DNA from: Telmatospirillum sp.
GTDB lineage: Bacteria; Pseudomonadota; Alphaproteobacteria; CACIAM-22H2
Length of the DNA: 64,000 nucleotides
NCBI GenBank assembly: GCA_020248985.1
Contig: JADCGL010000017.1
Location: forward strand, 186,001-250,000
Direction of reading: 5' to 3'
This document shows positions 1-64,000 of this stretch, one piece after another. Under the pieces are notes generated by a model. That model saw nothing but the letters and a program-made list of their open reading frames with translations. It searched no databases and was not told where the DNA came from. The position numbers and the translations under genes are program-made. Positions within the stretch are counted from its first letter, which is position 1; each line of letters begins with the position of its first letter.

Positions 1-2191
1 CCGTCTGCCGGTAATCGCCCGCCGCGATCGCCGCCGGCTGCGGCGGGGCGGTTGCCAAGACGGCGAAGGGAAGGCTCGCGAGCGGCCCATTGGCGACGAC
101 GAACAATTGATCGATCTCCGCCAAAGCCGCATCGAAAGGGCCCAACAAAGTGCGATAGAGCCGGTGCGACAGCGCCACGTCGAAGGGCGCGACGTCGCTG
201 CGGCCGCTGATCTCGAAGGCGGTGCGCAAAATGCGCACCTGGTCGGCGAGCTGCTCGTCGTCGCTCGCCAAGCGTGCCGCCTGGATGCCGTCGCGGCGCA
301 CGAGAAACGCGAACGCGCCGTCGGGCCCGGTCAAATAGAAAACGAGTGCCTCGCGCGGTCCCAAGGCGGCGCGCAGTTCGTCGGGCGCCACCGGCTGCGG
401 CGAGGTGAGGCGCGAAAAGCCGGGAGCGGCAAGTTCGATGTCGGCTTCGAGCGCCGAGGCTTTGGCCGTCGCGACATTGAGATCGGCGCGCAGCTTGGCC
501 ACGCGCGCGGCATCGCGCACCGACGTGGGCTTGCCGAGCTCGCCCGCAAGATCGAGGCCCAGACGGTCGCGGCTGCGCAGCGCTTCTTCATGCGCGCCCA
601 CGACCGGGGCGATGCGCGGATCGTCGCGCGCCAAACGCTGGGCCGTGCGCGCAACGGCCCGCCCCGTGGTGCCGTCGCGCATCAATTGCGCGACCGCGAA
701 CATCTCGGCGTGCAACGCCCCGGCCGCGGCCGGATCGACCTTGGATTGCGCATCGGCCGCCTCGAGGAACGGGCGCACTTGCGCGAATGTCAGCGTGCGC
801 ACCGGCACTTGCGCCAGCACGATGCGGAACGCATCGCGGTAATTGTCGATGGCGGCCGCATAGCGCCCCTCGCTGCTCTGCTCGCGCGCCAGCGCCATCA
901 GGCTTTGCGCCACCGGCCAGCCGCCGCCGAACACGCGCAAGGTCTGCTGCGCCGATGCGGCCAGCAGGCGCTCGGCATTGACGAAATCGCCGCGCGCGCC
1001 CAGCACCTGGCCGAGCTGCGCGAGTGCTCGCGGCTGCCACCAGGGCGGCAGGCCCGGAATGCTGTCGATGATGCGGCGCGCCTCGAGGGCGGCGGATTCC
1101 GCACCCGCAAGATCGCCGGTCTCGAGCGCCATCGACGAGGCGAACAGCAACGCATGCGCAAGCTCGGCCTGCAGAACCACCGCACTACCGAAGATCGCGC
1201 CGCCGCCGCCGGCATCGAGACTGGCCGGGATGCCGCCGCCCAGCGTTTCGATCAAAGCGCGCCGACGCTGGATCGTATCGCGCGTGCTCGCGAGCGCACG
1301 CTCGTACTGGCGCTGGTTGGCGGCGTGCAGGGCAAGATAGGTCTGCAGGCGCGGATATTCGCCCGGATCGGGCGAACGCAGGATCAGCGCTTCGGCGCGC
1401 TGGAACAGCGCGTCGGCTTCCTCGAAGCGGCCTTGCGCCGAAACTTCGAGGGCAAGCGAACTCATCGTCGCACCGGTCCCCGGATGGTCGGCCCCAAGAG
1501 CGGCCGTCTGCAACGCAAGTGCACGCCGATAGGCGGCCTCCGCGCCGGCATTATTGCCCACGCTGTTGTAGAGCCGCGCAAGCTCGACCAAATCCGTATA
1601 GCCGCCGACCGAGTCGCTGCCGACAACGGCAGCCCCGAACGTCGCCTGGAGATGGCTTTGCAGAACCGCGACGTCGAGCGGCGCTGGGGCCGCAGCGCCC
1701 AGCGACAGCCGCATCGCCTCGACCAAGGCCGGCAAGGCGGCGGGCTGGCCCTCGGCAACCGCAAGGCGATTGCCCGATACGATTGCTGCCGCAACCAGCG
1801 GCCAGCCGCCGTCTTTGAGCGAACAGGCAGCGACCATCAGCGTTGCGTCGGCGCCGACCCATTCGGGCGGTTTGCACGCCGCGCGCAAGCCGAGCGTACG
1901 GATCGGCGCACTGGTCTCGAAACCGCGCGCCAGAAACGCGCTGCGCGCCGCCGGCTCTTGCGGCACGTTGCGAAATTCCGACAAAGCCTGCGCCGAGCCG
2001 TACACGCGCGGGCTGTTGGCGCAGAAAACTTCGAGCAGATCGGGCTGCAGGCGGTTGGGAACCGCACGGCACGCCTCTCCCGACAAGGCAGCGCCGACCG
2101 GCATTTCGACGCTCGAACCGCCGCGCAAGGATTGGCAGCCGGCCAAAGCACTGGCGAGCGCGCAGACCGCGAGGAAGTGCCGAGACTTCAT
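1..2191 (-). CDS. CHAT-domain/TPR lipoprotein (3' end outside window)
   Basis: About 730 residues are visible and the reading frame is still open at the window edge, so the C-terminus is missing. The N-terminus is a lipoprotein signal peptide with the lipobox LAGC at Cys19, so export and lipid anchoring are predicted. The middle (about 200-560) is Ala/Leu-rich helical sequence of TPR type. From about residue 640 the sequence (REALVFYLTGPDGAFAFLVR) matches the start of a CHAT domain, a caspase-like fold. The catalytic His and Cys would lie beyond the edge and cannot be checked. Its ATG overlaps the stop of the cyclic-nucleotide-binding gene by four bases (ATGA), so the two are translationally coupled. 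The CHAT assignment is a motif-level judgement. Confidence 0.8.
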   Translation of the reverse strand, partial: MKSRHFLAVCALASALAGCQSLRGGSSVEMPVGAALSGEACRAVPNRLQPDLLEVFCANSPRVYGSAQALSEFRNVPQEPAARSAFLARGFETSAPIRTLGLRAACKPPEWVGADATLMVAACSLKDGGWPLVAAAIVSGNRLAVAEGQPAALPALVEAMRLSLGAAAPAPLDVAVLQSHLQATFGAAVVGSDSVGGYTDLVELARLYNSVGNNAGAEAAYRRALALQTAALGADHPGTGATMSSLALEVSAQGRFEEADALFQRAEALILRSPDPGEYPRLQTYLALHAANQRQYERALASTRDTIQRRRALIETLGGGIPASLDAGGGGAIFGSAVVLQAELAHALLFASSMALETGDLAGAESAALEARRIIDSIPGLPPWWQPRALAQLGQVLGARGDFVNAERLLAASAQQTLRVFGGGWPVAQSLMALAREQSSEGRYAAAIDNYRDAFRIVLAQVPVRTLTFAQVRPFLEAADAQSKVDPAAAGALHAEMFAVAQLMRDGTTGRAVARTAQRLARDDPRIAPVVGAHEEALRSRDRLGLDLAGELGKPTSVRDAARVAKLRADLNVATAKASALEADIELAAPGFSRLTSPQPVAPDELRAALGPREALVFYLTGPDGAFAFLVRRDGIQAARLASDDEQLADQVRILRTAFEISGRSDVAPFDVALSHRLYRTLLGPFDAALAEIDQLFVVANGPLASLPFAVLATAPPQPAAIAAGDYRQT

Positions 2192-2703
2192 GCGCCGGGG
2201 GCCGGCGGCAGACGCCGACGCGTATAGTCGCACAGCATGTTCATCAGCGCCTTCATCATCGGGTCCTTGAGGCCGTAGGATTCGACCACATGCGGCGGCG
2301 GCAGCATCATGCGCGCTTGGCGATCGCCGGGAGTCTCGGCGAGCGACAGGCCTGCTTTGGCGCGCGAATCGAACGGCACGGTCGAACGGCAATATTCCAT
2401 CAGCGACGTGATCAGGCGCACGAGATCGGGATCGAGCGACATCAGGCGCTGCGTGAGCTGCTGGCTATTGACGACGATGCAGATCGTGTCTTCGCCGGCA
2501 ACGGCGGTTGCCATGCGCACGCCGCCGTCGAGGATCGCCATTTCGCCGAACAACGCGCCCGGGCCCAAACTCGCCACGATGATCGGCGCGTCCACGCCCT
2601 TCTTGAGAATCAGAATTTTGCCCTTCTCGACCAGAAACGCTTCCGACCCGGCTTCGCCTTCCTTGAATACGACTTTGCCCTTCGGGTAGGTGCGTTTGAA
2701 CAT
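2188..2703 (-). CDS. Cyclic nucleotide-binding domain protein
   Basis: This 171-residue protein is essentially one cNMP-binding domain of the CAP/PKA type. The N-terminal half has the beta-roll pattern (GEAGSEAFLVEKGKILIL) followed by the phosphate-binding cassette region GALFGEMAILDGGVRMATA. There is no C-terminal helix-turn-helix, so it is unlikely to be a CRP-type transcription factor; a sensory or adaptor role is more likely. No signal peptide is seen, so it should be cytosolic. It lies between an exported protein gene (5-base gap) and the CHAT lipoprotein gene (4-base overlap) in one apparent operon. The ligand is unknown. Confidence 0.85.
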   Translation of the reverse strand: MFKRTYPKGKVVFKEGEAGSEAFLVEKGKILILKKGVDAPIIVASLGPGALFGEMAILDGGVRMATAVAGEDTICIVVNSQQLTQRLMSLDPDLVRLITSLMEYCRSTVPFDSRAKAGLSLAETPGDRQARMMLPPPHVVESYGLKDPMMKALMNMLCDYTRRRLPPAPGA

Positions 2704-2708
2704 GGCGC

Positions 2709-3404
2709 CTAGAAATCGCCCTTGCGAATCTGGAACACGTCGGGGTTCTGCGGATCGCGAATGTACGAGATCTGCAGCGTCGGCGGCACGGCCGGACGCT
2801 GGCCCTCGGGCGCGGTCACGCCGCCGAGTGCTGCGATCGCGCGCCGACCTTGCGCGTCGTCGCCGCGGAAGACGAGCACCGTGCCGTCCGGTTGGGCCAA
2901 ATTGACGGCAACCGTATCGGCTTTGTAGCCAACGGACACCAAATGGGTTTGCAGCATGCGCGCCAAATCGACGGCCGTGGCCGGGGCGAGTTGCGGATTG
3001 GCGGCACCGCCGAAGGTGACGGTTACTTGCACGAGTTGGCGCGATCGAAAGCCGATGACGTACGCGATCTGCGCCGGGCCGCTGCCGGGCAGCAGATCGG
3101 GCACCGTGATCGCCAATATCTGCGTGCGCTCGACCCCGTTTTCGACCGTCTCGATCTTGTCGGCGGGAATCGAAAAATCACGTCGGATAGCTTGGCGCAC
3201 CTGATCCGGGGTCATGCCAAACAGAGCCGAACGAAAGCCGGTCAGACGAAACTCGGGCTCCGCCGGTGCGGCAGCTGCGGGCGGCGTCGCCGGGCGATTG
3301 GGTGCCGGCGCTTGTGCAAGGGCAGAGCCTGCGGCCAGTGCCAGCACGCCAAACACCACCAAAAACCGCGCGATCGCACGATTGCGCCGAATTTTTCTTC
3401 CCAT
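2709..3404 (-). CDS. Exported protein of unknown function
   Basis: A 231-residue protein with an N-terminal signal peptide: a basic start, a hydrophobic stretch from about 13 to 30, and an Ala-x-Ala-type site near ALAQA. A Pro/Ala-rich linker to about residue 50 follows. The mature part contains a segment (LTGFRSALFGMTPDQVRQAI) typical of small periplasmic proteins of unknown function in which a gating motif precedes a helix. I do not recognise a characterised family. It is first in a three-gene operon with the cNMP-binding and CHAT genes and is divergent from the TpsB-like transporter gene. Confidence 0.75.
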   Translation of the reverse strand: MGRKIRRNRAIARFLVVFGVLALAAGSALAQAPAPNRPATPPAAAAPAEPEFRLTGFRSALFGMTPDQVRQAIRRDFSIPADKIETVENGVERTQILAITVPDLLPGSGPAQIAYVIGFRSRQLVQVTVTFGGAANPQLAPATAVDLARMLQTHLVSVGYKADTVAVNLAQPDGTVLVFRGDDAQGRRAIAALGGVTAPEGQRPAVPPTLQISYIRDPQNPDVFQIRKGDF

Positions 3405-3474
3405 TTGCCCACCCTGTACTCATCAAATACCGCTGTTGCAACGGATCGGCAAGCCCGTCGCGAAGACGCATATA

Positions 3475-3524
3475 TGGTAGACGAAAGTGCGGAGATTGTA
3501 CCGTTTCTACCATTCGTGTATTGA
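3475..3524 (+). promoter_or_regulatory. Candidate promoter and inverted repeat upstream of the TpsB-like gene
   Basis: A sigma70-like promoter can be drawn as TTGTAC (3496-3501), 17 bases, TATTGA (3519-3524). A 7-base inverted repeat, TGGTAGA at 3475-3481 and TCTACCA at 3506-3512, brackets the -35 element, as an operator would. The start codon at 3539 is only about 8 bases beyond the expected transcription start and has no clear Shine-Dalgarno sequence, so the transcript may be nearly leaderless. This is by-eye inference. Confidence 0.35.
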
Positions 3525-3538
3525 AATTAACTATCCCG

Positions 3539-5236
3539 ATGTCCGATTCGCGCGCCCTTAGGAAAGTTCTCGTTGCCTATGCGGCACTTTCCGCTTTCGG
3601 GCTGGGGCCTGCGCTCGCACAACTTGTGATTCCGCCGTCTGCCGAACCGCGCTTGCCCGGTGCACCGATACGCGTGCCGGAGGTTGATCTCGATCTGACG
3701 ATCCCGGCCCAGCCGCGTGCGCCCGACCGCCGCGCGGTCGACGAACTGCGCTTTTCGATCGAGCGCATCGTGGTCGAGGGTTCAACCGCCTACGACGCGC
3801 AGACAATCGCGCGTATCACGCAACCGCTGCTCGGCCAAACGGCGGGACTTTCCGCGATATCGGGCGTGGCGGAGGCGATCGAAGATCGCTACCGCGCCGA
3901 CGGCTACGTTCTGACGCGCGTGTTCGTGCCGCCGCAGCGCGTGGGCGACGGCACGTTCCGCATCCAAGTCGTCGAAGGCTATCTCGACGACATCATCTTC
4001 GACGGCGGTAGCCCCGGCGTTCAGGCGCGCATCGCAGCCTATCTGCGGCGCGCCCTCGAGGGCCGGCCCGCCAAGCTGCGCGATCTCGAGCGCGGCTTGC
4101 TGCTGGCGGGCGATCTTGCCGGCGTCGATGCCGCCGGCACGCTGGCGCCGGGCCAAGTCCCGGGCTCGTCCAACCTGTCGATCCGCATCCAGGAACGCCC
4201 CGTGCAGGCCAGCGTGACCATCGCCAACCGCGGCTCGAAATTCCAAGGCCCCGTGACGATCGCCAACGAAGTCAGCTTCAACGGCCTGCTCGACGAGACC
4301 GAACAGATCACGCTGGGCTTCACGACGATCCCGACCTACCGCGACAGCCGCGAAATGCGCCAGGGCAGCTTTCGCTACACCCAGCCGCTGTGGGGCGACG
4401 GGTTGACCGTCGGCTGGGACACGACCTATTCGGCCGGCTGGCTCGGCCACACGCTGCGCGCGACGGCCGTGCACACCGAAGCGCTGCGCTACGGCCCGCG
4501 CGCCTCGTATCCGATCATCCGATCGCGGCGCGAGAATCTCAGCGTCGACGTTTCGGCCTTCGTGTCGCGCACTTTCACCTTCGCGACCGTATCGAACGCC
4601 TACCAGGTCCAGGCGGACGAAAAATATCTCGCCTACGACATCCGCTCGACCTACACGCAAGTGGGCTTTTGGCAGGGGGCCACGATCGTGACCGGCGGCA
4701 TGACGCGGGGCTTCTCGGCCCTCGACGGCACCGAAGGTGCAGCCGCCGGCCTCAGCCGCAACGACGCGCAGGCAAATTTCACGAAATTCACCGCCGAGGT
4801 GCGCCGCATCCAGATCCTGCCCGAGAATTTCTCGCTGCAATGGGTCGGTGCCGGACAGTTCAGCAAGAGCAAGCTCTACGCCAACGAGGAATTCTCGCTC
4901 GGCGGCTCGCGCTTCGGGCGCGGCTACGACCCGTCCGAAATCACCGGCCGCCAAGCGCTCGCAACCTCGGCCGATCTGCGCTACGGCGATCTCAACGCGA
5001 TGGGCTGGCAGCCCTACGTGTTCTACGACCATGGCCGCGTCTGGAGCGGGACCGGCATCCGCGGCACGCTGTCGCAATGGCAGACGTTGACCTCGGCCGG
5101 TGCGGGCGCGCGCTTTGCGCCGCTGAGCTGGCTCAGCGCCGGGCTCGAAGCGGCCCAGCCTTTGACGCGCGCGCCCAGCCTCGCCGAAGGGCGCAAGCCG
5201 ATGCGCTACTATTTCGACGTCACGGCGCGTTTCTAG
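3539..5236 (+). CDS. ShlB/FhaC/HecB-type outer-membrane transporter (TpsB, two-partner secretion)
   Basis: A 565-residue precursor. A signal peptide (hydrophobic 9-27, ending in ALA) is followed by a Pro-rich linker, a POTRA domain at about 60-145 (FSIERIVVEGSTAYDAQTIA) and a long beta-barrel region. It ends in the aromatic C-terminal signature YYFDVTARF expected of BamA-inserted barrels. The family exports one large TpsA substrate across the outer membrane. Earlier in-frame starts were rejected because the signal peptide begins at 3539. No TpsA gene is visible in the window, so the partner may lie beyond the left edge or elsewhere. It is divergent from the exported protein/cNMP/CHAT operon. 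Confidence 0.88.
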   Translation: MSDSRALRKVLVAYAALSAFGLGPALAQLVIPPSAEPRLPGAPIRVPEVDLDLTIPAQPRAPDRRAVDELRFSIERIVVEGSTAYDAQTIARITQPLLGQTAGLSAISGVAEAIEDRYRADGYVLTRVFVPPQRVGDGTFRIQVVEGYLDDIIFDGGSPGVQARIAAYLRRALEGRPAKLRDLERGLLLAGDLAGVDAAGTLAPGQVPGSSNLSIRIQERPVQASVTIANRGSKFQGPVTIANEVSFNGLLDETEQITLGFTTIPTYRDSREMRQGSFRYTQPLWGDGLTVGWDTTYSAGWLGHTLRATAVHTEALRYGPRASYPIIRSRRENLSVDVSAFVSRTFTFATVSNAYQVQADEKYLAYDIRSTYTQVGFWQGATIVTGGMTRGFSALDGTEGAAAGLSRNDAQANFTKFTAEVRRIQILPENFSLQWVGAGQFSKSKLYANEEFSLGGSRFGRGYDPSEITGRQALATSADLRYGDLNAMGWQPYVFYDHGRVWSGTGIRGTLSQWQTLTSAGAGARFAPLSWLSAGLEAAQPLTRAPSLAEGRKPMRYYFDVTARF

Positions 5237-5253
5237 CGCCTCAAGCCCCAACG

Positions 5254-5294
5254 AAAAAAAACGGCCCGGACCGCCTTTTGGGGCTGTCCGGGCC
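5254..5294 (-). terminator. Intrinsic terminator of the small exported protein gene
   Basis: GGCCCGGAC (5263-5271) pairs with GTCCGGGCC (5286-5294). The eight A residues at 5254-5261 are read as a T-tract on the minus strand just after the hairpin. The orientation fits the minus-strand gene ending at 5318. The hairpin may also slow transcription coming from the TpsB-like gene. Confidence 0.8.
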
Positions 5295-5317
5295 GCTCGT
5301 CCGAAAGAAGCCGAAGC

Positions 5318-5521
5318 TCAGTTCGCCTTGCGCGGACGCGCAATGGGCTTGGCCTTCTTCTTTTTCTTCGTGGCGACATCGACCTTCAGCGCGTTGCCGT
5401 CGGCGGTCGCCGACTGGACGGCGGTCGCAGCCCCGAATACGGCGGCCGAAGCGGCCGTCGGCGCCAGCGCCAACGTGCCAAAAGCGAGCAAAGCTGCCCC
5501 CGCGAGCGCAAAAATCTTCAT
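5318..5521 (-). CDS. Small exported Lys-rich protein
   Basis: A 67-residue protein starting MKIFALAGAALLAFG, with a clear signal peptide cut near AASA and a mature tail rich in Lys, Arg and Pro (ATKKKKKAKPIARPRKA). The start is set by a strong GGAGGGG ribosome-binding site 4-10 bases upstream; the longer upstream reading frame lacks signal features. It has its own terminator. The mature peptide is only about 40 residues and strongly cationic. No family is recognised and the function is unknown. Confidence 0.7.
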   Translation of the reverse strand: MKIFALAGAALLAFGTLALAPTAASAAVFGAATAVQSATADGNALKVDVATKKKKKAKPIARPRKAN

Positions 5522-5606
5522 GTTCCCCTCCTTTGCGGCGCGTAAACTTTTACGCGACTCGACAGTGAAACTGTGCGCCCGCCTTCGGTTTCTTTCAAGA
5601 GTTAGG

Positions 5607-6392
5607 CTACGATTCCGCGTGCGGCAAACACACGCGGACGGCAAAACCGTCGCCGCGCAACGCCGTCAGGATCTCGACATCGATGCCGTAGACCTGGCGC
5701 AACGCTGAAGCCGTCACGACATCCGCGGGTTCGCCGCACGCCAGCAATCGCCCGCCATGCAGCAGGGCGACTTGCGTGCCGTGCGCGAAGACTTGGTCGG
5801 GGTCGTGGGTCGAAAGCACGATGCCCACGCCCGATGCGCGCAGCGCGTCGATCTGCGCCAATACGCGGGCGCGATTGCCGAAATCGAGGCTCGCCGTGGG
5901 CTCGTCCATGACAAGCAGACGCGGGGACAGCGCGAGTGCGCGCGCGATCAAGGTAAGTTGGCGTTCGCCGCCGGAGATCTGCGTGTAGATGCGGTCGGCC
6001 AGATGCACAATGCCCAGCCGTGCCAACGCCGCGTGCGCGGCCTTTCGATCGGCTTCGCCCGGCCGCGCGAACAGGCCCAGATGCGCCGTGCGGCCCATCA
6101 GCACCATCTCTTCGACCGTGTAGGGGAAATAGCCGGGCTGAGCTTGCGGCACGTAGCCAACGCGACGCGCAATGTCGGCGCGCGTCAGACGCTTGATGTC
6201 GGTGCCGTCGAGCGTCACGCGGCCGCCGAGCGGCGGAATGAGGCCCAAAAGCGTGCGGAACAAGGTCGTCTTGCCGCCGCCATTGGGCCCGAGCAGACAC
6301 AAGACCGTTCCTTCGCCAAGCGCCAGCGTCACGTCGCGCCCGACAAAACGTGTACCGAACCCGAATGCCAGATTTTCGGCTGCGAGTGTCAT
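5607..6392 (-). CDS. FecE/MolC-type ABC transporter ATPase
   Basis: A 261-residue ATPase of the importer class that pairs with FecCD-type permeases. Walker A is GPNGGGKT (about 35-42), the signature is ISGGERQ, Walker B is LLVMDEPTASLD, and an H-loop is present in STHDPDQ. The start is the ATG 11 bases after the permease stop; the very long upstream extension of the frame is antisense or shadow sequence. It is last in an eight-gene operon. Because the other genes concern molybdate and tungstate, I infer a MolBCA-like oxyanion importer rather than an iron-siderophore one; sequence alone does not decide. Confidence 0.85.
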   Translation of the reverse strand: MTLAAENLAFGFGTRFVGRDVTLALGEGTVLCLLGPNGGGKTTLFRTLLGLIPPLGGRVTLDGTDIKRLTRADIARRVGYVPQAQPGYFPYTVEEMVLMGRTAHLGLFARPGEADRKAAHAALARLGIVHLADRIYTQISGGERQLTLIARALALSPRLLVMDEPTASLDFGNRARVLAQIDALRASGVGIVLSTHDPDQVFAHGTQVALLHGGRLLACGEPADVVTASALRQVYGIDVEILTALRGDGFAVRVCLPHAES

Positions 6393-6403
6393 TGCACCCT
6401 GCC

Positions 6404-7411
6404 TCACTGCCAATGCCGGCGCGTGGCGGCCAACAGCCACACGAAAACCGGCGTGCCGAGGGCCGCCGTCAGCACGCCGAGCGGCAATTCGGTGCGCACA
6501 AGCGTGCGCGCGAGCGTATCGACGCCGAGCATGAAGCTCGCACCAAGCAGAATCGAAACCGGCAGCAGGCGCCGGAAATCCGGACCCGCCAGCAGCCGCG
6601 CCACATGCGGGATCAGGAGCCCGACCCAGCCGACAATGCCCGCAACCGACACCACGCTTGCCGTCGCCAAGGTGGCGCAGACGACGATGGCCAGACGCAA
6701 GCGCCCGGTCTCGACGCCGAGGGCGCGCGCTTCGTCGTCGCCCAGCGACAAAAGATTGATCCGCCAGCGCAGCGCCCAGAGCGGCAGCAAGGCCGCCACC
6801 ACGAGCGGCAACAGCACCTGCATGTCGCCGCAATCGACGGCCGCCAAGCTTCCCAAAAGCCAGAAGGTGATGGCGGGAAGTTGGTTGTAAGGATCGGCCA
6901 GATATTTGAGCAGCGACACGCCCGCACCCAGAAGCGCACCCAAAGCCACACCCGCGAGGACCAGCACCAGAACCGGATCGTGCCCGCCGACGCGCGAGGC
7001 CAAAAGATACACGGCGGCAACCGCCGCAAGCCCGCCCGCAAAGGCCATCGCCTGGATGGCCAGCACGTCGAGCGACAGATAGATGCCGAGCACCGCCCCC
7101 AGTGCCGCTCCCGACGACACGCCGAGAATATCCGGCGAGACGAGCGGGTTGCGAAACAGCCCCTGATAGGCGGCCCCGGCGGCGGCAAGCGCACTGCCCA
7201 CGAGCAAGGCTGCGAGCACACGGGGGCCCCGCACGGAAAACAGCACGGTCTCGACCGCCGGATCGAGGCCGGACGGCGTGCCGGTAAGGCGCGCCCACGC
7301 GGCGCGCAGCACGTCCTCGGCCGGAATCGGAAAGCGGCCGACGGAGAAGGCCATCAGCATCGCGGCGACCAGCAGCAGAACCGCAAACGCGTAGGCAGAA
7401 CGCGTTCTCAC
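6404..7411 (-). CDS. FecCD/MolB-type ABC transporter permease
   Basis: A 335-residue, very hydrophobic protein with about ten membrane segments. The family-typical motifs are FRNPLVSPDILGVSSGAALG after the third segment and GIVGWVGLLIPHVARLL near the end. The start is a GTG whose bases overlap the stop of the binding-protein gene (GTGA), which gives tight coupling; the longer N-terminal extension in the frame is rejected. It works with the ATPase downstream and the binding protein upstream. Family members carry siderophores, haem, B12 or, in MolBCA, molybdate and tungstate. Confidence 0.85.
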   Translation of the reverse strand: MRTRSAYAFAVLLLVAAMLMAFSVGRFPIPAEDVLRAAWARLTGTPSGLDPAVETVLFSVRGPRVLAALLVGSALAAAGAAYQGLFRNPLVSPDILGVSSGAALGAVLGIYLSLDVLAIQAMAFAGGLAAVAAVYLLASRVGGHDPVLVLVLAGVALGALLGAGVSLLKYLADPYNQLPAITFWLLGSLAAVDCGDMQVLLPLVVAALLPLWALRWRINLLSLGDDEARALGVETGRLRLAIVVCATLATASVVSVAGIVGWVGLLIPHVARLLAGPDFRRLLPVSILLGASFMLGVDTLARTLVRTELPLGVLTAALGTPVFVWLLAATRRHWQ

Positions 7412-8457
7412 GCAGGCTCGCTCGCGCGCACGAACGGGGCGATTTCGGCTTCCGTCGGGCGGCGATGGTAGAACATCTCGAAAAACGCCGCGACGATGGG
7501 GCCGAGCGGTTCGGGGAACAGGTCGGGATAGAGCACGCGCCCGAGCCAGCGCAAACCCAACAGCCGATTGACCGAGGGCGGGAAATCGACCCAGCCGAAC
7601 GGCACGTTCGGCGCCAGGAACACGCGCCGACGCCGCACGGCGGCAATCGACGCCCAAAGCGGGTTGGAAAAGACCCCGGCATAGAAATTCGGATCGACCG
7701 CGACGATCGTGTCGGGATCGAACAGCAGCACCTGTTCGATCGACACTTGCGCAAGCCCGCCGCGCCCCAGCGAAGCCGCAACGTTGGTTGCCCCCATCTG
7801 CTCGATCGCTTCGACATTGATCGAGCCCGCGAGCCCCGTTTCCAAACCCTGCGGCCCACGCGCGAAATAAAGACGCGGGCGTTGGGCCACAGGCCGCCTT
7901 GCCACGCGCGCATCGATGTCGGCGAGCGTGTCGCGCGCAAAGGCCGCGAACTGAGCCCCGCGCGCCGTTTCGTCCAGAATGTCGCCGAGCAGCGCAAAGG
8001 CGTCCGGCATTTTCGAAAACGCGCCATCGACCAGCAGATACGGAACGCCCGTCTGTGCTTGCACGCGATCGGCCAGCGACACGTAAGTGTCGTTGATCGT
8101 GCCGTAGTCGAAAATCAGATCGGGGCGCTGGGCCAGAACCGTCTCGGGATTGGCAGTGTTGCCGCGTCCCGTGAGTCGCCCGAGAACGGGTAGATTGGCA
8201 TAACGCGGCGGCACGAAGGGCCGCTCGGCCGCCCGGAAGGCCGACGTCCAGCCCACAAGCGTATCCGGGGCGAGCGCATAAAGCAGCACGCTGGCGGGCG
8301 GGCCTGCCGCATAAACGCGCGTGACGCGCGCAGGCACGCGCACGCGCCGACCGGCCGAATCGACGATCTCGCGCGTGGGCGCTTGCGCCGCCAGCGGCTG
8401 CGGCATCGCAAACGCGGCACCCAATCCCGCAAGTGCCGTGCGGCGCGTGACGCGCAT
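7408..8457 (-). CDS. Periplasmic binding protein of the FecB/MolA class
   Basis: A 349-residue protein with an N-terminal Arg-rich signal (RRTALAGLGAAFAM), possibly Tat-dependent, cleaved near LAAQA. The two-lobed cluster A-II binding-protein layout is visible: SAGRRVRVPARVTRVYAAGPP begins lobe one, LAQRPDLIFDYG follows, and there is a helical backbone joining the lobes. It is the first gene of the three-gene FecBCD/MolABC-like importer and starts 4 bases after the mop gene stop. The oxyanion substrate is inferred from context only. Confidence 0.82.
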   Translation of the reverse strand: MRVTRRTALAGLGAAFAMPQPLAAQAPTREIVDSAGRRVRVPARVTRVYAAGPPASVLLYALAPDTLVGWTSAFRAAERPFVPPRYANLPVLGRLTGRGNTANPETVLAQRPDLIFDYGTINDTYVSLADRVQAQTGVPYLLVDGAFSKMPDAFALLGDILDETARGAQFAAFARDTLADIDARVARRPVAQRPRLYFARGPQGLETGLAGSINVEAIEQMGATNVAASLGRGGLAQVSIEQVLLFDPDTIVAVDPNFYAGVFSNPLWASIAAVRRRRVFLAPNVPFGWVDFPPSVNRLLGLRWLGRVLYPDLFPEPLGPIVAAFFEMFYHRRPTEAEIAPFVRASEPA

Positions 8458-8461
8458 GGCC

Positions 8462-8668
8462 CTACTTGCCCACGATCACGTCGGACGCTTTGACGATGGC
8501 CGAGACCTTGTCGCCCTTCTTCAGGACAAGCTCGTCCACGGCCTCGTTGGTGATCGAGGCCGTCACGACAATGCCGGGTGCTACCTTGATCTTCACGTGC
8601 GACGTGGTTTGGCCCTTGACGATCTCCTGCACCTTGCCGGGCAGGATGTTGCGCGCACTGAGTTTCAT
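8462..8668 (-). CDS. mop: Molbindin-type molybdopterin/oxyanion-binding protein (single Mop/TOBE domain)
   Basis: A 68-residue protein that is one Mop domain (MKLSARNILPGKVQEIVKG start, then ASITNEAVDELVLKKGD). Molbindins assemble into oligomers that bind molybdate or tungstate in the cytosol and are thought to buffer or store the oxyanion. A GGAGAG ribosome-binding site precedes the ATG, which overlaps the ModA-like stop as ATGA. The longer upstream reading frame belongs to the overlapping gene. This small gene is the best anchor for calling the operon a molybdate/tungstate locus. Confidence 0.9.
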   Translation of the reverse strand: MKLSARNILPGKVQEIVKGQTTSHVKIKVAPGIVVTASITNEAVDELVLKKGDKVSAIVKASDVIVGK

Positions 8669-9480
8669 GGAGCGCTCTCCTCTTGCGGCAGGCCCGGCGC
8701 ATCGAAGCCGTTGCGCTTCAGCACGGCTTGGCCCGCGGGGGACAAAACGAACATCGCGAAGTTCGCGGCTTGGGGGCTTGCCCCGCGCAGCAGCGCGAGG
8801 CCGTAATCGGCACCCACCGCAAGTGCCGGCGGGATCGCGACGATCTGCAGGTTCGCTATCTCGCGCTTGGCGTCTTCGGCAGCCGTGCAATAGGCCAAGA
8901 AAATGTCGGCTTTGCCGTCGGCGATGTTGGTCGCATACACGTTGCGCCCGACCGGCAGCGGCGGCGAACCGGGGCCGCCCGTCAGCTTCAGCGCTTTTGC
9001 TTCGAGGGCGGCGCGGGCACCTGCCTGCACGCGCTCGGCCTTGGCGAACAGCGCCCACGCATAGTCGCCCGCGGGGTCCGCGATCGGCGTCGAGGTGCCA
9101 ACGCGGATGGCCGGATCGAGCAGCTGAGCAAGCAGCGTATCAGAGGTAACGCCAAGTCCGGGTCGTACCAGCGCGCAAAGCCGGTTGCGCGCGAATAGCA
9201 CAGTGGGTCCCGCACGCCCGCTCGCCGAAAGACTCTGCGGATGCGCCATGTTGGCGGAAGCGAAAATCTCCGCCGCCTCGCCGCCCGCAATTCGCTCGCG
9301 CAAAAGCCCCGAAGCGCCGAACGTGCCCGCGATCTTTTCGCCCGTCTGCTTCTCGTAGAGCTCGGCGACTTGCGTTAATGCGCCGCGCAGCGAACCCGCC
9401 GCATAGAGGCGGACGGGTTCCTGGGCTGCCGCGGGCACGGCCAGCATCGCAATCAATGCGGCCAGAACCGCGCGCCTCAC
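8665..9480 (-). CDS. ModA-like molybdate-binding protein
   Basis: A 271-residue precursor with a signal peptide (VLAALIAMLAVPAAAQ). The mature start VRLYAAGSLRGALTQVAELY and the pattern FGASGLLRERIAGGEAAEIFASANMAHPQ are the classic ModA signature for the oxyanion pocket. The GTG start overlaps the tupA stop (GTGA) and the stop overlaps the mop start. No modB or modC lies next to it, so it would have to work through the TupBC or FecCD-type channel or act as an extra receptor. That is inference. Confidence 0.85.
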   Translation of the reverse strand: MRRAVLAALIAMLAVPAAAQEPVRLYAAGSLRGALTQVAELYEKQTGEKIAGTFGASGLLRERIAGGEAAEIFASANMAHPQSLSASGRAGPTVLFARNRLCALVRPGLGVTSDTLLAQLLDPAIRVGTSTPIADPAGDYAWALFAKAERVQAGARAALEAKALKLTGGPGSPPLPVGRNVYATNIADGKADIFLAYCTAAEDAKREIANLQIVAIPPALAVGADYGLALLRGASPQAANFAMFVLSPAGQAVLKRNGFDAPGLPQEESAP

Positions 9481-10325
9481 GAGCGCGGCCGCGGCGTTTC
9501 GGCGTTCGGGAAGAACAGCTGCTCGCCGCCGATTTTGTAGTCGGCGATCGTCGCCTGGCCCTTGGGCCCGACGAGCCACTCGATGAAGCTGCGGCCAAGC
9601 TCCTGCTTGACCGTCGGATGGCGTGCCGGATTGACGAGGATGACGCCGTATTGGTTGAAGAGCTGCGTGTCGCCCTCGACGAGGATGGCCAAATCGCCGC
9701 GATTGCGGAAATTGAGCCACGTGCCGCGGTCGGCGAGGATGTAGGCCCCCATGCCCGACGCCGTATTGAGAGCCGGCCCCATGCCTTGGCCGACCTCGCG
9801 GTACCAAGCGCCCTTGGCCGAAGCGAGATCGATCTTGGCACTCTGCCAGTAGCGCAGCTCGGCCGCATGCGTGCCCGAATTGTCGCCGCGCGACACGAAG
9901 GGGGCTGCCGCCTTTTGAATGCGCGTGAAGGCTTCGTTGACGTCCTTGAGGCCGGCGATGCGTGCGGGATCCGCCTTCGGGCCGATCACGACGAAATCGT
10001 TGTACATGACCTGGATGCGCGCCACGCCGAAACCTTCGGCGACGAAGCGTTCTTCGGCCGGTTTGTCGTGCACGAACACGACGTCGGCGTCGCCGCGACG
10101 CCCCACATCGAGCGCTTGGCCCGTGCCCAGCGCCACGACGCGCACGTCAATCCCTGTGTCGCGCTTGAAGGCCGGCAGCAAATGGCCGAACAGGCCCGAC
10201 TGGTCGGTCGACGTGGTCGAGGCGACCGTGATGAAGCGCTCTTGCGCTTGTGCGGGCAATGCCGCCAACGCCAGCAAGCCCGCCAGAACGACGCGCCGCA
10301 TTCCCATCGCTGTCTTCTTCACCAT
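9477..10325 (-). CDS. tupA: Tungstate ABC transporter binding protein TupA
   Basis: A 282-residue precursor with a signal peptide ending near AQAQ. The mature protein begins ITVASTTSTDQSGLFGHLLP and contains VSRGDNSGTH, the two anion-contacting motifs of TupA (TTST and SRGDxSGT). TupA binds tungstate with very high selectivity in characterised bacteria. An AGGAGA ribosome-binding site lies 8 bases before the ATG at 10325, which overlaps the tupC end by 7 bases; a second in-frame Met six codons later is less likely. Confidence 0.92.
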   Translation of the reverse strand: MVKKTAMGMRRVVLAGLLALAALPAQAQERFITVASTTSTDQSGLFGHLLPAFKRDTGIDVRVVALGTGQALDVGRRGDADVVFVHDKPAEERFVAEGFGVARIQVMYNDFVVIGPKADPARIAGLKDVNEAFTRIQKAAAPFVSRGDNSGTHAAELRYWQSAKIDLASAKGAWYREVGQGMGPALNTASGMGAYILADRGTWLNFRNRGDLAILVEGDTQLFNQYGVILVNPARHPTVKQELGRSFIEWLVGPKGQATIADYKIGGEQLFFPNAETPRPRS

Positions 10326-11023
10326 GGCAATTCTCCTGCAAGATAGGCCGCCGCTTCCGGCGTGCCGGGGGATTTGAAAAAACGTTCGACGGGCGCGTGC
10401 TCAATCACGCGCCCGCGATGCAAAAACACGATGTCCGCACCCAAGCGCCGCGCCTGGCCGAGATTGTGCGTGGTCATCACGATCTTGGTGCCCTCCTCCG
10501 CCATGTCGCCCAGAATGTCTTCAAGCGCGCGCGTGGCGGCCGGATCGAGGTTCGCGGTGGGCTCGTCCAAAAACAGAATTTGCGGATCGAGCGCCCAAGC
10601 GCGCGCCAACGCCACGCGCGCCTGCTCGCCGCCCGACAGAACGCGCGCCGGGCGCTCGGCGATGGCCTCGAGGCCCACGCGGCGCAGCCGGTCGCGCGCG
10701 ATCTCGGTGCGCACGCCGCGCGGCACGCCGCGCAGCTTGAGCCCGTAGGCGACGTTCGCAAGTGCCGAGCGCCGCAGCATCGACGGGCGCTGGAACACCA
10801 TCGCCTGATGACCTTTGGGGTCGCGTGCCCACGCGATCGTGCCAGCACTCGGGGCCGCAAGCCCGTGGCAGAGGCGCAGAAGCGTGCTCTTGCCCGCGCC
10901 GTTGGCGCCGACCACGATCGTGGGCGCACCTGCGGCAAGCGTGAGCGTGAAATCGTCGGCGATGAGCGTGTCGCCGATCGCGAGGCGCACATGCACAAGC
11001 TCGAGCGGCAGGATGCTAGCCAT
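10319..11023 (-). CDS. tupC: Tungstate ABC transporter ATPase TupC
   Basis: A 234-residue ABC ATPase. Walker A is GANGAGKS at about 39-46, the signature LSGGEQARVALARAW, Walker B ILFLDEPTANLD, and the H-loop TTHNLGQ. The start MASILPLELVHV at 11023 overlaps the end of tupB by 8 bases; the longer in-frame extension is shadow. It energises TupB. No C-terminal TOBE regulatory domain is present, unlike ModC. Confidence 0.88.
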   Translation of the reverse strand: MASILPLELVHVRLAIGDTLIADDFTLTLAAGAPTIVVGANGAGKSTLLRLCHGLAAPSAGTIAWARDPKGHQAMVFQRPSMLRRSALANVAYGLKLRGVPRGVRTEIARDRLRRVGLEAIAERPARVLSGGEQARVALARAWALDPQILFLDEPTANLDPAATRALEDILGDMAEEGTKIVMTTHNLGQARRLGADIVFLHRGRVIEHAPVERFFKSPGTPEAAAYLAGELPW

Positions 11024-11720
11024 AGCGGCGCACCGAGAGGTTCTTGAGCCCCGAAGCCGCCGCATTGACCGCGAGCACCACCGCGAGGAGCACGATCCCA
11101 AGCGCCAAGGCGAGGCCAAGATCGCCCTTGCTTGTTTCGAGCGCGATCGCCGTCGTCATCGTGCGCGTGACGCCCGCGATGTTGCCGCCGACGATGATCA
11201 CCGCACCCACTTCGGCCGCCGCACGCCCAAACCCGGCCAGCACCACGGTCACCAGCGCATAGCGCGTGTCCCACAGCAAGGTGGCGGCAGATTGCAGCAA
11301 GGTTGCGCCCAGCGAGCGCAGCTGGTCGCAATGTTCGGCCCAGGCATCTTCAAGCGTCTGGCGCGCAAGCGCTGCGAGGATGGGGGCTATGAGCACGGTC
11401 TGGGCCACGATCATGGCCCCCGGCGTGAAGAGCAGCCCCAAACTGCCGAGCGGGCCAGCACGCGACAGCAGCAGATAGACGACGAGCCCGACCACGACCG
11501 GCGGCAGACCCATCAAGGCGTTGAGAATCACGACGATCGGCTGACGACCCGGAAAGCGGGCGAGCGCCAAGGCCGCCCCGATCGGCAAGCCGATGGTGGC
11601 GGCGATCAAGGTCGCAGCAAGGCTCACCTGCAGCGACAGCGACACGATCCCGAACAGTTGCGGGTCGCCGCCGATCAGCAGAGCCAGGGCTGTCGCAAAT
11701 GCATCGCCAAATATCGCCAT
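11016..11720 (-). CDS. tupB: Tungstate ABC transporter permease TupB
   Basis: A 234-residue membrane protein with about five or six hydrophobic segments. It has the ATPase-docking EAA-type loop of the family (FGRAAAEVGAVIIVGGNIAG). It is the first gene of the eight-gene operon tupB-tupC-tupA-modA-like-mop-molA-like-molB-like-molC-like. The operon is divergent from a regulator gene across a 94-base region that must hold both promoters. Confidence 0.9.
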   Translation of the reverse strand: MAIFGDAFATALALLIGGDPQLFGIVSLSLQVSLAATLIAATIGLPIGAALALARFPGRQPIVVILNALMGLPPVVVGLVVYLLLSRAGPLGSLGLLFTPGAMIVAQTVLIAPILAALARQTLEDAWAEHCDQLRSLGATLLQSAATLLWDTRYALVTVVLAGFGRAAAEVGAVIIVGGNIAGVTRTMTTAIALETSKGDLGLALALGIVLLAVVLAVNAAASGLKNLSVRRYG

Positions 11721-11778
11721 GGATGTGGGGGAATGTCGGTTGGCAGGGCAGGCAGGTCAAACCCGCCGTGCGACAAGG

Positions 11779-11805
11779 TTTGCATGTTTTTGCAAGAATC
11801 TGCAT
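11779..11805. promoter_or_regulatory. Three 10-bp-spaced TGCA repeats between the tup operon and its regulator
   Basis: TTTGCAT (11779-11785), TTTGCAA (11789-11795) and TCTGCAT (11799-11805) are spaced exactly 10 bases apart, one helical turn. The last repeat ends 9 bases before the regulator start codon. They lie in the divergent region shared with tupB. Their position and phasing suggest an operator for the adjacent HTH regulator, which could repress itself and control the uptake operon. This is inferred, not shown. Confidence 0.5.
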
Positions 11806-11814
11806 AACGGCCGT

Positions 11815-12702
11815 ATGGACAAAGCCGTTTTGACGACCGACGAGGTTGCGCGCCATCTGCGCTTGAAGCCGCGCTCGATCTACGAACTTGTGCGCGCCAA
11901 GCGCATCCCGTGCGCGCGGATCGGCGGCAAATGGCTGTTTCCACGCAGCCTCGTCGATGCATGGCTCATGCAGAATACCGATCTCAGGGCACTCGCCGCA
12001 CGGCCCGCCGCTCCGCCGCCGATCCTCGCCGGCAGCCACGATCCGCTGCTCGATTGGGCGTTGACGCGCTCGGGCTGCGGGCTTGCGGGCCTGCCGGGCG
12101 GCAGTCTCGACGGCATCGATGCGCTGCGCGACCGCCGCGCCATAGCGGCCGCTTTGCACATCGTCGATCCGGACAGCGGGGCGTTCAACGTGCCGGCGTT
12201 GCAGGCGGCAATGCCGGGCCAAGATTTGGTCGCGTTCGGCTGGGCCTGGCGCACGCAAGGGCTGCTGGTCGCGCGCGGCAACCCGAAGAAGCTGCGCAAT
12301 CTCGCCGATCTGCGGCGCCGGCGCGTAAAAACAGTGTTGCGCCAACCGGCCGCAGGCAGCCATGTTCTGTTCATGCATCTCTTGGCCGAAGCAGGCATTC
12401 GCCTGACCGAACTCGACGCGGCCCCCACGCCCGCCTTCAATGAGACCGAAATCGCGGCTTCTGTGCGCGAGGGCCATGCGGATGCGGGCTTCGGCGTTGC
12501 GGCGTCGGCAGGCCAGCTCGGCATCGATTTTGTGCCGCTGTTCCGCGAACGCTTCGACATCGCCGTGCGCCGACGCGACTATTTCGAGCCGCCTTTGCAA
12601 CGCCTGCTCGCCTTCGCGCGCAGCCCCGCCCTTGCCAAACATGCCGAGCATCTGGGCGGCTACGATCTCTCCTGCCTCGGCCAAGTGGTGCTGAACCAAT
12701 GA
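11815..12702 (+). CDS. HTH regulator with a periplasmic-binding-protein-like sensor domain
   Basis: A 295-residue protein. Residues 1-55 form an excisionase/MerR-like winged helix (LTTDEVARHLRLKPRSIYEL, then GGKWLFPRSLVDAWL). Residues of about 70-295 resemble the PBP-like domain found fused to such HTH modules and related to molybdate/tungstate-binding proteins (AHLL-type DPDSGAFNVPALQ and a PAAGSHVLF loop). The start is the ATG directly after the TGCA repeats. Placed divergent from tup/mol genes and followed by a MOSC gene, it is a good candidate for an oxyanion-responsive regulator. ModE is a different architecture. Confidence 0.82.
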   Translation: MDKAVLTTDEVARHLRLKPRSIYELVRAKRIPCARIGGKWLFPRSLVDAWLMQNTDLRALAARPAAPPPILAGSHDPLLDWALTRSGCGLAGLPGGSLDGIDALRDRRAIAAALHIVDPDSGAFNVPALQAAMPGQDLVAFGWAWRTQGLLVARGNPKKLRNLADLRRRRVKTVLRQPAAGSHVLFMHLLAEAGIRLTELDAAPTPAFNETEIAASVREGHADAGFGVAASAGQLGIDFVPLFRERFDIAVRRRDYFEPPLQRLLAFARSPALAKHAEHLGGYDLSCLGQVVLNQ

Positions 12703-13241
12703 ACGCTACGATCGTCGCCGTCTCGAGCCACGCCAAACACGAATTTTCGAAACCGACCAAGGACGCGATCGAGCTTCGCGAAGGATTTGGCGTCGTGGGC
12801 GACGCGCACGCCGGGGTCACCGTCCAGCATCTAAGCCGGATCGCGGTCAATCCGGCGGCGCCCAATCTGCGCCAAGTGCATCTGATCCATGCGGAGTTGC
12901 TCGACGAACTGCAGGGGCGCGGGTTCAAAGTCGACCCCGGTGCGCTTGGCGAGAACATCGTCACGCGCGGCGTCGATCTGCTGGGGCTTGGCACGGGCAC
13001 CATTCTGCATCTCGGGGCCGACGCGGCGATCCAAGTCACCGGTTTGCGCAATCCGTGCGCGCAGCTCGACAAGCTTCAGCGCGGCCTGCTCGCGGCCGTG
13101 CTCGACCGCGATGCGAACGGTGGGCTCGTGCGCAAATCCGGCATCATGGCGATCGTGCTGAAAAGCGGGCAGATCAAGCCGGGCGACGCGATCCGCATCG
13201 AAGCGCCCCAGGGTCTCTTCGTCGCTTTGGCACCCGTCTAA
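12699..13241 (+). CDS. MOSC domain protein
   Basis: A 180-residue protein consisting of one MOSC domain (GVVGDAHAG near residue 30, FKVDPGALGENIVTRGVDL at about 70-90, and the conserved Cys in TGLRNPCAQLD). MOSC domains occur in molybdenum cofactor sulfurases and in YiiM/mARC-type molybdoenzymes, where the Cys handles sulfur or coordinates Mo. It overlaps the regulator by four bases (ATGA), so uptake regulation and cofactor chemistry are coupled. The 3' end overlaps the convergent MFS gene by four bases. Confidence 0.88.
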   Translation: MNATIVAVSSHAKHEFSKPTKDAIELREGFGVVGDAHAGVTVQHLSRIAVNPAAPNLRQVHLIHAELLDELQGRGFKVDPGALGENIVTRGVDLLGLGTGTILHLGADAAIQVTGLRNPCAQLDKLQRGLLAAVLDRDANGGLVRKSGIMAIVLKSGQIKPGDAIRIEAPQGLFVALAPV

Positions 13242-14401
13242 AGTTCTTCGGGCGGCTTGTGCTTGGCGAACAAGCGCAGCAGCAAGAGATCGTAGACGAT
13301 CTTGATGCCGCCCGCCGCGACCAGCGGCCAGCCGAACGGCGACGCGGCCAGCATCGCCCCCGCAAGAATCGGCCCCACGGCCGTTGCGAGCGTGCGCGGT
13401 GCTGTCGTAAGGCTCGCTGCCGCCGGCCGCTCGGCCGGTGTGACCGTCGCCATCACGTAGGATTGGCGCGCGGGCACGTCCATCTGCGTGAGCAGGCTGC
13501 GCAGCACGAGCAGCCCCACCGCGATCTGCGCATCCTGTGCGAAAGGTACCGCCATCAGCAGGAAACTGGCGGGCAGATGCGAAAACACCATTGTGCGGAT
13601 GAGGCCGATGCGCTTGGCGAGCCACACGGCTGCGAACTGCGAAAACGCCGCAAGCAGGCGCGTTGCGAAAAACACGGCACCGGTTTCGGCGGCCGAAAAA
13701 TCGAACCGCACGAGCAGCCACAAAGCCAGGATCGCCTGCACGATGAGGCCGCTGGCAAACGAGTCGAGCGCGAACAACGCCGCCAGCACCAGCACATGGC
13801 GGCGCGACTGTTTGAGCGGTACCCGCACGGCACCCTTCTCAGGTTTGCGATCAGGCACGCCGCGATAAAGCGCGAAGATCGCAACGCCGATCGCCGCATA
13901 GACAAAAAACATCGTCTCAGTCGAAATCGCCAGATAATCGACGAGGCCGATCGACAAGGCGCCGAAAGCGCCCGCAAAAATCCCGACAAAGCCGTAGCGC
14001 GCAAACGCCAGCGTGCGCGCAGGACCGTCGGCATCGGCCGCGAGCGTGGCATGTTCGAGCGGCACGAACGGGCTCGAATCCCCGCCTGCAACATTGAGCG
14101 TGCCGACGAACCCGACGATGGCCACGACCCAGAAACCCTGCGCGAAGCCGAAGGCAAGACCGGTTGCCGCCATTGCAAGCGAGGCCGCCAGCAGCAGCGT
14201 GCGGATCGACGCCAAATGCGCCGACAGTCCCACGCCGAGCGTGGTGAGCGCGGCACCCGTCAGCGCCAAAGTCGAGATGGCCCCGACCGCAAACGTGTCG
14301 AAGCCAAGAGCCGTCAGATGCAGCGGCAGCAACAGGGCCGCAAACCCGTCGGCAAAGGCGCGCAAACCACGCCCCGCCGTCACCCGCGTCGTTTCCCGCA
14401 T
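13238..14401 (-). CDS. MFS transporter
   Basis: A 387-residue integral membrane protein with about twelve hydrophobic segments in two halves and a central charged loop (GVPDRKPEKGAVRVPLKQS). The half-repeat motif VPARQSYVMATVTPAERPAA is typical of drug/solute exporters of the major facilitator superfamily. The substrate is unknown. It ends convergently against the MOSC gene and is 47 bases from the next minus-strand gene, so it is probably separate from the Aap-type genes upstream. Confidence 0.8.
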   Translation of the reverse strand: MRETTRVTAGRGLRAFADGFAALLLPLHLTALGFDTFAVGAISTLALTGAALTTLGVGLSAHLASIRTLLLAASLAMAATGLAFGFAQGFWVVAIVGFVGTLNVAGGDSSPFVPLEHATLAADADGPARTLAFARYGFVGIFAGAFGALSIGLVDYLAISTETMFFVYAAIGVAIFALYRGVPDRKPEKGAVRVPLKQSRRHVLVLAALFALDSFASGLIVQAILALWLLVRFDFSAAETGAVFFATRLLAAFSQFAAVWLAKRIGLIRTMVFSHLPASFLLMAVPFAQDAQIAVGLLVLRSLLTQMDVPARQSYVMATVTPAERPAAASLTTAPRTLATAVGPILAGAMLAASPFGWPLVAAGGIKIVYDLLLLRLFAKHKPPEEL

Positions 14402-14448
14402 TCGAGCCCCCCGGCCGCAAGGGGTCTAGCTCGAATATGGCGGCACGG

Positions 14449-15495
14449 CTAGAGGCGGCGCAACTCCGCACTCGGCAGATATTTGTCCGACCACAGGAGA
14501 TCGGCCTGCACCACGCGCGGCAATTCGAGCCCGCGCGCCATCAATTCGACCGAGCGCTGCAGGCGCGGCAGTTCGATCTGGCCGAGGCCCAAGCGCGCCG
14601 TCTCCGGCCCCAGCACCTGGTTGTCGAGCACCCATTTGAGGCGGTCGCGTTCGATGTCTTTGTTCACGAGCCCGTCGACCTTGAACAGCGATTCCGTAAC
14701 GGCCACAGGATCGGCGACCGCATCGCGCCAGCCGCGCATCGTCGCGCGCAGGAAGCCCGGCAGTGCCGCCTCGTTTTCGCGCAGGAATTTTCGGCTCACG
14801 ATCACCGAGTTCGAATAGAGATCGAGCCCATGCTGCGAATAGAGCATGATCGAGATGTCTTCGAACTTCACGCCGAGCCCGCGCAGATTGAGCCAGATCG
14901 TCGAATCGAAGCCGGTGATCGCCTCGACCTCGCGGCGCATGAACACGGCTTCGCGCAGGCGCAGATCCATGTTGTTGAACTTGACCGACGCGGGATCGAG
15001 CGAATTGGCGCGGAAGAAAACCGGGAAAAGCCGGAACGCATTGTCGGTGAGCGGGCCGCCGACCGTGCGCCCGACGAGATCGGCGGGCTTCTGGATGTTG
15101 GCGGATTTCCACGACACGATCGCGGCCGGCGTGGAGCGATAGACGTTGAAGATGCCGAGCGGCGTCGCATCCGGACTGCGCAGATGCCATTCCGCCAAGG
15201 CCGGCAGATCGGCAAAGCCGAGATCGTAGGTGTCGGAGGCCACGCGCTGCATGGCGTCCGCCCCCGAGGCCGGGTCCATCGACGCAATGCGAATGCCTTC
15301 TTGCGCGAAATAGCCGCGCTCGGCCGCATGGATGAAGGGCGAGTTGGTGCCGTTGCGCGGAAGATTGAGGGTGAAGCGCACGGGCACGCCGCCGGCTTGC
15401 GCGAACACGTAAGGCGCCGGGAACGCCGCCAAGGTGCCTGCGGCAGCCGTGGATTTCAGAAACATCCGGCGCACGAAACTTTTGGCTTTCAGCAT
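14449..15495 (-). CDS. NitT/TauT-type ABC substrate-binding protein
   Basis: A 348-residue precursor with a Tat-like N-terminus (RRMFLKSTAAAGTLAAF). The mature part follows the SsuA/TauA/ThiY fold: NGTNSPFIHAAERGYFAQEG, then a GADAMQRVASDTYDLGFADL segment. Family members bind sulfonates, nitrate, thiamine precursors or similar small compounds. It lies 57 bases downstream of the aapM-like gene where an ATPase gene would be expected, and no permease or ATPase of its own family is adjacent. Confidence 0.82.
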   Translation of the reverse strand: MLKAKSFVRRMFLKSTAAAGTLAAFPAPYVFAQAGGVPVRFTLNLPRNGTNSPFIHAAERGYFAQEGIRIASMDPASGADAMQRVASDTYDLGFADLPALAEWHLRSPDATPLGIFNVYRSTPAAIVSWKSANIQKPADLVGRTVGGPLTDNAFRLFPVFFRANSLDPASVKFNNMDLRLREAVFMRREVEAITGFDSTIWLNLRGLGVKFEDISIMLYSQHGLDLYSNSVIVSRKFLRENEAALPGFLRATMRGWRDAVADPVAVTESLFKVDGLVNKDIERDRLKWVLDNQVLGPETARLGLGQIELPRLQRSVELMARGLELPRVVQADLLWSDKYLPSAELRRL

Positions 15496-15552
15496 GGCAT
15501 CCCCTCCCGCTTGCGACGCGGGAATCCACGCAAACCCTATGCCAATCGCAGT

Positions 15553-16665
15553 CTAGCGTCGTGTTTCGGGCGACAGATCGCGTTCCAGGCGCTGGCTGTA
15601 TTTCGACATGCCGAAACACAGGATGAAATAAGTGAGGGCGGCGAAGACATAGGCTTCGTTTGGGAAACCCATCCAGTTGGGATCGCCCAAGGCCGCGCGC
15701 AGCGTGGTGAAAAAGTCGAAAATGCCGACGATGACGACGAGTGTGGTGTCCTTGAACAGGCCGATGAAAGTGTTGACCTGGGCCGGGATGGTCATTTTGA
15801 GCGCCTGCGGCAGCACGATCAGGCGCATTTTTTGCGCATAGTTGAGGCCGAGCGACTCGGCCGCCTCGTACTGGCCGCGCCCGAGGCCTTGCAAGCCGCC
15901 GCGCACGACTTCGGCCAAGTACGCCGCCGAGAAGATCGTGTAGGCGAATTGGATGCGGAACAGCCGGTCGATCGTCATGCCCGCGGGCAGGAACAGCGGC
16001 AGCATGATCGCGGCCATGAAGATGATCGTGACGAGCGGCACGCCGCGCACGCATTCGATGACCGCAACGCAGAACCATTTGACGACCGGCATGTGCGAGC
16101 GCCGCCCCAGCGCCAGCAGGATCGCGACCGGATAGCCGGTCGCAAGGCCGAACACGGCGATGAACACGGTGACGGTGAGGCCGCCCCACAGGCGCGTGGG
16201 CACTTGGGTTCCGAAAATCTCGACGCCGAAAAACGTGCCGTCCATCAGCACGAACATCAGCACCGAGGCGGCGAGCCAACCGTAGATCAGCTGCTTGGAC
16301 CACAGCCGCCGGAACAGCGACAGCCCGACCATGACACTGAATAGCGACAGCATCGTGGCAGGCCGCCACCGCAGCTCGTACGGGTAAAGTCCGAACACGG
16401 CGAACCAGAATTTTTCGTCGATGAAGGCCCAGCACGCCCCGCTGCGCGCCTCGCGGCATTGGGCGGCCGTGCCCGTCCAGTGCGCGTCGAACACCGCCCA
16501 GCCGAGGATCGGCGGCAGCATCTTGTAGAGCACGTAGAGGCACACCAGCGTGATGACGGCATTGAGCGGCGTGCCGAAATAACGCACGCGCAGCGCTGTC
16601 GCAACGCTGGCAAAGGTTGCGCGCGCGGCAACCGGTGCAGCAATCGGGGCGGCAAGATCGGCCAT
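15553..16665 (-). CDS. aapM: General amino-acid ABC permease, AapM type
   Basis: A 370-residue membrane protein. The long N-terminal part with extra segments and a periplasmic loop (ARSGACWAFIDEKFWFAVFG) is typical of AapM. The conserved HisM/AapM core follows from about 160 (GLTVTVFIAVFGLATGYPVA) with the EAA loop EAAESLGLNYAQKMRLIVLP. It pairs with the AapQ-like permease 4 bases upstream to form the channel for broad-specificity amino-acid uptake. Confidence 0.88.
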   Translation of the reverse strand: MADLAAPIAAPVAARATFASVATALRVRYFGTPLNAVITLVCLYVLYKMLPPILGWAVFDAHWTGTAAQCREARSGACWAFIDEKFWFAVFGLYPYELRWRPATMLSLFSVMVGLSLFRRLWSKQLIYGWLAASVLMFVLMDGTFFGVEIFGTQVPTRLWGGLTVTVFIAVFGLATGYPVAILLALGRRSHMPVVKWFCVAVIECVRGVPLVTIIFMAAIMLPLFLPAGMTIDRLFRIQFAYTIFSAAYLAEVVRGGLQGLGRGQYEAAESLGLNYAQKMRLIVLPQALKMTIPAQVNTFIGLFKDTTLVVIVGIFDFFTTLRAALGDPNWMGFPNEAYVFAALTYFILCFGMSKYSQRLERDLSPETRR

Positions 16666-16669
16666 GCGC

Positions 16670-17848
16670 CTAGCGCTCCTTCAACGCGACGCGCGTGTTG
16701 TAGACATTCATGCCCGCCGCCGTCAGCAGCGACAGCACGAGATAGACCGTCATCATGATGAAGATCACCTCGATCGCCTGGCCGGTCTGGTTGATCGAGG
16801 TGTTCGAAACGCTGAACAGATCCTGGTAGCCGATCACGATCGCCAGCGACGAGTTTTTGGTGAGATTGAGATACTGGCTCGTGAGCGGCGGCACGATCAC
16901 GCGCAGCGCCTGCGGCAAGATCACAAGACGCATGATGCGGCCATTCGAAAGCCCGAGAGCGCGCGAGGCTTCCCACTGGCCTTTGCCGACCGACTGGATG
17001 CCCGAGCGCACGATCTCGGCCACGAACGCCGCCGTGTAGATCACAAGGCCTGTGAGCAAGGCCGCGAATTCCGGGCTGAGCTCGGCCCCGCCCGCGAAAT
17101 TGAAGCCCTGCAATTCGGGCACCGACAAGACGAGCCGGTCGCCGGTGAGCTGTGCGGCCGCCAAGGGCAGCAGCACGAGATAGCCCAGGCAAATCGGCCA
17201 GACGCGGCGATATTCGCCCGTCTGCATCTGATGCGCGCGCGCGCGCCGCATCGTCCAGACCGCGGCCGCGATGCCCAGTGCCAAGCCCACCAACGCATAG
17301 GCGGCCGCATCGTTCCATTCGAGCACGGGGATTTTGAGGCCGCGCTGCGAGAGATAGACGCCCGGCAGCGGATTGAGGGCCTCGCGCACGGACGGCAATT
17401 GCTGGAAAACGACGAGCCAGAACACGAGCTGCAACACTACGGGCGTGTTGCGCACGATTTCGATATAGGCGCCGACGAGGCCCGACAGCAGCGGATTTTC
17501 AGAGAGGCGCAGAACGCCGAGGAACACGCCGAGCAGCGTCACCAAAAGGCAGCCGAACACGGCGACGCGCAGCGTGTTGAGCAGCCCCGCCAACAAAGCG
17601 CGCGCATAGCTGTTGGACGGCGTGTAGGGAATCAGAGACTCGCCGATCGGAATGCCGGCCGCGCGGTCGAGAAAACCGAAGCCCAGCGTGAGGCCGCGCG
17701 CGGCCATGTTCGTCTGGACGTTCGAGAAGAAGAAAACCGATGCCGCCACGACGGCAAACAAAAGCGCAGCCTGTAGGGCAAGGGCACGCGCCGTGCGGTC
17801 GTACCACCAGGCGGGTGCGCCGACATTCGAAGGAGAAGTGGTTTGCAT
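16670..17848 (-). CDS. aapQ: General amino-acid ABC permease, AapQ type
   Basis: A 392-residue membrane protein with the AapQ layout: a first segment at about 28-45, a periplasmic stretch containing GFLDRAAGIPIGESLIPY, the core segments, and the EAA loop WEASRALGLSNGRIMRLVIL. It is second in the order aapJ-aapQ-aapM, 60 bases after aapJ. The partner ATPase AapP is not encoded in the following positions. Confidence 0.88.
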   Translation of the reverse strand: MQTTSPSNVGAPAWWYDRTARALALQAALLFAVVAASVFFFSNVQTNMAARGLTLGFGFLDRAAGIPIGESLIPYTPSNSYARALLAGLLNTLRVAVFGCLLVTLLGVFLGVLRLSENPLLSGLVGAYIEIVRNTPVVLQLVFWLVVFQQLPSVREALNPLPGVYLSQRGLKIPVLEWNDAAAYALVGLALGIAAAVWTMRRARAHQMQTGEYRRVWPICLGYLVLLPLAAAQLTGDRLVLSVPELQGFNFAGGAELSPEFAALLTGLVIYTAAFVAEIVRSGIQSVGKGQWEASRALGLSNGRIMRLVILPQALRVIVPPLTSQYLNLTKNSSLAIVIGYQDLFSVSNTSINQTGQAIEVIFIMMTVYLVLSLLTAAGMNVYNTRVALKER

Positions 17849-17908
17849 CGTCCGCGAAACCCAAGTGGCCGCTGCCGAAACGCCGGCAGCGGCCGTCCTT
17901 GGCGGGTC

Positions 17909-18943
17909 TTAGCGCGCGGGCGGCGCGTAGAGGAGGCCGCCCTTGGTCCAGACATTGTTCTGACCGCGCTCGAGGCCGAGCGGGGTGTTGGTGCCGATAT
18001 GGCGTTCGAAGATTTCGCCGTAATTGCCCACGGTCTTAATGATCGTGCGCGCATACAGGGCGTTTGCCGCACCGATCGACTCGCCCATGTTGCCTTCGGC
18101 GCCGAGCAAACGACGCACGACCGGATTGGTCGAGCTTGCGGCGATCTGATCGACATTGGCGGACGTGATGCCCATCTCTTCGGCATCGATCAAGGCGAAC
18201 ACGGTCCAAGCCACGAGGTTGCTCAGTTCCTCGTCGCCTTGGCGAATGGCCGGCCCCAACGGCTCCTTGGAGACGCGCTCGGGCAGGATCACGTGGTCGC
18301 GCGGGTTGGTCAGCAGGGTGCGTTGGGCGGCCAACGCGGCGAAGTCGTTCGTGTAGACGTCGCAGCGGCCCGCGTCGTAGGTGCGGCGCAGCTCGTCGAG
18401 GTCGGCCACGACGACCGGGCGGAAGGTCATGTTGTGCTGGCGGAAATAGTCGGCGAGGTTGAGCTCGGTCGTCGTCCCCGGCTGCACGCAGACCGTGGCC
18501 CCGTTGAGACCGCGGGCGCTCGTGACGTTGAGGCGCCGCGGCACCATCATCGCCTGGCCGTCGTAGAACACAATGGCGGGGAAGTTGAAGCGGTTGACGT
18601 TGGTGTCGCGCGTCAGCGTCCAGGTCGTGTTGTTCGACAGCATGTCGACTTCGCCCGAGGCCAGCGCCGGGAAACGGCTCTGCGTCGTCACGGGCACGAA
18701 TTCGACCTTGCTGGGATCGTTGAAGATCGAAATCGCCACGGCGCGGCAGATGTCGACATTGAAGCCGGACCAGCGGCCTTGCGTGTCGGGCACGCCGAAG
18801 CCGGGGTTGCCCGGCCCCTGCACGCCGCAGCGCAGCGTGCCGCGCTGCTTGATGGCGTCGAGCGCCGGGCCGGCGAGAACCGCTGCCGGTGCGAAGACGA
18901 AGAATGCAGCCGCGGATGCGGCAAAAATTGTCGCGAATTTCAC
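17909..18943 (-). CDS. aapJ: General amino-acid ABC binding protein, AapJ type
   Basis: A 344-residue precursor. The GTG at 18943 is chosen as start because it opens a signal peptide (FATIFAASAAAFFVFAPAAV) and is preceded by an ACGGAGGC ribosome-binding site at good spacing; the longer in-frame start lies in non-coding-like sequence. The mature protein begins with the SBP family 3 pattern GTLRCGVQGPGNPGFGVPD and GFNVDICRAVA. It should capture amino acids in the periplasm for AapQM. A 299-base upstream region carries several inverted repeats. Confidence 0.88.
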   Translation of the reverse strand: MKFATIFAASAAAFFVFAPAAVLAGPALDAIKQRGTLRCGVQGPGNPGFGVPDTQGRWSGFNVDICRAVAISIFNDPSKVEFVPVTTQSRFPALASGEVDMLSNNTTWTLTRDTNVNRFNFPAIVFYDGQAMMVPRRLNVTSARGLNGATVCVQPGTTTELNLADYFRQHNMTFRPVVVADLDELRRTYDAGRCDVYTNDFAALAAQRTLLTNPRDHVILPERVSKEPLGPAIRQGDEELSNLVAWTVFALIDAEEMGITSANVDQIAASSTNPVVRRLLGAEGNMGESIGAANALYARTIIKTVGNYGEIFERHIGTNTPLGLERGQNNVWTKGGLLYAPPAR

Positions 18944-19120
18944 TGGTAGCCTCCGTTCATGCGCCCCTGTGGTCGGGGCTTGGGGGGGATTTTCGTCGGC
19001 GCAAATACGTGCCTTGCCGAAGTACAGGGCAAGGCGGCGTACGGGCGCAGCCGGTCGTACATGCGCCCAGGACCGAGATTGTCCCGATACACGCGCTCCG
19101 GTCATATGAGCAATTCGCGG

Positions 19121-19188
19121 GCCATCTTCAAGATGGCGCAAAAGCGATATTTCGCTTCGTCTCAAGGCAAAATACGAAAATTCTGCCT
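19121..19188. promoter_or_regulatory. Cluster of inverted repeats upstream of aapJ
   Basis: Three inverted repeats lie in the 299-base gap 18944-19242: GCCATCTT-C-AAGATGGC at 19121-19137; AAGCGA-TATT-TCGCTT at 19142-19157; and a 24-base imperfect palindrome at 19165-19188 with AGGCA and TGCCT ends. The region is AT-rich compared with its surroundings. They could be operators for the aapJQM operon, and the middle one, followed by a short T-run on the minus strand, could instead be a weak terminator for the binding-protein gene ending at 19243. Confidence 0.4.
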
Positions 19189-19242
19189 AAATTTTTCTCC
19201 GCATAAAGATTGTAGTTCCGAATTCTCCGAGAACGAAGCGCC

Positions 19243-20253
19243 TCAGTTGCCCGGCAAATCATAGGCGATCGGTAGGTAATAGTCTTTCCAGCTTGCCGGC
19301 AGCGTGCGCAACGCGCCGACACGATGCAGATGGGCCGCGAACTTCATCGTGCCCTGCGGATAGATGTTCCATTCCATCATGCCGGGGGCGGCCAGCAGTT
19401 CGAGAATGTCGGCCGACGCGGTGCGGTCGCTGGTGACTTCTTTGTAGATCTCGACGGCCGCCGCCGTGTCGGTCTCGATGAAGCGCTTGGCTTCCTCGGC
19501 CGCATTGCGCAGGGCCTGGATGATTTTGGGATTGGCCTCGGCAAAACGCGTGGTGGTGATGAACTGGCCTTGCGACAGCGGCCCGCCGATGATCTCGGCC
19601 GAACCGATCACGGCCCGCGCACCGGGAATGGTTTTGAGTTCGTAGAGATGGAAAGGTGGGGCCGCAAAATGGCTGCGCACCTCGTGCGTCGTGTTGCGCA
19701 ACGCGGCAAACGCGTCCGGATGGCCGAGCTGGACCGTGTTGTTGTCGAACCGACCCCATTGATCGGGCCCGTACATCTGGGCTGCCGCCATCTGCAGCAG
19801 GATCGCCTGCGTCGATACGCGCACGGTGGGCACGGCGATTTTGTCGTCCGGCTTGAGGTCGGCAAGCGTGCGGATATGGGCTTCGCGCGTGACGAGCGTC
19901 AAAGGCTGCGCGGAGCTTGCCACCACGCCGCGCACGCCGCCGCGCGTGCGGTCCCACATGATCAGCAGCGGCCCCGTGCCCGAATTGATCGCATCGACAT
20001 TGCCCGAAATCAGCGCATCCTGCTGGGCGCCGCCATTGGCAAAATCGACCCATTTGACCGTCACACCCGGCACGCCGAGCAACGCTGCGTGCTTTTCGAC
20101 AAGACGCTGTTTTTCGATCACATGCGTGGGCATGTAGAGAATGCCTGGCTGGCGGCTGAAGGAAAAATCGGTCTTGGCCTGGGCAGACGCTTGCGACGTC
20201 GGTGCAAGAAGGGCTGCCGCAAAAGCGGCGACGGCGAACATGCGAAGCGTCAT
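19243..20253 (-). CDS. NitT/TauT-type ABC substrate-binding protein (second, orphan)
   Basis: A 336-residue precursor. The start at 20253 gives a clean signal peptide (LRMFAVAAFAAALLAPTSQA) and is preceded by GGGAGA; the upstream extension is rejected. The mature part shows the SsuA-like layout: SRQPGILYMPTHVIEKQRL, FANGGAQQDALISGNVDAIN, then VPTVRVSTQAILLQMAA. The substrate is unknown. It lies between the Aap-type operon and the deacetylase/racemase/amidohydrolase genes, and no permease or ATPase of its type is next to it. Confidence 0.82.
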   Translation of the reverse strand: MTLRMFAVAAFAAALLAPTSQASAQAKTDFSFSRQPGILYMPTHVIEKQRLVEKHAALLGVPGVTVKWVDFANGGAQQDALISGNVDAINSGTGPLLIMWDRTRGGVRGVVASSAQPLTLVTREAHIRTLADLKPDDKIAVPTVRVSTQAILLQMAAAQMYGPDQWGRFDNNTVQLGHPDAFAALRNTTHEVRSHFAAPPFHLYELKTIPGARAVIGSAEIIGGPLSQGQFITTTRFAEANPKIIQALRNAAEEAKRFIETDTAAAVEIYKEVTSDRTASADILELLAAPGMMEWNIYPQGTMKFAAHLHRVGALRTLPASWKDYYLPIAYDLPGN

Positions 20254-20326
20254 GGCGTTTCTCCCAAAGATGCGGCTCTTCGGCCTTGGAAAAACTCTAG
20301 CCGAGGCACGCGCGCAGCGCCAGCCT

Positions 20327-21202
20327 TCAGCCTTGCGCCTTTGCCCAGTGTGCTGCAATCGCGTCGCTTGTTGCCAGCCAAACGTCGGGATGGGTGGTGC
20401 CGATATGGCGCAAAGCGGCCTTCAATTTGCGCAAGCGAAACGGCTGGCCCACGACATAGGCATGGAGGGCGACACCCATCACGAGCGGCTGACCCTGCGC
20501 TTGGTCGCGCATTTCGTCGAACTGGTCGACGATCATGTCGGCGAAATCGGCCGCACTGTGGCGCCGCGCCACGATGGCGTTCGAATCGTTGAGCTCCTGC
20601 GGATAGGGCACGCTCAACAAGCGGCCGCCCTGCACTTTGAGCCAGATCGGCTGGTCGTCCATGCACCAATCGAGCACGTAGGAAAAACCCGCCGCATGCA
20701 GAAGATCGGGCGTGCGTTGCGTTTCGGCGATCCACGGCCCGAGCCAACCTTGCGGCGGCTTGCCCGCATGTGCGGCGATCGCGTCGCGCGCTTGCGTGAT
20801 GAGTTGACGTTCCGCCGCTTCGTCGAGCCCGGCTTGACTTTCGGAATTCGTGCGGCCATGCGCCACGATCGCGGCACCTTCATCGCGGAACGCCCGCGCG
20901 AGTTCCGCGTGGCGCTTGTAGATCGCCGAATTGACCAGCAGCGAAGGTGCCAAGCCGCTCTGCTTGAAAGCGTCGAGCAGACGCCAAGCGCCCACGCGAT
21001 TGCCGTACTCGCGCCACGACCAGTTCAGCACATCGGGCGTGCCCGATCCCGGCACGATGTCTTCCGACATGCCCTCGCCGAACGCGTAGCTTTCGAGATT
21101 GAGGGCGACATACACGGCTAACCGCTTGCCCTGCGGCCATGCAGCGGCCGCGCGCCGCACGATCGGCACATCGTCGAAACGGCCGGGATGCGGCAGATCC
21201 AT
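20327..21202 (-). CDS. PuuE/allantoinase-type polysaccharide deacetylase family protein
   Basis: A 291-residue protein of the NodB-homology fold, in the subgroup that includes metal-independent allantoinase PuuE. Visible landmarks are WPQGKRLAVYVALNLE at about 22-37, IVAHGRTNS at about 110, and WLGPWIAETQRTPDLLHAAG. It shares this layout with the deacetylase-like gene at 29061. With a hydantoin-racemase-like gene 3 bases upstream on the same strand, action on a cyclic ureide or other C-N bond is more likely than on polysaccharide. The exact substrate cannot be read from sequence. Confidence 0.78.
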   Translation of the reverse strand: MDLPHPGRFDDVPIVRRAAAAWPQGKRLAVYVALNLESYAFGEGMSEDIVPGSGTPDVLNWSWREYGNRVGAWRLLDAFKQSGLAPSLLVNSAIYKRHAELARAFRDEGAAIVAHGRTNSESQAGLDEAAERQLITQARDAIAAHAGKPPQGWLGPWIAETQRTPDLLHAAGFSYVLDWCMDDQPIWLKVQGGRLLSVPYPQELNDSNAIVARRHSAADFADMIVDQFDEMRDQAQGQPLVMGVALHAYVVGQPFRLRKLKAALRHIGTTHPDVWLATSDAIAAHWAKAQG

Positions 21203-21205
21203 CTC

Positions 21206-21946
21206 TTATCCTTTGAAGCGCGCGGCAAGAGCGCTCGAAAGGCCGACGGTTTCGCGGCCCAGCGGCAGCGCGTAGCTGCCGGTGCGCGCCTTCGCCGGAC
21301 GGATGCGTACGAGCGCTTCGAGCAGCGGCACGCCGGTCGTAATGCCGTCGAACATCGGCACGGGGATCTTGTCTTGCAGGCGCGCCGGCACCCCCGCCAT
21401 CACGGCCCCCGTCAGCACGATCGCTTCCACGTGGTCGCGCTCGACAAGATCGTTGGCCGCCTCGACGATCATGCGCTCAACCTCGCTCTGGTCGCCCGGC
21501 GCATACGGGGCCGCGCTTTCCAACGCACGCCAACCGGCCACGCAAGCACCCAGCCCGGTTGCGGCGATCGTGTCGCGATAGAGCCCCAGCACGCGCTTGC
21601 CGAACAGGATCACGCCCACGCGCCGCCCGACCAAGGTCGCCACATGCAAGGCCGCTTCGGTCATGCCGAGGACGGGGACCGACAGCATTTCGCGCGCGGC
21701 CGTCACGGCCGTGTCGTAGGAAACGACGATCAAGACGCCGTCGCAGTCGCCCGCATGTTCGGCGACAAGCGCCATCGTCGAATGTTCGGCGATCGCGTTT
21801 TCGCTGCGCGAGCCGATCACGCGCGCGCCGAAACTGCCGGTGACGGCGCGGATCTCGGTGCCCGGCGCTGCCGCCAAGCGCGCGGCCTCGGCCACTTTAC
21901 CGGTGACGAATTCGGACGTGTTGGAATTGACCAGCAAGAGGCGCAT
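21206..21946 (-). CDS. Hydantoin/allantoin-racemase-like protein lacking both usual Cys
   Basis: A 246-residue member of the Asp/Glu/hydantoin racemase family, starting MRLLLVNSNTSEFVTG. Family members use two Cys as acid/base. At the first position the sequence reads LIVVSYDTAVTAARE, where HyuE/HpxA proteins have an ACF(G/S)D-type motif; at the second it reads IVLTGAVMAG where LGCAGM is usual. Both Cys therefore appear to be absent, so classical racemisation is doubtful. It sits in one operon with the amidohydrolase (43-base gap) and the deacetylase. The start at 21946 follows the family N-terminus. Confidence 0.8.
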   Translation of the reverse strand: MRLLLVNSNTSEFVTGKVAEAARLAAAPGTEIRAVTGSFGARVIGSRSENAIAEHSTMALVAEHAGDCDGVLIVVSYDTAVTAAREMLSVPVLGMTEAALHVATLVGRRVGVILFGKRVLGLYRDTIAATGLGACVAGWRALESAAPYAPGDQSEVERMIVEAANDLVERDHVEAIVLTGAVMAGVPARLQDKIPVPMFDGITTGVPLLEALVRIRPAKARTGSYALPLGRETVGLSSALAARFKG

Positions 21947-21989
21947 CGCAAAAAGCTCTTTTGTCGGATGTTTGGGAACGCTTGCGAGC

Positions 21990-23501
21990 CTAGCCGTCGC
22001 GGCTGCGCCGGTCGAGGCCCACGTCGCGCGCCATCGCGCGCTGATAGACCTCGCGATAGTAAGGCTCGAGTTCGGCCGCCTCGCGGCGCAGATCGGCCAT
22101 GCCGGCGGCAAGGGCGGGGGCGAGTGCCGCAACCTCGGCCAGGATTGCGGCCTCGTCGAGCGTCAGCAGCTTGCCGTTTTCAACGACCAGCTCGCCGCCC
22201 ACGACCACGTCGCGCACCGACGAACCGGTCTCGCAATAGACAAGCTGGCGATCGAGATCGTTGAGCGGCGTAAACGTCGTGGTGGCAAGATCGAGCAGCG
22301 CCACGTCGCCCGCGGCACCGACTGCCAAGCGCCCCAACGGCACGCTGCGGCGTGCGGCACGCGCCCCGCCGCCATAAAGTGCGTCGAGGATTTCCGGCGC
22401 TTTGGGCCAGTCGCGATAATCGGTGCGCGTCAGCGTGTGCACAAGGGCGGCCGACTTCGCGACAAGCCAAAGATTATGCGTGTCGTCGACCGTCGCCTCG
22501 TCGGTGCCCAGCGCCAAATGCACGCCCGCATCGCGCATGCGCCGCCACGGCATGATGCCGCTGCCCAGGCGCAGATTGCACACCGGATTGTGCGACACGG
22601 TGCAGCCCGACCGCGCAAGCAACTCGATGTCCGCATCGTCGACCCAGATCGCGTGCATCACGAGCATGCGTTCGTCGAGCAGCCCCAGATCGTGCACGTA
22701 GCGGACCAGCGACTTGCCGAGTTTTTCTTCGCCGAACACGCGCTGGGTCTTGGTCTCGAGGATATGCACGAAAAACGGCAGATCGCGTTCGCGCGACAAA
22801 GCGCTCAGACGTTCGAAATAGTCGCGCGTCACGCGGTGCGGGGCCGAGCACGAAACGGCGGCACCCAGACGCCCAGCTTCGGCACCGTGCCAGCGCGCGA
22901 CCAGATGCGCGTAGCACGCCATCAATTCGTCGGCCGATTGACGCGGAGCCGCATCCATGCGGGCACGGATCGCCGGCGGAATGAGTTCGGCCAAAAAAGG
23001 CTGCTTGTCGTATTCGACGATGTTGGGCTGGTCGAGCGCCATCGTCGCGCGCATGCCGCTGTCGCGGTAGGCCGCCATCACGGCGTCGATCGCGTCGGGC
23101 GTTACGGTCGGCACGTAGAACGCGTCGTCGAGCACGGTCGTGATGCCGAGTTTCAGCATCTCGATGGCGCCCAAGGCCGTGCGCAGATAGGCAAGCCGCG
23201 CGCCCTGCCCTTCGGCGGCCAAAGGCGGCACCTCGTAGAGCATGAACACTTCGAGCGGATAGCCGTCGAGACAGCCGCGCATCAGATTGCCCGGCGAATG
23301 CACATGCGCGTTGATGAGGCCGGGCACGGCCAGCTTGCCGCGCGCATCGAGCGTGCGAATGCCGTCGGGCAAGAGCCCGGCCGGCACGTCGCCCACGGCG
23401 GCAATGCGACCGCCGCGAACGAGGATGTCGCCCGCGTCGATATGGCGCGGCGCGTCCATCGTGAGAATGCGCGCGCCGCGAATCAGCAAATCGCCGGTCA
23501 T
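21990..23501 (-). CDS. Amidohydrolase (SsnA/TrzN/cytosine deaminase-like superfamily)
   Basis: A 503-residue metal-dependent hydrolase. Metal ligands are visible: His66 and His68 in LINAHVHSPGN, a His in FFVHILETKTQR, a His in CTVSHNPVCNLRLGSG, and Asp in LGTDEATVDDT. The N- and C-terminal beta-sandwich parts (DLLIRGARILTMD and DVVVGGELVVENGKL) are typical of chlorohydrolase, guanine and 8-oxoguanine deaminase relatives. It likely deaminates or hydrolyses a nitrogen heterocycle feeding the neighbouring racemase-like and deacetylase-like enzymes. It is divergent from the AMDase-like pair. Confidence 0.85.
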   Translation of the reverse strand: MTGDLLIRGARILTMDAPRHIDAGDILVRGGRIAAVGDVPAGLLPDGIRTLDARGKLAVPGLINAHVHSPGNLMRGCLDGYPLEVFMLYEVPPLAAEGQGARLAYLRTALGAIEMLKLGITTVLDDAFYVPTVTPDAIDAVMAAYRDSGMRATMALDQPNIVEYDKQPFLAELIPPAIRARMDAAPRQSADELMACYAHLVARWHGAEAGRLGAAVSCSAPHRVTRDYFERLSALSRERDLPFFVHILETKTQRVFGEEKLGKSLVRYVHDLGLLDERMLVMHAIWVDDADIELLARSGCTVSHNPVCNLRLGSGIMPWRRMRDAGVHLALGTDEATVDDTHNLWLVAKSAALVHTLTRTDYRDWPKAPEILDALYGGGARAARRSVPLGRLAVGAAGDVALLDLATTTFTPLNDLDRQLVYCETGSSVRDVVVGGELVVENGKLLTLDEAAILAEVAALAPALAAGMADLRREAAELEPYYREVYQRAMARDVGLDRRSRDG

Positions 23502-23560
23502 CCGCGAAACTCTATCGGGTCGCTCGCACTTCGGGTACGGAAATTGCTAATGTTCGGCGC

Positions 23561-24301
23561 ATGCCCATCGATCCTTCACAGCACAAGCGCATCGGCATGC
23601 TCACGCCGTCTTCCAACACGGTGCTGGAGCCGGTGACCACGGCGATGCTCGCTGGCTTGCCGGACGTGACCGCGCATTTCGGGCGCTTTCGCGTGACCGA
23701 AATTTCGCTGTCGACGGCGGCCCTGGCGCAGTTCGACCTGCAGCCGATCCTCGATGCGGCTTTGCTGCTGGCCGACGCCAAGGTCGATGCGATCGTGTGG
23801 AACGGCACCTCGTCGGGCTGGCTCGGGCTCGAGCGCGACCGCGACCTGTGCGCGGCGATCGAAACGGCGACGGGCGCCAAAACCGGCACCTCGGTACTGG
23901 CCCTCGCCGAAATTCTGCGCGGCACGGGCGCTTCGCGCATCGGGCTCGTGACGCCCTATCTCGACGAAATCCAAGAGAAGATCATTTCCAACTTCGCGAC
24001 GGAGGGCTTCGATTGCATTGCCGAACGCCATCTGCGCGACCGCGGCAATTTCTCTTTCTCGCAGTATTCCGAGGCGACGGTCGCCGATCTCGTGCGCGAA
24101 GTCGCCACGGCAAAACCCGACGCGATCGCAGTCTTCTGCACCAATATGCGCGGCGGCCCCGTTGTCGAAGCGTTGGAGGCCGAGACCGGCATTCCGATCT
24201 ACGACAGCGTCGCCACCGCCGTGTGGGCGGGCTTGCGCGCGGCCGGCGTTTCCCCTGCCCGCGTGCAAGGCTGGGGCCGCCTGTTCCGCGAGGTGCCGTA
24301 G
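23561..24301 (+). CDS. AMDase/maleate cis-trans isomerase-like protein, copy 1
   Basis: A 246-residue member of the Asp/Glu racemase superfamily, in the branch with maleate isomerase and arylmalonate decarboxylase. It begins KRIGMLTPSSNTVLEP, the conserved entry motif. The first catalytic position has Gly (VWNGTSSGW) where maleate isomerase has Cys; the second Cys is kept (FCTNMRGG). Gly plus Cys is the single-Cys arrangement of arylmalonate decarboxylase. Its stop codon directly abuts the start of the second copy. The substrate is unknown; decarboxylation or isomerisation of a small dicarboxylate is plausible. Confidence 0.82.
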   Translation: MPIDPSQHKRIGMLTPSSNTVLEPVTTAMLAGLPDVTAHFGRFRVTEISLSTAALAQFDLQPILDAALLLADAKVDAIVWNGTSSGWLGLERDRDLCAAIETATGAKTGTSVLALAEILRGTGASRIGLVTPYLDEIQEKIISNFATEGFDCIAERHLRDRGNFSFSQYSEATVADLVREVATAKPDAIAVFCTNMRGGPVVEALEAETGIPIYDSVATAVWAGLRAAGVSPARVQGWGRLFREVP

Positions 24302-25042
24302 ATGTCGCAAGCCACTGCGTTCGAGGCACATAAACATTTTTTGGCGACCGTCACGCCTTCGGGCAACACGGTCGTCGAGCGCGCGACCTTGGCGCTGCTG
24401 CGCGATTTCCCGAGCGTGTCGCCGCATTTTTCGCGTTCGCCCGTGTTCGGCGCAACCGACCCCTATCCCGATGCCTACGACTGGACGCATATGCTGCGCG
24501 CGGCCGAGTTGCTCGGCCATGCGCGGCCTGGCGTGGTCGTGTGGAACGGCAGCAAGGGCGGTTCGGTCGGCATTGCGGTCGAGCGCGAGTTGCGAACCCG
24601 CCTCGAAGCGAGCGCCAAATGCCCGGCGACGACGTCTTTGTTCGCCACGGTCGAGGCGCTGGGGCTGCTCGGTGCCAAACGGCTCGCTTTCGTCACACCC
24701 TATGGCGACGCCTATCAGGCCAAGGTCGAGAAAAATTTCGCCGAAATCGGCTTCGCGACCGTGGCGCGCGAAAACTCGCGCATGGCCGACAATCTGAGTT
24801 ATGCGAGCGTGCCGCTCGCCGAAATCCGCGCGATGGCGCGCAAGGCTGCGGCGGCAAAGCCCGATGCGATCCTGGGCTGGTGCACGAACTATCCGTCGGC
24901 CTGGGTCGCAGGCGAGATCGAAGCGGAGACCGGTATCCCGTTCCTCGACGCGACCACGATCGTGCTGTGGCAAGCGCTCAAAATGCTGGGTGTGGATCCG
25001 ACCCCGGCGGCCCGCGACTGGGGCCGAGTCTTCGCCCTGTAG
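24302..25042 (+). CDS. AMDase/maleate cis-trans isomerase-like protein, copy 2
   Basis: A 246-residue paralogue of the preceding gene, identical in length but well diverged, with the same entry motif (LATVTPSGNTVVE). It again has Gly at the first catalytic position (VWNGSKGGS) and Cys at the second (GWCTNYPSAW). Two adjacent single-Cys paralogues suggest either two successive steps or a heteromeric enzyme. No gap separates the genes, so they are co-transcribed; a 208-base gap follows before the ABC importer genes. Confidence 0.82.
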   Translation: MSQATAFEAHKHFLATVTPSGNTVVERATLALLRDFPSVSPHFSRSPVFGATDPYPDAYDWTHMLRAAELLGHARPGVVVWNGSKGGSVGIAVERELRTRLEASAKCPATTSLFATVEALGLLGAKRLAFVTPYGDAYQAKVEKNFAEIGFATVARENSRMADNLSYASVPLAEIRAMARKAAAAKPDAILGWCTNYPSAWVAGEIEAETGIPFLDATTIVLWQALKMLGVDPTPAARDWGRVFAL

Positions 25043-25250
25043 GTGGCCAAACAAGCGCCGAATTTTTGCGCAGTCGGCGCCGACGGCCTGCGGCCCTATC
25101 GCCCGGGATGCAAGCAGAATAGGCCTTGCCGGGTCGTGGCATATCGCTTGCTTCGCGAGCATACGACCGCTGGTCTCCCCCCAAGACGCTAGGTCGCCGT
25201 TCGGCACCGTTTCGGCCTTTGGCCGCGCAACAACCCGTGAGGAGCCCGCC

Positions 25251-26300
25251 ATGACCATCCGCCATCTTCCCAAGCTCAGCCGCCGCAGCGTTTTGGCCGG
25301 TGCCGCCGCCCTGTCGGCCGGCAGCCTTGCAAGCCCGTCGGTAATCCGCGCGCAGACGCGCGAACTGGTCGTCGGCGCCGCTTCGAGCCAGCGCAGCTGG
25401 TCCGAAGAGATCATGATCCCGGCCTTCGAGAAGAAATACAATGTGAAGGTCGTGTTCGAGGGCACGCGCTCGCTCGTCAATCTCGAGAAGATGCAGAAGA
25501 ACAAGGACAAGCAATATCTCTCGGTCGTGCAGATGGACGATCCGGTGATGATCCTTGCCGTGCGCGAAGGCCTGCTCGAGCCGATCACGGCCGCCAAAGT
25601 GCCGAACTCGGCGTCGCTGAAGCCGGGGGTCACGCACATGGACGGCATGTGGGTCAACTACCTGCAGCCGTGGGTCGGCATTGCCTACAACACGACGCGC
25701 ATGGCGGCACCCACGAGCTGGGCCGAGATCTACGATCCCAAATACAAAGGCCGCGTGATTCTGCCGTCGCTGCAGAACACCGAAGGTGTGATGAACCTGT
25801 TCTTGGCCTCGTTCCTCAAGACCGGCAAGCCGATGGCCGAAGCGCAGAAGGACATGGACGCCGCCTTCGCCAAACTGAAGGAGATGAAGGCCAACATCCT
25901 GATGGCCTACACGCAGGAAGGCCAAGCCTACAATCTGCTCGAACAGGGCGAAGCCTTCATGGTTGCGGGTGCGATCTCCACGCTCGCCCTTGCGCGCAAA
26001 GCGAAGGGTGCGCCGATCGAACTCGCCGCCCCCAAAGAGGGCACCTTCTCGATGCCGTCGGGTATCGCGCTCGTGAAGGGTGCGCCGCTGCCCGAGCTGG
26101 GTGCGGCCTATGTCGATATGCTGCTGAGCCCGGAAATTCAGGCCAAGGTGACCGAAGCGACGTTCGCCCTGCCGACCAACCGCACCGTGCCGGCCCCGGC
26201 CGGACTTTCGAGCCTCACCGTGCATCCGGTCGATTGGGCCAACGTGTCGGAAAACCGCGCCGCATGGGTCGCGCGCTGGGACCGCGAGCTGTCGCTCTAG
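25251..26300 (+). CDS. Pot/iron-type ABC substrate-binding protein
   Basis: A 349-residue precursor. The start follows a GTGAGGAG ribosome-binding site and opens a Tat-like signal (SRRSVLAGAAALSAGSLASP). The mature part follows the cluster D binding-protein pattern of PotD/AfuA relatives: AFEKKYNVKVVFEGTRSL, GIAYNTTRMAAPTSWAEI, then KYKGRVILPSLQ. It is the first gene of a complete importer (binding protein, ATPase, two permeases). The substrate may be a compound of the surrounding nitrogen-catabolic set rather than a polyamine. Confidence 0.85.
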   Translation: MTIRHLPKLSRRSVLAGAAALSAGSLASPSVIRAQTRELVVGAASSQRSWSEEIMIPAFEKKYNVKVVFEGTRSLVNLEKMQKNKDKQYLSVVQMDDPVMILAVREGLLEPITAAKVPNSASLKPGVTHMDGMWVNYLQPWVGIAYNTTRMAAPTSWAEIYDPKYKGRVILPSLQNTEGVMNLFLASFLKTGKPMAEAQKDMDAAFAKLKEMKANILMAYTQEGQAYNLLEQGEAFMVAGAISTLALARKAKGAPIELAAPKEGTFSMPSGIALVKGAPLPELGAAYVDMLLSPEIQAKVTEATFALPTNRTVPAPAGLSSLTVHPVDWANVSENRAAWVARWDRELSL

Positions 26301-26322
26301 TCGCGCAGCGGCGAGCCGCGCG

Positions 26323-27405
26323 ATGCGCGAGGGCGAAGCCTTTCTCGACATTCGCGGCGCCGAGAAATCGTTCGCGGGCAACCGCGTGCTCGGCGGCGTG
26401 GATTTTGGGGTGAATCGCGGCGAGTTCGTCTCGCTGCTGGGGCCTTCGGGTTGCGGCAAAACCACGCTGCTGCGCATCGTTGCGGGCCTGCTCGATGCCG
26501 ATCGCGGCAGCGTGCGTCTGGCAGGATCCGAGATCGGGAATCTGCCCACACACAAGCGCGGTGTGGGCGTGGTGTTCCAGAACTACGCGCTGTTTCCGCA
26601 TCTGTCGGTCGCCGACAATGTGGCGTTCGGCCTGCGCGCCCAGCGCCGGCCGCAGGCCGACATCGCACCCACGGTCGCGAAGTTTCTCGACCTCGTGCAC
26701 CTGACGGAGATGGCGGCGCGCCCCGTGCGCGGGCTCTCGGGCGGCCAGCAGCAGCGCGTGGCGGTGGCGCGTGCGCTCGCGGTCGCGCCAAAATTGCTGC
26801 TGCTCGACGAACCTTTCTCCGCCCTCGACCGCAAGCTGCGCGAGACGATGCAGATCGAGCTCAAGCGGCTGCTGCGCGACGTCGGCATTACGACCGTTCT
26901 GGTCACGCACGACCAGGAGGAAGCTTTGGTCATGTCCGACCGCGTCGCGGTGATGAGCCGCGGCGCCATCGAACAGTTCGACCGGCCGGATGCCATTTAC
27001 TTGCGGCCGAAAACGCCGTTCGCCTTGGGCTTCGTCGGCCACTCGACGCGCATTGTCGGCAAAGCGGGTGCGAGTTCCGACGGTACGCTCGCCATCGAAA
27101 CGCCGGTCGGCCGCTTCTTCGCGGCCGCCAGTTTCATGGGCGGCGCACCTGTTCTGCTTGCAATCCGGCCCGAGCGCATCCGCATCAATGCGGCCGACGC
27201 CGACGCCAACAGCCTCGACGCAAAACTGACCGAGCTCGTGTTCCAGGGCTCGAAAGTGCACCTGCATTTTACGGCGGGCGACGCACAAACGCTGCTCGTG
27301 GAAGCGGCGCAAATCCCGCCCAACCTTGCCGTGGGCGATACGGCACGCCTGTCCTGGTCGTACAGCGACACGCTCATCTTCCCGCACGACGGCACGCTGC
27401 AATGA
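26323..27405 (+). CDS. Pot-type ABC transporter ATPase
   Basis: A 360-residue ATPase. Walker A is GPSGCGKT (40-47), the signature LSGGQQQRVAVARAL, Walker B LLLLDEPFSALD, and the H-loop VTHDQEEA. The C-terminal third (about 235-360) is the TOBE-type domain usual in PotA/FbpC ATPases (AIRPERIRINAADA). It begins 22 bases after the binding-protein gene and its stop overlaps the next start (ATGA). Confidence 0.9.
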   Translation: MREGEAFLDIRGAEKSFAGNRVLGGVDFGVNRGEFVSLLGPSGCGKTTLLRIVAGLLDADRGSVRLAGSEIGNLPTHKRGVGVVFQNYALFPHLSVADNVAFGLRAQRRPQADIAPTVAKFLDLVHLTEMAARPVRGLSGGQQQRVAVARALAVAPKLLLLDEPFSALDRKLRETMQIELKRLLRDVGITTVLVTHDQEEALVMSDRVAVMSRGAIEQFDRPDAIYLRPKTPFALGFVGHSTRIVGKAGASSDGTLAIETPVGRFFAAASFMGGAPVLLAIRPERIRINAADADANSLDAKLTELVFQGSKVHLHFTAGDAQTLLVEAAQIPPNLAVGDTARLSWSYSDTLIFPHDGTLQ

Positions 27406-28253
27406 TCGCGGCCCTGAAGAACCGGCTCGCGCGCATGGATCGTATCGCGATCCTCGCCGTGCCGGCCCTCGTCTACATGATCGCGATTTTCGCGATTCCC
27501 GTAGCTGGGCTGCTGCTGCGCAGCTTCAGCGGACCCGACGGGTTTACGCTTGCCGGCTATGTTTCGTTTCTGGGCGATGCGTTCAATTGGCGCGTGATCG
27601 GCAACACGCTGCGCGTGGCGGCGATCACCACGCTGATCTGCCTTGCGATCGGCTACCCGACAGCCGTAGCGCTGTCGCGTGCGCGCGGTTTCGTGCAGGT
27701 GGCGCTGCTCGTCGCGATCATCCTGCCTTTGTCGGTGGGCGTGGTCGTCAAAGCATTCGCCTGGCAGATCGTGCTGCGGCGCGACGGCATCGTCGCCAAT
27801 ATCCTTGTGGGTCTCGGCGTGTGGGACACGCCGCAATTGTTGCTCTTCACCGAAACCGGGCTTGTCGTCGGGGCGGCCAATCTGTTCCTGCCGTTCATGA
27901 TCCTGCCGATCTATTCGGTGCTGAAACTCGTCGATCCGAACATCCAAGACGCCGCCGCCACGCTGGGCGCTTCGCCCGTCTACCGCTTTTTCAAAGTCGC
28001 ATTGCCGCTCGCCATGCCCGGCATTGTGAGCGGGTCATCGATCGTCTTTTCGCTGGCCGTGTCGATGTACGTGATCCCGAGCCTGCTGATCGGCGACCGT
28101 TTCCAGACATTGGCGACGCTCGTGGGCCGCTCGTTCCTGCTGATGCGCAACGAACAGCTCGGCGCCGTGACCGCAAGCGTGCTGCTAGCCCTCGCCCTTG
28201 CCATCGTCGCCTTCAGCAGCTGGGCCGTGCGGCGCAAGGGGGATTCGCGATGA
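27402..28253 (+). CDS. Pot-type ABC permease, first subunit (PotB-like)
   Basis: A 283-residue membrane protein with about six segments, starting MIAALKNRLARMDRIAILAV. The EAA loop is QDAAATLGASPVYRFFKVAL. Length and order match PotB-type subunits. It overlaps the ATPase gene and the next permease gene by four bases each, which indicates a tightly coupled operon. Confidence 0.88.
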   Translation: MIAALKNRLARMDRIAILAVPALVYMIAIFAIPVAGLLLRSFSGPDGFTLAGYVSFLGDAFNWRVIGNTLRVAAITTLICLAIGYPTAVALSRARGFVQVALLVAIILPLSVGVVVKAFAWQIVLRRDGIVANILVGLGVWDTPQLLLFTETGLVVGAANLFLPFMILPIYSVLKLVDPNIQDAAATLGASPVYRFFKVALPLAMPGIVSGSSIVFSLAVSMYVIPSLLIGDRFQTLATLVGRSFLLMRNEQLGAVTASVLLALALAIVAFSSWAVRRKGDSR

Positions 28254-29050
28254 CGCTCGCCGAGCGCAGTGCCACCGCGGTCGTTTGGACGATCGCAGGT
28301 GCGGTCACGGTCTTCCTGCTCACGCCGTTGGTCGTGACCGTGATCGTGTCGTTCGGCTCGAGTGCAATATTCACGCTTCCGCCGCCGGGCTGGTCGATGC
28401 GCTGGTACGAGCGGCTCGCCAATCTGCGGGGGCTGAGCTCGGCTTTGGCGGTGTCGTTCCAGGTCGGCCTGCTCGCCACCGCCGCCTCGCTGCTGTTGGG
28501 CGGCATGGCGTCGATCGCGTTGGCGCGCGGCCGTTTTGCCGGGCGCGAGACGATCTTGGCGTTCCTGACCTCGCCCTTGATGCTGCCGGGCCTCGTCCTC
28601 GGCATCGCCCTGCTGCAGGGTATGCGCTTTGCGGGCCTGCGCGACGTGTGGACGAGCCTCGTCATCGCGCACGTGATCATCACCATGCCCTACGTCGTGC
28701 GCACGCTTTATTCCGCACTGACTCTGTTCGATTTCTCTCTGGTCGATGCGGCGCGCACGCTCGGCTGCTCCTATCCGGCGGCGATCGGGCGCGTGTTGCT
28801 CCCCAATCTCGCCCCGGCTTTCGTCACGTCGGGAATATTCGCTTTTCTCGCCTCGATGGACAATTATGCGATCTCGATCTTCTTCACCAACGCCTGGACC
28901 AAGACCTTGCCCATCCAAATGCTCAACTACGTCGAAGAGCAGCCCGACCCGACCATTGCGGCGATCTCGTCGCTGCTGATCGGGCTCGTGCTCGTGCTGC
29001 TCTTGATCTGCGAGCGCGTGGTGGGCCTGCGCCGTTTGGCCGAGATCTGA
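28250..29050 (+). CDS. Pot-type ABC permease, second subunit (PotC-like)
   Basis: A 266-residue membrane protein with about six segments. The FTLPPPGWSMRWYERL motif after the first segment and the EAA loop VDAARTLGCSYPAAIGRVLL are typical of PotC-type subunits. It completes the importer. The deacetylase-like gene follows after 10 bases, so enzyme and transporter are probably co-expressed. Confidence 0.88.
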   Translation: MTLAERSATAVVWTIAGAVTVFLLTPLVVTVIVSFGSSAIFTLPPPGWSMRWYERLANLRGLSSALAVSFQVGLLATAASLLLGGMASIALARGRFAGRETILAFLTSPLMLPGLVLGIALLQGMRFAGLRDVWTSLVIAHVIITMPYVVRTLYSALTLFDFSLVDAARTLGCSYPAAIGRVLLPNLAPAFVTSGIFAFLASMDNYAISIFFTNAWTKTLPIQMLNYVEEQPDPTIAAISSLLIGLVLVLLLICERVVGLRRLAEI

Positions 29051-29060
29051 AGCAAATCCG

Positions 29061-29984
29061 ATGAAGCTGCCCGAACACGACCGCGATTTTCGCGGGTACG
29101 CCGGTCTCTCGCCGATCCGCCAATGGCCCAACGGCAGCACGCTTGCCGTGTCGGTCGTCGTCAATGTCGAGGAAGGGGCGGAGCTCTCGCGCGGCATGGG
29201 CGACGAGTCCAACGAGTTCATCTACGAGGCGGTGGAGCGCGTCGAAGGCCAGCGCGATTTGTGCATGGAATCGCACTTCGAATACGGCACGCGCGCGGGC
29301 TGGCCGCGCTTGCGCGGGGTGCTGCGCCAATACGGCGTGCGCGCGTCGATGAGCTGCAACGGCCGCGCCGTTGCACTGTCGCCTTGGCTCGCCCAAGAAG
29401 CCGTCGCCGACGGGCACGAAATCTCGGCGCATGGTTGGCGCTGGGAGCGGCATGTGGCGATGGACGAAGCGCACGAGCGCAAAGTTATCGCCGACACGGT
29501 CGATGCGCTGCAGGCGGCGAGCGGCACGCCGACGGTCGGTTGGCACACGCGCTCGGCGACCTCGGTCAACACGCGCCGCCTGCTCGTCGAACATGGCGGC
29601 TTCCTCTACGATTCGAACGCCTACAACGACGATCTGCCCTACGCCGTGAGCATATCGGGCACGCCGCACATTGTGCTGCCCTATTCGTTCGACACCAACG
29701 ACATGCGCTTCAACAACAATGGCGGCTTCGTGCAGGCCGACGATTTTTCGACCTACTGCATCGACGCGTTCGATCGGCTCTTGGCCGAAAGTGCCACACA
29801 GCCGCGCATGCTGTCGGTGGGTTTGCATCTGCGGATCATCGGCAAGGCCGCGCGCATCGGCGGTCTCGAGAAATTCCTCGCGCACGCGTCCAGCAAAACG
29901 GGCGTGTGGTTCGCGCGCCGCGACGAGATCGCGCATGCCTGGCGCGCGGCAACCGGCCTCGGCCCCTGGCAGGCGCGACGCTAG
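29061..29984 (+). CDS. PuuE/allantoinase-type polysaccharide deacetylase family protein (second)
   Basis: A 307-residue protein of the same subgroup as the product of the gene at 20327. It matches PuuE more closely: WPNGSTLAVSVVVNVEEGAE near the N-terminus, then RDLCMESHFEYGTRAGWPRL, and HEISAHGWRWERH. PuuE allantoinase opens the hydantoin ring of allantoin without a metal ion. It is the last gene of the importer operon, which suggests its substrate is what the importer brings in. Allantoin is possible but other cyclic ureides or amides cannot be excluded. Confidence 0.82.
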   Translation: MKLPEHDRDFRGYAGLSPIRQWPNGSTLAVSVVVNVEEGAELSRGMGDESNEFIYEAVERVEGQRDLCMESHFEYGTRAGWPRLRGVLRQYGVRASMSCNGRAVALSPWLAQEAVADGHEISAHGWRWERHVAMDEAHERKVIADTVDALQAASGTPTVGWHTRSATSVNTRRLLVEHGGFLYDSNAYNDDLPYAVSISGTPHIVLPYSFDTNDMRFNNNGGFVQADDFSTYCIDAFDRLLAESATQPRMLSVGLHLRIIGKAARIGGLEKFLAHASSKTGVWFARRDEIAHAWRAATGLGPWQARR

Positions 29985-30005
29985 ACCGATCGACAGAGGA
30001 AAAAT

Positions 30006-30082
30006 TGGCGCGCCCGGCGCGACTCGAACGCGCGACCTTCAGCTTCGGAGGCTGACACTCTATCCAACTGAGCTACGGGCGC
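30006..30082 (-). tRNA. tRNA-Arg (anticodon CCG), CCA encoded
   Basis: On the minus strand the acceptor GCGCCCG pairs with CGGGCGC, the D-arm is TAGCTCAGTTGGATAGAG, the anticodon stem TCAGC/GCTGA frames the loop CTCCGAA (anticodon CCG), and the T-loop is TTCGAGT. A discriminator G is followed by a genomically encoded CCA (complement of 30006-30008). It reads CGG Arg codons, which are common in this GC-rich DNA. Confidence 0.95.
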
Positions 30083-30102
30083 TCACCAATTCGGGCCGGA
30101 AC

Positions 30103-30684
30103 CTAGCGCATGCCTTGCGGCTTTGCAAATCCGCGCCAAACGCGGTGCACGAGGGCTAAGCCCAGGGCGGCGGCCTCAGCATAAAGCTCGGTGCGGTCGA
30201 GCCGCACAGCCAGCGCAAAATGCAGCCAGCCCAACAGGGCCGCCGGATAGACCAACAGATGCAGCTGCCGCCAGCGCGCGATCCCCATCCGCGCGCGCGC
30301 ATAGCCGTTCGATGTGGCCGCCAGCGGCACCATCAGCAGCGTGGCGACCAAACCGAGTGCGAGAAAAAGGCGCAGCAGTTCGTCGAACAGGAACGGCCAG
30401 TCGAAGCCGTATTGGCGCGTCCAGAAGAACAGATGCGCAAACGCATAAAGTGCCCCTGCAAGCCCGAAGGCACGCCGCCACGGCTCGATGGGCGCGAGCA
30501 GCCGGAAATTCAGCAGCGGCGAGACGAGCAACGCCAGCACGGTAAAGCGCATCGCCCACAAACCGGTCTCGCGCACGGCGAAGCGCCACGGCGAGGCGGC
30601 GTAGCTGCCGTCGATCAGGCCCACCGCCAGCAGCACGCCCGGGGCTGCCGCCATCGCCCACCCAGCGGCGGCGAACGGCTTCAT
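30103..30684 (-). CDS. msrQ: MsrQ/YedZ-like haem-binding membrane protein
   Basis: A 193-residue protein with about five or six membrane segments of the ferric-reductase-like transmembrane fold. Candidate haem-ligand His residues are in YAFAHLFFW, RQLHLLVYPAALLGWLHF. MsrQ passes electrons from the respiratory chain to the periplasmic methionine sulfoxide reductase MsrP. No msrP gene is in the window, so the partner is elsewhere or different. The start at 30684 overlaps the hydrolase stop (ATGA). Confidence 0.8.
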   Translation of the reverse strand: MKPFAAAGWAMAAAPGVLLAVGLIDGSYAASPWRFAVRETGLWAMRFTVLALLVSPLLNFRLLAPIEPWRRAFGLAGALYAFAHLFFWTRQYGFDWPFLFDELLRLFLALGLVATLLMVPLAATSNGYARARMGIARWRQLHLLVYPAALLGWLHFALAVRLDRTELYAEAAALGLALVHRVWRGFAKPQGMR

Positions 30685-31623
30685 CGCGGCGGGACGCGCG
30701 CGAGGATCCAAGCTGCGACGTCGTCGTGCACGCGCGCACGCGCCTGGTCGCGCAGCAGCATGTGGTAGCCGCTCGCATATTCGATGGCCTGCCGGTCGGC
30801 CGGCGGGGCGGGCGGCAGGCTTGCCAGCATCTGCGCCATCGGATCGCCGGGGACGAGCGTGTCGCGGGCCCCCACCAGGATCAGCAGCGGCGCGTCGAGC
30901 TTCGGTGCCACCGCACTCGCCTCGTCCATCAAATCGACGAGGCCTTTGAGCGCATCGACGCGCGTGCGCTTCAAGAACAGCGGATCGCGCGCCAATTCGC
31001 GCATCATCTGCACATTGTCCGACGGCACGATCCCCTGCACTTCGACGCGCGGGGCGAACCCCGGCACCGTGCGGTAGAGCAACCACAGCCCGCCGCGCTC
31101 GAACCAAGTGAGGCTCGCCCGACTGCGCACGGCGGGTGCAACGAGCACGGTGCCGGGCGCGCCCGGAATCGCCCCGCGCGCGACGGCGGCCATCGCGACC
31201 GCCCCGCCCATGCTTTCGCCGGCCACGAAAACCGGCACGCCTGCATGGCGCGCCGCCACAAGCGCATGCACGCTTGCAAGGTCGGCCACCAACGCCTCGC
31301 TGCCCGCCCAAATGCCGGGCTGGGGCGCGCGCCCGAAGCCGCGCTGGTCGTAGGCGTAGAGCGCAATGCCGCGCGTGGCCCAGGCTTGGGCCGGCATGTC
31401 CCACGCGCGCGAATGGTCGTTGAAGCCGTGCAAGGCGACGATCACGGCGCGCAGCTCGGCCCCATCGGCCGGCTGCCAGTGGCGATAGGGCAGCACCGCC
31501 CCGTCTTCGACGACAAACGCATCGGCGCGCATTTCGGGCGTTTGCACGGCCGCCCCGCGCGGATTGAGTTGCGGCGTGCACGCCCCCAGCAGAAACGCGA
31601 ACGTCGCCGCAGCGACCGCGCGG

Positions 31624-31634
<11 letters not shown>
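30681..31634 (-). CDS. Alpha/beta hydrolase lipoprotein (monoacylglycerol-lipase-like)
   Basis: A 317-residue protein with the lipobox LLGAC at Cys19, so it is probably membrane-anchored outside the cytosol. The hydrolase fold shows the oxyanion-hole motif ALHGFNDHSRAW, the nucleophile elbow GESMGG (Ser141), a late Asp in VGARDTLVPGD and His in SGYHMLL. The pattern fits monoglyceride lipase/lysophospholipase (Hydrolase_4) proteins. It overlaps the ABC ATPase gene by 11 bases and msrQ by four. Confidence 0.85.
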
Positions 31635-32586
<952 letters not shown>

Positions 32587-32711
32587 GGATGGTTGCTAGC
32601 ACCGCTCTTGCGCCGGGGTCAAACGCGGCCGCTGCGGCGGAATCGTTGCATCGTCGGCGCCAATCGGTATCATCCGCGCCATCCGCCCCAAAGACGGCGA
32701 AAAGGACGACC

Positions 32712-32909
32712 ATGACTGCTCCCGCAAGCCCCATCGACGCCCCCGAAACGATCGAAGTCGAAAGCACCACGGTGCCGTGCGACGGCGGCGGCGGGGCGCT
32801 GGGCCATCCGCGCGTCTATCTCACGATGGGCGCCAACGACTTCGTCGAATGCGGCTATTGCGACCGCAAATACGTGCTGAAGCCGGGCAGTCCGCGCGGC
32901 GGCCACTGA
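32712..32909 (+). CDS. CHCC-type zinc-finger mini-protein (NDUFS6-like)
   Basis: A 65-residue protein with the zf-CHCC pattern: Cys in VPCDGGGGALGHPRVYL, then His, then the pair in FVECGYCDRKYVL. The family is widespread in alphaproteobacteria and related to the complex I accessory subunit NDUFS6. Its TGA shares a base with the polA start (TGATG), so it is co-translated with polA. It is divergent from the ABC-2 ATPase gene. Confidence 0.85.
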   Translation: MTAPASPIDAPETIEVESTTVPCDGGGGALGHPRVYLTMGANDFVECGYCDRKYVLKPGSPRGGH

Positions 32910-35734
32910 TGGCCGCACGGCTCTGCCTGGTCGACGGATCGGGCTTCATCTTCCGCGCCTACCACGCTTTGCCGCCGCTCACGCGCGGCGACGGCACGCC
33001 CGTGGGTGCGGTGATGGGCTTCTGCAACATGGTCGCGCGCCTGATCGAGACGCATGCGGGCGACCGCATCGCGATCGTGTTCGACACCGCGCGCGTGAGC
33101 TTCCGCAACGAATTCTATCCCGAATACAAAGCCCACCGCCCGGACCCGCCCGAAGACCTCAAGCCGCAATTCGCGATCGTGCGCGAAGCCACGCGCGCTT
33201 TCGACCTGCCGGCCCTCGAACTGCCGGGCTTCGAGGCCGACGACCTCATCGCCACCTATGCGCGGCTTGCGCGCGAGGCGGGCGAAGAGGTCGTCATCGT
33301 GAGTTCCGACAAGGACCTCATGCAGCTCGTGCGGCCCGGTGTCGCCATGCTCGACCCGATCAAGCAGAAGACGATCGGCGAGGCAGAAGTCTTCGACAAA
33401 TTCGGCGTGAAGCCGGACCGCGTGGTCGATGTGCAGGCGCTTGCCGGCGACTCGACCGACAATGTGCCGGGCGTGCCGGGCATCGGCGTCAAAACCGCGG
33501 CCGAGCTCATCAACCAATACGGCGATCTCGAATCGCTGCTCGCACGCGCGGGCGAAATCAAGCAGCCCAAAAGGCGCGAAAGCCTGCTCGCCAATGCCGA
33601 GCTTGCGCGCGTGTCGCGCCGCCTCGTGCTGCTGCGCGACGACGCGCCCGTGCCCGTGCCGCTTGCCGACCTCACGCTCAAGACGCCCGATCCCGAGAAG
33701 CTGCGCACCTTCCTCAGCGCGCAGGGCTTCCGCAGCCTGCTCGGCCGCCTCGATGCGCTGGCCAGTGCGCCGCGCGGCACATCGACTGCCCCGACGCCGG
33801 TCGCCGCACCGTCGGCGGCGCCGGCTCCGCCGACGCCGGCGTCCGACATCGTGCAGCGCTACACGCTGGTGCGCGATGCCGCGACGCTCGAGGCGTGGGT
33901 CGCGCGCGCGCGCCGGGCAGGCATCTGCGCCATCGATACCGAGACGACGTCGCTTGATGCGCGCAATGCCAAGCTCGTCGGCGTGTCGCTTGCCGTCGAA
34001 CCCGGCGAGGCGTGCTACATTCCGGTCGGCCACGTCGCACCCGGCACGCAAGCCGCTGTGGGCGGACTCGATTTTGCGGGCAGTGCGCAACGCGTCGAAG
34101 GCCAGATTGCGGTTGAAGACGCCGCGCGGATTCTCGGCCCGCTGCTTGCCGATCCTGCGACGCTGAAGATCGGCCACAATTTCAAATACGATCTGCATGT
34201 GTTTGCCGGATGCGACTTATGCGAAGTCGCCAGCATCGACGACACGATGCTGATCTCCTACGTGCTCGAAGGCGGGCGCCACGGCCACGGCATGGACGAG
34301 CTCGCGGCCCTCCATCTCGGCCACAAGACGATCAGCTACGACGAGGTCACGGGCACCGGCAAATCCCGCATCTCGTTTGCCGAAGTGCCGCTCGACAAGG
34401 CGCTGGCCTATGCCGCCGAAGATGCCGACATCACGCTGCGCCTCCATCGTGCGCTGAAACCGCGTTTGGCCGAACAAGGCTTGCTGACGGTCTACGAGAC
34501 GATCGAGCGGCCTTTGATCGCCCCCATCGTTGCGATGGAAGCGACAGGAATCGGCGTCGACCGTGCAGCCTTGCAGCGCCTGTCGAACGAGTTCGCGTTG
34601 CGCTTGGCCGAGCTCGAAAAGAAGATCCACGCGCTCGCAGGCCATCCCTTCAATGTCGGCAGCCCGGCCCAACTCGGCAAAGTAATGTTCGACGAGCTGG
34701 GCCTGAGCCTGCCCGACGGCAAACAGCCCGCCAAAACCAAGACGGGTGCCTACGCGACCGGCGCGGACGTGCTCGACGATTTGGCCGCCCTCGGCCACGA
34801 ACTGCCGCAGGCCGTGCTCGATTGGCGCCAGCTCGCCAAGCTCAAATCGACCTACACCGACGCGCTCGGCGAGGCGATCGATGCCAAAACGGGGCGCGTG
34901 CATACGAGCTTTGCGTTGGCATCGACCTCGACAGGACGCCTCTCCTCGTCCGATCCCAATCTGCAGAACATCCCGGTGCGCAACGAAGAGGGCCGCAAGA
35001 TCCGCGAGGCGTTCGTGCCTGCACCCGGCACCGTGCTGCTGTCCTTCGACTATTCGCAGATCGAACTGCGCCTGCTGGCGCACGTGGCCGACATCGCCTC
35101 GCTCAAAGAGGCGTTCGCCAACGGTCAGGACATCCACGCCACGACCGCGTCCGAGATGTTCGGCGTGCCGCTCGACAAGATGGACAAGGAAACGCGGCGG
35201 CGCGCCAAGGCGATCAATTTCGGCATCATCTACGGCATTTCCGCCTTCGGCCTCGCGCGCCAGCTCGGCCTGCCGCAAGGCGAAGCGCGCGCCTATATCG
35301 AGGCCTATTTCAAACGCTATCCCGGCATTCGCGCCTATATGGATCGCACAAAGAAAGAGGCGCACCAGCACGGCTATGTGGCGACCCTGTTCGGGCGCCG
35401 CATCTGGCTGCCCGAAATCGGCTCCAAGAACCCCGCCATGCGCGCTTTTGCCGAGCGCGCGGCGATCAATGCACCCATCCAAGGCGGGGCCGCCGACATC
35501 ATCAAGCGCGCGATGATCCGGGTCCCCGACGCGATTGCGCAGCACAAGCTGACTGCCAAACTTTTATTGCAAGTCCATGACGAATTGCTTTTCGAAGTTG
35601 CCCCCAGCGATCTCGAGCGCACCGTCGCGGTCGTCAAGCCTTTGATGGAAAAGGCGTCAGAGCCTGCCTTGCAGTTGTCGGTGAAGCTGCAGGTCGATTG
35701 GGGCCAAGGCGCCAATTGGTCGGCCGCCCACTGA
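32909..35734 (+). CDS. polA: DNA polymerase I
   Basis: A 941-residue, full-length enzyme. Residues 1 to about 290 are the 5' nuclease (LVDGSGFIFRAYHALPPL; GFEADDLIATYA). A 3'-5' exonuclease domain lies at about 315-510 and keeps its metal ligands (DTETTS, Asp343). The polymerase occupies about 550-941, with motif A DYSQIELR (Asp714), the O-helix RRRAKAINFGIIYG and motif C VHDELLFE (Asp891). It acts in Okazaki-fragment processing and repair. A low-complexity Pro/Ala linker at about 290-312 joins nuclease and exonuclease. Confidence 0.97.
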   Translation: MAARLCLVDGSGFIFRAYHALPPLTRGDGTPVGAVMGFCNMVARLIETHAGDRIAIVFDTARVSFRNEFYPEYKAHRPDPPEDLKPQFAIVREATRAFDLPALELPGFEADDLIATYARLAREAGEEVVIVSSDKDLMQLVRPGVAMLDPIKQKTIGEAEVFDKFGVKPDRVVDVQALAGDSTDNVPGVPGIGVKTAAELINQYGDLESLLARAGEIKQPKRRESLLANAELARVSRRLVLLRDDAPVPVPLADLTLKTPDPEKLRTFLSAQGFRSLLGRLDALASAPRGTSTAPTPVAAPSAAPAPPTPASDIVQRYTLVRDAATLEAWVARARRAGICAIDTETTSLDARNAKLVGVSLAVEPGEACYIPVGHVAPGTQAAVGGLDFAGSAQRVEGQIAVEDAARILGPLLADPATLKIGHNFKYDLHVFAGCDLCEVASIDDTMLISYVLEGGRHGHGMDELAALHLGHKTISYDEVTGTGKSRISFAEVPLDKALAYAAEDADITLRLHRALKPRLAEQGLLTVYETIERPLIAPIVAMEATGIGVDRAALQRLSNEFALRLAELEKKIHALAGHPFNVGSPAQLGKVMFDELGLSLPDGKQPAKTKTGAYATGADVLDDLAALGHELPQAVLDWRQLAKLKSTYTDALGEAIDAKTGRVHTSFALASTSTGRLSSSDPNLQNIPVRNEEGRKIREAFVPAPGTVLLSFDYSQIELRLLAHVADIASLKEAFANGQDIHATTASEMFGVPLDKMDKETRRRAKAINFGIIYGISAFGLARQLGLPQGEARAYIEAYFKRYPGIRAYMDRTKKEAHQHGYVATLFGRRIWLPEIGSKNPAMRAFAERAAINAPIQGGAADIIKRAMIRVPDAIAQHKLTAKLLLQVHDELLFEVAPSDLERTVAVVKPLMEKASEPALQLSVKLQVDWGQGANWSAAH

Positions 35735-35745
35735 TTGCGCAGGCT

Positions 35746-35774
35746 TTGCGGCAGCCCGCCGTATGGGCTATTCT
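35746..35774 (+). promoter_or_regulatory. Candidate promoter after polA
   Basis: TTGCGG (35746-35751), 17 bases, TATTCT (35769-35774) matches sigma70 spacing. The expected transcription start is close to 35781, the ATG of the small gene downstream, so that transcript could be leaderless. This is by-eye inference only. Confidence 0.3.
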
Positions 35775-35780
35775 AATCGT

Positions 35781-35981
35781 ATGTCCTACGTCCTGATGCC
35801 CGCTCTGGTCTCGCCGCCTGTCGCCGAGATCTACAAGAAATTTCTGTCGCCGGCGGCCCCTGCGACGGTGTCGGATATTTTGGGCAAAGCCGAAAGCTTC
35901 AAGCAGAATCCCACGGCCGCGTCGCCCGCCCCCTTGCCGCCCGCTTCGGCCACGTGGGGCCGAACCTCGTTTACCGCCTGA
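35781..35981 (+). CDS. Small hypothetical protein, Pro/Ala-rich tail
   Basis: A 66-residue protein beginning MSYVLMPALVSPPVAEIYKK. The first half could form a short helix and the second half is rich in Pro, Ala and Thr (NPTAASPAPLPPASATW). An in-frame ATG 18 bases upstream is possible, but neither start has a clear ribosome-binding site; 35781 is chosen because it sits at the expected transcription start of a candidate promoter. It is 3 bases from the next small ORF. No family is recognised. Confidence 0.45.
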   Translation: MSYVLMPALVSPPVAEIYKKFLSPAAPATVSDILGKAESFKQNPTAASPAPLPPASATWGRTSFTA

Positions 35982-35984
35982 GCC

Positions 35985-36155
35985 ATGGCCGAGCTTTATC
36001 CCCTCCCCAACGTGATCTCGCCGTTCGCGCCGCGTGTGACGCCGCCCAACACCGGCAGCCCGGCGCGCGCCGAGCGCGTCGAGCAGCGGCAGAATCCGCC
36101 GCCGCCACCGCCGACCAATTCGGCCCGCGGCAGCACGCTCGACGTCCAGGTCTGA
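35985..36155 (+). CDS. Small Pro-rich hypothetical protein
   Basis: A 56-residue reading frame beginning MAELYPLPNVISPFAPRV and containing a run of six Pro followed by TNSARGSTLDVQV. It is very close to the preceding small gene and 29 bases before the 387-residue gene, so it fits an operon. The low-complexity composition means it could be disordered or not a gene at all. Function unknown. Confidence 0.4.
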   Translation: MAELYPLPNVISPFAPRVTPPNTGSPARAERVEQRQNPPPPPPTNSARGSTLDVQV

Positions 36156-36184
36156 TTTCACACAACACGCAACGCTGATCGCCA

Positions 36185-37348
36185 ATGCCCGACGAAACGT
36201 CCCCCGGCGATGCGCGACAGGCGCTGCGCACCATCGACAAGCGCCTTGCCGAGCTGTGGCATCTGGGCTCGTGGTTCGTGGCCGGCTGGTCGCTCGAAGC
36301 GACCGACCTCATCGTCGCCCTCGCCCCCATCGGCATGCTGCCGGATCTTGCCGAGACCGAAATCGGCCTGCTGCGCGGCGACGCGCTCGACGGGCGCAGT
36401 CTCGTGGCCGTGGCAAAGCGCGCCGATCTGCGCATCGAGGCGATCCCGGCCGGCGCATGGTGGGCCGCCCCCGCGATGCGCGCGGCCCTTGCGCAGAGCG
36501 TGCAGCGCTACGCGATCCGCCGCTCGCCGTTCCATGCGACGGCGCGCATCGAGATCGACAATTTCACCACGCTCAAAACCGTCGAGCAGGTCGCCCAGCT
36601 CGCTACCCTCTCCTACTCGCTCAATCTCGCGGCCGAGCGCCTGGTCGCCGCCAACAGCGACATCGATCTCGGCCGCAGCCCCACGCCCGCCGGCTATCGG
36701 CTGTGGAACCGCCGCCAGGGCTGGAAGGCCGACATCGATCTCTTCTGCCTGCTCGCTTTGGCGCTTGCCGAAAACGGTTTGGCGCGCGCGCGCGATCCGC
36801 GCACGGCCCCCGTCGTCAAAGCCGCGTTTGGCGTGGGCCCCGGCTGGGAGTTTTCGCTGCCCCGGGGCGGCGGCAGCCCGATGATCCACAACGACGTGCT
36901 GGGCGAAGTGCGCTCGACCGTTTCGACCCTCGTCAATTGCGCGCTGCCCGGCCAGATTCTGGCCGGCACCTTCGACCGCCCGATGGTGGACGGAGCACCC
37001 CGCCCCGGTGTGGTCTACAAGAACCTCGACGCGCCCCGCTTCATGGGGCTTGCCCAGCGCCGCCTCGGCGATTTCGACAATGTGCTGCTGGGTCCGGAAA
37101 AGATCGCCGGCCTCAAGCTCTATCTCACCGGCGACGAGATCGGCCCCGGCACGTTCGACATCAAAGCCTTCCGCTACAAACTTCCCGACGGCGGCGACCT
37201 CGAGGCCTTCAACGTCAAGCTCAACATTTTCCGCCCCGCCAATCCGCCGCTGTTTTTCGGTCTGCAGCACAAGGACCTCGCCGACGCCGCGCCGACGCGC
37301 GCCTACTACTCGGACGAATCGGCGCGCGAATTCGTGCTGAAAGACTGA
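36185..37348 (+). CDS. Unrecognised protein, partner of the Hsp70-like gene
   Basis: A 387-residue protein with normal coding character and no signal peptide or membrane segments. The N-terminal part is helical (DARQALRTIDKRLAELWHLG, then LEATDLIVALAPIGMLPDLA). The C-terminal part looks beta-rich with several Gly/Pro turns (GPEKIAGLKLYLTGDEIGPG). I do not recognise a family. It lies 7 bases before a YegD-like Hsp70 gene, so a role as client, co-factor or target of that chaperone is the simplest idea, but that is only context. Confidence 0.7.
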   Translation: MPDETSPGDARQALRTIDKRLAELWHLGSWFVAGWSLEATDLIVALAPIGMLPDLAETEIGLLRGDALDGRSLVAVAKRADLRIEAIPAGAWWAAPAMRAALAQSVQRYAIRRSPFHATARIEIDNFTTLKTVEQVAQLATLSYSLNLAAERLVAANSDIDLGRSPTPAGYRLWNRRQGWKADIDLFCLLALALAENGLARARDPRTAPVVKAAFGVGPGWEFSLPRGGGSPMIHNDVLGEVRSTVSTLVNCALPGQILAGTFDRPMVDGAPRPGVVYKNLDAPRFMGLAQRRLGDFDNVLLGPEKIAGLKLYLTGDEIGPGTFDIKAFRYKLPDGGDLEAFNVKLNIFRPANPPLFFGLQHKDLADAAPTRAYYSDESAREFVLKD

Positions 37349-37355
37349 GCCTGCG

Positions 37356-38606
37356 ATGATCGGTTGCGGTCTGGATTTCGGCACGTCGAACTCGGCGATC
37401 GGCATCGCGCGCGGCGGCGAGGTCGAACTCGCACCCGTCGAAGACGGCCGCACGCTGCTGCCCAGCGCGGTGTTCTTCGACGACGATGCGGCCCAGCCCG
37501 TGCAGTTCGGCGACGCGGCGGTGGCGGCCTATGTGGGCCAAGCCGAAGGACGGCTGATGCGCGCCCTCAAATCGCTGCTCGGCTCCTCGCTGATCGACGA
37601 GGAGACAAGCCTTGCCGGGCGCAAGATGCCGCTCACGCGCGTCGTGGAAATCTTCGTGCGCCATCTCAAGCGCAAGGCCGAAGAATTCGCCGGCGCCGAA
37701 ATCGCCGACGTGGTGATGGGCCGGCCCGTGCGCTTCGTCGACGGCGACGATGCGGCCGATGCGCGCGCGCAAGCCGCCCTCGAAGCGATCGCCAGAAAAG
37801 CGGGCTTCCGCAACGTCGCCTTCGCGTTCGAGCCGATCGCGGCGGCCCACCATTACGAACGCACCGTCGAACGCGAGGCGCTGGCGCTGATCGCCGACAT
37901 CGGCGGCGGCACGAGCGACTTCTCGGTCGTGCGCGTGGGCCCTGAGCGGCGCTTGCGCGCCGAACGCGCGCAAGACGTGCTGGCGACCGGCGGCGTGCAT
38001 ATCGGCGGCACGGATTTCGACATGAGTCTCAGCCTTGCGCGTCTGATGCCGCTGCTGGGCCACGGCACGCGCCTCGTCGAAAAGAATCTGTCGATGCCCA
38101 ACGCGCTCTATTTCGAACTGGCCGCGTGGGCAACGATCAATTTCGCCTACACGCGCAAAAACGAGCGCGAGATCGCAGCACTCGTCGCGATCGCGGCGGA
38201 ACCTACAAAGATTGAGCGGCTCTTGAACGTCGTGCGCCATCGGCTCGGCCATCGCCTCGCCTTTGCTGTCGAAACCGCCAAGATGGAATTGAGTGCGGCC
38301 GACCGTGCCGCCCTCCCGCTCGATTTTCTCGAAGCGGGTTTGGCGCTCGAAGCTTCGCGCGCGGAGTTCGACGGCGCCATCGCAGCCCAGATCGACCTTC
38401 TCCGGGATGCGGCCGGCACGTGCATCGCTGCGGCCGGCCTCAAACCTGCAGCGATCGATACGATCCTGCTGACCGGTGGCTCAAGCCGCGTACCGGCCGT
38501 GCGTGCGGCGATCGCGCGGGCTGCCCCTGCGGCAAAACTCGCCGGCAGTTCGGATCTGCTGTCGGTCGCGTTGGGATTGACGCAGATGGCCGGACTTCGG
38601 ACCTGA
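37356..38606 (+). CDS. Hsp70-family protein (YegD-like)
   Basis: A 416-residue actin-fold ATPase, much shorter than DnaK. The phosphate-1 motif GLDFGTSNSAIGIA is at the N-terminus, phosphate-2 reads IADIGGGTSDFSVVRVG, and the adenosine motif is LLTGGSSRVPAVRAAI. The length leaves almost no room for the DnaK substrate-binding domain, as in YegD. The physiological role of YegD proteins is unclear. It follows the unrecognised 387-residue gene by 7 bases and converges with a small minus-strand gene 9 bases away. Confidence 0.85.
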   Translation: MIGCGLDFGTSNSAIGIARGGEVELAPVEDGRTLLPSAVFFDDDAAQPVQFGDAAVAAYVGQAEGRLMRALKSLLGSSLIDEETSLAGRKMPLTRVVEIFVRHLKRKAEEFAGAEIADVVMGRPVRFVDGDDAADARAQAALEAIARKAGFRNVAFAFEPIAAAHHYERTVEREALALIADIGGGTSDFSVVRVGPERRLRAERAQDVLATGGVHIGGTDFDMSLSLARLMPLLGHGTRLVEKNLSMPNALYFELAAWATINFAYTRKNEREIAALVAIAAEPTKIERLLNVVRHRLGHRLAFAVETAKMELSAADRAALPLDFLEAGLALEASRAEFDGAIAAQIDLLRDAAGTCIAAAGLKPAAIDTILLTGGSSRVPAVRAAIARAAPAAKLAGSSDLLSVALGLTQMAGLRT

Positions 38607-38615
38607 CGCGAAGTC

Positions 38616-38822
38616 CTAGCGCACCATGCGGATCAGATAGAGCGCGTCGTCGTCGGTCAATTGCGCGAAACTTGCGCGCACCGCTTGGATCATCGCGCGC
38701 GTAGTGTCGGCATAGGTGGTGCCGGGCGGCAGATCGCGGCGCGCGGCACTGCAGATTTCGATGATGGTCGCGAGCCGCACCGGCGGCCGGTCGTCGTGAA
38801 GCGTTGCGTGAAGGCTCAGCAT
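38616..38822 (-). CDS. Small hypothetical protein
   Basis: A 68-residue protein starting [20 protein letters not shown] and ending in [13 protein letters not shown], mostly predicted helix. The start at 38822 has an AGGGAG ribosome-binding site at good distance; a longer frame upstream is poorly supported. A perfect 7-3-7 palindrome lies 17 bases upstream. No family is recognised; it stands alone between convergent and divergent neighbours. Confidence 0.55.
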
Positions 38823-38838
38823 GGGCGCTCCCTGGCAA

Positions 38839-38855
38839 ATTCGCGGTTCGCGAAT
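38839..38855. promoter_or_regulatory. Perfect 7-3-7 palindrome upstream of the 68-residue gene
   Basis: ATTCGCG-GTT-CGCGAAT, immediately upstream of the ribosome-binding site of the minus-strand small gene. It resembles an operator for a dimeric repressor or a short 5' UTR hairpin. No matching site was seen elsewhere in the window. Confidence 0.4.
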
Positions 38856-39015
38856 TGGTTCTTTGGGTCCGTCGCCGAGACAATGTTGCGCCTCGCCCGC
38901 AAACCCTTGCGCCTTCAAGTGGGGGTGCGCAAGCGCCGTACAAGAGATATCGACAAAAAAGAATCGCAGAATCGCAACATGGCGGTATCAAGGTAAATAC
39001 AAAGCCTTGAGGCCC

Positions 39016-39789
39016 TTAACCGGCGGTATCGGCCTGCGTTGCGCGCGCGCGTTTGACGAGGCGCACAAGCTCGACGCGTGCGGCTTCCGGATCGCCGACG
39101 GCCGTGTCGAAAGCGATCCGCACGGCGTCGCCCGACGCCGCTTGGCGCAGATCGAAACCTTCGGGATCGACGCCGGTCATGCGCCAGCCGCCGGCCGCGC
39201 GCCCAGCCAGCATTGTGGCGTAGAGTTCGACCGCGTCGCTGTGGTCCGCATTCATATGTGCCACGACATCCGCTTCGCCCGCGGCCAAGGCTTCGCAGCC
39301 GACCACGTCGCGCGCGAATCTTTCGAACCACACGATGCGCCCGAACCCGGCCACCAGATGCGCACGCGCAGGTGCTACGCGCCAAAACGAAAAATCGGCG
39401 AAGCCCGCATACATCTCGGCCTGCGGAAAGCGCGCAAGATAGCGCGCGACGAGCGCTGCATCGGCAGGCTTGGCCGGATCGAGGCGCGCGGCAGAACCCT
39501 GCACGCTTACGCGCGGGCCGGTCAGCGTTTCGCCGTGCCCGGCCGTGCCGTCGAACAGCAGCGAGCAGCGCGCATCCACGAGCAGATTCTTGGTGTGCTC
39601 GGCGAGCGTGGAGATCAGCAGCACAGGGGCGCCATCATGCCCGAACGCGACTTCGACCAGGCTCGCATAGGCGGCCCCTGCCTCCGGCGTGTCGGGCCGG
39701 GCGGTCACGGCGAGGCTTGCCTTGTGGCAGCCGCGCACGACATGGCGGGCAAGGACGAGCGGATCTGTCGGCGGCGGCATTCCGGTCAT
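39016..39789 (-). CDS. HugZ-like haem/FMN protein (PNPOx-like fold plus DUF2470)
   Basis: A 257-residue protein. The N-terminal two thirds have the split-barrel pyridoxamine-phosphate-oxidase-like fold ([20 protein letters not shown], then [18 protein letters not shown]). The last 80 residues are a DUF2470 domain with the conserved [17 protein letters not shown]. This combination is typical of HugZ/HutZ haem-utilisation proteins and related flavin reductases. The start at 39789 follows an AGGA ribosome-binding site; a long N-terminal extension in the frame is antisense to the response regulator. Confidence 0.85.
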
Positions 39790-39954
39790 GGTTTTTCCTG
39801 CAGGCAGTACGGCACGGTTTGGCGTAGGATCCCGCGCGGGCGTGCCCCAATTGAGCCGCAATCGCCTGCCATTCTCAAGATCGTTCCGTTCCCCCTCTTG
39901 CTCGGACCCGATCCTGCCATGGCCCTCAGCGTTTCCGTCCCTCATTCGCGAACG

Positions 39955-40683
39955 ATGCCGATGCCGACTTCCCAACGCTCGATTGTCCTGGTCGACGACG
40001 ACCGCAACATCCTCGCCTCGGTGTCGCTCGCCCTCGAGGCCGAAGGCTTCAAGGTGCGCAGTTTCACCGACGGGGCGGAAGCTTTGCGCGCGCTGGCTGC
40101 CGAGCCTGCAGATCTTGCGATCCTCGACATCAAGATGCCGCGCATGGACGGCATGCAGGTGCTCGAACGCCTGCGCGCGAGTTCCGCGATGCCGGTCATC
40201 TTCCTCACTTCCAAAGACGACGAGGTGGACGAGGTGATGGGCCTGCGCTTGGGTGCGGACGACTACATCACCAAGCCCTTCTCCCAGCGCCTGCTGATCG
40301 AGCGCATTCGCGCGTTGCTGCGCCGCCAGGACGCGAACCGCGCGGCCGCCGCCGGCCAAAGCCCGGCGGTCGGCGCCGAGCCCGCCTTGGTGCGCGGCGA
40401 CTTGTCGGTCGATCCGGAGCGCCATCTGTGCACGTGGAAGGGCCTTCCCGTGGTGCTGACCGTGACAGAGTTCATGCTGCTGAAGGCGCTGGCCCAGCGC
40501 CCCGGCCTGGTCAAAAGCCGCGACCAGCTGATGGATCTTGCGTACGGCGAGTCGATCTACGTGGACGACCGCACGATCGACAGCCATGTGAAGCGCCTGC
40601 GCAAAAAATTCAAGGCGGTCGATCCGGAATTCAGCCAGATCGAAACGCTCTACGGCCTCGGCTATCGCTTCAAAGAAAAATAG
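39955..40683 (+). CDS. chvI: ChvI-type response regulator
   Basis: A 242-residue OmpR/PhoB-type regulator. The receiver domain keeps the acidic pocket (LVDDDRN), the phospho-acceptor Asp58 in [13 protein letters not shown], and Lys in [10 protein letters not shown] Pro/Ala linker leads to a winged-helix domain ([34 protein letters not shown]). In alphaproteobacteria ChvI controls envelope, acid and exopolysaccharide responses. The start is uncertain: ATG codons at 39919, 39955 and 39961 are all in frame. The kinase gene follows after 43 bases. Confidence 0.92.
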
Positions 40684-40726
40684 CCTGGGCCGCACGGTGC
40701 TCTAAAGTGCGGGCCATGGACCGGCC

Positions 40727-42382
40727 ATGGAACTGAAATCCCTGTCGCGGCGGCGCTTCTCGCCGCTCACGCGCCGCATTCTGTTCGTGAACATGCTGCC
40801 GCTGCTGCTGCTGGCGGTAGGCGTGCTGTATCTCGACGATTTCCGCCGCGGGCTTATCGAGTCCGAATTGCAGGCCCTCACCACGCAAAGCCAGATCATC
40901 GCGGCCGCACTCGGCGAAGCGGCCGTGTCGGTCGCCGACCCCGACGACGACGAGCGCGACGACCGCCTCGCACCCGAACTCGCGCGCCAAATTCTGCGCC
41001 GTTTGGTCGAGCCCACGCGCGTGCGCGCGCGGCTGTTCGACGATACCGGCGCTCTGCTCGCCGACAGCCGCATGCTGGGCCAAGGATTTCTCGCGGTCGA
41101 AGTGGCCCCGCTGCCACCGCCCGACGCGCCCAGCGAAAGGCCGCGCGCCGGCGACGTGCTGGTCGATCTGCTGGGGGGAGCCATGACGCAAGACATGGCG
41201 CTGCCGCCCTACCGCGAACTGCGCGAGGCAAACGCGGCCGACTACGAGGAGGCGCGCCTGGCCTTTCTCGGCGAAGGTGCCCGTGCGGTGCGTCGCGCAG
41301 CCGGCGGCGGGCTCGTGCTGACGGCCGCCGAACCCGTGCAGCGCTTCAAGCAGGTTCTCGGCGCATTGATGTTGTCGACCGACGGCCGCAACATCGAAAC
41401 CGCCTTGCGCACGGTGCGGCGCGACATTCTGCGCCTGGCGAGCGCCACGCTCGTGTTGACGGTGCTGCTGTCGCTCTATCTGGCGGGCACCATCGCGCGG
41501 CCGGTGCGGCGCCTCGCGCGCGCGGCTGACCGCGTCACCGTTGCGCGCACGCGCTCGGGCGTGGGCGGTACGCTGGGGGCGGGTGCGGCGTTGTCGCGCG
41601 CGATCCCGGACCTCACCGCGCGCGGCGACGAGATCGGCGATCTGTCGGCCGCCTTGCGCGACATGACCGAAGCGCTCGCCCGCCGCCTCGATGCCATCGA
41701 CCGCTTTGCCGCCGACGTTGCGCACGAACTCAAGAATCCGCTGACCTCGCTCAAGAGTGCGGTCGAAACCGTGGCGCGCGTCTCCGATCCCGGCGTGCAG
41801 CAGAAGCTGATGGCTATCGTGCTCGAAGACGTGGCGCGCCTCGACCGGCTCATCACCGACATTGCGGGCGCCTCGCGCCTCGATGCGGAACTGAGCCGCA
41901 CCCAGGCCGAGCCCGTCGATCTGGCGCAGCTGCTTGAGGGCCTCGCCGAAGCGCTGGCTGCCGTCGCCAAGCCCGGCCAAGCCAAGCCCGTTTTCAATGC
42001 CGCCAATGCCGGGCCCTTCGCCGTGATGGGCATTGCAGACCGGCTCGGCCAGGTTTTCCGCAACGTGGTGGCCAACGCCCAGTCTTTCAGCCCGCCAGAC
42101 GCCTCGGTGCGCATCGCCATCGCCCGGGTCGGCAACAAGATCGCCGTCACGATCGACGACGACGGACCCGGCATCCCGGCGGAAAAATTCGACGCCATTT
42201 TCGAACGATTCTATTCCGAGCGCCCGGCGAGCGAAAAATTCGGCACCCATTCCGGCCTCGGCCTGTCGATTTCACGCCAGATCGTCGAAGCACATGGCGG
42301 CACCATAACCGCCGAAAACCGCCAAAATGAGGGAGGAGCTGTGCTCGGGGCGCGCTTCACGATCCAGCTGCCGGCTGCCTAG
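40727..42382 (+). CDS. chvG: ChvG-type sensor histidine kinase
   Basis: A 551-residue membrane kinase: a first TM at about 20-37, a periplasmic sensor region to about 225, a second TM at about 226-248, then HAMP, a HisKA domain with phospho-acceptor His333 (DVAHELKNPLTSLKSAVE) and an HATPase domain (NVVANAQSFSP; DDDGPGIP; THSGLGLSISRQIVEAHGG). It partners with ChvI upstream. The gene order chvI-chvG-hprK-rapZ-PTS is a classic alphaproteobacterial arrangement linking envelope sensing to phosphotransferase signalling. Confidence 0.92.
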   Translation: MELKSLSRRRFSPLTRRILFVNMLPLLLLAVGVLYLDDFRRGLIESELQALTTQSQIIAAALGEAAVSVADPDDDERDDRLAPELARQILRRLVEPTRVRARLFDDTGALLADSRMLGQGFLAVEVAPLPPPDAPSERPRAGDVLVDLLGGAMTQDMALPPYRELREANAADYEEARLAFLGEGARAVRRAAGGGLVLTAAEPVQRFKQVLGALMLSTDGRNIETALRTVRRDILRLASATLVLTVLLSLYLAGTIARPVRRLARAADRVTVARTRSGVGGTLGAGAALSRAIPDLTARGDEIGDLSAALRDMTEALARRLDAIDRFAADVAHELKNPLTSLKSAVETVARVSDPGVQQKLMAIVLEDVARLDRLITDIAGASRLDAELSRTQAEPVDLAQLLEGLAEALAAVAKPGQAKPVFNAANAGPFAVMGIADRLGQVFRNVVANAQSFSPPDASVRIAIARVGNKIAVTIDDDGPGIPAEKFDAIFERFYSERPASEKFGTHSGLGLSISRQIVEAHGGTITAENRQNEGGAVLGARFTIQLPAA

Positions 42383-42493
42383 TTTTTGAGCGGTATTTCA
42401 AAACTCCGGGCTTCCTGGCTTGCTGCTTAACTTTTGTGCATCGCAACGCGTCGCGATTGACATCAGCGTCGTTCGGTCGCAGGCTAATTCCGC

Positions 42494-42988
42494 GTGAGGC
42501 AACGAACCAAACTTCAGGTCCATGCGACCTGTGTCGAAATTGCCAAGCTTGGCGTTTTGTTGTGCGGCGCATCGGGAAGCGGCAAGTCCGACCTGGCCTT
42601 GCGGGCGATAGCTGCCGGTGCGCGGCTGGTCGCCGACGACAGGGTCGATCTCTGGTACGATGAACCAAAGCAGAGCGGACCAAAGCAGAGCGGGACGAAA
42701 CGGTCGCAGCCGATTGTATGGGCACAAGCGCCCGCGGCCTTGGCCGGTTATCTGGAGGTTAGAGGAATCGGTATCGTGCGTGAGCCTGCCGCAAAACGTG
42801 CCCGTCTCGGATTGGTGATCGACTTGGCCCACAAGGCCGACATCGAGCGCCTGCCGGAAAAGCGTTCGCGCACGCTGCTCGGGCAGGCGTTTCCGCTGCT
42901 CGCCTTGGACCCGTTTGCGGCGTCGGCCGTGGCGAAGCTCTTCTTGGCCGCGAAGCTCGCGCGCCGCCAAGCGCTTTTTGCGCATTGA
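42494..42988 (+). CDS. hprK: HPr kinase/phosphorylase, short alphaproteobacterial form
   Basis: A 164-residue protein containing only the catalytic half of HprK. It has the Walker A loop GASGSGKS (about 25-32) and GARLVADDRVDLWY, as usual for the short alphaproteobacterial form. It phosphorylates HPr on Ser. The start codon is GTG. A 15-base tandem repeat inside the gene adds PKQSG twice (about residues 57-66) in a surface loop, which looks like a recent in-frame expansion. RapZ and PTS genes follow. Confidence 0.88.
   Translation: MRQRTKLQVHATCVEIAKLGVLLCGASGSGKSDLALRAIAAGARLVADDRVDLWYDEPKQSGPKQSGTKRSQPIVWAQAPAALAGYLEVRGIGIVREPAAKRARLGLVIDLAHKADIERLPEKRSRTLLGQAFPLLALDPFAASAVAKLFLAAKLARRQALFAH
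42664..42693 (+). repeat. 15-bp tandem repeat (2 units) inside hprK
   Basis: ACCAAAGCAGAGCGG occurs twice in tandem without mismatch. It stays in frame and encodes a repeated five-residue unit in a loop of HprK. A third, degraded unit may follow (ACGAAACGG). Confidence 0.85.
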
Positions 42989-43046
42989 AGCGACCGAGGC
43001 CGCGATCCCCGATGACATATTCGATTTTGCCCGGCGCGCGCGCCCG

Positions 43047-43958
43047 ATGATCGTTCCCCTGCAAACTGCACCCGTCCCCGCCCCGCATGCGCCTGCGCGC
43101 CGCGTCGTCCTCGTCACGGGCCTTTCGGGCGCCGGCCGGTCCTCGGCGATGCGCGCGCTCGAAGATGCGGGCTACGAAGCGGTCGACAATCTGCCGCTGA
43201 CCTTGCTTGCGAGCCTTGTGCTGTCCGAACCCGGGACCGATCTGCGCCCGGTCGCGATCGGCGTGGATACGCGCACGCGCGATTTCGGCGTCGATGCGCT
43301 GACCGGTGCGATCGACCGGCTGGTGGCCGAACCCGCCCTCGACGTGCGCCTCCTCTATCTCGATTGCGACGACGACCAGCTCGCGCGCCGCTTCACCGAA
43401 ACGCGCCGGCGCCATCCGCTCGCCGCCGACCGTCCGCTGCTCGACGGCATCAAGGCCGAACGCCGGCTGCTCGAACCGCTGCGCGCGCGCGCCGACCGCG
43501 TGATCGATACGACCGGCCTTGCCCCGCACCAACTCAAGCGCTTCGTGCAGGACGATTTCGCGCTCGATGCGCCCGCGGGCCTCGCTTTGTCCGTCGTCAG
43601 TTTTGCCTACCGCAACGGCCTGCCGCGCGAGGCCGATCTTGTGTTCGACGTGCGGTTCCTCGCCAACCCGCATTACCGGCCCGATTTGAAGCCCCTGACC
43701 GGCAAGGATGCCGACGTGGCGCAGTTCGTGGCCCGCGATCCGGGCTTCCAGGCGTTTTTCGACGGCCTTTCCGACATGATCGCAGCGCTGCTGCCGCGCT
43801 TCGAGGCGGAAGGCAAATCCTATCTCACCGTCGCGATCGGCTGCACGGGCGGGCGTCACCGCTCGGTCTTCGTGGCCGAACGGCTGTCGGCACGCCTCGC
43901 CCAAGGCGGGCGGCGTGTGGCACTCGTCCATCGCGACCTCGACCGGAGTTTTGCATGA
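43047..43958 (+). CDS. rapZ: RapZ-type nucleotide-binding protein
   Basis: A 303-residue protein. The P-loop is GLSGAGRSS near 25-33, with Arg where Lys is usual, followed by the family-typical ALEDAGYEAVDNLPLTLL. The C-terminal domain carries VSFAYRNGLPREADLVFDVR, FLANPHY and the ligand-binding IGCTGGRHRSVFVAERL. RapZ binds glucosamine-6-phosphate in enterobacteria and regulates GlmS through small RNAs; its role in alphaproteobacteria is less clear. The start at 43047 gives a short Pro-rich leader; a longer frame overlapping hprK is less likely. Its stop overlaps the EIIA start. Confidence 0.92.
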   Translation: MIVPLQTAPVPAPHAPARRVVLVTGLSGAGRSSAMRALEDAGYEAVDNLPLTLLASLVLSEPGTDLRPVAIGVDTRTRDFGVDALTGAIDRLVAEPALDVRLLYLDCDDDQLARRFTETRRRHPLAADRPLLDGIKAERRLLEPLRARADRVIDTTGLAPHQLKRFVQDDFALDAPAGLALSVVSFAYRNGLPREADLVFDVRFLANPHYRPDLKPLTGKDADVAQFVARDPGFQAFFDGLSDMIAALLPRFEAEGKSYLTVAIGCTGGRHRSVFVAERLSARLAQGGRRVALVHRDLDRSFA

Positions 43959-44461
43959 GCACGACACCCCGCCCCCCGCAACGCCCAAACAATGTCGAGC
44001 CGATCGCCAAAGAAACGCCCGAGAAATCCGACGCCCTTATCGGGCTCGTGCTCGTGACGCACGGCCGGCTCGCCGCCGAGTTCGTGGCGGCGCTCGAGCA
44101 TGTGGTGGGGCCGCAGCGCAACGTCGCGGCCGTGTGTATCGGCCCCGACGACGACATGGAAATGCGCCGCAACGAAATCCTCGAAGCGGTGGCGCGCTGC
44201 GACACCGGCACGGGCGTCGTGGTGCTCACCGACATGTTCGGCGGCACGCCGTCGAACCTCGCAATTTCGATCATGGACCGCGCGCGCATCGAAGTGATCG
44301 CGGGCGTCAATCTGCCGATGCTGATCAAGCTCGCGAGCGTGCGCGCCAGCGAACCGCTGGTCGCAGCCGTCCAGGCCGCGCGCGAAGCGGGCCGCAAATA
44401 CATCAACGTCGCCTCGCAGCTGCTCGCAGGCGACATCAAGCCGGTCGCCGCCGCGCGATGA
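43955..44461 (+). CDS. PTS EIIA component (mannose/ManX family)
   Basis: A 168-residue protein of the EIIA-Man fold. The phospho-acceptor is His36 in LVLVTHGRLAAEF, and VVVLTDMFGGTPSNLAI is the second family motif. A Pro-rich N-terminal extension of about 27 residues precedes the domain. In alphaproteobacteria this protein (often called EIIA-Ntr-2 or PtsM) works as a regulatory phospho-acceptor with no sugar permease, and none is present here. It overlaps rapZ and ptsH by four bases each. Confidence 0.9.
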   Translation: MSTTPRPPQRPNNVEPIAKETPEKSDALIGLVLVTHGRLAAEFVAALEHVVGPQRNVAAVCIGPDDDMEMRRNEILEAVARCDTGTGVVVLTDMFGGTPSNLAISIMDRARIEVIAGVNLPMLIKLASVRASEPLVAAVQAAREAGRKYINVASQLLAGDIKPVAAAR

Positions 44462-44733
44462 GCCAAACGGCGGCGGCGAACTGCGAAATCCGCAACAAGC
44501 GCGGCCTGCACGCGCGCGCTGCCGCCAAATTCGTGAAGCTCGCCGGCCAGTTCGGCGCCGATATCCGCGTGACCAAGGGGGCAACGACCGTGTCGGGCCT
44601 GTCGATCATGGGGCTGATGATGCTGGCGGCCGCCCCCGGCTGCAGCGTCGAGATCGCTGCCGAAGGCGACGACGCGCAAGCCGCCGTCGACGCGATCGCC
44701 GCCCTCATCGCCGCCAAGTTCGACGAAGACTGA
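44458..44733 (+). CDS. ptsH: Phosphocarrier protein HPr
   Basis: A 91-residue HPr. The EI-dependent phospho-site is His18 (GLHARAAAKFV) and the HprK-dependent site is Ser49 (SGLSIMGLMML). Both partner enzymes are encoded in the same operon. The start overlaps the EIIA stop (ATGA), and ptsI follows after 7 bases. Confidence 0.95.
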   Translation: MSQTAAANCEIRNKRGLHARAAAKFVKLAGQFGADIRVTKGATTVSGLSIMGLMMLAAAPGCSVEIAAEGDDAQAAVDAIAALIAAKFDED

Positions 44734-44740
44734 CGCAAGG

Positions 44741-46540
44741 ATGGCGCGCACGCCCGCACCCAAATCGGCCGCCCGCGGCAAGGGCCAAGCAAGCTACCAG
44801 GGGCTTGGCGTGGCCCCCGGCATCGCGATCGGACCTGCGCACGTGCAGGGCGGCGAAGTGCCGGCCTTTGCCGACTGCACGATCGCACCCGACCAGATCG
44901 ATCTCGAAAAAGCGCGTTTTGCCGCGGCCGTCGAGACCAGCAAAAAGCAGCTCGCCAAGCTCAAGCAGAAAACCGGCAACCTGCCGGCGGCCGCGGCCGA
45001 GGAGCTGAGCTTCCTGCTCGACGCGCACATCCAGATGCTCTCGCAGTCGCGCCTCGTGCGCGGCGTGGAGCGGCGCATCGGCGAAAATCTCGCAATGTCC
45101 GAAACGGCCGTGCGCGCCGAATCCGAAGCCATCGCCGAGGCCTTCGAGGCGATGAACGACAGCTATCTCGCCCAGCGCGTGCAGGACGTGCGCGAAGTGG
45201 CCGCCCGCCTCGTGCGCAACCTCACGCAAACGCCATGGGGTGCGTTCAAGAACCTGCCCGCGGGCGCCATCATCGTCGCCGAAGAAATCACGCCCGCGGA
45301 CACGGCCACGATGGACCCCGACATCGTCGGCGGCTTTGCGACCGTGACCGGCGGGGCCGAAGGCCACACGGCGATCATGGCGCGCGCTTTGGGTCTGCCG
45401 GCCGTTCTCGGCATCGGCGATCTCGTCGGCGCCGTGCGCTCGGGCGACACGGTGATCGTCGACGGCACCGAGGGCCGCGTGGTCGTGCGCCCGACGGCGG
45501 CAACGCTCGAGCGCTACGAGAAGCGCCGTCTCGAGTACGAAAAAGAAGAGCGCCAATTCTCGCGCCTTGCGAAGCTGCCGGCCGTCAGCAAGGACGGCGT
45601 CGAGCTGTCGCTCGGCGCCAATCTCGAGTTCCCGCGCGAAGTGGAGCAGGCGTTGGCCGTGGGTGCGTCGTCGATCGGCCTGCTGCGCAGCGAGTTCATG
45701 TTCATGAACCGCAACGACGTGCCGGGCGAAGACGAGCAGTACAAATTTCTGTCGGAAATCGTCAAAGGCATGGGCGGTCGCACGGTGACGATCCGCACGC
45801 TCGACGTGGGCGGCGAGAAGCTCGCCTCGGCCCTGGGCGACCTGTCGCCGGGGCCGAACCCGGCATTGGGCCTGCGCGCGATCCGCCTGTCGCTGGCGCG
45901 GCCCGAACTTCTCGACGCGCAGATCTCGGCGATCCTGCGCGCGGGCGCGCACGGGCCGGTGCGCATCCTCGTGCCGATGATCGCCACGGTCGACGAAATG
46001 AAGCAGGTGCGCGAAGCGCTGCTGCGCAACGCGCGCCGCCTGATCCGCAAGGGCACCCCGATCGCCGACCCGCTGCCGCCCGTGGGCGCCATGATCGAGA
46101 TTCCGGCGGCGGCACTTGCGGCCGATGCGCTGGCGCGCGTGTGCGACTTCTTCGCGCTCGGCACCAACGACCTCACCATGTACGCGCTTGCCATCGACCG
46201 CGGCGACGAGCAGGTGGCGCATCTCTACAATCCCCTGCATCCGGCCGTGCTGCGCTTGATCCAGTTCACGGCCGAAGCCGCGCTGCGCAACCGCATTCCG
46301 GTGTCGATCTGCGGCGAAATCGCCGGCGATCCGCGCTACACGGCGCTGCTGGCCGGGCTCGGCATCCGCGAATTGTCGATGGCGCCCATCAAGATTCCGC
46401 GCGTCAAAAACCGCGTGCGCACGCTCGACGTTCAAAGTGCCGCCGCACGCGCGCGCATGGTCATGGAACAATGGGACATGAAGACCATTGCCGACCTCGT
46501 CGACGCCTACAACGACAGCCTCGTGAAGAGCAAAGAATAG
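44741..46540 (+). CDS. ptsI: PTS enzyme I (phosphoenolpyruvate-protein phosphotransferase)
   Basis: A 599-residue enzyme with an N-terminal HPr-binding helical domain, the phospho-His domain (active His209 in GGAEGHTAIMARALGLPA) and a PEP-binding barrel ending in the conserved catalytic Cys (VSICGEIAGDP). The length and N-terminus correspond to plain PtsI; the GAF domain of PtsP (EI-Ntr) is missing. It starts the PEP to EI to HPr to EIIA phosphate chain encoded by this operon. Confidence 0.95.
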   Translation: MARTPAPKSAARGKGQASYQGLGVAPGIAIGPAHVQGGEVPAFADCTIAPDQIDLEKARFAAAVETSKKQLAKLKQKTGNLPAAAAEELSFLLDAHIQMLSQSRLVRGVERRIGENLAMSETAVRAESEAIAEAFEAMNDSYLAQRVQDVREVAARLVRNLTQTPWGAFKNLPAGAIIVAEEITPADTATMDPDIVGGFATVTGGAEGHTAIMARALGLPAVLGIGDLVGAVRSGDTVIVDGTEGRVVVRPTAATLERYEKRRLEYEKEERQFSRLAKLPAVSKDGVELSLGANLEFPREVEQALAVGASSIGLLRSEFMFMNRNDVPGEDEQYKFLSEIVKGMGGRTVTIRTLDVGGEKLASALGDLSPGPNPALGLRAIRLSLARPELLDAQISAILRAGAHGPVRILVPMIATVDEMKQVREALLRNARRLIRKGTPIADPLPPVGAMIEIPAAALAADALARVCDFFALGTNDLTMYALAIDRGDEQVAHLYNPLHPAVLRLIQFTAEAALRNRIPVSICGEIAGDPRYTALLAGLGIRELSMAPIKIPRVKNRVRTLDVQSAAARARMVMEQWDMKTIADLVDAYNDSLVKSKE

Positions 46541-46678
46541 AAGCGTTATCAGCCGCTTGGGACCGGCTCGGGAAAACCCTTTGAGCGGCTACGGCAGGGC
46601 GGCTATAAGCGGCCCTTCGCGGCCCCCGCAAAGGCGGGGACAGCCCCCCTTTTGTCCCAACCTGGAGCTTGTTTGCAG

Positions 46679-48076
46679 ATGCCCGATTATATCGTCAACG
46701 ACGTGTCGCTGGCCGAATGGGGCCGCAAGGAACTGTCGATCGCCGAATCCGAAATGCCGGGTCTGATGGCGATCCGCGCCGAATACGGCCCGTCGCAGCC
46801 CTTGAAGGGCGCGCGCGTTGCAGGCTCGCTGCACATGACGATCCAGACGGGCGTGCTGATCGAAACGCTGAAGGCGCTGGGCGCCGACGTGCGCTGGGCG
46901 TCCTGCAACATCTTCTCGACGCAAGACCACGCCGCCGCCGCGATCGCTGTCGCCGGGACGCCGGTCTTCGCCTACAAGGGCGAAACGCTGGTCGAGTACT
47001 GGGACTACACGCACAAGATCTTCGAGTGGGCCGACGGCGGCGTGCCGAACATGATCCTCGACGACGGCGGCGACGCCACGCTGCTGATCCATCTCGGCAT
47101 GAAGGCCGAGAAGGACCTCTCGGTCGTCTCGAAGCCGACCAACGAAGAAGAAGAAGTGCTCTACGCCGCAATCAAGAAGCGCGTGGCCGAGCAGCCGGGC
47201 TGGTACAGCAAGGTCGGCAAGGCGATCCGCGGCGTCACCGAAGAAACCACGACCGGCGTGCACCGCCTGTATCTGATGGAAAAGGACGGCTCGCTGCTGT
47301 TCCCGGCCATCAACGTCAACGACTCGGTCACGAAGTCGAAATTCGACAATCTCTACGGCTGCCGCGAATCGCTGGTCGACGCGATCCGCCGTGCGACCGA
47401 CGTGATGATGGCCGGCAAGGTCGCGGTCGTCGCCGGCTTCGGCGACGTCGGCAAGGGCTCGGCCGCTTCGCTGCGCCAGGCCGGGGCCCGCGTGCTCGTG
47501 ACCGAAGTCGATCCGATCTGCGCGCTGCAGGCGGCGATGGAAGGCTACGAAGTGGTGACGATGGAAGACGCCGCCACGCGCGCCGACCTCTTCGTGACCG
47601 CCACGGGCAACGTGGACGTCATCACGATCGAGCATATGCGCGCCATGAAGGACCGGGCGATCGTGTGCAACATCGGCCACTTCGACAGCGAGATCCAGGT
47701 CGCGGCCCTCAAGAACTACAAGTGGAACAACATCAAGCCGCAGGTCGACGAGATCGAACTCGCCAGCGGCAAGCGCATCCTGCTGCTGGCCGAAGGGCGC
47801 TTGGTCAATCTCGGCTGCGCCACCGGCCATCCGAGCTTCGTGATGTCGTCCTCGTTCTCGAACCAGACGCTGGCGCAGATCGAGCTGTGGATCAACCGCG
47901 ACAACGGCAAATACGCGCGCAAGGTCTACACGCTGCCCAAGAAGCTCGACGAAAAGGTCGCGGCCCTGCATCTCGAGAAGATCGGCGTGAAGCTCTCGAA
48001 GCTCACGCCGGCCCAGGCCAAGTACATCAACGTGACCGAACAGGGTCCGTTCAAGGCCGACACGTACCGCTACTAA
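46679..48076 (+). CDS. ahcY: Adenosylhomocysteinase (S-adenosylhomocysteine hydrolase)
   Basis: A 465-residue enzyme that hydrolyses S-adenosylhomocysteine to adenosine and homocysteine and keeps methylation running. Visible motifs are [17 protein letters not shown], the NAD-binding [11 protein letters not shown] and the C-terminal end KADTYRY, in which Lys and Tyr complete the NAD site of the neighbouring subunit. The start follows GGAG; a TTG nine codons upstream is rejected. The last eight codons, the stop and the terminator are duplicated after the inserted gene downstream. Confidence 0.96.
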
Positions 48077-48148
48077 GCGGTACCTGCCGACAGACGGAAC
48101 GGCCGGGCGCTGGCGACAGCGCCCGGCCGTTTTCGTTTCAGTCGCTTG
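48050..48148 (+). repeat. Long direct repeat, copy 1 (end of ahcY plus terminator)
   Basis: Ninety-nine bases covering the last eight codons and stop of ahcY, the CCGCT-ACTA-AGCGG hairpin, the terminator and 10 further bases. It matches copy 2 at 50371-50489 with one substitution (T48081 against C50422) and a 20-base insertion in copy 2. Together the copies bracket a foreign-looking segment. Confidence 0.95.
48099..48138 (+). terminator. ahcY terminator
   Basis: ACGGCCGGGCGCT (48099-48111), loop GGCGAC, AGCGCCCGGCCGT (48118-48130), then TTTCGTTT: a perfect 13-base-pair stem followed by a T-rich tail. It lies within the direct repeat and therefore also occurs after the inserted gene. Confidence 0.9.
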
Positions 48149-48216
48149 CTGTTGAACTAGCTGCTTGGCGCTAAGTCTAACTTTTTTAGCTCAAACAGAT
48201 AACTTCCGATTTTGTT

Positions 48217-48244
48217 TTGATTGTTGGATACACTATGGTACTTT
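48217..48244 (+). promoter_or_regulatory. Candidate promoter of the cassette gene
   Basis: TTGATT (48217-48222), 16 bases, TACTTT (48239-48244), in an AT-rich leader, about 40 bases before the start codon. A GGAGGG ribosome-binding site precedes the ATG at 48283. The cassette can thus be transcribed on its own after the ahcY terminator. Confidence 0.45.
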
Positions 48245-48282
48245 AGATAGTCTTCTTGTGTAAAATTGAGGGAGGGCGAACG

Positions 48283-50358
48283 ATGAGGCTTTCACTTGGC
48301 TTCTTTGTGGTTAGTGTTGCCGTCCTCGTCTCTGAAACTTTATTTGCTCAATCTGCGAATGTTGAGCCAATTCGAATCGCATCTCCATACCCGAAGGATA
48401 CGCCGATTGGCATTGCCGTTGACTCGCTCGCGAGTGATTTACAAAAGAGTTTGGCAGGCTACTACCAAGTAACGGTTGTCAATCGGCTCAACTCTAGTCT
48501 AGACGCAATAAATTCTAAAGAATTTCAATTATCAGTAGTTCCATCTACAGATCTCAATCGAATTAGCGACAATGCATTTTCTTTATATGACCTTCCCTTT
48601 CTATTCGCATCCTCAAGGGAGCTGGCGGCAGTTCAGCAGACGGAAGGAGGCAACATTCCGTTTGCAATGTTTCAAAGGAAGACGGGGATAATTGGACTTG
48701 GGTACTTAAACAATGGCTTTAACAATCTTGTAATTTACTCGGCTGTTAATGACGTCTCGGGCCTAAAGGGCAAAACTGTTAGCGTGTCCTCTCAAGCGAG
48801 CCGAATTGCACTACAGGGATTTGGAGTAACTCCAAGGCAGGTTGTATTTGCTGAACTCAGCTCTGCGGTCCAAGCCGGTGCAATTGATGGATTTGAGAGC
48901 TCGCCAACCCTAGCCTGGGATATACTGAAAAGAAGAGCTTTCGATAAGTCGCCAATTACAGCCTTGCCAATGCGACCAAACGTAGCTGCATTTGTAGTTT
49001 CAGAATTTACCTGGAAATCCCTCTCTTATCGAGCACAAATAGCAATTAAAGAAGCAACGGAGAACGCAGAAATTAAATCTACTACGGAAGCTGCCCGTAG
49101 AGAGGCCGAAGCTGCGAATTTCTTTTTTCAATCTCAGATGACTAACAGCGCAGACTTTGGTGCATTCTATAAGTCAGCCCAGCCAAGTTGGCACCTCCCA
49201 ACAGGCACACCAGAAGCAAGCCGCTTGAATAATATACTTCCTATAATTGAACAAATTCGCGCAAATTCTCCTCCAAGCAATACTCCACCTGGGCGCAGGG
49301 GCTCAATTGAGCCAACTGTGGGAGCGGCTAGCCATGCGGCACTTTCGCCGACAGGTGAGGTGCTATTCGCAACGGACAGAAGAGTAGAGAGCGATCCGGA
49401 CCCGCGCTTTAGAATTGGGTCGAATCGCGGTCAACTCGCGTACGGCGTTACAAGATTCAACATTAGCGCACAACGTCCAATGGGGAATGTCGATTCGAAC
49501 TTGAGTCAGCTAGCTGATGTTGATGAGTTGCGCGAGGCGAGTTTTCTGTCACACGTTAGTGACCGACTTTCTAGGTCACCTAAAAATGAGCTACTAATAT
49601 TTGTTCATGGTTTTAACAACACTTTTGAGGACGCTGCTCGATCGCTGGCATTGTTTAGTGAAGATGTAAAACTTGGTGCGGTTCCTATTTTGTTTAGCTG
49701 GCCGTCCGATGGCATAGCTTTGCGATACCCAAGTGACGAGGAGGAAGTAAGAGCGAGCCGAAACAATTTCTTGATGTTTTTAAGGTCAATTAAGAGTCAG
49801 ACTGGGGCAAATCAGATACATGTAGCTGCTCACAGTATGGGAAGCAGGTTGATTCTAGAGGCGTTAGATCGGTTCGATACAGAGCACGCCTCAGATAACA
49901 ACATTCTTTTTGGACATCTAATTCTCGCTGCGCCGGACGTCTACACTGAAATTTTTTCGCAAACTATAGAGGCGATCAAGCGTCGATCAAAGCGGGTAAC
50001 CCTGTATGTATCAGAAAATGATTCGGCATTGAAATGTTCCAAGAGCTTGCACGGAAATCGGAGACTCGGCGAGGCGGGGAGTATTCCGTTTTTAGCGCCT
50101 GGAATTGATACAATCGATGCTACAAACGTAGAGCCGCCTCCCCCACCCACGAGAGCATGGTGGGATTTTTTAAGCTACCTTTTCATTGACGCATGCCGAA
50201 GTGGTCATGCGTACATGATCCGTAGCATTCGCGTGCAGGCGGATGTCCAAAACTTGGTGCAGAATAATCTTCGTCCGGTTGATCGATACGGAATTATCGA
50301 AAAACAGTCAGGCAGCCTGACATATTGGCAGTTTAAACGAGCAGATAGAGATCGTTGA
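48283..50358 (+). CDS. Exported DctP solute-binding domain fused to a DUF900 alpha/beta hydrolase
   Basis: A 691-residue protein. Residues 1-23 are a signal peptide ending in FAQ. Residues of about 28-310 follow the TRAP-transporter DctP fold (PIRIASPYPKDTPIGIAVDS; the VQAGAIDGFE segment). A Pro-rich linker (about 320-350) leads to an alpha/beta hydrolase of the DUF900/COG4782 type: EVLFATDRRVE, RGQLAYGVTRF, VHGFNNTFEDAA (His442), and the nucleophile elbow HSMGS (Ser518). No TRAP membrane subunits are nearby. Codon use is foreign to the window. It is the only gene in a repeat-bounded insert. Capture of a ligand by one half and hydrolysis by the other is speculation. Confidence 0.85.
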   Translation: MRLSLGFFVVSVAVLVSETLFAQSANVEPIRIASPYPKDTPIGIAVDSLASDLQKSLAGYYQVTVVNRLNSSLDAINSKEFQLSVVPSTDLNRISDNAFSLYDLPFLFASSRELAAVQQTEGGNIPFAMFQRKTGIIGLGYLNNGFNNLVIYSAVNDVSGLKGKTVSVSSQASRIALQGFGVTPRQVVFAELSSAVQAGAIDGFESSPTLAWDILKRRAFDKSPITALPMRPNVAAFVVSEFTWKSLSYRAQIAIKEATENAEIKSTTEAARREAEAANFFFQSQMTNSADFGAFYKSAQPSWHLPTGTPEASRLNNILPIIEQIRANSPPSNTPPGRRGSIEPTVGAASHAALSPTGEVLFATDRRVESDPDPRFRIGSNRGQLAYGVTRFNISAQRPMGNVDSNLSQLADVDELREASFLSHVSDRLSRSPKNELLIFVHGFNNTFEDAARSLALFSEDVKLGAVPILFSWPSDGIALRYPSDEEEVRASRNNFLMFLRSIKSQTGANQIHVAAHSMGSRLILEALDRFDTEHASDNNILFGHLILAAPDVYTEIFSQTIEAIKRRSKRVTLYVSENDSALKCSKSLHGNRRLGEAGSIPFLAPGIDTIDATNVEPPPPPTRAWWDFLSYLFIDACRSGHAYMIRSIRVQADVQNLVQNNLRPVDRYGIIEKQSGSLTYWQFKRADRDR

Positions 50359-50370
50359 TTTCGTCATTCA

Positions 50371-50489
50371 TTCAAGGCCGACACGTACCGCTACTAAGCG
50401 GCACCTGCTGCTACTAAGCGGCACCTGCCGACAGACGGAACGGCCGGGCGCTGGCGACAGCGCCCGGCCGTTTTCGTTTCAGTCGCTTG
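50371..50489 (+). repeat. Long direct repeat, copy 2, with a 20-bp internal duplication
   Basis: The 31 bases 50371-50401 match 48050-48080, and 50422-50489 match 48081-48148. Between them 20 extra bases (50402-50421) duplicate the CTACTAAGCGGCACCTG unit. The copy contains the last eight ahcY codons and stop but no ahcY start, so it is a fragment, not a gene. Confidence 0.95.
50440..50479 (+). terminator. Copy of the ahcY terminator ending the cassette
   Basis: Identical 13-base-pair hairpin and T-rich tail as at 48099-48138, here 82 bases after the stop of the inserted gene. It insulates the cassette from the kinase gene downstream. Confidence 0.88.
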
Positions 50490-50510
50490 GGCAGGCCCGC
50501 ATCGTCTAGG

Positions 50511-52541
50511 ATGGGTGCCGTGATCGAGTTTCTGTCAGGATTGGCGGCGGGCGGGGCGGCGATGGGGCTTGGATGCCTTGCGCTGTGGCGGCGGCTCAAG
50601 GCGGCCGAAGCGCGTGCGACGGCGGCCGAAACAGCGCGCGGCGAATTGGCGCTGCACGCCAATCTCGAACGCAGCGAGCGCGAGGCCGCCGACGACGCCG
50701 TGCGGCGCCTCGAATCCGCATTCGACGCGCTCCCCTTGCCGCTGTGGCGGCGCGACGGCGAACAGCATCTCGTCTGGTGCAACCGCACCTACGCGGCCGC
50801 CGCCGACCTCACGCGCGACGAGATTCTGGACGGCGGCCGCATCGGGCTCGGCGGGGTCGCGCTTGCCAACCGCCTGCAGCGGCTCGCCCGCCTCGCCCTT
50901 GCTGCGCGCACGCCGCAGAGCGAAAGCGACCATATCGTCGTGGCGGGCGTGCGGCGGCTGTTCGACTTCACCGAAGTGCCCCTGCCCGACGGCGGCACGA
51001 TCGGGATCGCGGTCGACCAGACCGAGCGCGACGACGCGGCGATCGAACTTGCGCGCCACATCGCGGCGCAAGGGGCGGTGCTCGAGACGATGCCGGTGGC
51101 GATCGGCATCTTCGGCGCCGACCGGCGCCTCAAATACTTCAACAGCGCCTATGCGCGCCTGTGGCGCGCCGACGAAGGGTGGCTCGCAAACGAACCGGAA
51201 TACGGCGAGATCCTCGAGACGCTGCGCGAGCGGCGGCGGCTGCCGGAATTCGCCGATTTCCGCCTGTTCAAGCGCCAGCGCCTGGGCCTGTTCGACACGC
51301 TGTTCGAATCCTTCGACGAACTCATGTACCTGCCCGACGGCACCACCTTGCGCGAACGCTGCATGCCGCATCCGCTCGGCGGTCTCCTGTTCGCGTTCGA
51401 GGACGTGACCGACCGGCTCGTGCTCGAGCGCTCCTACAACACGCTGATCGCCGTGCAGCGCGCCACGCTCGACAATCTCTACGAAGGTGTGGCCGTGTTC
51501 GGCTCGGACGGGCGGCTCAAGCTGCACAACCCGGCCTTCGCGCGCATTTGGGACATCCCCGACGCCGCCCTCGTCGCCGAGCCGCATATCGGCGACGTGG
51601 TCGAGCGCATGCGCCCCTTCTACGAACCGCAGGCCGATTGGCCCGCCCTCAAGGAGCGCATCGTCGAAAGCCTGACCGCGCGCGACGGCACGCGCGCACG
51701 CATCGCGCGCAGCGACGCGCGCGTGCTCGACTACGCGGTGGTGCCGCTGCCCGACGGCGCGACGCAGCTCTCGTTCGTCGACGTCACCGACCGCCTGCGC
51801 GTGGAGCAGGCCCTGCGCGAGCGCGCCGAAGCGCTCGAGGCCGCCGACCGGCTCAAATCGGAATTCATCTCGACCGTGTCCTACGAGCTGCGCACGCCGC
51901 TCAACACGATCATCGGCTTCACCGAACTGCTGGCGAACCAGTATTTCGGCACGCTCAATGCGCGCCAGAGCGAATACTGCGCCGACATTCTGACCGCGTC
52001 CGAGCGGCTGCTGGCGATCGTCAACGACATTCTCGATCTCGCCTCCATCGACGCCGGGCGCATGACGCTTGAGCTGCACGCGGTCGATCCGGCGAGCCTG
52101 CTCGCCGATACGGCCCAGATCATGGGCGATCTTGCGCGCGAACGCGAAATCGCGATCGCCGTCGGAACCTGCACCGACGTGCCCGTGCGCGGCGACGAGC
52201 GGCGCCTCAAACAGGCGATGTGCAATCTCGTTTCCAACGCGCTCAAATTCACGCCGCCGGGCGGGCGCGTGGCGCTGTCGGCCACGCTCGACGGCGACAG
52301 CGTGCTGCTCGCCGTCGCCGACACCGGCGTCGGCATCGCCAAGGCGGATCTGGCGCGCGTGTTCAAGGAGTTCGAGCGCGGCAACGACGCGGAAACGCGG
52401 CGCATGGGTGCGGGCCTCGGCCTGTCGCTCGTCAAGCGCATCGTAGAGCTGCATGGCGGCAGCATCGCTCTGCAATCGGAACCGGGGGCCGGCACGGTTG
52501 TGACGTGCCGGCTCGCGCGCTGGACGGAACCGGCGGCTTAA
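50511..52541 (+). CDS. divL: DivL-type PAS sensor kinase with Tyr in place of the phospho-His
   Basis: A 676-residue protein: one N-terminal membrane segment (about 5-25), several PAS-type sensor domains (about 60-440), a HisKA-like helix pair and an HATPase domain (NLVSNALKFTPPGG; ADTGVGI; GAGLGLSLVKRIVELHGG). The H-box reads STVSYELRTPLNTIIGFTEL, with Tyr458 where histidine kinases have His. This replacement is the hallmark of DivL, the essential pseudo-kinase that sets CckA/CtrA cell-cycle signalling in Caulobacter. The ATG at 50511 is chosen over a GTG three codons later. Orthology with DivL rather than a paralogue is inferred. Confidence 0.82.
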   Translation: MGAVIEFLSGLAAGGAAMGLGCLALWRRLKAAEARATAAETARGELALHANLERSEREAADDAVRRLESAFDALPLPLWRRDGEQHLVWCNRTYAAAADLTRDEILDGGRIGLGGVALANRLQRLARLALAARTPQSESDHIVVAGVRRLFDFTEVPLPDGGTIGIAVDQTERDDAAIELARHIAAQGAVLETMPVAIGIFGADRRLKYFNSAYARLWRADEGWLANEPEYGEILETLRERRRLPEFADFRLFKRQRLGLFDTLFESFDELMYLPDGTTLRERCMPHPLGGLLFAFEDVTDRLVLERSYNTLIAVQRATLDNLYEGVAVFGSDGRLKLHNPAFARIWDIPDAALVAEPHIGDVVERMRPFYEPQADWPALKERIVESLTARDGTRARIARSDARVLDYAVVPLPDGATQLSFVDVTDRLRVEQALRERAEALEAADRLKSEFISTVSYELRTPLNTIIGFTELLANQYFGTLNARQSEYCADILTASERLLAIVNDILDLASIDAGRMTLELHAVDPASLLADTAQIMGDLAREREIAIAVGTCTDVPVRGDERRLKQAMCNLVSNALKFTPPGGRVALSATLDGDSVLLAVADTGVGIAKADLARVFKEFERGNDAETRRMGAGLGLSLVKRIVELHGGSIALQSEPGAGTVVTCRLARWTEPAA

Positions 52542-53770
52542 GCCACGCGCCGGTTCGGGTCGCGCAGCATGCTGTCGATGTGGAAGCCCTGGAACAGGCG
52601 GATGCCGACGGCCTGGCCGAGTTCGAGCGCTTCGGCCGTCTCGCAGCGCGCCATGATGAGGCGCCCGGGCTCGGCCGCCGCGATGCGCTCGGCCACGCCC
52701 GGATCGCGCCATTCGTTGACGCGCTCGGCGCGGAACAGGATCTTGATGAAGTCCGCCCCCATCTCGGCGCGCGAGAACATCGAAAGCACGTCGAGCGTGA
52801 CACCGTCGAGCAGCACGCGGTAGCCCGCATTGCGCAGGAATTCGCACGCGGTCAGATACTCGGCGAAATCCCAGAACACGTCGAAGCGCGGGATCTCGAT
52901 GAGAATCTGGCTCTTCGGGATGAAATTGGCGATGCGCGTGTCGAACTCGCGGAACGCCGCGCTCATCACGGTCTGGATATTGAGATTGATCGACACGTTG
53001 CCGGACTGGCGCGTGACGAAACCGTCGAACATGGCGCGCAAAACGCGCTGGTCCATCGTGCGCGTAAGCTGCTGGAACAGGGGCTTCACGATGCGCAGGT
53101 CGTTGCGCGGCGCCACCATCTGGCGCAGATCGTTGACGCCGACGAACACCTCGCGGAAGAAGTTGCGCATGATCTCGCCGGGCGCGACGGCGCAGCACAT
53201 CTGGCTCTTGAGGAAGCCTGTGATGTCGGCCTTGCGCAGCAGATCTTCGAGCTTGGCGAGCGAAGCGGGCGTCAGCGGCTGGCCCTGCGCCGTGGTGAGG
53301 GCGGTCCCCGCCTTGTTGAGCAGGCGCATGCGGCGCTCGTTGAACGCGCGGTAGTCTTCGGCGATCTTGCCCACGATCGCTTCGAAATCGGCAAGGCCGT
53401 CCTTGAGGGCGAACAGCTCGTAGGCTTCCTGCGCCTGGCCTTCCTCGATGCCCGCCGCCGAGGCGTATTGGCGCAGAATGGCCTTAAGGTCGCCGTCGAA
53501 ATTCTCGAGATGGTAGCGATGGTCGCGCCGGAACAGCAGCACGATGTTGAAATTGTGCATGGCGTACACACCGCTGTCGGACTGCCCGAGCAGCGTGCGC
53601 AAGGCCTGGATGATCTGCTGGAAGTTCTCGCGCCGGCGCCCGAACCACGCCGAATTGTTCATCGCGATGACCACGCCGTAGCGAAACTGGATGTCCTCCG
53701 ACCGCTTGATGCGGGCGAGTTCGGCCAGCAGGCTTTCTTCGTCGGTCGTGTCGGTGGTTTTCTGATCCAT
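52538..53770 (-). CDS. Degenerate EAL-domain protein
   Basis: A 410-residue protein. The C-terminal half (about 220-405) follows an EAL fold outline: VSINLNIQTVMSAAF, ILIEIPRFDVFWDF, RVLLDGVTLDVLSMF, ADFIKILFRAE, RLIMARCETAEALEL and RLFQGFHIDSM. The catalytic EAL triad, the DDFG motif and the KID-type motif are not conserved, so cyclic-di-GMP hydrolysis is unlikely; a binding or scaffold role is possible. The N-terminal half is helical and unassigned. It follows the DUF2336 gene by 14 bases and overlaps the 3' end of the divL-like gene convergently by four. Confidence 0.78.
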   Translation of the reverse strand: MDQKTTDTTDEESLLAELARIKRSEDIQFRYGVVIAMNNSAWFGRRRENFQQIIQALRTLLGQSDSGVYAMHNFNIVLLFRRDHRYHLENFDGDLKAILRQYASAAGIEEGQAQEAYELFALKDGLADFEAIVGKIAEDYRAFNERRMRLLNKAGTALTTAQGQPLTPASLAKLEDLLRKADITGFLKSQMCCAVAPGEIMRNFFREVFVGVNDLRQMVAPRNDLRIVKPLFQQLTRTMDQRVLRAMFDGFVTRQSGNVSINLNIQTVMSAAFREFDTRIANFIPKSQILIEIPRFDVFWDFAEYLTACEFLRNAGYRVLLDGVTLDVLSMFSRAEMGADFIKILFRAERVNEWRDPGVAERIAAAEPGRLIMARCETAEALELGQAVGIRLFQGFHIDSMLRDPNRRVA

Positions 53771-53784
53771 AATACGCGCGGACT

Positions 53785-55002
53785 TTATCCCAGAGGGCCG
53801 TTTTGTTCAACTCGACGCGCCCAGGGCAGGCCGCGCGCGGGGGTTGGCTGCGCCTGGCGGCTGCGCCAGCGCTTCAGAATATCGAGCGATTCGGGCAGGC
53901 CCAGGCGCTCGAACATCGCGACCGCCTCGGACGGCGGATCGAACTTGGCGTCGCCCGACTCCGGCAGCACGCGTCCTTCGCTCGTCGAGGTGCGGCGCAC
54001 GAGGCGCGCCAGAACCAGATACTGCGCGCGCTCCATGCCGAGGGCGCGGGCGGCAACCGCCAGGGCCCGTCCGTCGGCCTGGTAGAGCACGCGGCGCGAC
54101 AGACGCATCGGCAGTTCGGCAAAGCGCGCGAACAAAGCTTCGAACAGCGAGACGTGCCCTTGGCGCAAAGTGCGCACGAGGATCGCCGGATCGTTGAGCC
54201 GCTCGGCCTTGATCGTATCGGCCAGGCGATCGGCGCTCGAACCCCACGCCATCGCCTCGCCATGGTCGGCGGCGGCATTGCCGGCCGCCTCGTCGATCGC
54301 CCATTCGACCTCGGACGACCAATTCGGCGACAGACCCGAATTGTCGGGCTGGAAGGCGTAGCGCTCGCGGATCTGGCGCTTGAGATCGGCCGCAACCCAG
54401 CCATAGAGCTTGGCCGCAAGCTCGGCCGGCAGATCCTCGCGCGTCACGAGGCCGCTTTGCAGGCGCTCGTTCTCGCGCGCGAAATCGGCAAGATAGGCGT
54501 AGGTCGCCGCCGCGATTTCGGCCGAGCGATTGGCCAGCAATTCGGCCATCACGTCGGCGTCGCCGGTTTCGACGAGGGCGGCCGAGACGTCGGCGCCGAT
54601 ATCCTCGCGCGTGGCGATCGCAAGGCTGTGGGCACTGCCGCGCTGGCGGATGATCTCGATAAGGTCGGCATCGTTGAGCGCCGCACTCATGGTCAAGAGC
54701 GGGCGCGCGATGTGGATTTCGTCGTTGGCGAGCGCAAACACGAGATCGCGCGGCGCATCCGGATTGGCGGCAAGCGACTCGGCCAAACGCTGCCGGATTT
54801 CGGTCTCGGTCTCGCGGATCAGATGGCGCACGATGTCGGCCGCGATCTGGAAGGCGCTGGGATCGAAAGCGCTCGGCGCATCGGCCAGAATCTCGCCGAG
54901 CTGGTTGCCGATCTGCGCGCGCGCAGGCCCGGCCACCGGTCCCCGGTCGGCCTGGGCGACCTGCAGCAACGCTTCGATTTTGCTTTGGATGCTTTCCGCC
55001 AT
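53785..55002 (-). CDS. DUF2336 protein
   Basis: A 405-residue, almost entirely helical, Ala/Leu-rich protein. The repeating pattern (LAESLAANPDAPRDLVFALA; TREDIGADVSAALVETGDAD) is that of DUF2336, a HEAT-like repeat family common in alphaproteobacteria with no known function. It shares an operon with the degenerate EAL protein, fitting an adaptor role in signalling. It is divergent from the iron-binding protein gene. Confidence 0.82.
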   Translation of the reverse strand: MAESIQSKIEALLQVAQADRGPVAGPARAQIGNQLGEILADAPSAFDPSAFQIAADIVRHLIRETETEIRQRLAESLAANPDAPRDLVFALANDEIHIARPLLTMSAALNDADLIEIIRQRGSAHSLAIATREDIGADVSAALVETGDADVMAELLANRSAEIAAATYAYLADFARENERLQSGLVTREDLPAELAAKLYGWVAADLKRQIRERYAFQPDNSGLSPNWSSEVEWAIDEAAGNAAADHGEAMAWGSSADRLADTIKAERLNDPAILVRTLRQGHVSLFEALFARFAELPMRLSRRVLYQADGRALAVAARALGMERAQYLVLARLVRRTSTSEGRVLPESGDAKFDPPSEAVAMFERLGLPESLDILKRWRSRQAQPTPARGLPWARRVEQNGPLG

Positions 55003-55077
55003 CGAGGGTCCACGTTATGCGACGCAACGAGTCTGCGGCAAGCGATAGCGCCCGGACCGCTTACCTTGAATCGCGGT

Positions 55078-55145
55078 TGCGAATAATTCTTACTTGCACA
55101 ATTTGGCGACCCCCGTTATAACTCCGCCATTGCAACTCATTCGCA
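55078..55145. promoter_or_regulatory. Two Fur-like 7-1-7 boxes flanking the iron-binding protein promoter
   Basis: TGCGAAT-A-ATTCTTA (55078-55092) has a perfect left half and TGCAACT-C-ATTCGCA (55131-55145) a perfect right half of the same ideal palindrome TGCGAAT-N-ATTCGCA. The first ends just before the -35 element and the second covers the expected transcription start. This placement suits a repressor sensing iron (Fur/Mur or Irr class). By-eye inference. Confidence 0.45.
55094..55122 (+). promoter_or_regulatory. Strong sigma70-type promoter of the iron-binding protein gene
   Basis: TTGCAC (55094-55099), 17 bases, TATAAC (55117-55122): close to consensus with ideal spacing. The start codon at 55164 is about 35 bases beyond the predicted transcription start, with GGAG at 55152-55155 as ribosome-binding site. 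Confidence 0.6.
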
Positions 55146-55163
55146 ACGCATGGAGTGGATCGT

Positions 55164-56228
55164 ATGACTGTTGTTTCGCGCCGCGCCCTCTTGGGCGGTC
55201 TTGGTCTCGGCGGCCTTGCAGCCGCAGCCGGCGGCTGGTCGCCGATCAACCCGGCCCGCGCACAGGCGGCCGGCACCGTCAATCTCTACACCGCCCGCCA
55301 CTACGATACGGACGAGGCGATCTACGCGAATTTCACGCGTGCCACGGGCATCCGCGTCAACCGCATCGAAGCCGACGCCGACAAGCTGATCGAGCGCATG
55401 CGCGCCGAGGGCGCCAACAGCCCGGCCGACATTTTCATCGCAGTCGATGCGGGGCGCATCTGGCGCGCGCACGAGGCGGGCCTTCTGCAGCCGCTGCGCT
55501 CGGCCGTGCTCGAGGCGGCCGTGCCTGCCAATCTGCGCGAACCGGCGGGCCATTGGTTCGGCCTGTCCAAGCGCGTGCGCGTGATCGCCTACGACAAGGC
55601 GCGCGTGGCCCCCGCCGACATCGCGACCTACGCCTCGCTCGCCGATCCGAAATGGAAGGGCAAGCTCCTCGTGCGCTCGTCGACGCATGTCTACAACCAG
55701 TCGCTCGTGGGCGCGCTGATCGCCCACAACGGCGAAGCGGCAACCGAAGCCTGGGCCAAGGGCGTGGTCGCCAATCTCGCCCGGCCGCCGCGCGGCGGCG
55801 ACACCGACCAGCTTCGCGGCATCGCAGCGGGCGAAGGCGAGATTGCGCTCGTGAACCACTACTACTACGCAAATCTCGTCGCCTCGGCGAAGCCCGAGGA
55901 CCAAGCCCTGATCGCCAAGGTCGGCATCGTGTTCCCCGAGCAAGGGGCCAACATGCGCGGCGTGCACGCCAATATCGCGGGTGCGGGGATCGCACGCCAT
56001 TCGCCGAACCGCGCCAATGCCGTGCGCTTCCTCGAATATCTCGCAAGTGCCGAAGCCCAGAGCATCTTCGCCGAAGGCAACAACGAGTATCCGGTCGTGC
56101 AGACCGCGCGCCTGTCGCCGGTCTTGAGCCGATTCGGCGAGTTCCGCGAAGACACGATCGACGCCGCCGTCTTCGCGCGCAACAACGAAGCCGCCCTCAA
56201 GCTCACCGACCGCGCGGGCTGGCGCTGA
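55164..56228 (+). CDS. Ferric-iron-type ABC substrate-binding protein (FutA/FbpA class)
   Basis: A 354-residue precursor with a Tat-like signal (VSRRALLGGLGLGGLAAAAG). The mature part begins TVNLYTARHYDTDEAIYANF, matching FutA1/FbpA proteins. Tyr-rich metal-ligand sequences are present: YTARHY near the N-terminus and VNHYYYANLV at about residue 235. No permease or ATPase gene is adjacent, so it feeds a transporter encoded elsewhere. The promoter is bracketed by Fur-like boxes, which supports an iron role. Confidence 0.87.
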   Translation: MTVVSRRALLGGLGLGGLAAAAGGWSPINPARAQAAGTVNLYTARHYDTDEAIYANFTRATGIRVNRIEADADKLIERMRAEGANSPADIFIAVDAGRIWRAHEAGLLQPLRSAVLEAAVPANLREPAGHWFGLSKRVRVIAYDKARVAPADIATYASLADPKWKGKLLVRSSTHVYNQSLVGALIAHNGEAATEAWAKGVVANLARPPRGGDTDQLRGIAAGEGEIALVNHYYYANLVASAKPEDQALIAKVGIVFPEQGANMRGVHANIAGAGIARHSPNRANAVRFLEYLASAEAQSIFAEGNNEYPVVQTARLSPVLSRFGEFREDTIDAAVFARNNEAALKLTDRAGWR

Positions 56229-56259
56229 CCTATGGCGTGGCGGTAGTGTTGCGGGAGCA

Positions 56260-57093
56260 ATGAACTATCGCCACGCCTTCCACGCCGGAAACTTCGCCGA
56301 TCTCGCCAAGCACGCCGCCCTCGGCCTGCTGGTGCGGCACCTCGCCGAGAAACCCAAAGGTTTTTGCGTGCTCGACACGCATGCGGGCCTCGGCGAATAC
56401 GATCTTCTCGCCGATGCCGCATCGCGCACCGGCGAATGGCAGGGCGGCATTGGCCGCGTCTTCGGGGCGGGCGAACCGCCCGCTTCCCTCGCCCCCTATC
56501 TCGACGCCGTCAATGCCCTCAATTCGGACGGCGTGTTGCGCTGGTATCCGGGCAGTCCGCGTCTGATCAAATCGCTTCTGCGCCCGCAGGACCGCCTGAT
56601 CGCGTGCGAACTGCACCCGCAGGACGCCGCGACGCTGCAGCGCACCTTCGCGCGCGAGCGCGGCGTGGAAATCCGCGCGCAGGACGGCTACCAAGCGCTC
56701 GCGAGCCTGTGGCCGCCGCGCGAGCGCCGCGGCCTTGCCCTGATCGATCCGCCATTCGAACGCACCGACGAGTTTGCCGCCCTCGAAGAAGCGCTGCGCG
56801 GCGCCCATCGCCGCTTTGCGACCGGCACGCTCGCAGCGTGGTATCCGATCAAAGGCCGGGCGCCGGTCGATGCGTTTTTGGCGGCGGTCGGCGACGGCCG
56901 CATCCGGCGCGTGAGCGTGGCCGAATTCATGCGCCAGCCGCCCGACGATCCGAAACGCTTCAACGGCAGCGGCCTCGTGATCGTGAACGCGCCCTGGCAG
57001 TTCGACGAGAAACTGCGGACGGCGTGGGAATGGTGCGCTGCCGCCCTCGAAATCGCGGGCGGCATTCGCATCGAAACGCTGGTCGGCGAATGA
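56260..57093 (+). CDS. rlmJ: 23S rRNA (adenine2030-N6)-methyltransferase RlmJ
   Basis: A 277-residue SAM-dependent methyltransferase. It starts MNYRHAFHAGNFADLAKHA, the RlmJ family signature. SAM-binding parts are VLDTHAGLGEYDL and the catalytic motif ALIDPPFERTDEF. Late motifs AAWYPIKGRAPVDAF and GSGLVIVNAPWQFDE are also typical. It methylates A2030 of 23S rRNA in E. coli. It ends 4 bases from the convergent cold-shock gene. Confidence 0.92.
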   Translation: MNYRHAFHAGNFADLAKHAALGLLVRHLAEKPKGFCVLDTHAGLGEYDLLADAASRTGEWQGGIGRVFGAGEPPASLAPYLDAVNALNSDGVLRWYPGSPRLIKSLLRPQDRLIACELHPQDAATLQRTFARERGVEIRAQDGYQALASLWPPRERRGLALIDPPFERTDEFAALEEALRGAHRRFATGTLAAWYPIKGRAPVDAFLAAVGDGRIRRVSVAEFMRQPPDDPKRFNGSGLVIVNAPWQFDEKLRTAWEWCAAALEIAGGIRIETLVGE

Positions 57094-57097
57094 ATTT

Positions 57098-57757
57098 TTA
57101 CGTGGGCGGCGCGCCGATCGGGCCGTTGAGTTCGACCGTGACCGCCTCGGGACCCTTGCGCGCCGTCACAACCTTCATGCGCACCGGCTGGCCCGGCGAG
57201 AGGCTCTGAAGCCCGGCATTGCGCAGCACCGTGATGTGCACGAACACGTCCTTGCCGCCGCCATTGGGCTGCACGAAGCCGTAGCCTTTGAGGCCGGAGA
57301 ACCACTTCACCACGCCGTCGAGCGATTCGGCGTTCGAGAGATCGACGGGTGCTTGGTAGCTCGACCGCTCGTTGCCGCCGCCGCCCCAACCGCCGCCGCC
57401 GCCGCCGCGATCGCCGCCGCGGTCGCGCTCGTAGCCGCCGCGATCATTGCCGCCGCCGCCCCAGCCGGTCGACGAATTGCTGCGCTCGGTATAGGCCGGG
57501 CGCGCGCGCGGTGCCGAAGGCTGCGCCGTCGACTGATCGACCTCGAGCACGCGCAGCACCTGGCGGCCCTTGGCGCTCGAGCCGACTTCGACCGTTACGC
57601 TTGCACCTTCGCCGATCGATTCGTAGCCGGCTTGTTTCAAGGCCGACAAATGCAGAAAAGCTTCGGCCGATCCGTCGGCGGGCGTGACAAACCCGAATCC
57701 TTTGGCCGAATTGAACCACTTCACTGTGGCGCGCATCATCCCGTCACCGGCAGGCAT
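57098..57757 (-). CDS. Double cold-shock-domain protein with Gly-rich linker
   Basis: A 219-residue RNA-binding protein. Cold-shock domain 1 occupies about 7-72 (ATVKWFNSAKGFGFVTPADG) and domain 2 about 148-215 (GVVKWFSGLKGYGFVQPNGG), each with its RNP1 motif. The linker of about 50 residues is Gly/Arg/Asn-rich, like RGG-type RNA-binding segments. Single-domain CspA is about 70 residues; this two-domain form is an alphaproteobacterial type. A GGACGGG ribosome-binding site supports the start at 57757. Confidence 0.9.
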   Translation of the reverse strand: MPAGDGMMRATVKWFNSAKGFGFVTPADGSAEAFLHLSALKQAGYESIGEGASVTVEVGSSAKGRQVLRVLEVDQSTAQPSAPRARPAYTERSNSSTGWGGGGNDRGGYERDRGGDRGGGGGGWGGGGNERSSYQAPVDLSNAESLDGVVKWFSGLKGYGFVQPNGGGKDVFVHITVLRNAGLQSLSPGQPVRMKVVTARKGPEAVTVELNGPIGAPPT

Positions 57758-57917
57758 CGTCCCGTCCTCGTCCTTCGCGTCGCAACGACGTTGGTTTGAC
57801 TTCGAATTCGTTTCGGACGCCTTGCGCTGCCCCCGCGTTTTGCGTTTCGCAACACAAGACCTTCACAAATATACCGCACCGCGCATCGACTCGCAAAGTC
57901 CGGAATGACCCCTGCGT

Positions 57918-58883
57918 TCAATGACGGGCGGTCTCGTAGACAAGCTCGGCCGCGGCGAGATCTTCGAGCGCCGTGCCGACCGATTTAAACAGCGTAATTT
58001 GGTTGTAAAACGAGCGCCCGGCCGCGCGCCCTTGCGCCAATTCGCCGAGGTCGCCGGCGATCTGGCTCTCCATCAGCGTGCCGTTGGCGATCGGCTGCAC
58101 GATGTCGCCCGCCTCTTTGAGCGCCCCGCCGTAGGTATCGACATAGACGCGTGCGCGCGCGATCGTTTCATCGTCGGCCTCGCGCATGCCCGGCGTAAAG
58201 CCGCCGACCAGATCGACATGCTGGCCCGGCCGCAGCCACGCCCCTTCGATCAACGGCGCTTGGCTCAACGTGGCGCAGCTGATCGTGTCGGCCCAGGCCG
58301 CCGCTTCGGCAAGATTTGCGGCAGCACGCGCGCGCAGACGGCGGCCGTCGAAATTCGCCGCCAATGTCTGCGCTTTTTTGAAGTCGCGTCCCCACACGAC
58401 CAATTCGCGGATCGGCCGTACCGAGGCGTGCGCCAGGATCAGATGCGGCGCCAAAGCCCCCGTGCCGACCATCAGCAGTTTTTCCGAATCCTGGCGCGAC
58501 AGATATTTGGCCGCCAAGGCGGATGCGGCGGCCGTGCGCTTCAAGGTCAGCATGCGCCCGTCGATCAGGGCCAAGGGTGCGCCGGTGCGCGCCGACAGCA
58601 GCAGATAGTTGCCCATGACCGACGGCAGCCCTGCCGTGCCGTTGGACGGAAACACGGTCACGATCTTGATGCCGCAATAGCGGCCCGGCTGCCAGGCCGG
58701 CATCAGCAGCAGCGTTGCGTCGGCCGCCCCGGGCACGGGCAGCGTGTGATGGTGGCGCACCGGCACCTGCGCGCCGGTGCGAAACGCGCTGCGCAGCACC
58801 TCGATCAGCGGGCCGATCTCGAGGATGTTTTCGACTTCGCTTGCGCCGAACACACGCATCGCACCGGGCGGGGCACTGCGCAT
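57918..58883 (-). CDS. Ornithine cyclodeaminase/mu-crystallin family protein
   Basis: A 321-residue NAD(P)-dependent enzyme. Substrate and cofactor regions show as GIKIVTVFPSNGTAGLPSVM, LTLKRTAAASALAAKYLSR and LLMVGTGALAPHLILAHA (Rossmann Gly motif), then RPGQHVDLVGGFTPGMREAD. Members are ornithine cyclodeaminases, alanine dehydrogenases or pyrroline-2-carboxylate reductases; the exact reaction cannot be told. The start at 58883 (AGGA site) adds eight residues before a second possible ATG at 58859. Confidence 0.85.
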   Translation of the reverse strand: MRSAPPGAMRVFGASEVENILEIGPLIEVLRSAFRTGAQVPVRHHHTLPVPGAADATLLLMPAWQPGRYCGIKIVTVFPSNGTAGLPSVMGNYLLLSARTGAPLALIDGRMLTLKRTAAASALAAKYLSRQDSEKLLMVGTGALAPHLILAHASVRPIRELVVWGRDFKKAQTLAANFDGRRLRARAAANLAEAAAWADTISCATLSQAPLIEGAWLRPGQHVDLVGGFTPGMREADDETIARARVYVDTYGGALKEAGDIVQPIANGTLMESQIAGDLGELAQGRAAGRSFYNQITLFKSVGTALEDLAAAELVYETARH

Positions 58884-58896
58884 CGCTCGGGCCGTC

Positions 58897-59253
58897 CTAG
58901 ACCGGCGGCGTTGGGATGGGCAGCGGTGCCGGCGCCAAGGCGGATGGCGCGCTCGCAGACGGTGCCGCGGCAGCGGCCTTTGCCTTGAGTTCCGCCACTT
59001 CGCGGGCCAGCGCGTCGGCGCGGCGCGTGGCGGCACGCGCCCGGCTGCGCGCGCGGCCGCCGCCGAGCCACGCAATGACAGCGCCAAGGGCAAAGCCGAT
59101 ATAGAGCGCCCCCACCAAGGCAACGAACAGCGGCATTTCGAGGGCGGGTCCGAGCGGCCAGAAATCGACCGTCACGTCGCCGCGATTGCCGAGTGCGAAC
59201 AGCCCGGCTGCGGCGGCCAGAACCCCTGCGAAAATCCAATAGAACAGCCGCAT
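58897..59253 (-). CDS. LapA-domain membrane protein
   Basis: A 118-residue protein with two hydrophobic segments (about 5-22 and 41-62) joined by GNRGDVTVDFWPLGPALEMP, the LapA/DUF1049 layout, then a coiled-coil stretch (RADALAREVAELKAKAAA) and a Pro-rich tail. In enterobacteria LapA acts in LPS assembly. It follows ihfB closely, as in many alphaproteobacteria. Confidence 0.8.
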   Translation of the reverse strand: MRLFYWIFAGVLAAAAGLFALGNRGDVTVDFWPLGPALEMPLFVALVGALYIGFALGAVIAWLGGGRARSRARAATRRADALAREVAELKAKAAAAAPSASAPSALAPAPLPIPTPPV

Positions 59254-59264
59254 GGCCGCCGGCC

Positions 59265-59558
59265 TCAGCCGGACTTGCCGTCGGTATTGAGCTTCTCGCG
59301 CAGTTCCTTGCCCGTCTTGAAGAACGGGATGAATTTTTCGGTGACGTCGACCGACGTGCCCGTGCGCGGATTGCGGCCGGTGCGCGCGCCGCGCCGCTTG
59401 ACCGAAAATGCGCCGAAGCCGCGCAACTCCACGCGATGCCCGCGTGCAAGGGCGGCCGTGATTTCGTCGAACACGGTGGTGACGATGCGTTCGACGTCGC
59501 GCTGGTAGAGATGCGGATTGAGCTCGGCCAGCCGCAAGATCAGTTCCGACTTGGTCAT
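59265..59558 (-). CDS. ihfB: Integration host factor beta subunit
   Basis: A 97-residue HU/IHF-family DNA-bending protein. The sequence [20 protein letters not shown] and [20 protein letters not shown], with [12 protein letters not shown] forming the DNA-embracing arm, matches IHF-beta. The longer frame upstream runs into sppA antisense context and is rejected. The sppA gene lies 31 bases upstream. Confidence 0.92.
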
Positions 59559-59589
59559 TGCCCCGACACTCCCCAGTGCGTTGATAATT

Positions 59590-60516
59590 TTACCGCAAAC
59601 GCAGATCAGGGTGCCAGACCGCCACCAGCCCGTCAAGCCTAAGCCGTTCGGGCAGATAGGTTTTTCCGAACATCGCCGAAACCGCGCTGCGCGCCAAGCC
59701 GCCCAGGAGCGGTTCGTCGCGCCAAACCCGGACTTCGCGCATCGGCAAATCGCCGTCCACACCCTTGGTGGCCAGCCAATCGCGCGCCTCGCCGATCCCG
59801 CCCAGCGCGTCGACCAGACCGTTGGCTTTGGCCTGGCGGCCGGTATAGACGCGCCCGTCGGCGAGCTTCAAGGCCGTCGGGCGGTCGAAATTGCGCCGCT
59901 CGGCCACCATGCCGACGAACATGTCGTACATGTCGTCGATCAGCAGGCGCGTGGCGGCCCGCCCCTCTTCGGTCAAGGCTTCGAACGGCGAGGGCACGGC
60001 CTTCAAGGGGGCGGATTTGATCGTCTCGGGCACCACGCCGAGCTTGGAAAGCAGGCCGGTCACGTCGGCCGTCTGCATCAAGACGCCGATCGAACCCGTG
60101 ATGGTGCCCTCGCGCGCCACGATGTGGTCGGCCGCGATCGCCACCATGTAGCCGCCCGAGGCCGCAACCTCGCCCAGCACGGCCACGACCGGCTTGTCGG
60201 CGGCAATGGCGCGCACTGCGCGGAAGAAGCTTTCGCCGCCCACGACCGTGCCGCCCGGGCTATCGATGCGCAACACGAGCGCCTTCGCATTGCGCGAGGC
60301 CATCGCGTCTTCGAGCGCCTCGACCATTTCGGGATCGTCCATGATGACGCCCGACAGGCGCAGCTCGGCAATGTAAGGCTGGTAGCGGCGTGCGAGATCG
60401 CTGCCGCCGGCTGCAACCGCGATCATCGCTGCACCCACGACGATCGCCGCCCCGCGCCACCAGCTGCGCGAGCGCTTCAAGCGCCGCCGTTCGGCAATAA
60501 GTTCGCCCTCGTCCAT
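59590..60516 (-). CDS. sppA: Signal peptide peptidase SppA, short form
   Basis: A 308-residue membrane serine protease (S49). One TM segment lies at about 22-38. The catalytic Ser120 sits in [14 protein letters not shown] and the general-base Lys172 in [10 protein letters not shown], at the expected spacing of 52 residues. It degrades leftover signal peptides. The length fits the single-domain form of Bacillus and many alphaproteobacteria. An earlier in-frame start is less likely. Confidence 0.9.
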
Positions 60517-60570
60517 GGCCCGCAATCTAGGGCGTTGCACACATCCTCACAAGCCCCCGCCCCCAAACGC

Positions 60571-60601
60571 AAAAGGGCGGAACCTTCGGGGTTCCGCCCT
60601 T
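60571..60601 (-). terminator. rpsA terminator
   Basis: AAGGGCGGAACC (60573-60584) pairs with GGTTCCGCCCTT (60590-60601), a 12-base-pair stem. On the minus strand it runs into TTTT (complement of 60571-60574), 35 bases after the rpsA stop. Confidence 0.8.
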
Positions 60602-60636
60602 CCGCGTTTCCGTCTCGCTTGGCGCGAGATGAAAGA

Positions 60637-62379
60637 CTAGTCGCTTTCCTTCTCGGCCTTGCGCTTGAGGGCCGCACCCAGGATGTCGCCGAGCGAAGCG
60701 CCGGAGTCGGACGAGCCGAACTTCTCCATCGCTTCCTTGTCGTCCTCGATTTCGCGCGCCTTGATCGAGAGCTGGATCTTGCGGCTGGCGCGGTCGAGCT
60801 GGGTGATCTTCGCATCGACCTTTTCGCCGATCGCGTAGCGCTCGGGGCGCTGTTCGGCGCGGTCGCGCGACAGGTCCGACTTGCGGATGAAGCCCGTGAC
60901 GCCGTCGGCCAGCGTGAGTTCCACGCCGTTGTCCTGCACGGCCGAAACCGTGCCGGTGATGATGTCGCCCTTCTTGAAACCCTGGGCGGCCGATTCGAAC
61001 GGATCGGAGGTGAGCTGCTTGATGCCGAGCGAAATGCGCTCTTTTTCGACGTCGACGTCGAGCACCTTCACCTTCACCGTGTCGCCCTTCTTGTAGTCCT
61101 TGATGGCTTCTTCGCCGGACTTCTCCCAGTCGATGTCCGAGAGATGGACCATGCCGTCGATGTCGCCGACCAGACCCACGAACAGACCGAACTCGGTGAT
61201 GTTCTTGATCTCGCCTTCCATCTCGCTGCCGGCCGTGAACTTCGTCTTGAACACGTCCCAGGGATTGTCCATGCACTGCTTGAGGCCGAGCGAGATGCGG
61301 CGCTTGGCGCTGTCGACGTCGAGCACCATCACTTCGACTTCCTGCGAGGTCGAAACGATCTTGCCCGGATGGACGTTCTTCTTTGTCCAGCTCATTTCCG
61401 AAACGTGCACGAGGCCTTCGATGCCGGCTTCCAGTTCCACGAACGCGCCGTAGTCGGTGATGTTCGTCACGCGGCCGTTGAAGCGCGCATTGGCCGGATA
61501 CTTAGCGGCCACGCCTTCCCACGGATCGGCTTCGAGCTGCTTCATGCCGAGCGAGATGCGCTGGGTTTCGGCGTTGAAGCGGATGACCTGCACCTTGACG
61601 TGCTGGCCGATCGTCAGCGCTTCCGACGGATGGTTGATGCGCTTCCAGGCGATGTCGGTCACGTGCAGAAGGCCGTCCACGCCGCCCAAATCGACGAACG
61701 CGCCGTAGTCGGTGATGTTCTTGACCACGCCTTCGAGGATCTGGCCTTCCTTCAGCGAAGCGACCAGTTCCGAACGCTGCTCGGCGCGCGTCTCTTCGAG
61801 GACCGCGCGGCGCGAGACGACGATGTTGCCGCGGCTGCGGTCCATCTTGAGGATCTGGAAGGGCTGCGGCGTGCCCATGAGCGGCGTGATGTCGCGCACG
61901 GGGCGGATATCGACCTGGCTGCCGGGCAGGAACGCAACCGCACCGCCGAGATCGACCGTGAAGCCGCCCTTGACGCGGCCGAAGATGATGCCGTTGACGC
62001 GGGCATTGTCCTTGAAGTTCTTGTCGAGCGCACCCCAGGCTTCTTCGCGCTTGGCCTTGTCGCGGCTGAGGGCGGCTTCGCCGTGCTTGTCTTCCATGCG
62101 TTCGACGAACACGTCGACCGTGTCGCCGGCCTTGAGCTCGGCGGGAGCACCGGCGGTGCCGAATTCCTTGAGCGCCACGCGGCCTTCGGCCTTGAGGCCC
62201 ACGTCGATGATGGCGAAATCGCCTTCGATCGAAACGATGCGACCCTTGACGACGCGGCCGTCGAACGAGCCGCTTTCGCCGAGCGATTCCTGCAGCAGGG
62301 CCGCGAAGCTGTCGACGCCTGCGCCAGCGTTGCCCGATGCGGCCGTTTCGTGGCCGGTCAATTTGGATGCTTTAGCCAT
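60637..62379 (-). CDS. rpsA: 30S ribosomal protein S1
   Basis: A 580-residue protein with six S1 domains. Repeats are easily seen, such as GAFVDLGGVDGLLHVTDIAW, GAFVELEAGIEGLVHVSEMS and GLFVGLVGDIDGMVHLSDID. S1 recruits mRNA to the 30S subunit. A GGAA ribosome-binding site and a 99-base leader precede it; S1 leaders are commonly autoregulated. The tail carries Glu/Asp-rich sequence typical of alphaproteobacterial S1. Confidence 0.97.
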   Translation of the reverse strand: MAKASKLTGHETAASGNAGAGVDSFAALLQESLGESGSFDGRVVKGRIVSIEGDFAIIDVGLKAEGRVALKEFGTAGAPAELKAGDTVDVFVERMEDKHGEAALSRDKAKREEAWGALDKNFKDNARVNGIIFGRVKGGFTVDLGGAVAFLPGSQVDIRPVRDITPLMGTPQPFQILKMDRSRGNIVVSRRAVLEETRAEQRSELVASLKEGQILEGVVKNITDYGAFVDLGGVDGLLHVTDIAWKRINHPSEALTIGQHVKVQVIRFNAETQRISLGMKQLEADPWEGVAAKYPANARFNGRVTNITDYGAFVELEAGIEGLVHVSEMSWTKKNVHPGKIVSTSQEVEVMVLDVDSAKRRISLGLKQCMDNPWDVFKTKFTAGSEMEGEIKNITEFGLFVGLVGDIDGMVHLSDIDWEKSGEEAIKDYKKGDTVKVKVLDVDVEKERISLGIKQLTSDPFESAAQGFKKGDIITGTVSAVQDNGVELTLADGVTGFIRKSDLSRDRAEQRPERYAIGEKVDAKITQLDRASRKIQLSIKAREIEDDKEAMEKFGSSDSGASLGDILGAALKRKAEKESD

Positions 62380-62478
62380 GTAAGCGAGGTTCCTTTGGGT
62401 CTTTCAGCGCCGGTCGTCCGTAAAGCGCGATGCTTTCGGCCGACGCCGGGGTCGGGGTTCGCGATCCAGGGACCATCC

Positions 62479-63090
62479 CTAGCCGCGTGTTTTTGCCGCG
62501 ATGAGTGCCAGCGCTGCTTGGAAGGCGGCGGCGGCGTCCAGATCCGAGGTATCGAGCAGCTCGGCATCGTCGGCGGGTTTCATCGGTGCGGCAGCGCGTT
62601 CGCTGTCGCGTCGATCCCGCTCGGTCAAATCGGCGAAAACGCGCTCGTATATAGGGGTTTCGCCGCGCGCAAGCAACTCTTTGAATCGGCGCGTGGCGCG
62701 CGCTTGCGCACTCGCCGTCACGAAAATCTTCGCGACCTCCGGCCACGGGCATACGACCGTGCCCACGTCGCGCCCGTCGAGCACCGCCCCGCCCGGCTGG
62801 CGCGCGAAATTGCGCTGGAATTCCAGCAGGCTGGCGCGCACCGCCGGGATCGCCGAGACGACCGAGGCATGTTTGCCGACGGCCTCGCTGCGCAGATCGG
62901 GGGCGGCAAGATCGGACGCCGCAAACTGTGCGGCGGCGATTTCGGGCGCGAGCTTCTCGCGCAGGGCTTTCGACGCAACCGCACGATAAAGCGAACCCGT
63001 ATCGAGATGCGGCACACCGAAATGCGCGGCGAGCGCTTTGGCGAGCGTGCCCTTGCCGGCAGCGGCCGGGCCGTCGAGCGCGATGATCAA
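62479..63090 (-). CDS. cmk: Cytidylate kinase
   Basis: A 203-residue kinase that converts CMP/dCMP to the diphosphates. It has the P-loop [27 protein letters not shown] and [13 protein letters not shown]. The start codon is TTG at 63090, whose bases overlap the aroA stop (TTGA), so cmk is translationally coupled to aroA; no ATG lies at a suitable position. Confidence 0.93.
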
Positions 63091-64000
63091 GCGTGCCCCA
63101 CCACGATGTCGCCGCCGAGTTCGGCCATGAGGGCGAGGAAATTCGGAAAGCTCGTGGCGATGGCGCCGATATCGTCGATCGACACCGCTTGGCGGCTGGC
63201 AAGCCCCATCACGAGGAAGCTCATCGCGATGCGATGGTCGAGATGCGTGGCGATCGCTGGCGTGCCCGGCGCCATGCCGGGCGGGGCACCGTCGCAGCCT
63301 TCGACGATCAGATCGTCGCCGTCGATGCGCACCTCCACGCCGCACGCGGCAAGCCCGCGCGCCACGGCCGACAGCCGGTCGCTTTCCTTGACGCGCAATT
63401 CGCCAAGGCCGCGCATGATCGTGCGGCCGCGCGCAAACGAAGCCGCGACCGCCAGGATCGGATATTCGTCGATCATCGAAGGTGCGCGCGCCGCCGGCAC
63501 GTCGACGCCGACGAGCGTGCCCGCGCGCACATGGATGTCGCCCACTTCTTCGCCGGCCGCTTCGCGACGGTCGCCGATGTCGAGCGTGGCGCCCATTTCG
63601 CGCAAAGTCTGGTAGAGGCCTGTGCGCCGCGCATTGAGGCCGACATTGCGCACGGTCAGTTCGGAGCCCGGCACGATCAAACCCGCCACGACCGGGAAGG
63701 CCGCCGACGAGGGGTCGCCCGGCACATGGATCGTGCAGCCGGAAAGCTCCGGCTGGCCCGTGAGCGCAATGCGCGACACGCCGTTTTCTTCGCGCACATC
63801 GAGCGTGGCGCCGAAATGGCGCAGCATGCGCTCGCTATGGTCGCGCGTCGGTTCCTTCTCGACCACGATCGTCTGGCCCGGTGCGGAGAGGCCCGCGAGC
63901 AGCACCGCACTTTTGACCTGGGCCGAGGGAACGGGCAGCGCGTATTCGATCGGGATGGGTGCGGCCGCGCCGATCACGGTCAACGGCAGCAGCACCTTGC
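63087..64000 (-). CDS. aroA: 3-phosphoshikimate 1-carboxyvinyltransferase (EPSP synthase), 5' end outside window
   Basis: The C-terminal 304 residues are visible. Motifs include [20 protein letters not shown], the catalytic [20 protein letters not shown] (Asp), [17 protein letters not shown] and [15 protein letters not shown]. The enzyme makes EPSP in the shikimate pathway. Residues near the active site appear intact. It is followed by cmk and rpsA, the usual alphaproteobacterial order. Confidence 0.95.

What the first reader, a model, noticed from the sequence alone, without database searches (positions are those of the whole stretch)
48283..50358. Fusion of a DctP-type binding domain to a DUF900 alpha/beta hydrolase in one exported protein
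Seen: signal peptide, DctP-like half, Pro-rich linker, hydrolase half with His442 and Ser518 elbow. Known: DctP proteins deliver ligands to TRAP membrane subunits; DUF900 proteins are hydrolases of unknown function. Here no TRAP membrane subunits are present. Inferred: a periplasmic protein in which a small-molecule-binding module senses or presents a ligand and the hydrolase acts, perhaps as a defence, toxin or signal-degrading device. I know of no described protein with this architecture.
Basis: partly seen in the sequence, partly recalled or inferred. Interest (0 to 1): 0.8.

Follow-up and report, generated by a model that had tools for sequence, protein, structure and literature searches.

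The report
Mobile ligand-binding and hydrolase fusion protein
One exported bacterial protein really does join a small-molecule-binding domain, of the kind normally used by uptake systems, to an enzyme domain that cuts ester-like bonds; it belongs to a rare, old protein family that turns up in mobile or variable DNA such as a prophage and a restriction-enzyme gene cluster, and its job is not yet known.

Summary
Window 48283-50358(+) is one open frame of 691 aa: Sec-type signal peptide, DctP domain (Pfam E 2.4e-24), Pro-rich linker, DUF900 alpha/beta-hydrolase (E 5.8e-47). It is not a frame error. Five more proteins with this architecture turned up, in four other genomes among about 2,000 searched and in one Mu-like prophage. 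Each half on its own tree groups all six, so one old fusion is likely. Dozens of other DUF900 relatives carry other partners or none. The triad S518-D580-H642 is kept in all six, and both halves are under purifying selection. The DctP arginine that clamps carboxylates is lost in four of six, the window's included, so a classical TRAP receptor role is unlikely here. The gene behaves as a mobile accessory. Here it is a 2.2-kb, 46%-GC insert in a 66%-GC chromosome, with a 99-bp direct repeat of the neighbouring ahcY 3' end on both sides, and congeners have the empty site. Other members sit in another such insert, a Mu-like prophage, beside type I restriction genes, and beside a Tae4-like amidase gene. 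Most likely it is an exported hydrolase whose activity or substrate choice is set by the binding domain. A defence or competition role is suggested by context only.

The parts
48283..50358 (+). DctP-DUF900 fusion gene, 691 aa, GC 46.7%, GC3 0.42 against 0.86-0.90 in neighbours
48283..48351 (+). Sec-type signal peptide, about residues 1-23
   Evidence: hydropathy and A-x-A-like end, by inspection
48391..49191 (+). DctP solute-binding domain, residues 37-303; Ser167 at the place of SiaP Arg147, Asn147 at the other ligand-arginine place
49261..49350 (+). Pro/Ser-rich linker, about residues 327-356; low model confidence
49534..50076 (+). DUF900 alpha/beta-hydrolase, Pfam residues 418-598 (the fold model covers about 355-691)
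49834..49836 (+). Ser518, nucleophile (AHSMG)
   Evidence: invariant in 34 aligned DUF900 rows and in all six fusions
50020..50022 (+). Asp580, likely catalytic acid
50206..50208 (+). His642, likely catalytic base
48051..48149 (+). left direct repeat: last 8 codons of ahcY plus its hairpin terminator
50372..50490 (+). right direct repeat: same sequence with one mismatch and an extra 20-bp tandem duplication; carries the strong hairpin that follows the fusion gene
48150..50371 (.). the insert, 2,222 bp, GC 46%; absent from the same place in congeners G008 and G009

Best explanation
It is an exported two-domain serine hydrolase carried as a mobile single-gene accessory. Shown: a DctP-fold half and a DUF900 alpha/beta-hydrolase half with an intact Ser-Asp-His triad in one chain; a signal-peptide-like N-terminus; six distant members; both halves conserved by selection; a foreign-composition insert with duplicated flanks and an empty site in relatives. 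Inferred: after Sec export to the periplasm the DctP half binds a small molecule and closes, and through the linker this places the ligand or opens the hydrolase pocket, so that an ester-type (lipid-like or small-molecule) substrate is cut only where the ligand is present. Because the carboxylate-clamping arginine is Ser here, the ligand is probably not a simple organic acid held in the classical way. Role, inferred from context only: a fitness gene of the accessory genome, perhaps defence or competition.
For: Domains. Fold: the hydrolase half models at pLDDT 89.7 and aligns best with PhaZ7 depolymerase and lipases at Z 12-14, with esterases and lipases also found by Foldseek; the DctP half matches TRAP binding proteins at E about 1e-18. 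Triad kept in 34 aligned DUF900 rows and six of six fusions. Purifying selection on both halves between the two closest members, dN/dS 0.23 and 0.10. The six group together in each half's tree: DctP 84% of bootstraps; DUF900 one group, 0 of 500 shuffles as low, branch support 54. Mobility: GC3 0.42 against 0.86-0.90, repeats, empty site; a second member flanked by a 156-bp, 87% repeat of a neighbouring gene's 3' end; a third inside a Mu-like structural block; two copies similar only over gene plus about 60 bp.
Against: No ligand, substrate or activity is known for any member. The domain interface could not be modelled (full-length pLDDT 66, pTM 0.52), so coupling between the halves is a guess. 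Repeats flank only two of six members. Arg147 is kept in two members (G1742, G1627), so a carboxylate ligand is possible for those. Several members are from draft or metagenome-type assemblies. The signal peptide was judged by eye.
Confidence: 0.5

Rival explanations
1. Anti-phage or superinfection-exclusion factor: in the periplasm the DctP half senses an entering-phage or damage signal and the hydrolase half then acts on membrane lipid or another envelope component.
For: One member is an opposite-strand accessory gene inside a Mu-like prophage head block. Another lies in a segment with type I restriction genes, transposase remnants and an OLD/GajA-like ATPase. Lone foreign insert in the window. 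DUF900 is fused to CHAT-like, pentapeptide and TPR parts elsewhere, and to brown-algal ROCO candidate immune receptors (PMC11378527).
Against: No PADLOC model matches. Islands and prophages also carry non-defence genes. No partner gene recurs. No phage test exists. A T6SS-type amidase neighbour points equally to competition.
Confidence: 0.22
2. Scavenging enzyme: the DctP half captures an esterified nutrient and hands it to the hydrolase half; the product is taken up by ordinary TRAP transporters of the host.
For: The host has 19 DctP-family loci, the fusion included. The G1742 member lies about 2 kb from a dctP-dctQ pair and keeps Arg147. The hydrolase fold resembles polyester depolymerases and lipases.
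Against: Four of six members lost the ligand arginine. Contexts are mobile and not near catabolic genes. The nearby G1742 DctP is only 24% identical to the fusion.
Confidence: 0.22
3. The DctP half is a structural or targeting module without ligand, and the protein is simply an exported DUF900 esterase.
For: Ligand residues are changed; the DctP half evolves about twice as fast as the hydrolase half.
Against: Purifying selection on the DctP half (dN/dS 0.23) and a complete DctP-type model.
Confidence: 0.2
4. An assembly or frame artefact joins two unrelated genes.
For: Source genome is a draft in 44 contigs.
Against: Six loci share the architecture; the two repeat copies differ in sequence; codon composition is foreign across the insert.
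Confidence: 0.02

Closest known systems
DctP-type TRAP solute-binding proteins (PF03480; SiaP, PDB 3b50; 4p47)
   Same: Fold and signal-peptide-like N-terminus; full-length domain match
   Different: Fused to an enzyme; no TRAP membrane gene next to it; SiaP Arg147 place is Ser here (96.8% of the DctP family keep Arg, PMC4646407)
DUF900 alpha/beta hydrolases (PF05990)
   Same: Whole catalytic domain with triad and conserved C-terminal part
   Different: Other members have a lipoprotein-like or TM start, or TPR, pentapeptide or Lipase_3 partners; function unknown (PMC11878206)
PhaZ7-type PHB depolymerase and lipases (PDB 5mlx, 1i6w, 3icw)
   Same: Closest solved folds, Z 13-14
   Different: 14-18% identity; a fold does not give the substrate
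Prophage morons such as exported or membrane superinfection-exclusion proteins (e.g. phage P22 SieA, Ltp lipoproteins)
   Same: Lone accessory gene; one member lies inside a Mu-like prophage
   Different: No sequence relation tested; no exclusion activity shown

Membership tests
DctP family (PF03480) | Pfam match over curated cut-off across the domain | tested here: met
   E 2.4e-24, profile 6-279 of 286
DctP family (PF03480) | Ligand arginine equivalent to SiaP Arg147 | tested here: not met
   Ser167 in the window protein; all 17 stand-alone DctP rows aligned have Arg; four of six fusions lack it
TRAP transporter receptor | Adjacent DctQ/DctM membrane genes | tested here: not met
   five flanking genes are PTS enzyme I, ahcY, histidine kinase, EAL, DUF2336; a distant partner is not excluded
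DUF900 (PF05990) | Pfam match over curated cut-off | tested here: met
   E 5.8e-47
DUF900 (PF05990) | Ser-Asp-His triad | tested here: met
   S518, D580, H642 invariant in 34 aligned rows
Alpha/beta-hydrolase fold | Fold of a confident model matches solved members | tested here: met
   pLDDT 89.7; PhaZ7 and lipases Z 12-14
Known anti-phage system | Match to a curated defence model | tested here: not met
   no PADLOC match
Known anti-phage system | Protection against phage | not testable with these tools
   needs an experiment
Mobile element with its own integrase or transposase | Integrase or transposase inside the insert | tested here: not met
   the 2.2-kb insert holds only the fusion gene

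The most novel reading that the evidence does not exclude
A mobile, single-gene, exported defence or exclusion enzyme in which a former transporter receptor domain senses a small molecule in the periplasm and switches on a lipase-like effector: a periplasmic sensor-effector immune protein made from a TRAP receptor.
Probability: 0.18. Interest if true: 0.8.

Novelty: new variant of a known kind. Interest (0 to 1): 0.5.

Why it matters
It would add an enzyme to the few uses known for TRAP-type binding domains, and give a first handle on DUF900, a widespread hydrolase family without known function: a binding domain whose ligand can be screened should point to the substrate. The contexts (prophage, restriction-gene segment, lone insert with duplicated gene ends) make a defence or competition role directly testable.

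Tried and rejected
Fusion in plasmids and phages: none by tblastn with three members in plasmids and two in phages. A pattern scan of GTDB contigs gave only DUF900 halves. 'The arginine is lost in all fusions' was my early reading; two later members keep it, so it is dropped. 'All members are flanked by repeats' was also dropped: two of six. An alignment mixing DctP and DUF900 fragments was misaligned and not used. Origin of the DctP half from the neighbouring TRAP operon in G1742: only 24% identity, not supported. The promoter and terminator scan gave counts near chance and missed the ahcY hairpin. No empty-site comparison was possible for the G097 insert, as relatives lack the region. Paper searches on DctP or SBP-hydrolase fusions found nothing; the library is partial.

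Full report
Observation. The frame 48283-50358(+) encodes 691 aa. Pfam assigns DctP to residues 37-303 (E 2.4e-24) and DUF900 to 418-598 (E 5.8e-47), both over cut-off; NCBIfam agrees on the first half. The N-terminus is a short basic start and a hydrophobic core ending LFA-Q, so export by Sec is likely, judged by eye. The five flanking genes examined are PTS enzyme I, ahcY, a PAS histidine kinase, an EAL protein and a DUF2336 protein, none a TRAP membrane gene.

The insert. GC falls from 66% to 46% over 48150-50371, and GC3 is 0.42 against 0.86-0.90 in neighbours. On both sides stands the same sequence: the last eight codons of ahcY, its strong hairpin terminator and about 20 bases beyond (48051-48149 and 50372-50490; one mismatch, and a 20-bp tandem duplication in the right copy). 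In congeners G008 and G009 ahcY is followed directly by the histidine kinase with one copy. So a single-gene piece entered behind ahcY and the gene end was duplicated. No integrase or transposase lies inside. The mechanism is open: site-specific integration with a lost or trans-acting recombinase, single-crossover integration of a circle, or homology-aided illegitimate recombination would all leave this picture (own knowledge).

More members. P0001 and its profiles were searched in 1,994 genomes, mostly Alphaproteobacteria and Gammaproteobacteria, and in viral contigs. Five further fusions were found: G097 (P0002), an IMG/VR contig (P0003), G1444, G1742 and G1627. Pfam finds DctP and DUF900 in each. 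Identity to the window protein is 45% for G1742 and 23-25% for the others. In the DctP tree the six form one group in 84% of bootstraps; in the DUF900 tree they also form one group, with weak branch support (54) but 0 of 500 label shuffles as low. Both trees pair G000 with G1742 and the prophage copy with G1444. One old fusion, inherited as a unit, is the simplest reading; it is not proven, as several branches are long. Among 35 other DUF900 proteins none has DctP; partners are TPR, pentapeptide repeats, Lipase_3 or a short lipoprotein-like start.

Contexts. G097: AT-rich insert (48% against 67-70%) between direct repeats of 156 bp at 87% identity, made of the 3' end of the adjacent SRPBCC-like gene (the gene name is by eye). 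Thirteen of the 20 mismatches are third-codon changes and both copies read on to the stop, so the fragment looks like a diverged homologue brought in with the gene and not a decaying local copy (inference). IMG/VR contig: between the Mu-like I protease and virion morphogenesis genes, on the opposite strand. G1444: with HsdM and HsdR on one side, transposase remnants next to it, and an OLD/GajA-like ATPase-TOPRIM gene on the other. The last two members are 81% identical, and their DNA similarity is confined to the gene and about 60 bp upstream, as for a unit that moves alone. G1627: next to a Tae4-like amidase gene. G1742: host-like GC, about 2 kb from dctP-dctQ genes. Flanking repeats were seen in two of six fusions and one of about 55 other DUF900 loci.

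Function of the halves. The hydrolase half models well (pLDDT 89.7) and is closest to PhaZ7 polyhydroxybutyrate depolymerase, Bacillus lipase A and CALB (Z 13-14); differences under 1 are ties, and a fold does not name the substrate. The DctP half matches TRAP receptors over its whole length. SiaP Arg147, kept in 96.8% of 6,142 DctP proteins and needed for tight carboxylate binding (PMC4646407), is Ser167 here; it is Ser, Ala and Val in three others and Arg in two. Seventeen of seventeen stand-alone DctP proteins aligned, sixteen of them from the host genome, have Arg. Between the two closest members dN/dS is 0.23 for the DctP half and 0.10 for the hydrolase half, so both halves are maintained and the binding half changes faster.

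Mechanism. I take it to be an exported serine hydrolase controlled or supplied by its binding domain. Shown: both domains, triad, conservation, mobility. Inferred: export, ligand binding, coupling, substrate class. The full-length model is poor, so I make no claim about the interface.

Role. Prophage, restriction-gene segment and lone insert fit a defence or competition gene, and DUF900 occurs at the end of brown-algal ROCO proteins discussed as candidate immune receptors (PMC11378527). This is guilt by association; no defence model matches.

Novelty. Both domains are known; the joined architecture was not found in the papers searched. I rate it a new variant of a known kind.

Noticed in passing
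L169:4776-5762, L170:4800-5762, L172:4800-5762: Stand-alone DctP-like proteins of about 320 aa on large AT-rich viral contigs, without an evident signal peptide and with Ser at the place of Arg147 in at least two (KGKTxS, like the window protein); the three fusions first found match PHROG family 31178 (unknown function) in their DctP halves.
   Followed up: partly
L104:1495-3318(-): DUF900 behind an N-terminal part that looks like a CHAT-type protease domain by eye; in L102 a small helical N-terminal domain instead. Suggests DUF900 as an effector in conflict systems.
   Followed up: no
L017, L018, L069: Pentapeptide-repeat plus DUF900 genes with GC about 10-17 points below their flanks, so likely recent imports too, without flanking repeats.
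   Followed up: partly
L217:11586-12053: Tae4-like T6SS amidase gene of low GC (50%) downstream of the G1627 fusion; upstream are unmatched frames of 852 and 2120 aa.
   Followed up: partly
L182:6929-7549: A 206-aa frame without Pfam or PHROG match shares the opposite-strand accessory segment with the fusion in the Mu-like prophage.
   Followed up: no
window 50391-50428: 20-bp tandem duplication inside the right repeat copy, giving a second partial ahcY stop region.
   Followed up: partly
L070:1322-1387: A DUF900 gene without DctP has a 66-bp, 95% direct repeat just upstream and about 1 kb downstream.
   Followed up: no
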